A stretch of 10,571 nucleotides of DNA, taken from contig CAIYYW010000040.1 of assembly GCA_903930515.1 (NCBI GenBank), positions 1 to 10,571 of the forward strand, written 5' to 3'. Of this stretch, positions 1-10,571 are shown in pieces (positions within the stretch are counted from its first letter, which is position 1; every line of letters starts with the position of its first letter). The notes below the pieces were generated by a model. That model made no database searches, had not been told where the DNA came from, and was given only the letters and a program-made list of their open reading frames with translations. Origin of the DNA: an uncultured delta proteobacterium (GTDB taxonomy: Bacteria; RBG-13-61-14; DRUE01). A program made the translations under genes and the position numbers.

Positions 1-86
1 CCATTCTTGATAAACAGAACAGTGGGGATGTTACGAATGCCGTATTTAGAAGCAATTTCGGGATTACTATCCACATCCACCTTGCC
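1..86 (-). other. Thioredoxin C-terminal fragment fused in frame to pilQ (probable chimeric join)
   Basis: On the minus strand, positions 86 to 1 read GKVDVD followed by SNPEIASKYGIRNIPTVLF and IKNG. This is the thioredoxin segment that contains the conserved cis-proline (IPT) and the following beta strand; E. coli TrxA has KYGIRGIPTLLLFKNG at the same place. A secretin N domain would be expected to continue after GKVDVD with something like a DxRTNTLIV segment. The CxxC active site would lie upstream in a thioredoxin gene and is absent here. Codon choice also shifts: AGT, GCT, TCT, CGT, ACT and GTT cluster in this short piece, whereas the rest of pilQ favours C/G-ending codons. The two genes could share the bases for GKVDVD (69-86), which would explain the in-frame join. 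An assembly or amplification chimera is the likeliest cause; a natural recombination is possible. Confidence 0.85.
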
Positions 87-1967
87 CCGTTCGGACAAAA
101 CATTCTTCACCTGCGAGGAGAGATCCTGGCCGCGGGCGTAATTGATCGGGATGATCCTGGTTTGCAGGGGCCTGAGTTTTTCGCGGTTCTGGATCGCTTT
201 GACCAGGTCTTCCTGCGATCTCTCGATATCCTTGTTGGGGGCGATCCGGATGACATTTCCGTACTGGACCATCCCCAAGTCTTTGGCTTCCAGGATTAAA
301 TCCAAGGCCTGATCCCAGGGAACATTCTCGAGCTTTAAGGTGATCTTTCCGCCCACATTATCCGCGGTCACGATATTGAGGTCGCTCACCGCGGCAATGG
401 CGCGGAGTGCGTCCAGGATGTCCAGGTTCTTGGCTTCAATCGTGATCGGGGTTCCGGTATAAATCTTGGTCCCGGTCAGGGTTTCCACTTTGACCGTCTG
501 GCTGCCCTTGCTCACGGCCGGGCCCGCCTGTGGAGTCGGCACGGTCTCAGGCGATGGCGCGGAAATTTCTTCCCCGCCGGAGGGGATCGGGCCGATCGCG
601 ACGACTCCGGGGTTGGGGAAGCTGACCGATAATATATTTCCATTCTGCTTGAGCTCGGGCGCCACCCAGGAATTGAGATTGACCACGATATTCACTTCGC
701 TGAGGTTGGCCTGCAGGGAACTCACCCATTTCACCGGGCTCTGAAACTCCCTGGTATCAAGGGAACGCTCCAGTTGGGAAGGAATGGAGGCGTCCTTGAG
801 AATGACGGAGAAAATCAGGTCATTGAGATTCTCGCGTTTTTCGTAGCTCCCCGGCTGGTCGGTTTTGATTTCCACCACCGAGGCGGCCGGAGAATACTTG
901 AAGTCCACGGCCAGCACTTTGATCTTACCGGCGCCCGGAAGCGGGCCTGCGGTTTGCTCGCCCGGGGTGGGAGCCGAGCCTGAAATTTCTTCAGGCGCGG
1001 CCGCAACCGCCGCGGTCGGTTCCGGAACCGACGCGGCCAACGCCGGGGCGTTTGGACCGGAGACATCGGTGGACATACTGACGGTCAGGATCAGCCGCTC
1101 CTCTTCCCGGCTGAGATGATATGAAGGGAATTTGGCCTCGGAAGAGTCAAAAACCAGCCTGAGCTTATCCGGATGCTGTCCGATCCGGACCTGCTTGATG
1201 CCCTGGCTGTTGATGGCCAGTTGTTTTCCCGGGTATAAAGATTTTACCTTCCAGAGATCCACCACCAGCCGGGCGGGATTGTTCATCTGGAACGCGTTAT
1301 AATCAGGAGGATTGCCATCCATCACCAGCATAATTTGGGTCTGATCCGATTCATCGGAAAGGGCGATGTCCAACAATTTGGCCGCGACTTTTCCGGCCGG
1401 GATTTCGGCGATGGTGGATCCGGCTTGGGCCATCGCCGGAGGAGGCTGAACCGCGGGTTCGTCCGAGGCCGGCTCCGCGTTTTTTTCCACAATCACCTTT
1501 CCGCCTTCGCCTCCGTAGAGGTCCTGGTTGGAGGGGGCCGCGGCATCAACCGGCTTAAGGCTGACAAAAAGCTTATTATTTTCCCGGGTGACTTCATAGG
1601 CCATCATCTTGTCCAGGCCGATCTCGACCCGGACAATGGATGCGGCTTTTTCCTCGCTGGCCTTGACCAGGTTGATGACGCCGTTATTGACCGTAACCTT
1701 GGCCGGCACACCCAGCTTAATTTTAAGGTCGGCCAGGTCCACCATAATCCGGATCGGCTCCAAGGGCCGGTAAATACTGTAAGTGGCCGGGTAGGTGGTG
1801 GTGATCACCACTTGCGGCAACTGATTGACCTGGGTGACCTCCACCTTCTCCAACTGGTTGACTTCGGGCTTGCCCTTGGCGCCGATGGCAAAGGCCAACG
1901 CCAGCGCGATCAGAGCTACTCCGATCCTGCTTTGCGCCTTTCCGCTTTCCACTTTAGAACTAGCCAT
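1..1967 (-). CDS. pilQ: Type IV pilus secretin PilQ, N-terminal part, running off the window
   Basis: Outer-membrane secretin that forms the pore through which the type IV pilus passes. The ATG at 1967 follows a strong AAGGAGG 8 bases upstream. The reading frame is open to the window edge (655 codons). Residues 1-30 are a signal peptide with a hydrophobic core (about 15-28). Three AMIN-like beta domains, which bind peptidoglycan in known PilQ proteins, can be read at about 45-135, 195-290 and 346-450, separated by Pro/Ala/Glu-rich linkers. An STN domain follows at about 505-575 (from TPITIEAKNLDILDALRAIA) and a secretin N domain begins near 600. The secretin beta-barrel is not in the window. 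From about residue 634 the sequence no longer resembles PilQ but matches thioredoxin, so the true PilQ sequence probably ends near position 69. It is the last visible gene of the pilMNOPQ cluster, 61 bases after pilP. Identity as PilQ is secure from domain order and neighbours; the last 23 residues should not be trusted. Confidence 0.9.
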   Translation of the reverse strand, partial: MASSKVESGKAQSRIGVALIALALAFAIGAKGKPEVNQLEKVEVTQVNQLPQVVITTTYPATYSIYRPLEPIRIMVDLADLKIKLGVPAKVTVNNGVINLVKASEEKAASIVRVEIGLDKMMAYEVTRENNKLFVSLKPVDAAAPSNQDLYGGEGGKVIVEKNAEPASDEPAVQPPPAMAQAGSTIAEIPAGKVAAKLLDIALSDESDQTQIMLVMDGNPPDYNAFQMNNPARLVVDLWKVKSLYPGKQLAINSQGIKQVRIGQHPDKLRLVFDSSEAKFPSYHLSREEERLILTVSMSTDVSGPNAPALAASVPEPTAAVAAAPEEISGSAPTPGEQTAGPLPGAGKIKVLAVDFKYSPAASVVEIKTDQPGSYEKRENLNDLIFSVILKDASIPSQLERSLDTREFQSPVKWVSSLQANLSEVNIVVNLNSWVAPELKQNGNILSVSFPNPGVVAIGPIPSGGEEISAPSPETVPTPQAGPAVSKGSQTVKVETLTGTKIYTGTPITIEAKNLDILDALRAIAAVSDLNIVTADNVGGKITLKLENVPWDQALDLILEAKDLGMVQYGNVIRIAPNKDIERSQEDLVKAIQNREKLRPLQTRIIPINYARGQDLSSQVKNVLSERGKVDVDSNPEIASKYGIRNIPTVLFIKN

Positions 1968-2028
1968 TTAGCTCCTCCTTAAAATTGTTCTTCCATACCT
2001 TTCCGTTCCCGGTTAATATTTATTTCCC

Positions 2029-2580
2029 CTACTTTTTCTTAATCCCTGATGCCGCGCCTTCCCCCTCCATCTTTAGAAACTTGTCCACGATCCGGATCTT
2101 GCTGGAATCCCTCGGATCCAAAAATTGTTCTTCCACCACGATCCCTCCCGCTTTGATTTCCTTGACAATACCCTTGTTGGCGCCCAGGGTATCTCCAATC
2201 GAGATGAAAAATTCCTGGTTGCCGGGGGTAATGATGTGGGCGATATTCTTCCCGTCCGGCCCGACAATAATCCCGTCAATCCATAACTGTTCCAAATAAT
2301 ACCTGGTCTTGGGATTCGGCGGCTCCATGGGAAGCGGGACCTTGAATGGGTCCTTCTTCCCGGTCGGGTCGTAGCTCCAGGCCAGTTTGGATTCCTTCCC
2401 CTCCAACTCTTCCTCGCTGGGAGGAGGCGCCACCGTTTCCTTCTTCTGGGTGGTGGGCGTGGTGCTGATTTGTCCTCCGCCGCAGGCGGCCAGGAAGAAC
2501 AGGGCCAGGATTAACCCGGCTGCGGAAACCAACCCGGCAATTTTTATTTTCTGAACTCTCATCATAACCTCTCTTTTCAT
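2029..2580 (-). CDS. pilP: Type IV pilus assembly lipoprotein PilP
   Basis: Periplasmic lipoprotein that links the PilN/PilO inner-membrane dimer to the secretin PilQ. The 183-residue reading has a lipoprotein signal peptide ending in the lipobox LAAC, after which Gly-Gly-Gly begins the mature protein. A flexible Thr/Pro/Glu-rich linker (about 40-65) follows. The C-terminal beta domain carries the family pattern: a W/YDPxGKKDPF segment, then IDGIIVGPDGKNIAHIITPG, then a GDTLGANKG segment and a strand VVEEQFL. Length is normal for PilP. The start is ambiguous. The ATG at 2580 has a GGGGGG run upstream, whereas the ATG codons at 2565 and 2562 have GAGAGG 2 to 5 bases ahead; 2562 gives a more typical n-region (MRVQKIK). 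The gene begins 11 bases after the pilO stop, consistent with one operon. Confidence 0.92.
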   Translation of the reverse strand: MKREVMMRVQKIKIAGLVSAAGLILALFFLAACGGGQISTTPTTQKKETVAPPPSEEELEGKESKLAWSYDPTGKKDPFKVPLPMEPPNPKTRYYLEQLWIDGIIVGPDGKNIAHIITPGNQEFFISIGDTLGANKGIVKEIKAGGIVVEEQFLDPRDSSKIRIVDKFLKMEGEGAASGIKKK

Positions 2581-2591
2581 TTGCCCCCCTG

Positions 2592-3227
2592 TTATTTCTC
2601 CTCGGTCGGCAGCTTGACGGCGGGTTTGGCCTTCTTCGTCGTCTCCGGTGCCTCTTCCGCGGGCTCCTTGAACCGGTAAGCATTGAGGGTGAAGCTAATA
2701 TCCAGGTTGCCGAGCTTATCCGCTTTGAGGCCCAGGTTGGTGACATTGACGATCCGCTCCAGGCGGGCCAGCTCGTCGAGGAAAATCATCGACTGGAAAA
2801 AGCCGGCCTTCATCTTGATATCCACCGGCACTTCCACATAGAGAGACTTGGGCGCCTCCGACTTTTTCTCAAAGGTCCGGATGTCAATATTATTGTCTTT
2901 CGCCCGCGCCGTCACTTCCTTGAGCAGGGCGTCCATCTGAGATTTGCCCGGCAGCTTGGTCTTCGCCTTTTCCAACTTCTTATTGAGCAGCGCGTTCTGG
3001 CGCTCAAACTTGGGCAGATCACGCTCCACGGTTTTGAGGTCGGCGGTCTGCTTGTCCAGCTTGGCGATGCTATCCTTAAGCCCGCTGATCTGGTTCTGAT
3101 ATTTCCGGTCCAGGGTGGTGAAATAAAGAATGATTATGATCAAAGCCCCCAGCCCCAGGATCAACGCCTTCTTGAACCAAGGAAGCTTGATCAACCGCTC
3201 TGCTTTCAGATAATCCCCGAGTGCCAT
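2592..3227 (-). CDS. pilO: Type IV pilus inner-membrane protein PilO
   Basis: Bitopic inner-membrane protein that pairs with PilN to form the periplasmic part of the pilus alignment complex. It has 211 residues, normal for PilO. A short cytoplasmic N-terminus is followed by one transmembrane helix (about 21-39, ALILGLGALIIIILYFTTL), a long charged coiled coil (about 41-92), and a ferredoxin-like periplasmic domain (about 95-190). That domain includes the typical YVEVPVDIKMKAGF strand and the following FLDELARLERIVNV helix. The C-terminal 20 residues are a Lys/Glu/Pro-rich tail, probably disordered. The ATG at 3227 has AAGGAGG whose first A's belong to the pilN stop codon (TAA), so translation of pilO is likely coupled to pilN. 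Only 11 bases separate the two genes. Confidence 0.95.
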   Translation of the reverse strand: MALGDYLKAERLIKLPWFKKALILGLGALIIIILYFTTLDRKYQNQISGLKDSIAKLDKQTADLKTVERDLPKFERQNALLNKKLEKAKTKLPGKSQMDALLKEVTARAKDNNIDIRTFEKKSEAPKSLYVEVPVDIKMKAGFFQSMIFLDELARLERIVNVTNLGLKADKLGNLDISFTLNAYRFKEPAEEAPETTKKAKPAVKLPTEEK

Positions 3228-3238
3228 CCTCTCCCTCC

Positions 3239-3841
3239 TTAGCCGGCCTCTGCCGCTGCCGCGGGAGGCTTGTTCACCGTGATACTCATCTCGTAAGAAT
3301 AAAATTCCCCCAGGTCCGCTTTATTCCCCTTGGCGATCTTCTTGAGCGTAACCGACCCGAAATATCCGGTCCGGTTTTCCAGGTTGGAAATCAAATTGCC
3401 GATCTGATCCTTTTCCCACGCCCCCCCCTTGATCTCCCAGGAGCCGCTGTAAATACCGCCTCCGGTCTTGCTCCCTTTCGGCGTATTCAGGGTATCGACC
3501 CAGACCCCTTCCGGGGTTGCATCGCTGATCTGGTCAAGGATCTGCAGATACCAGTCCCGCCCGGTTTCCAGGCTGGTGATCACCGAAATCTGCTGCTGAA
3601 GATTATCGTTGGCCTTCCGGAACTGCTCCACCTTCTTCTTGGTCGCTTCCAGCCGGGCCAGCTCCACGGTCGTCTGCGAGATCTCCCCGTTCAGGCGCGA
3701 AATGGTCCGGGTCCGCAGGATCGCCAGATATCCCACCCCGACAATCACCACCAAAAAGACAATGCCCGCGGCGATTACCTGGTTCTGCGCCGTCGCCCGC
3801 TTTTTGGCTTCTTTGACCGCTAACAGGTTTATCTTGATCAT
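3239..3841 (-). CDS. pilN: Type IV pilus inner-membrane protein PilN
   Basis: Bitopic inner-membrane protein whose cytoplasmic N-terminal tail binds PilM and whose periplasmic domain dimerises with PilO. It has 200 residues. The tail begins MIKINLLAVKE, matching the PilM-binding INLLP motif except that the usual Pro is Ala at residue 8. One transmembrane helix spans about 22-42, then a coiled coil (about 43-92), then the PilN alpha/beta domain with the ISDATPEGVWVDTL segment. The C-terminus is Ala-rich. The ATG overlaps the pilM stop by one base (TGATG), with AGGAGG 11 bases upstream inside the end of pilM, so translation of the two genes is probably coupled. Confidence 0.95.
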   Translation of the reverse strand: MIKINLLAVKEAKKRATAQNQVIAAGIVFLVVIVGVGYLAILRTRTISRLNGEISQTTVELARLEATKKKVEQFRKANDNLQQQISVITSLETGRDWYLQILDQISDATPEGVWVDTLNTPKGSKTGGGIYSGSWEIKGGAWEKDQIGNLISNLENRTGYFGSVTLKKIAKGNKADLGEFYSYEMSITVNKPPAAAAEAG

Positions 3842-4911
3842 CAGTCGCCTGCCCTCCTTAAGGCCAATCCGACGGCAATCGCGGCCTGAGGCCCGATTTC
3901 CTCCAGATAGGCCGGATCAAAATGCTTGGGATTACGTTCCACATTCCGGAACGGGTCCAAAATCTCCACCGGCAGGTTCTGGTTCTTGCCCACGCTCTCG
4001 GCCAGACCCGAAATCCGGCAACTCCCGCCGCAGAGCCAGATCTTATTGATATGGGCGTCCGCAGGAGCCGCCGCAGAATAGAAGTCCAAGCTCCGAGCCA
4101 CTTCACTCGCGATCTGCTCGCTCACCTCCCGGATCACCATATCCACTTCCTTCCGCATCACTTCCTCGGTGTCCTTCTTGCCCGAGCCTCCCTTTTTCAG
4201 CAACTCCGCGTCCTCGTAGCCCACGCTCAATTGCTTCTGGATTTCCTCGGTGAACAGGTTTCCCCCCATCGAGATGTCCCGGCTGAAGGTGTAATTACCC
4301 CCCCGAACCACCACGATGTTGATCAGGCTCGCCCCCACATTGACCAGGGCGATCACCTCGTTCTCCATCACCGGGTAATTGATCTCATACATATTCTGGA
4401 GCGCGAAGGCGTCCACATCCACCACCACCGGGGACAGGCCCGACTCGGTCAGCACCGAACTGTAATCGTTGATGATCTCCTTCTTCGCCGCCACCAGCAG
4501 GACTTCCATATTCCCCTCCGCGTCTCCCGGGTTGAGAATCTGGAAATCCAGGTTCACATCCGTGATCTCGAACGGGATATACTGGGCGGCCTCCCATTGA
4601 ATCTGCTCCTCCAACTGCTCCGCGGTCATCGCCGGCATAGTGATTTTCCTGATCATCACCGACTGTCCGCTCACCGAGGTCACCACTTCCTTGGTCTTGA
4701 TCTTGCGCTCGGCCAGCAGGGTCCGGATGGTATCCACCACCGCGCTGGTGTTCATAATCGCGCCGTCCACGATCACTTCCGGAGCGATGGGCGCGATCCC
4801 GAAACTGGCCAGTTGATAGCCCTTTTTGGTCTCTTTAAGCTCCGCCACCTTGATCGCGCTGGACCCGATATCCAACCCGATCGCCGGTTTTCTCCCACCG
4901 AAAATGCCCAT
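3841..4911 (-). CDS. pilM: Type IV pilus assembly ATPase-like protein PilM (actin/FtsA fold)
   Basis: Cytoplasmic actin-like protein that binds nucleotide and the N-terminal tail of PilN, and connects the pilus motor to the alignment complex. It has 356 residues, normal for PilM. The phosphate-1 motif is IGLDIGSSAIKVAEL (11-25), phosphate-2 is VNVGAS (190-195), and the adenosine motif is LCGGSCRISGL (293-303). The inserted 1C subdomain contains the family signature WEAAQYIPFEI (106-116). The ATG at 4911 has AGGAG about 8 bases upstream. The stop overlaps the pilN start (TGATG). Eighty-six bases separate it from the upstream helix-turn-helix gene. That gap has no clear promoter but contains two short frames that chain into the pilM start. 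Confidence 0.96.
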   Translation of the reverse strand: MGIFGGRKPAIGLDIGSSAIKVAELKETKKGYQLASFGIAPIAPEVIVDGAIMNTSAVVDTIRTLLAERKIKTKEVVTSVSGQSVMIRKITMPAMTAEQLEEQIQWEAAQYIPFEITDVNLDFQILNPGDAEGNMEVLLVAAKKEIINDYSSVLTESGLSPVVVDVDAFALQNMYEINYPVMENEVIALVNVGASLINIVVVRGGNYTFSRDISMGGNLFTEEIQKQLSVGYEDAELLKKGGSGKKDTEEVMRKEVDMVIREVSEQIASEVARSLDFYSAAAPADAHINKIWLCGGSCRISGLAESVGKNQNLPVEILDPFRNVERNPKHFDPAYLEEIGPQAAIAVGLALRRAGD

Positions 4912-4971
4912 CTACGCTTCTCCTTTTCCTGAATCTTGCCCCGGTCTCCCTATTCTTTCTGACGCTCTCAT
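4912..4971 (-). other. Possible 19-codon leader frame abutting pilM
   Basis: A short frame begins with ATG at 4971 (five bases after GGGGG) and reads MRASERIGRPGQDSGKGEA. Its TAG stop immediately precedes the pilM ATG (TAGATG). A shorter frame (4988-4968, MNRGKR) ends in ATGA that overlaps this ATG. Such chaining could carry ribosomes from the regulator gene to pilM. It could equally be chance in a purine-rich gap with few stops; there is no evidence that the peptide is functional. Confidence 0.2.
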
Positions 4972-4997
4972 CGTTTCCCCCGATTCATCTTTTCCCT

Positions 4998-5252
4998 TCA
5001 GGATTCCAGCCGCCGGCGTTTGCCCTTACCCAACTTCCGGAATCCGCCCTCAACATCGTTCCCGAAAACCTTGTCCTTTTCCGTCAGTTTGAAACCGAGC
5101 GCGAGGATGATCTTCCGTTTGGTATCCATCCGGCAATCCATCCCTTTTTCCACCCGGTCTATAGTGAGCGCGCTGATCCCGGCTTTCCGGGCCAACTCCG
5201 CCTTGCTCGTCAGTAAGGATTCCCGAATTGCGCGAACATTATTCTTTGCCAT
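4998..5252 (-). CDS. Small XRE-type helix-turn-helix regulator ahead of the pil operon
   Basis: DNA-binding protein of 84 residues, probably a transcription factor. Residues about 13-37 form a Cro/CI-type helix-turn-helix (SKAELARKAGISALTIDRVE), followed by a helix with RMDTKRKIILALGF, as in XRE-family domains. The C-terminus is basic (GKGKRRR), which may add non-specific DNA contact. No effector domain is present. The ATG at 5252 is preceded by TAGGAACC and a second purine-rich AAGGAG further up. The gene lies directly before pilM on the same strand and directly after a strong predicted promoter, so it probably is the first gene of the pilus transcript and may control it; this is inference. 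The family call is firm, the target is not known. Confidence 0.85.
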   Translation of the reverse strand: MAKNNVRAIRESLLTSKAELARKAGISALTIDRVEKGMDCRMDTKRKIILALGFKLTEKDKVFGNDVEGGFRKLGKGKRRRLES

Positions 5253-5283
5253 TGGTTCCTACCCCGCTCCTTCGTTTTCCAAA

Positions 5284-5321
5284 CCCTTGCTCAAAAAACC
5301 CCTTGCTTAAATTCCCTTGCT
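5284..5321 (-). repeat. Three direct repeats of AGCAAGGG, candidate operator
   Basis: The octamer AGCAAGGG occurs three times in the same orientation on the minus strand at 5321-5314, 5307-5300 and 5291-5284, with start-to-start spacing of 14 and 16 bases. The array lies about 8 to 45 bases after the predicted transcription start and before the regulator start codon. That position suits an operator for repression, perhaps by the adjacent helix-turn-helix protein, or a binding site in the mRNA leader. The repeats are seen directly; the role is inferred. Confidence 0.45.
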
Positions 5322-5335
5322 TCTTTCCCGATTCT

Positions 5336-5363
5336 ATTATGCTATGTTTGCTTCATTTGTCAA
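5336..5363 (-). promoter_or_regulatory. Strong sigma70-type promoter for the regulator-pilMNOPQ transcript
   Basis: On the minus strand TTGACA (5363-5358) is a perfect -35 box, followed after 16 bases by CATAAT (5341-5336), five of six matches to the -10 consensus. Upstream of the -35, positions 5400-5364 are very A/T-rich, with AAATTATA repeated at about 10-base spacing, resembling an UP element. The predicted transcription start is near 5329, giving a leader of roughly 75 bases before the regulator gene. No other good promoter is visible between here and pilM, so this is the best candidate for driving the whole pilus cluster. Confidence 0.7.
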
Positions 5364-5401
5364 GTTATTTCTATAATTTCTTATAATTTTAGTTAATTTT
5401 G

Positions 5402-5429
5402 TTGCGATTGATCATAAAGGTTGTATAAT
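5402..5429 (+). promoter_or_regulatory. Possible plus-strand promoter
   Basis: TTGCGA (5402-5407), 16 bases, then a perfect TATAAT (5424-5429). The -35 matches four of six consensus bases. Transcription would start near 5436 and run rightward into the inverted repeat at 5438-5474 and then antisense to the lipoprotein gene. No plus-strand gene follows, so it would make a non-coding or antisense RNA, or be a chance match in AT-rich DNA. Confidence 0.3.
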
Positions 5430-5437
5430 TGCCCCGA

Positions 5438-5474
5438 CCCGACCACTAAATCTTGGGGTTGGCCCTTGGTCGGG
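5438..5474. repeat. Inverted repeat CCCGACCA ... TGGTCGGG
   Basis: Two 8-base arms (5438-5445 and 5467-5474) are perfect reverse complements separated by 21 bases. The spacer holds a small GGG-TTGG-CCC hairpin, so a branched RNA structure is possible. There is no clean U-tract on either side, so it is not a standard intrinsic terminator in either direction. It begins almost exactly where a transcript from the plus-strand TATAAT would start. Confidence 0.5.
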
Positions 5475-5497
5475 CTGATGGTAAATTTTGGACAAAT

Positions 5498-5513
5498 TGC
5501 GATAATTATCGCA
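5498..5513. promoter_or_regulatory. Perfect 16-bp palindrome, candidate operator
   Basis: TGCGATAATTATCGCA is a perfect palindrome with no spacer. The half-site TTGCGAT recurs at 5402-5408, about 95 bases away, overlapping the possible plus-strand -35 box. Perfect palindromes of this size in a promoter-bearing gap usually bind a dimeric regulator. Which regulator is unknown. Confidence 0.45.
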
Positions 5514-5519
5514 TAGTCT

Positions 5520-5582
5520 TCGATACTAAGGCCTAATACTTAATAAGGGGTGGGGGGTTGCTCCCGGGGTTGGCTGGGGCGG
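5520..5582 (-). terminator. C-rich, G-poor mRNA tail after the lipoprotein gene, possible Rho site
   Basis: The transcript of the lipoprotein gene continues past its TAG into a stretch with C-runs at 5579-5576, 5569-5566, 5557-5552 and 5550-5547, few G's, and then AT-rich sequence. C-rich, G-poor, unstructured RNA is what Rho loads on. No stem followed by a U-tract is visible, so an intrinsic terminator is not supported. The plus strand of the same stretch has five G-runs that could form a quadruplex, although one loop is 8 bases. Confidence 0.3.
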
Positions 5583-6521
5583 CTAAGGGGTATTTTCCGG
5601 CGGGGTCTCCCGGGACTGGATCTGGAGGGAGCTTTCCAGATCATTGACTCCTCCGTGATTATCGCTGGCGCGGACCTTTAACTGGACTTCACCCGAGAAA
5701 TCCTTGGGCACGGTCCACCTGACCATTCCGGCCGATGCCTCGAGCCGGGCGCCGGGCGGCCCCTGGACCATCTGGTAGGATATGGGATCTCCGTCCGGAT
5801 CGGTGGCGCGGAACTGGAAGAAAAGGTTATTACCTTCGAGCCAGGTTCTTCCCTGTTCGTTGAACTCGGGGAAGCGGTTCAGGATTTTGACCGGGGGAGA
5901 GGACTGCCAGTTCAGCGGGTCGGTCGGGTCGGTGGTATTGGTGGATATTTCCGCGATCACCCGGTCCCCGACATTTAAGCCCGCTTCCGGCCCGCTCAGG
6001 GCGGACTGGTCCTGCTCTTCCAGAATTTTGCCGTTAACCTTCCAGCGGTAATTAAACCGGGAGGGGTCGCAATTCCCGCAATTCACTTTGGCCTCCAAGG
6101 TCTGGTCCAGGACCGGGTCGGCGGGGGAGATTTCCACGCCGTTGATACTGGGTTCTGACTCGGCGATCCGGGCTTTCTCCGAGCTGATCCACTCTGTTTC
6201 CTGGACGCCGTTACTGCCTCGGATTTCCACATAGACCTCGGCTCCCGGGATAAGCAGGTTTTTTTCCAGGAGATTGTCCTTGCCCTCCTTGACCATCTTC
6301 CCGTTGAGATACCAGCGGTAAGTAAAGTCGACCTTGGCGCCCTTGGGGGTGTTGAAATCCACCACCGCCTGAAGATCCATATAGGCCCGGGGATCGCCCG
6401 GGGACAGGCGGACCGCGTAAATCCGTACGAAACCGGTTTCGACCTGCTTGGGCTTGCCCTTGCATCCGAAAAGCAAGGCCGGAACCAAAAGCAATGGGAT
6501 AATCCGGAAGAACTTTTTCAT
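5583..6521 (-). CDS. Lipoprotein with tandem Ig-like repeats and a cadherin-like C-terminal domain
   Basis: Predicted envelope lipoprotein of 312 residues; I do not recognise a named family. The signal peptide ends in LLFGC with the lipidated Cys at 20. Two divergent repeats of about 85-90 residues follow (about 37-119 and 129-213). Each begins with an SPxDP segment, has a central YRWxxNGK (68-75 and 158-165) and ends in a W-x-S-S segment, suggesting an internal duplication of an Ig-like beta sandwich. The second repeat has a CGNC pair (148-151). A third domain (about 217-303) has ATDPDGDPISY and a closing VRASDNHGGV strand, the pattern of putative Ig/cadherin-like domains that can bind calcium. 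The start has AAGGAGG overlapping the stop of the upstream transporter gene, 10 bases away, so it belongs to the same operon. It may bind polysaccharide or other surface partners; this is a guess from fold only. Confidence 0.8.
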   Translation of the reverse strand: MKKFFRIIPLLLVPALLFGCKGKPKQVETGFVRIYAVRLSPGDPRAYMDLQAVVDFNTPKGAKVDFTYRWYLNGKMVKEGKDNLLEKNLLIPGAEVYVEIRGSNGVQETEWISSEKARIAESEPSINGVEISPADPVLDQTLEAKVNCGNCDPSRFNYRWKVNGKILEEQDQSALSGPEAGLNVGDRVIAEISTNTTDPTDPLNWQSSPPVKILNRFPEFNEQGRTWLEGNNLFFQFRATDPDGDPISYQMVQGPPGARLEASAGMVRWTVPKDFSGEVQLKVRASDNHGGVNDLESSLQIQSRETPPENTP

Positions 6522-6531
6522 CTCGTCCTCC

Positions 6532-7929
6532 TTACCTCTGGAAAGGATATTTTTTCCAGTAATAAAATGTGGCGGCCACCAGCACCAGACCGGCCGCGGG
6601 TCCGTTCAACAAAATTCCCCAGGGCCGGGCTCCGGTATTTCCGAAAATCTTCATCAGGAAGGGCGCGATCAGGAAAGAAAACGCCCAGGCCATTTTGGTG
6701 ATCAACCCCTCGGCGCCCATATACATGGATTCGCGGCGGAAGCCGGTGAGCTTTTCGTCATGGTCAATGACATCCGAGATCATGGGCCGCTGCAGGACCA
6801 GCACCGATGCCACCGGGGGCGCGACCAGGAAATATAGGATAAAGCCGAAGATTTTGGGATTCAGTCCCGGGATCAGTTTCACCAGCGGGAACAGGGAGCT
6901 GAAAATGCCGAACCAGATCATGGAGACCGCAAAGGTGTCTTTCTTTCCGAATTTGCCGGCGGCCCAGCCGGTGAGCGGGAAAAAGGCCGCGGCGACCAGG
7001 AGCAGGATCACCAGCAACAGTCCGGCGGTCCCTTCGCTCACTCCCATCACCGCTTTGCCGAAGAAAGGGGTAACAATAATCAGCATATTGGAACTCAGGA
7101 TGAAGGCGGCGATAATCACGATATAAGGAATAAACGGGGGATTCTTGAACACCTCCGCCACCGCCTGGACGATCCCGAACGGGACTTCTTTCTTGGCGTC
7201 GTGCGGGGTTTCCTTGATCCGGGCCGTCATAATATAATAGATCACCGCGGTGATGATCGCCCCGACCACGGCCATCACCTTATATCCGTCCACCGGAATC
7301 TTGGAAAGATTCACCGGATGCGCATTGAAATAATCAATGGCCTGCCCGGCCACGCCCACGGCGATGATCCTGGCGATCACCTCTCCATACCCCATCAGCT
7401 CGCTGACCTTGATCCGTTCCTTGATAAAGGGGGTGATCTCGGGCAAAAGCGACAGATAGGGATTGACCACCACCGGATACACAAACCCGAAGGCCATCAG
7501 GTAAAACCCGATCACAATGGTATTGGTCCAACTGATGCCCGGGGTGGGCGGGAACCAGACCAGCACCAAAAACAGGATCAGGAAGGGGGTGCCGAAAATG
7601 ATGAATGGACGGCGCCTGCCCCATCTGCTCCTGGTCCGGTCGCTCCACCAACCCACGGTCGGGTCGCCGATGGCGTTGCAGACATAGCGCAGGAAATTGA
7701 TCACCCCGGCCGCGAGCAGAGAAACATAACCGTTCCGGGATTCGGACGGCGACAGGAAATAAAGAATCCAGGTGTCAATCAAGGCGATGGTGAGCGCGGC
7801 CGGGAGGTTTCCGGATCCGTAAATAATTTTCTCCCCGGTGGAGAGCGCGTTTCCCTCCAGGCGGGATTCCTGTTCCGGGGTCAGATCCCCGGGCAATTTT
7901 GATTTACCGTGTCCTTCTCCCAATTCCAT
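6532..7929 (-). CDS. GPH-family (MelB-like, MFS_2) sugar:cation symporter
   Basis: Inner-membrane transporter of about 465 residues with roughly twelve hydrophobic segments. The glycoside-pentoside-hexuronide family signature is clear: DPTVGWWSDRTRSRWGRRRP (89-108) in the loop after the second helix, and in the C-terminal half ISDVIDHDEKLTGFRRESMY followed by a Gly and a Lys in the next helix. The substrate cannot be read from sequence; galT next door suggests a galactoside or related sugar. Of the MelB cation-site residues D55, N58 and D59, only the last appears kept (D89); the others align with N85 and G88. The start is uncertain. ATG at 7929 has AGGAG directly touching it, TTG at 7923 has the same AGGAG at a good 6-base distance, and TTG at 7938 lies against a T10 tract with no binding site. 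The choice affects only a hydrophilic N-terminus. Confidence 0.9.
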   Translation of the reverse strand: MELGEGHGKSKLPGDLTPEQESRLEGNALSTGEKIIYGSGNLPAALTIALIDTWILYFLSPSESRNGYVSLLAAGVINFLRYVCNAIGDPTVGWWSDRTRSRWGRRRPFIIFGTPFLILFLVLVWFPPTPGISWTNTIVIGFYLMAFGFVYPVVVNPYLSLLPEITPFIKERIKVSELMGYGEVIARIIAVGVAGQAIDYFNAHPVNLSKIPVDGYKVMAVVGAIITAVIYYIMTARIKETPHDAKKEVPFGIVQAVAEVFKNPPFIPYIVIIAAFILSSNMLIIVTPFFGKAVMGVSEGTAGLLLVILLLVAAAFFPLTGWAAGKFGKKDTFAVSMIWFGIFSSLFPLVKLIPGLNPKIFGFILYFLVAPPVASVLVLQRPMISDVIDHDEKLTGFRRESMYMGAEGLITKMAWAFSFLIAPFLMKIFGNTGARPWGILLNGPAAGLVLVAATFYYWKKYPFQR

Positions 7930-7949
7930 CTCCTGCAAAAAAAAAATTT

Positions 7950-8975
7950 TTATTGAAACTTGACCTCCCGCAATGCCGGCGCGGTCTGTTCAGGCAGTGC
8001 GGTATTGATGAAGATCCCGGACCCGATCTCAAACCCGGCCATCATCGTCAGCCGGGGGATGATCCGGAGATGCCAATGGAAATAATCCTCATCTTCCTCT
8101 TTCACCGGCGCGGTGTGGATCACGATATTATAGTCGGGATTTCCGAGCATGGTGAAGATTTTCCCGGTGATCCGCTTCAAGACCCTTCCCAGATCCTTGG
8201 CCGCGTCCAGGTCCAAGTTGCCGAAGCTGGCGGAATGAAACTTGGGCAGGACCCAGGTCTCAAACGGAGAGCGGGAGGCATACGGATGCATCACGAAAAA
8301 TTTAGCCCCGTCTTCCACCACCCGGACTCCGGCTTTTTGCTCGGCCTGGATCAGGTCGCAGTAAAGACACCCGCCGTTGTCGTCATAATACCTGGTGGCG
8401 ACCGCGGTGCGCCGGCGCAGGCTCTGCGGCACAATCGGCGTGGCCACGATCTGGCAGTGGGGATGGAGCAGCGAGGTTCCGGCCTGGTCGCCGTGATTTT
8501 TGAAAATAATCACCACCTTGACATTCGGCTCATTGCGCAAGGCCAGGTAGCGCTCCCGGAGCGCGATCACCACTTCCTCGGCCTGCTTGTCCGTAAAATA
8601 CGGGAAATAAAGATTATGCTTGGGGGTTTCAATCAAGACCTCGTGTCTGCCGATGCCGTCCATTTTTCGGAACAGGCCGTTCGCCACTTCCCGCTTGACC
8701 TCGCCCTCGCACTCGACCTGCGAGGGTTGGAGCGCCGCGAACCGGTTCGGGATCACCCGGATCCACCAGCCCGGGGAATTTGATGTTCCGCCCTCACGGT
8801 ATCCGAGCACTTCCGGAGGGGTCTGGGCCTCGTTGCCCGGGCAGAACGGGCATTTCGGCTCAAATTCGGGAGGAAGCGGCTTCAAGGGCTTGGTAAAATC
8901 GTGCGGCCGCTTGGCGCGCTCGGTCGCGATAATCACCCACTCGTTGGTGGTGATGTCCTGTCTGATCTCACTCAT
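7950..8975 (-). CDS. galT: Galactose-1-phosphate uridylyltransferase (GalT, HIT superfamily)
   Basis: Cytoplasmic Leloir-pathway enzyme that exchanges UMP between UDP-glucose and galactose 1-phosphate through a uridylyl-histidine intermediate. It has 341 residues, normal for the family. The active-site motif is HPHCQ (171-175), with H173 as the nucleophile by comparison with E. coli HPHGQ, and Q175 matching the conserved Gln. Likely zinc ligands are C42 and C45 (CPFC), H120 and H171. A second CxxC lies at 203-206 (CLYC), and the second HIT-like half has HWH (300-302) and GFEIGSGIFIN (314-324), typical of this type. The related ADP-glucose phosphorylase has a similar layout, so the exact nucleotide donor is likely but not certain. 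The ATG at 8975 is 4 bases after the sppA stop and uses GGAG inside the sppA end. Its neighbour is a sugar symporter, which fits uptake and activation of a galactose-type sugar. No galK or galE is visible. Confidence 0.9.
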   Translation of the reverse strand: MSEIRQDITTNEWVIIATERAKRPHDFTKPLKPLPPEFEPKCPFCPGNEAQTPPEVLGYREGGTSNSPGWWIRVIPNRFAALQPSQVECEGEVKREVANGLFRKMDGIGRHEVLIETPKHNLYFPYFTDKQAEEVVIALRERYLALRNEPNVKVVIIFKNHGDQAGTSLLHPHCQIVATPIVPQSLRRRTAVATRYYDDNGGCLYCDLIQAEQKAGVRVVEDGAKFFVMHPYASRSPFETWVLPKFHSASFGNLDLDAAKDLGRVLKRITGKIFTMLGNPDYNIVIHTAPVKEEDEDYFHWHLRIIPRLTMMAGFEIGSGIFINTALPEQTAPALREVKFQ

Positions 8976-8979
8976 TTTT

Positions 8980-10571
8980 TTACTCCAATTCTATCCTGTC
9001 CATTAAAGATAAAAATTCTCCCCGGTGATAGAGCCGGTTGAATTGAAGGACCATTTTCAAATCTTCTGCGTCCGGTCCGAACAATTGATTCACCATCTCC
9101 TCCCCGGCCTTTCCGAATAACAGCTTCCAGAAACTTACCGGCTTGCGCTTATAAATCAGGCTCACCCCTTTGGCGTTGAGCTTTGTTTTCACGATCTCCA
9201 CCGCCTTATCCATCCCGCCCAGCTCGTCAATCAGCCCGTTCTCCTTGGCCTGCGCCCCGGTCCAGACCCTGCCTCTTCCGATCTTGTTGATCTCGTCCTT
9301 GCTCTTCTTCCGGCCCTGGCTGACCCGGTCCAGGAACAATTGATATACGCCGTCAATCTGCTCGTTGGCCTTGGCCAGCTCCGCGTCGGTCCAGGGACGG
9401 CTGGTCTCGCCCATACCCGCGTAAGCCCCGCGGGAAATGCCGGCGGCGCCGACCTGGAGCCAGGATAGCAGGTCCTTCATCCCGATATGCGCTCCCACCA
9501 CGCCGATGCTTCCGGTCAAAGTGCCGGGCTCCGCGACAATAGCGTCCGCGCCACAGGCGATATAATATCCGCCCGACCCGGCCACATCGCTCATTGAGAC
9601 CACCAGGGGCTTCTTCTCGCGCACCTTCCGGGTAGCCCGCCAGATCAGGTCCGAGGCCAAAGCCGACCCTCCCCCGGAATCAATCCGGAAGATCACCGCC
9701 TTGATGCTATCGTCCTTGGCCGCCTCCTCCAATTCTTTCACGCTTTGCTCCGCGCTCATAACCGCACCCAGGAAAGAAGGCCCGCCCGGATCAAGATTGA
9801 CAATGTCCCCCACCCCGTAGATCACCGCGACCTTGGGACCAAGGTTGAAGCCCAGAGCCTGATCCGGCACGGTCAGGTATTCCCGCTCCTTGACCAATTC
9901 AATTCCCTTGTCCTCCCCTTTCAGGTCCCGCAAAATATCGTCCAGATATTTCACGCCGTCAATCAATCCGGTTTCTTTATATTTCTCCGGCAAAACCAAC
10001 GCCTGGTCAATAATTTTTACCAGGTCATCCTTTGACTTCTTCCGAGCCGAGCCGACCCCGGACAGATACTGATCCCACAGGCTGTTGATCAACGACTCGG
10101 CCATTTCCCGGTGCGCCGGGCTCATCTCCCGGTTGGCCAGCATATCGCCCGCGGTTTTGTATTCCTTGATCTTGATCACCTGTATGGAAAGCTTCAATTT
10201 CTGGAACAGGCCTCCCAGGAAATAATAAGAGCTGTCCAATCCGTTGATGGTCAGAAAACTGGAGGGCGCCGCATAAACCTTGGCGCAGGCGGTTGCGAGA
10301 TAGTAGCTCAGGTCGGAATCGCCCTCCATCTCCAAATAGCAGGTCGCGCTCTTGCCGCTCTTTTGGTATTCGCCGAGCGCGTCCCTTAGCTCCTGGACCT
10401 GGGCCATCCCCAGGGAATTATCCTGAATCTGGACCACCACCGCCTTGATCTTATTGTCCGCGCCGGCTTTTTTCAAGAGCATCAGCTTGTCCAAAAAGGT
10501 GATCGGAACCGGCTGAAACAATCCCCAGAAGGGGTTATAAGGAACCGCTTCCGGGATTTCTCCGCCGATCC
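8980..10571 (-). CDS. sppA: Signal peptide peptidase SppA, long form, 5' end outside the window
   Basis: Membrane-associated serine protease of family S49 that degrades cleaved signal peptides. At least 529 residues are present and the frame is open to the window edge; E. coli SppA has 618, so a short N-terminal part with the membrane anchor is missing. Two tandem S49 domains are visible. The catalytic Lys is in the first (EYKTAGD, codon 10158-10156) and the nucleophilic Ser in the second (DVAGSGGYYIACG, codon 9576-9574), the Lys/Ser dyad of the long form. The following AEPGTLTGSIGVVGAHIG segment is strongly conserved. Near the C-terminus GRVWTGAQAKENGLIDELGG is the typical closing motif. A TTG at 10521 is not the start, since the protein-like reading continues upstream (for example IPEAVPYNPFWGLF). 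It is the first visible gene of the operon with galT. Confidence 0.95.
   Translation of the reverse strand, partial: IGGEIPEAVPYNPFWGLFQPVPITFLDKLMLLKKAGADNKIKAVVVQIQDNSLGMAQVQELRDALGEYQKSGKSATCYLEMEGDSDLSYYLATACAKVYAAPSSFLTINGLDSSYYFLGGLFQKLKLSIQVIKIKEYKTAGDMLANREMSPAHREMAESLINSLWDQYLSGVGSARKKSKDDLVKIIDQALVLPEKYKETGLIDGVKYLDDILRDLKGEDKGIELVKEREYLTVPDQALGFNLGPKVAVIYGVGDIVNLDPGGPSFLGAVMSAEQSVKELEEAAKDDSIKAVIFRIDSGGGSALASDLIWRATRKVREKKPLVVSMSDVAGSGGYYIACGADAIVAEPGTLTGSIGVVGAHIGMKDLLSWLQVGAAGISRGAYAGMGETSRPWTDAELAKANEQIDGVYQLFLDRVSQGRKKSKDEINKIGRGRVWTGAQAKENGLIDELGGMDKAVEIVKTKLNAKGVSLIYKRKPVSFWKLLFGKAGEEMVNQLFGPDAEDLKMVLQFNRLYHRGEFLSLMDRIELE

Follow-up and report, generated by a model that had tools for sequence, protein, structure and literature searches.

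Known systems and comparison with the locus

The closest described systems for the locus are the PilQ secretins of type IV pili (PDB 3jc8, 9x0w, 6ve2 and 4av2), the thioredoxins (TrxA) of Bacteroidota (e.g., genomes G943, G788 and G834) and the chimeric contigs found in metagenome assemblies. Metagenome assemblers are known to fail in this way, forming chimeric contigs through shared k-mers (PMC7299287).

The stretch of DNA analysed here (the window) is the entire contig C40, 10571 bases in length, of the metagenome-assembled genome G000 (3.65 Mb, 401 contigs, 93.5% complete, 2.4% contaminated). A minus-strand frame (3..1967) of 655 open codons exits the window at the contig end. Up to residue 633, its product resembles type IV pilus PilQ proteins in having AMIN domains, an N0/STN domain and the start of N1, and the gene is encoded after pilM-N-O-P. 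It is unlike these proteins in that N1 stops at GKVDVD and the contig end cuts off the conserved RTN motif and the secretin barrel. From GKVDVD onwards, the frame resembles Bacteroidota TrxA, with which it shares the pattern GKVDVDSNPE.A.KYGIRNIPT.LFIKN, whereas only 22-28 internal residues are present and the N-terminal half, the CxxC motif and the C-terminus of TrxA are missing. As in the described chimeric contigs (PMC7299287), DNA of two organisms appears to be joined via a shared short word. The frame is an artefact and not a fusion protein, and it is almost certainly a technical chimera formed at the contig end by the assembler or in the library. The coordinates of the features are given in Table 1.

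Table 1. Features of the window and the evidence on which they were assigned.
Feature	Positions	Strand	Sequence and evidence
Tail of foreign DNA, from inside a Bacteroidota-type thioredoxin gene	1..68	-	SNPEIASKYGIRNIPTVLFIKNG; cis-Pro region, without CxxC; PF00085, PDB and Bacteroidota relatives
Junction word (GKVDVD), either gene possible	69..86	-	GGCAAGGTGGATGTGGAT; trxA and PilQ comparisons
True pilQ sequence, N-terminal part, with AMIN domains, N0/STN and the start of N1/Secretin_N	87..1967	-	Pfam, PDB, PilQ of G002
pilP, pilO, pilN and pilM, upstream of pilQ (assigned by family)	2029..4911	-	Open reading frame order and sequence

The PilQ part of the frame

An earlier note, made from the letters of this DNA, had described a PilQ N domain that reads normally up to ERGKVDVD and then switches to thioredoxin. 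The first part of this description was borne out, as the frame reads ...LSERGKVDVD at window positions 69-86 with secretin matches before it. In a PDB search, PilQ structures were matched by residues 490-633 (window 69-500), with 3jc8 as the best (E=5.9e-33). Pfam detected AMIN (1.6e-28) and STN (6.7e-8) in the frame, and a Secretin_N match that is partial, weak and below the cut-off, with model positions covered to 39 of 69 only. The product carries the AMIN and STN/N0 domains and part of the Secretin_N domain of PilQ, with pilMNOP upstream. The C-terminal secretin barrel (PF00263) was not found on contig C40 or elsewhere in the G000 bin, where the sole PF00263 piece lies on contig C391; the short contigs of G000, below about 3 kb (e.g., C6, C18 and C20), were all N in the searched copy, and small contigs with trxA or pilQ could be hidden among them. 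The lack of a barrel is attributed to truncation at the contig end.

The piece on C391, where the C-terminal end of a secretin lies next to an ATPase, was considered as the missing half of pilQ and rejected, because it belongs to an operon of gspD-E-F-G and later gsp genes and the PilQ of G002 has no match there; it is assigned to GspD. The last part of gspD lies at the contig end (C391, L055; 9578-9997) and is followed by gspE, gspF, gspG and more gsp genes. The two secretins of G000, PilQ and GspD, are thus both broken by contig ends, and neither barrel was assembled.

The only same-order genome found, G002, encodes a PilQ of 969 aa with 48% identity to the frame over residues 24-635. At the junction this protein reads SPRGKAEVDRRTNSIIIRDI and then continues as a full secretin. 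In its locus (L009), pilO-, pilP- and pilQ-like frames occur in the same order as in the window. Like the PilQ of G002, five more distant secretins contain D-x-R-T-N at the junction (VDxRTNxIII-like) and also continue as secretins, and the alignments of relatives mostly end near residue 635. The thioredoxin segment is absent from the PilQ of G002 and from the five distant secretins. Homologous PilQ proteins with the same segment, which the earlier note had named as a test of its reading, therefore did not appear in this set. G001 belongs to the same genus, but its pilQ is represented by the first part only, on a short contig, and was unusable as a test of the junction. Since the rest of pilQ was not found, its continuation is taken from these relatives, and the true pilQ of the organism would continue past GKVDVD as a normal secretin.

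The thioredoxin segment

The family changes in the frame at window 68/69, and the segment SNPEIASKYGIRNIPTVLFIKN at window 3-68 is the thioredoxin sequence that the earlier note had recognized after GKVDVD. Residues 628-655 correspond to positions 53-81 of 103 of Pfam Thioredoxin (PF00085), including the IPT cis-Pro. Residues 634-655, searched separately as had been proposed (with the next G and without the shared GKVDVD), match PDB thioredoxins with E=1.2e-6. As this match was obtained without GKVDVD, it is not due to chance. The segment thus has the cis-Pro loop of the family within a PF00085 match, whereas the complete fold of about 105 residues is lacking and no CxxC occurs anywhere in the 655-residue frame.

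A real truncated secretin to which recombination or gene transfer in this organism had fused a partial thioredoxin would explain why the frame is open across the junction. Such a protein would start mid-domain in both families, with Secretin_N cut at 39/69 and thioredoxin present from 53/103 without CxxC, and it was not seen in any relative compared; a real fusion is therefore highly improbable. Neither half is expected to fold or act, because Secretin_N is cut mid-fold and the thioredoxin begins after CxxC, and none of the observations calls for such a hybrid. A genuine secretin-thioredoxin hybrid in this lineage would in addition need the contig to end by coincidence inside the thioredoxin part, and hardly any weight is given to it. 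Among the titles and abstracts by which the literature was judged, no PilQ-thioredoxin fusion was found.

Codon usage also changes at the switch, as the earlier note had stated. GC3 is 0.39 in the 23 codons of the tail versus 0.78 in the 23 codons preceding GKVDVD; for pilQ it is 0.71, and the remaining window genes lie at 0.68-0.79. Only 0.2% of 3037 equal-length stretches in the window genes have a codon-usage score as low as the tail, versus 4.7% genome-wide in a cruder set of 458 long frames. Because of this genome-wide figure, the codon anomaly is supportive rather than decisive evidence for a chimera.

Origin of the tail

The tail protein was compared with 386 genomes, mostly of other families and phyla, and the best non-self match scored 39 bits. 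The best score rose to 44.6 bits in a search limited to the phylum of one top match and to 49.2 bits, with 90% protein identity, within one Bacteroidota order. The top matches are free-standing thioredoxins of that order, encoded by frames of about 106-145 codons. The same-genus TrxA (G001, C396) is 55% identical to the tail over the same 29 residues for which the Bacteroidota thioredoxins reach up to 90%. At the DNA level, the closest sequence to the tail and word is found in G788 (71/86 bases, 83%); for the tail DNA in the two Bacteroidota families searched, the best identity is 79% in one and 83% in the other. Plasmid and phage records show ≤72% identity to the tail DNA. No exact source of the tail emerged from genome or viral contigs with strict or relaxed degenerate patterns, of which the relaxed one matched the window itself.

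C-terminal sorting domains of the type IX secretion system (T9SS) are a hallmark of Bacteroidota. Five tested genomes of the clade of the tail relatives contain 66 to 150 or more of these domains per genome, and none occur in G000 or in the two genomes closest to it, G001 and G002. Bacteroides ihuae was the sole control genome that matched. Because its closest relatives lie in this T9SS-rich clade and the same-genus TrxA is much less similar, the tail looks like the trxA of an unsampled Bacteroidota species, which would have been present in the same sample.

The tail could instead be the organism's own unassembled trxA, joined to pilQ by a mis-join within one genome. A canonical trxA is present in G001 (C396), and the G000 bin, 93.5% complete, yielded no orthologue. 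The identity values given above favour Bacteroidota over the same genus, and the GC3 of the tail does not fit this origin, which is regarded as very unlikely. A second copy of the tail DNA was not found in G000, and the only other thioredoxin in G000 (C229) differs from the tail.

The junction word

The word GGCAAGGTGGATGTGGAT is 18 bases long and would extend to 20 bases, GGCAAGGTGGATGTGGAT(AG), if an AGR arginine codon follows in pilQ. Of the 18 bases, 17 are matched by two Bacteroidota trxA genes, and PilQ relatives contain GKAEVD, GTVSVD or GKVEID at the GKVDVD site. The suggestion of the earlier note that this word could have joined two unrelated genes is consistent with both comparisons. 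No particular cause has to be invoked for the open frame across the junction: both genes use the same frame in the shared word, and in-frame passage is then expected. Under a uniform model, G000 is expected to share about 660 20-base words by chance with every 100 Mb of foreign DNA. In real DNA, 22 shared 18-mers were counted in 0.24 Mb, about three times the uniform expectation. Words of 18-20 bases common to foreign DNA are therefore expected to occur many times by chance in a metagenome.

Other contig ends and the mode of joining

Overlaps were surveyed at 192 ends of 103 G000 contigs. Exact overlaps of 20, 20, 23 and 24 bases were found for four pairs of ends, and of 102 and 133 bases for two pairs. 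The overlaps of 20-24 bases suggest an assembler using words of about that length. Three further pairs overlap by 29, 93 and 107 bases, with 41, 16 and 20 (plus 6) tip bases for which the partner has no exact match. Comparable to the frayed tip of the window are those of L165 (right end), L088 (right end) and L166 (left end), with 16, 20 and 41 unmatched bases. Such tips show that the outermost tens of contig bases can be wrong. The ends of L094, L157, L192, L200 and L232 share a related repeat, with exact pairwise stretches of up to 79-87 bases; the assembly was probably broken there by a repeat or mobile element.

In the window, family and composition switch together at a shared short word at a contig end. 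The proposal of the earlier note, a mis-joined end or an amplification chimera, is supported by the homologous PilQ proteins without the segment, the nearest relatives of the tail among the free-standing thioredoxins of another phylum, the codon shift and the short-word overlaps and frayed ends elsewhere. The switch lies at the very edge of the window, as had been noted, and position 1 is the true contig end. The earlier warning against the sequence to the left is to be amended slightly: nothing lies to the left of position 1, and the foreign part is limited to the last ~68-86 bases of the contig.

The join may have been made in the library, as a sub-case of the technical chimera, by a template switch during PCR or whole-genome amplification at the shared 18-20 bases, the chimeric read then ending the contig. 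The join lies exactly at a short identical stretch and at a contig end, where one read can decide the sequence. Joins at short words and frayed ends are nevertheless seen in several other contigs of the assembly, so that a graph error is enough to explain the join, and the library origin is considered the less probable of the two. Because short-word overlaps and frayed tips occur at other G000 contig ends, the assembly graph rather than the library is favoured as the maker of the join. The half of pilQ past GKVDVD would have been left unassembled in the bin, and the 18-20-base word GGCAAGGTGGATGTGGAT(AG) would have been common by chance to pilQ and the trxA of a Bacteroidota species from the same community. 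From this word, the assembler (or a single chimeric read) may have run on into trxA for 68 bases and stopped.

Significance and remaining genes of the contig

The importance of the locus is that of a data-quality warning only, as the outermost tens of bases are unreliable in contigs of this assembly. Predicted proteins whose frames run off a contig end can gain believable domains from another phylum, and the window would be scored as a PilQ-thioredoxin fusion in a survey of domain fusions that keeps contig-edge proteins.

Outside the chimeric tip, the window holds a normal pilMNOPQ neighbourhood, on which the chimera casts no doubt. The region upstream of the pil genes (4998-10569) encodes, as judged by translations, a small helix-turn-helix protein, a putative lipoprotein with Ig-like stretches, a sugar:cation symporter-like protein, a galactose-1-phosphate uridylyltransferase-like protein and an SppA-like signal peptide peptidase, all of which appear ordinary.
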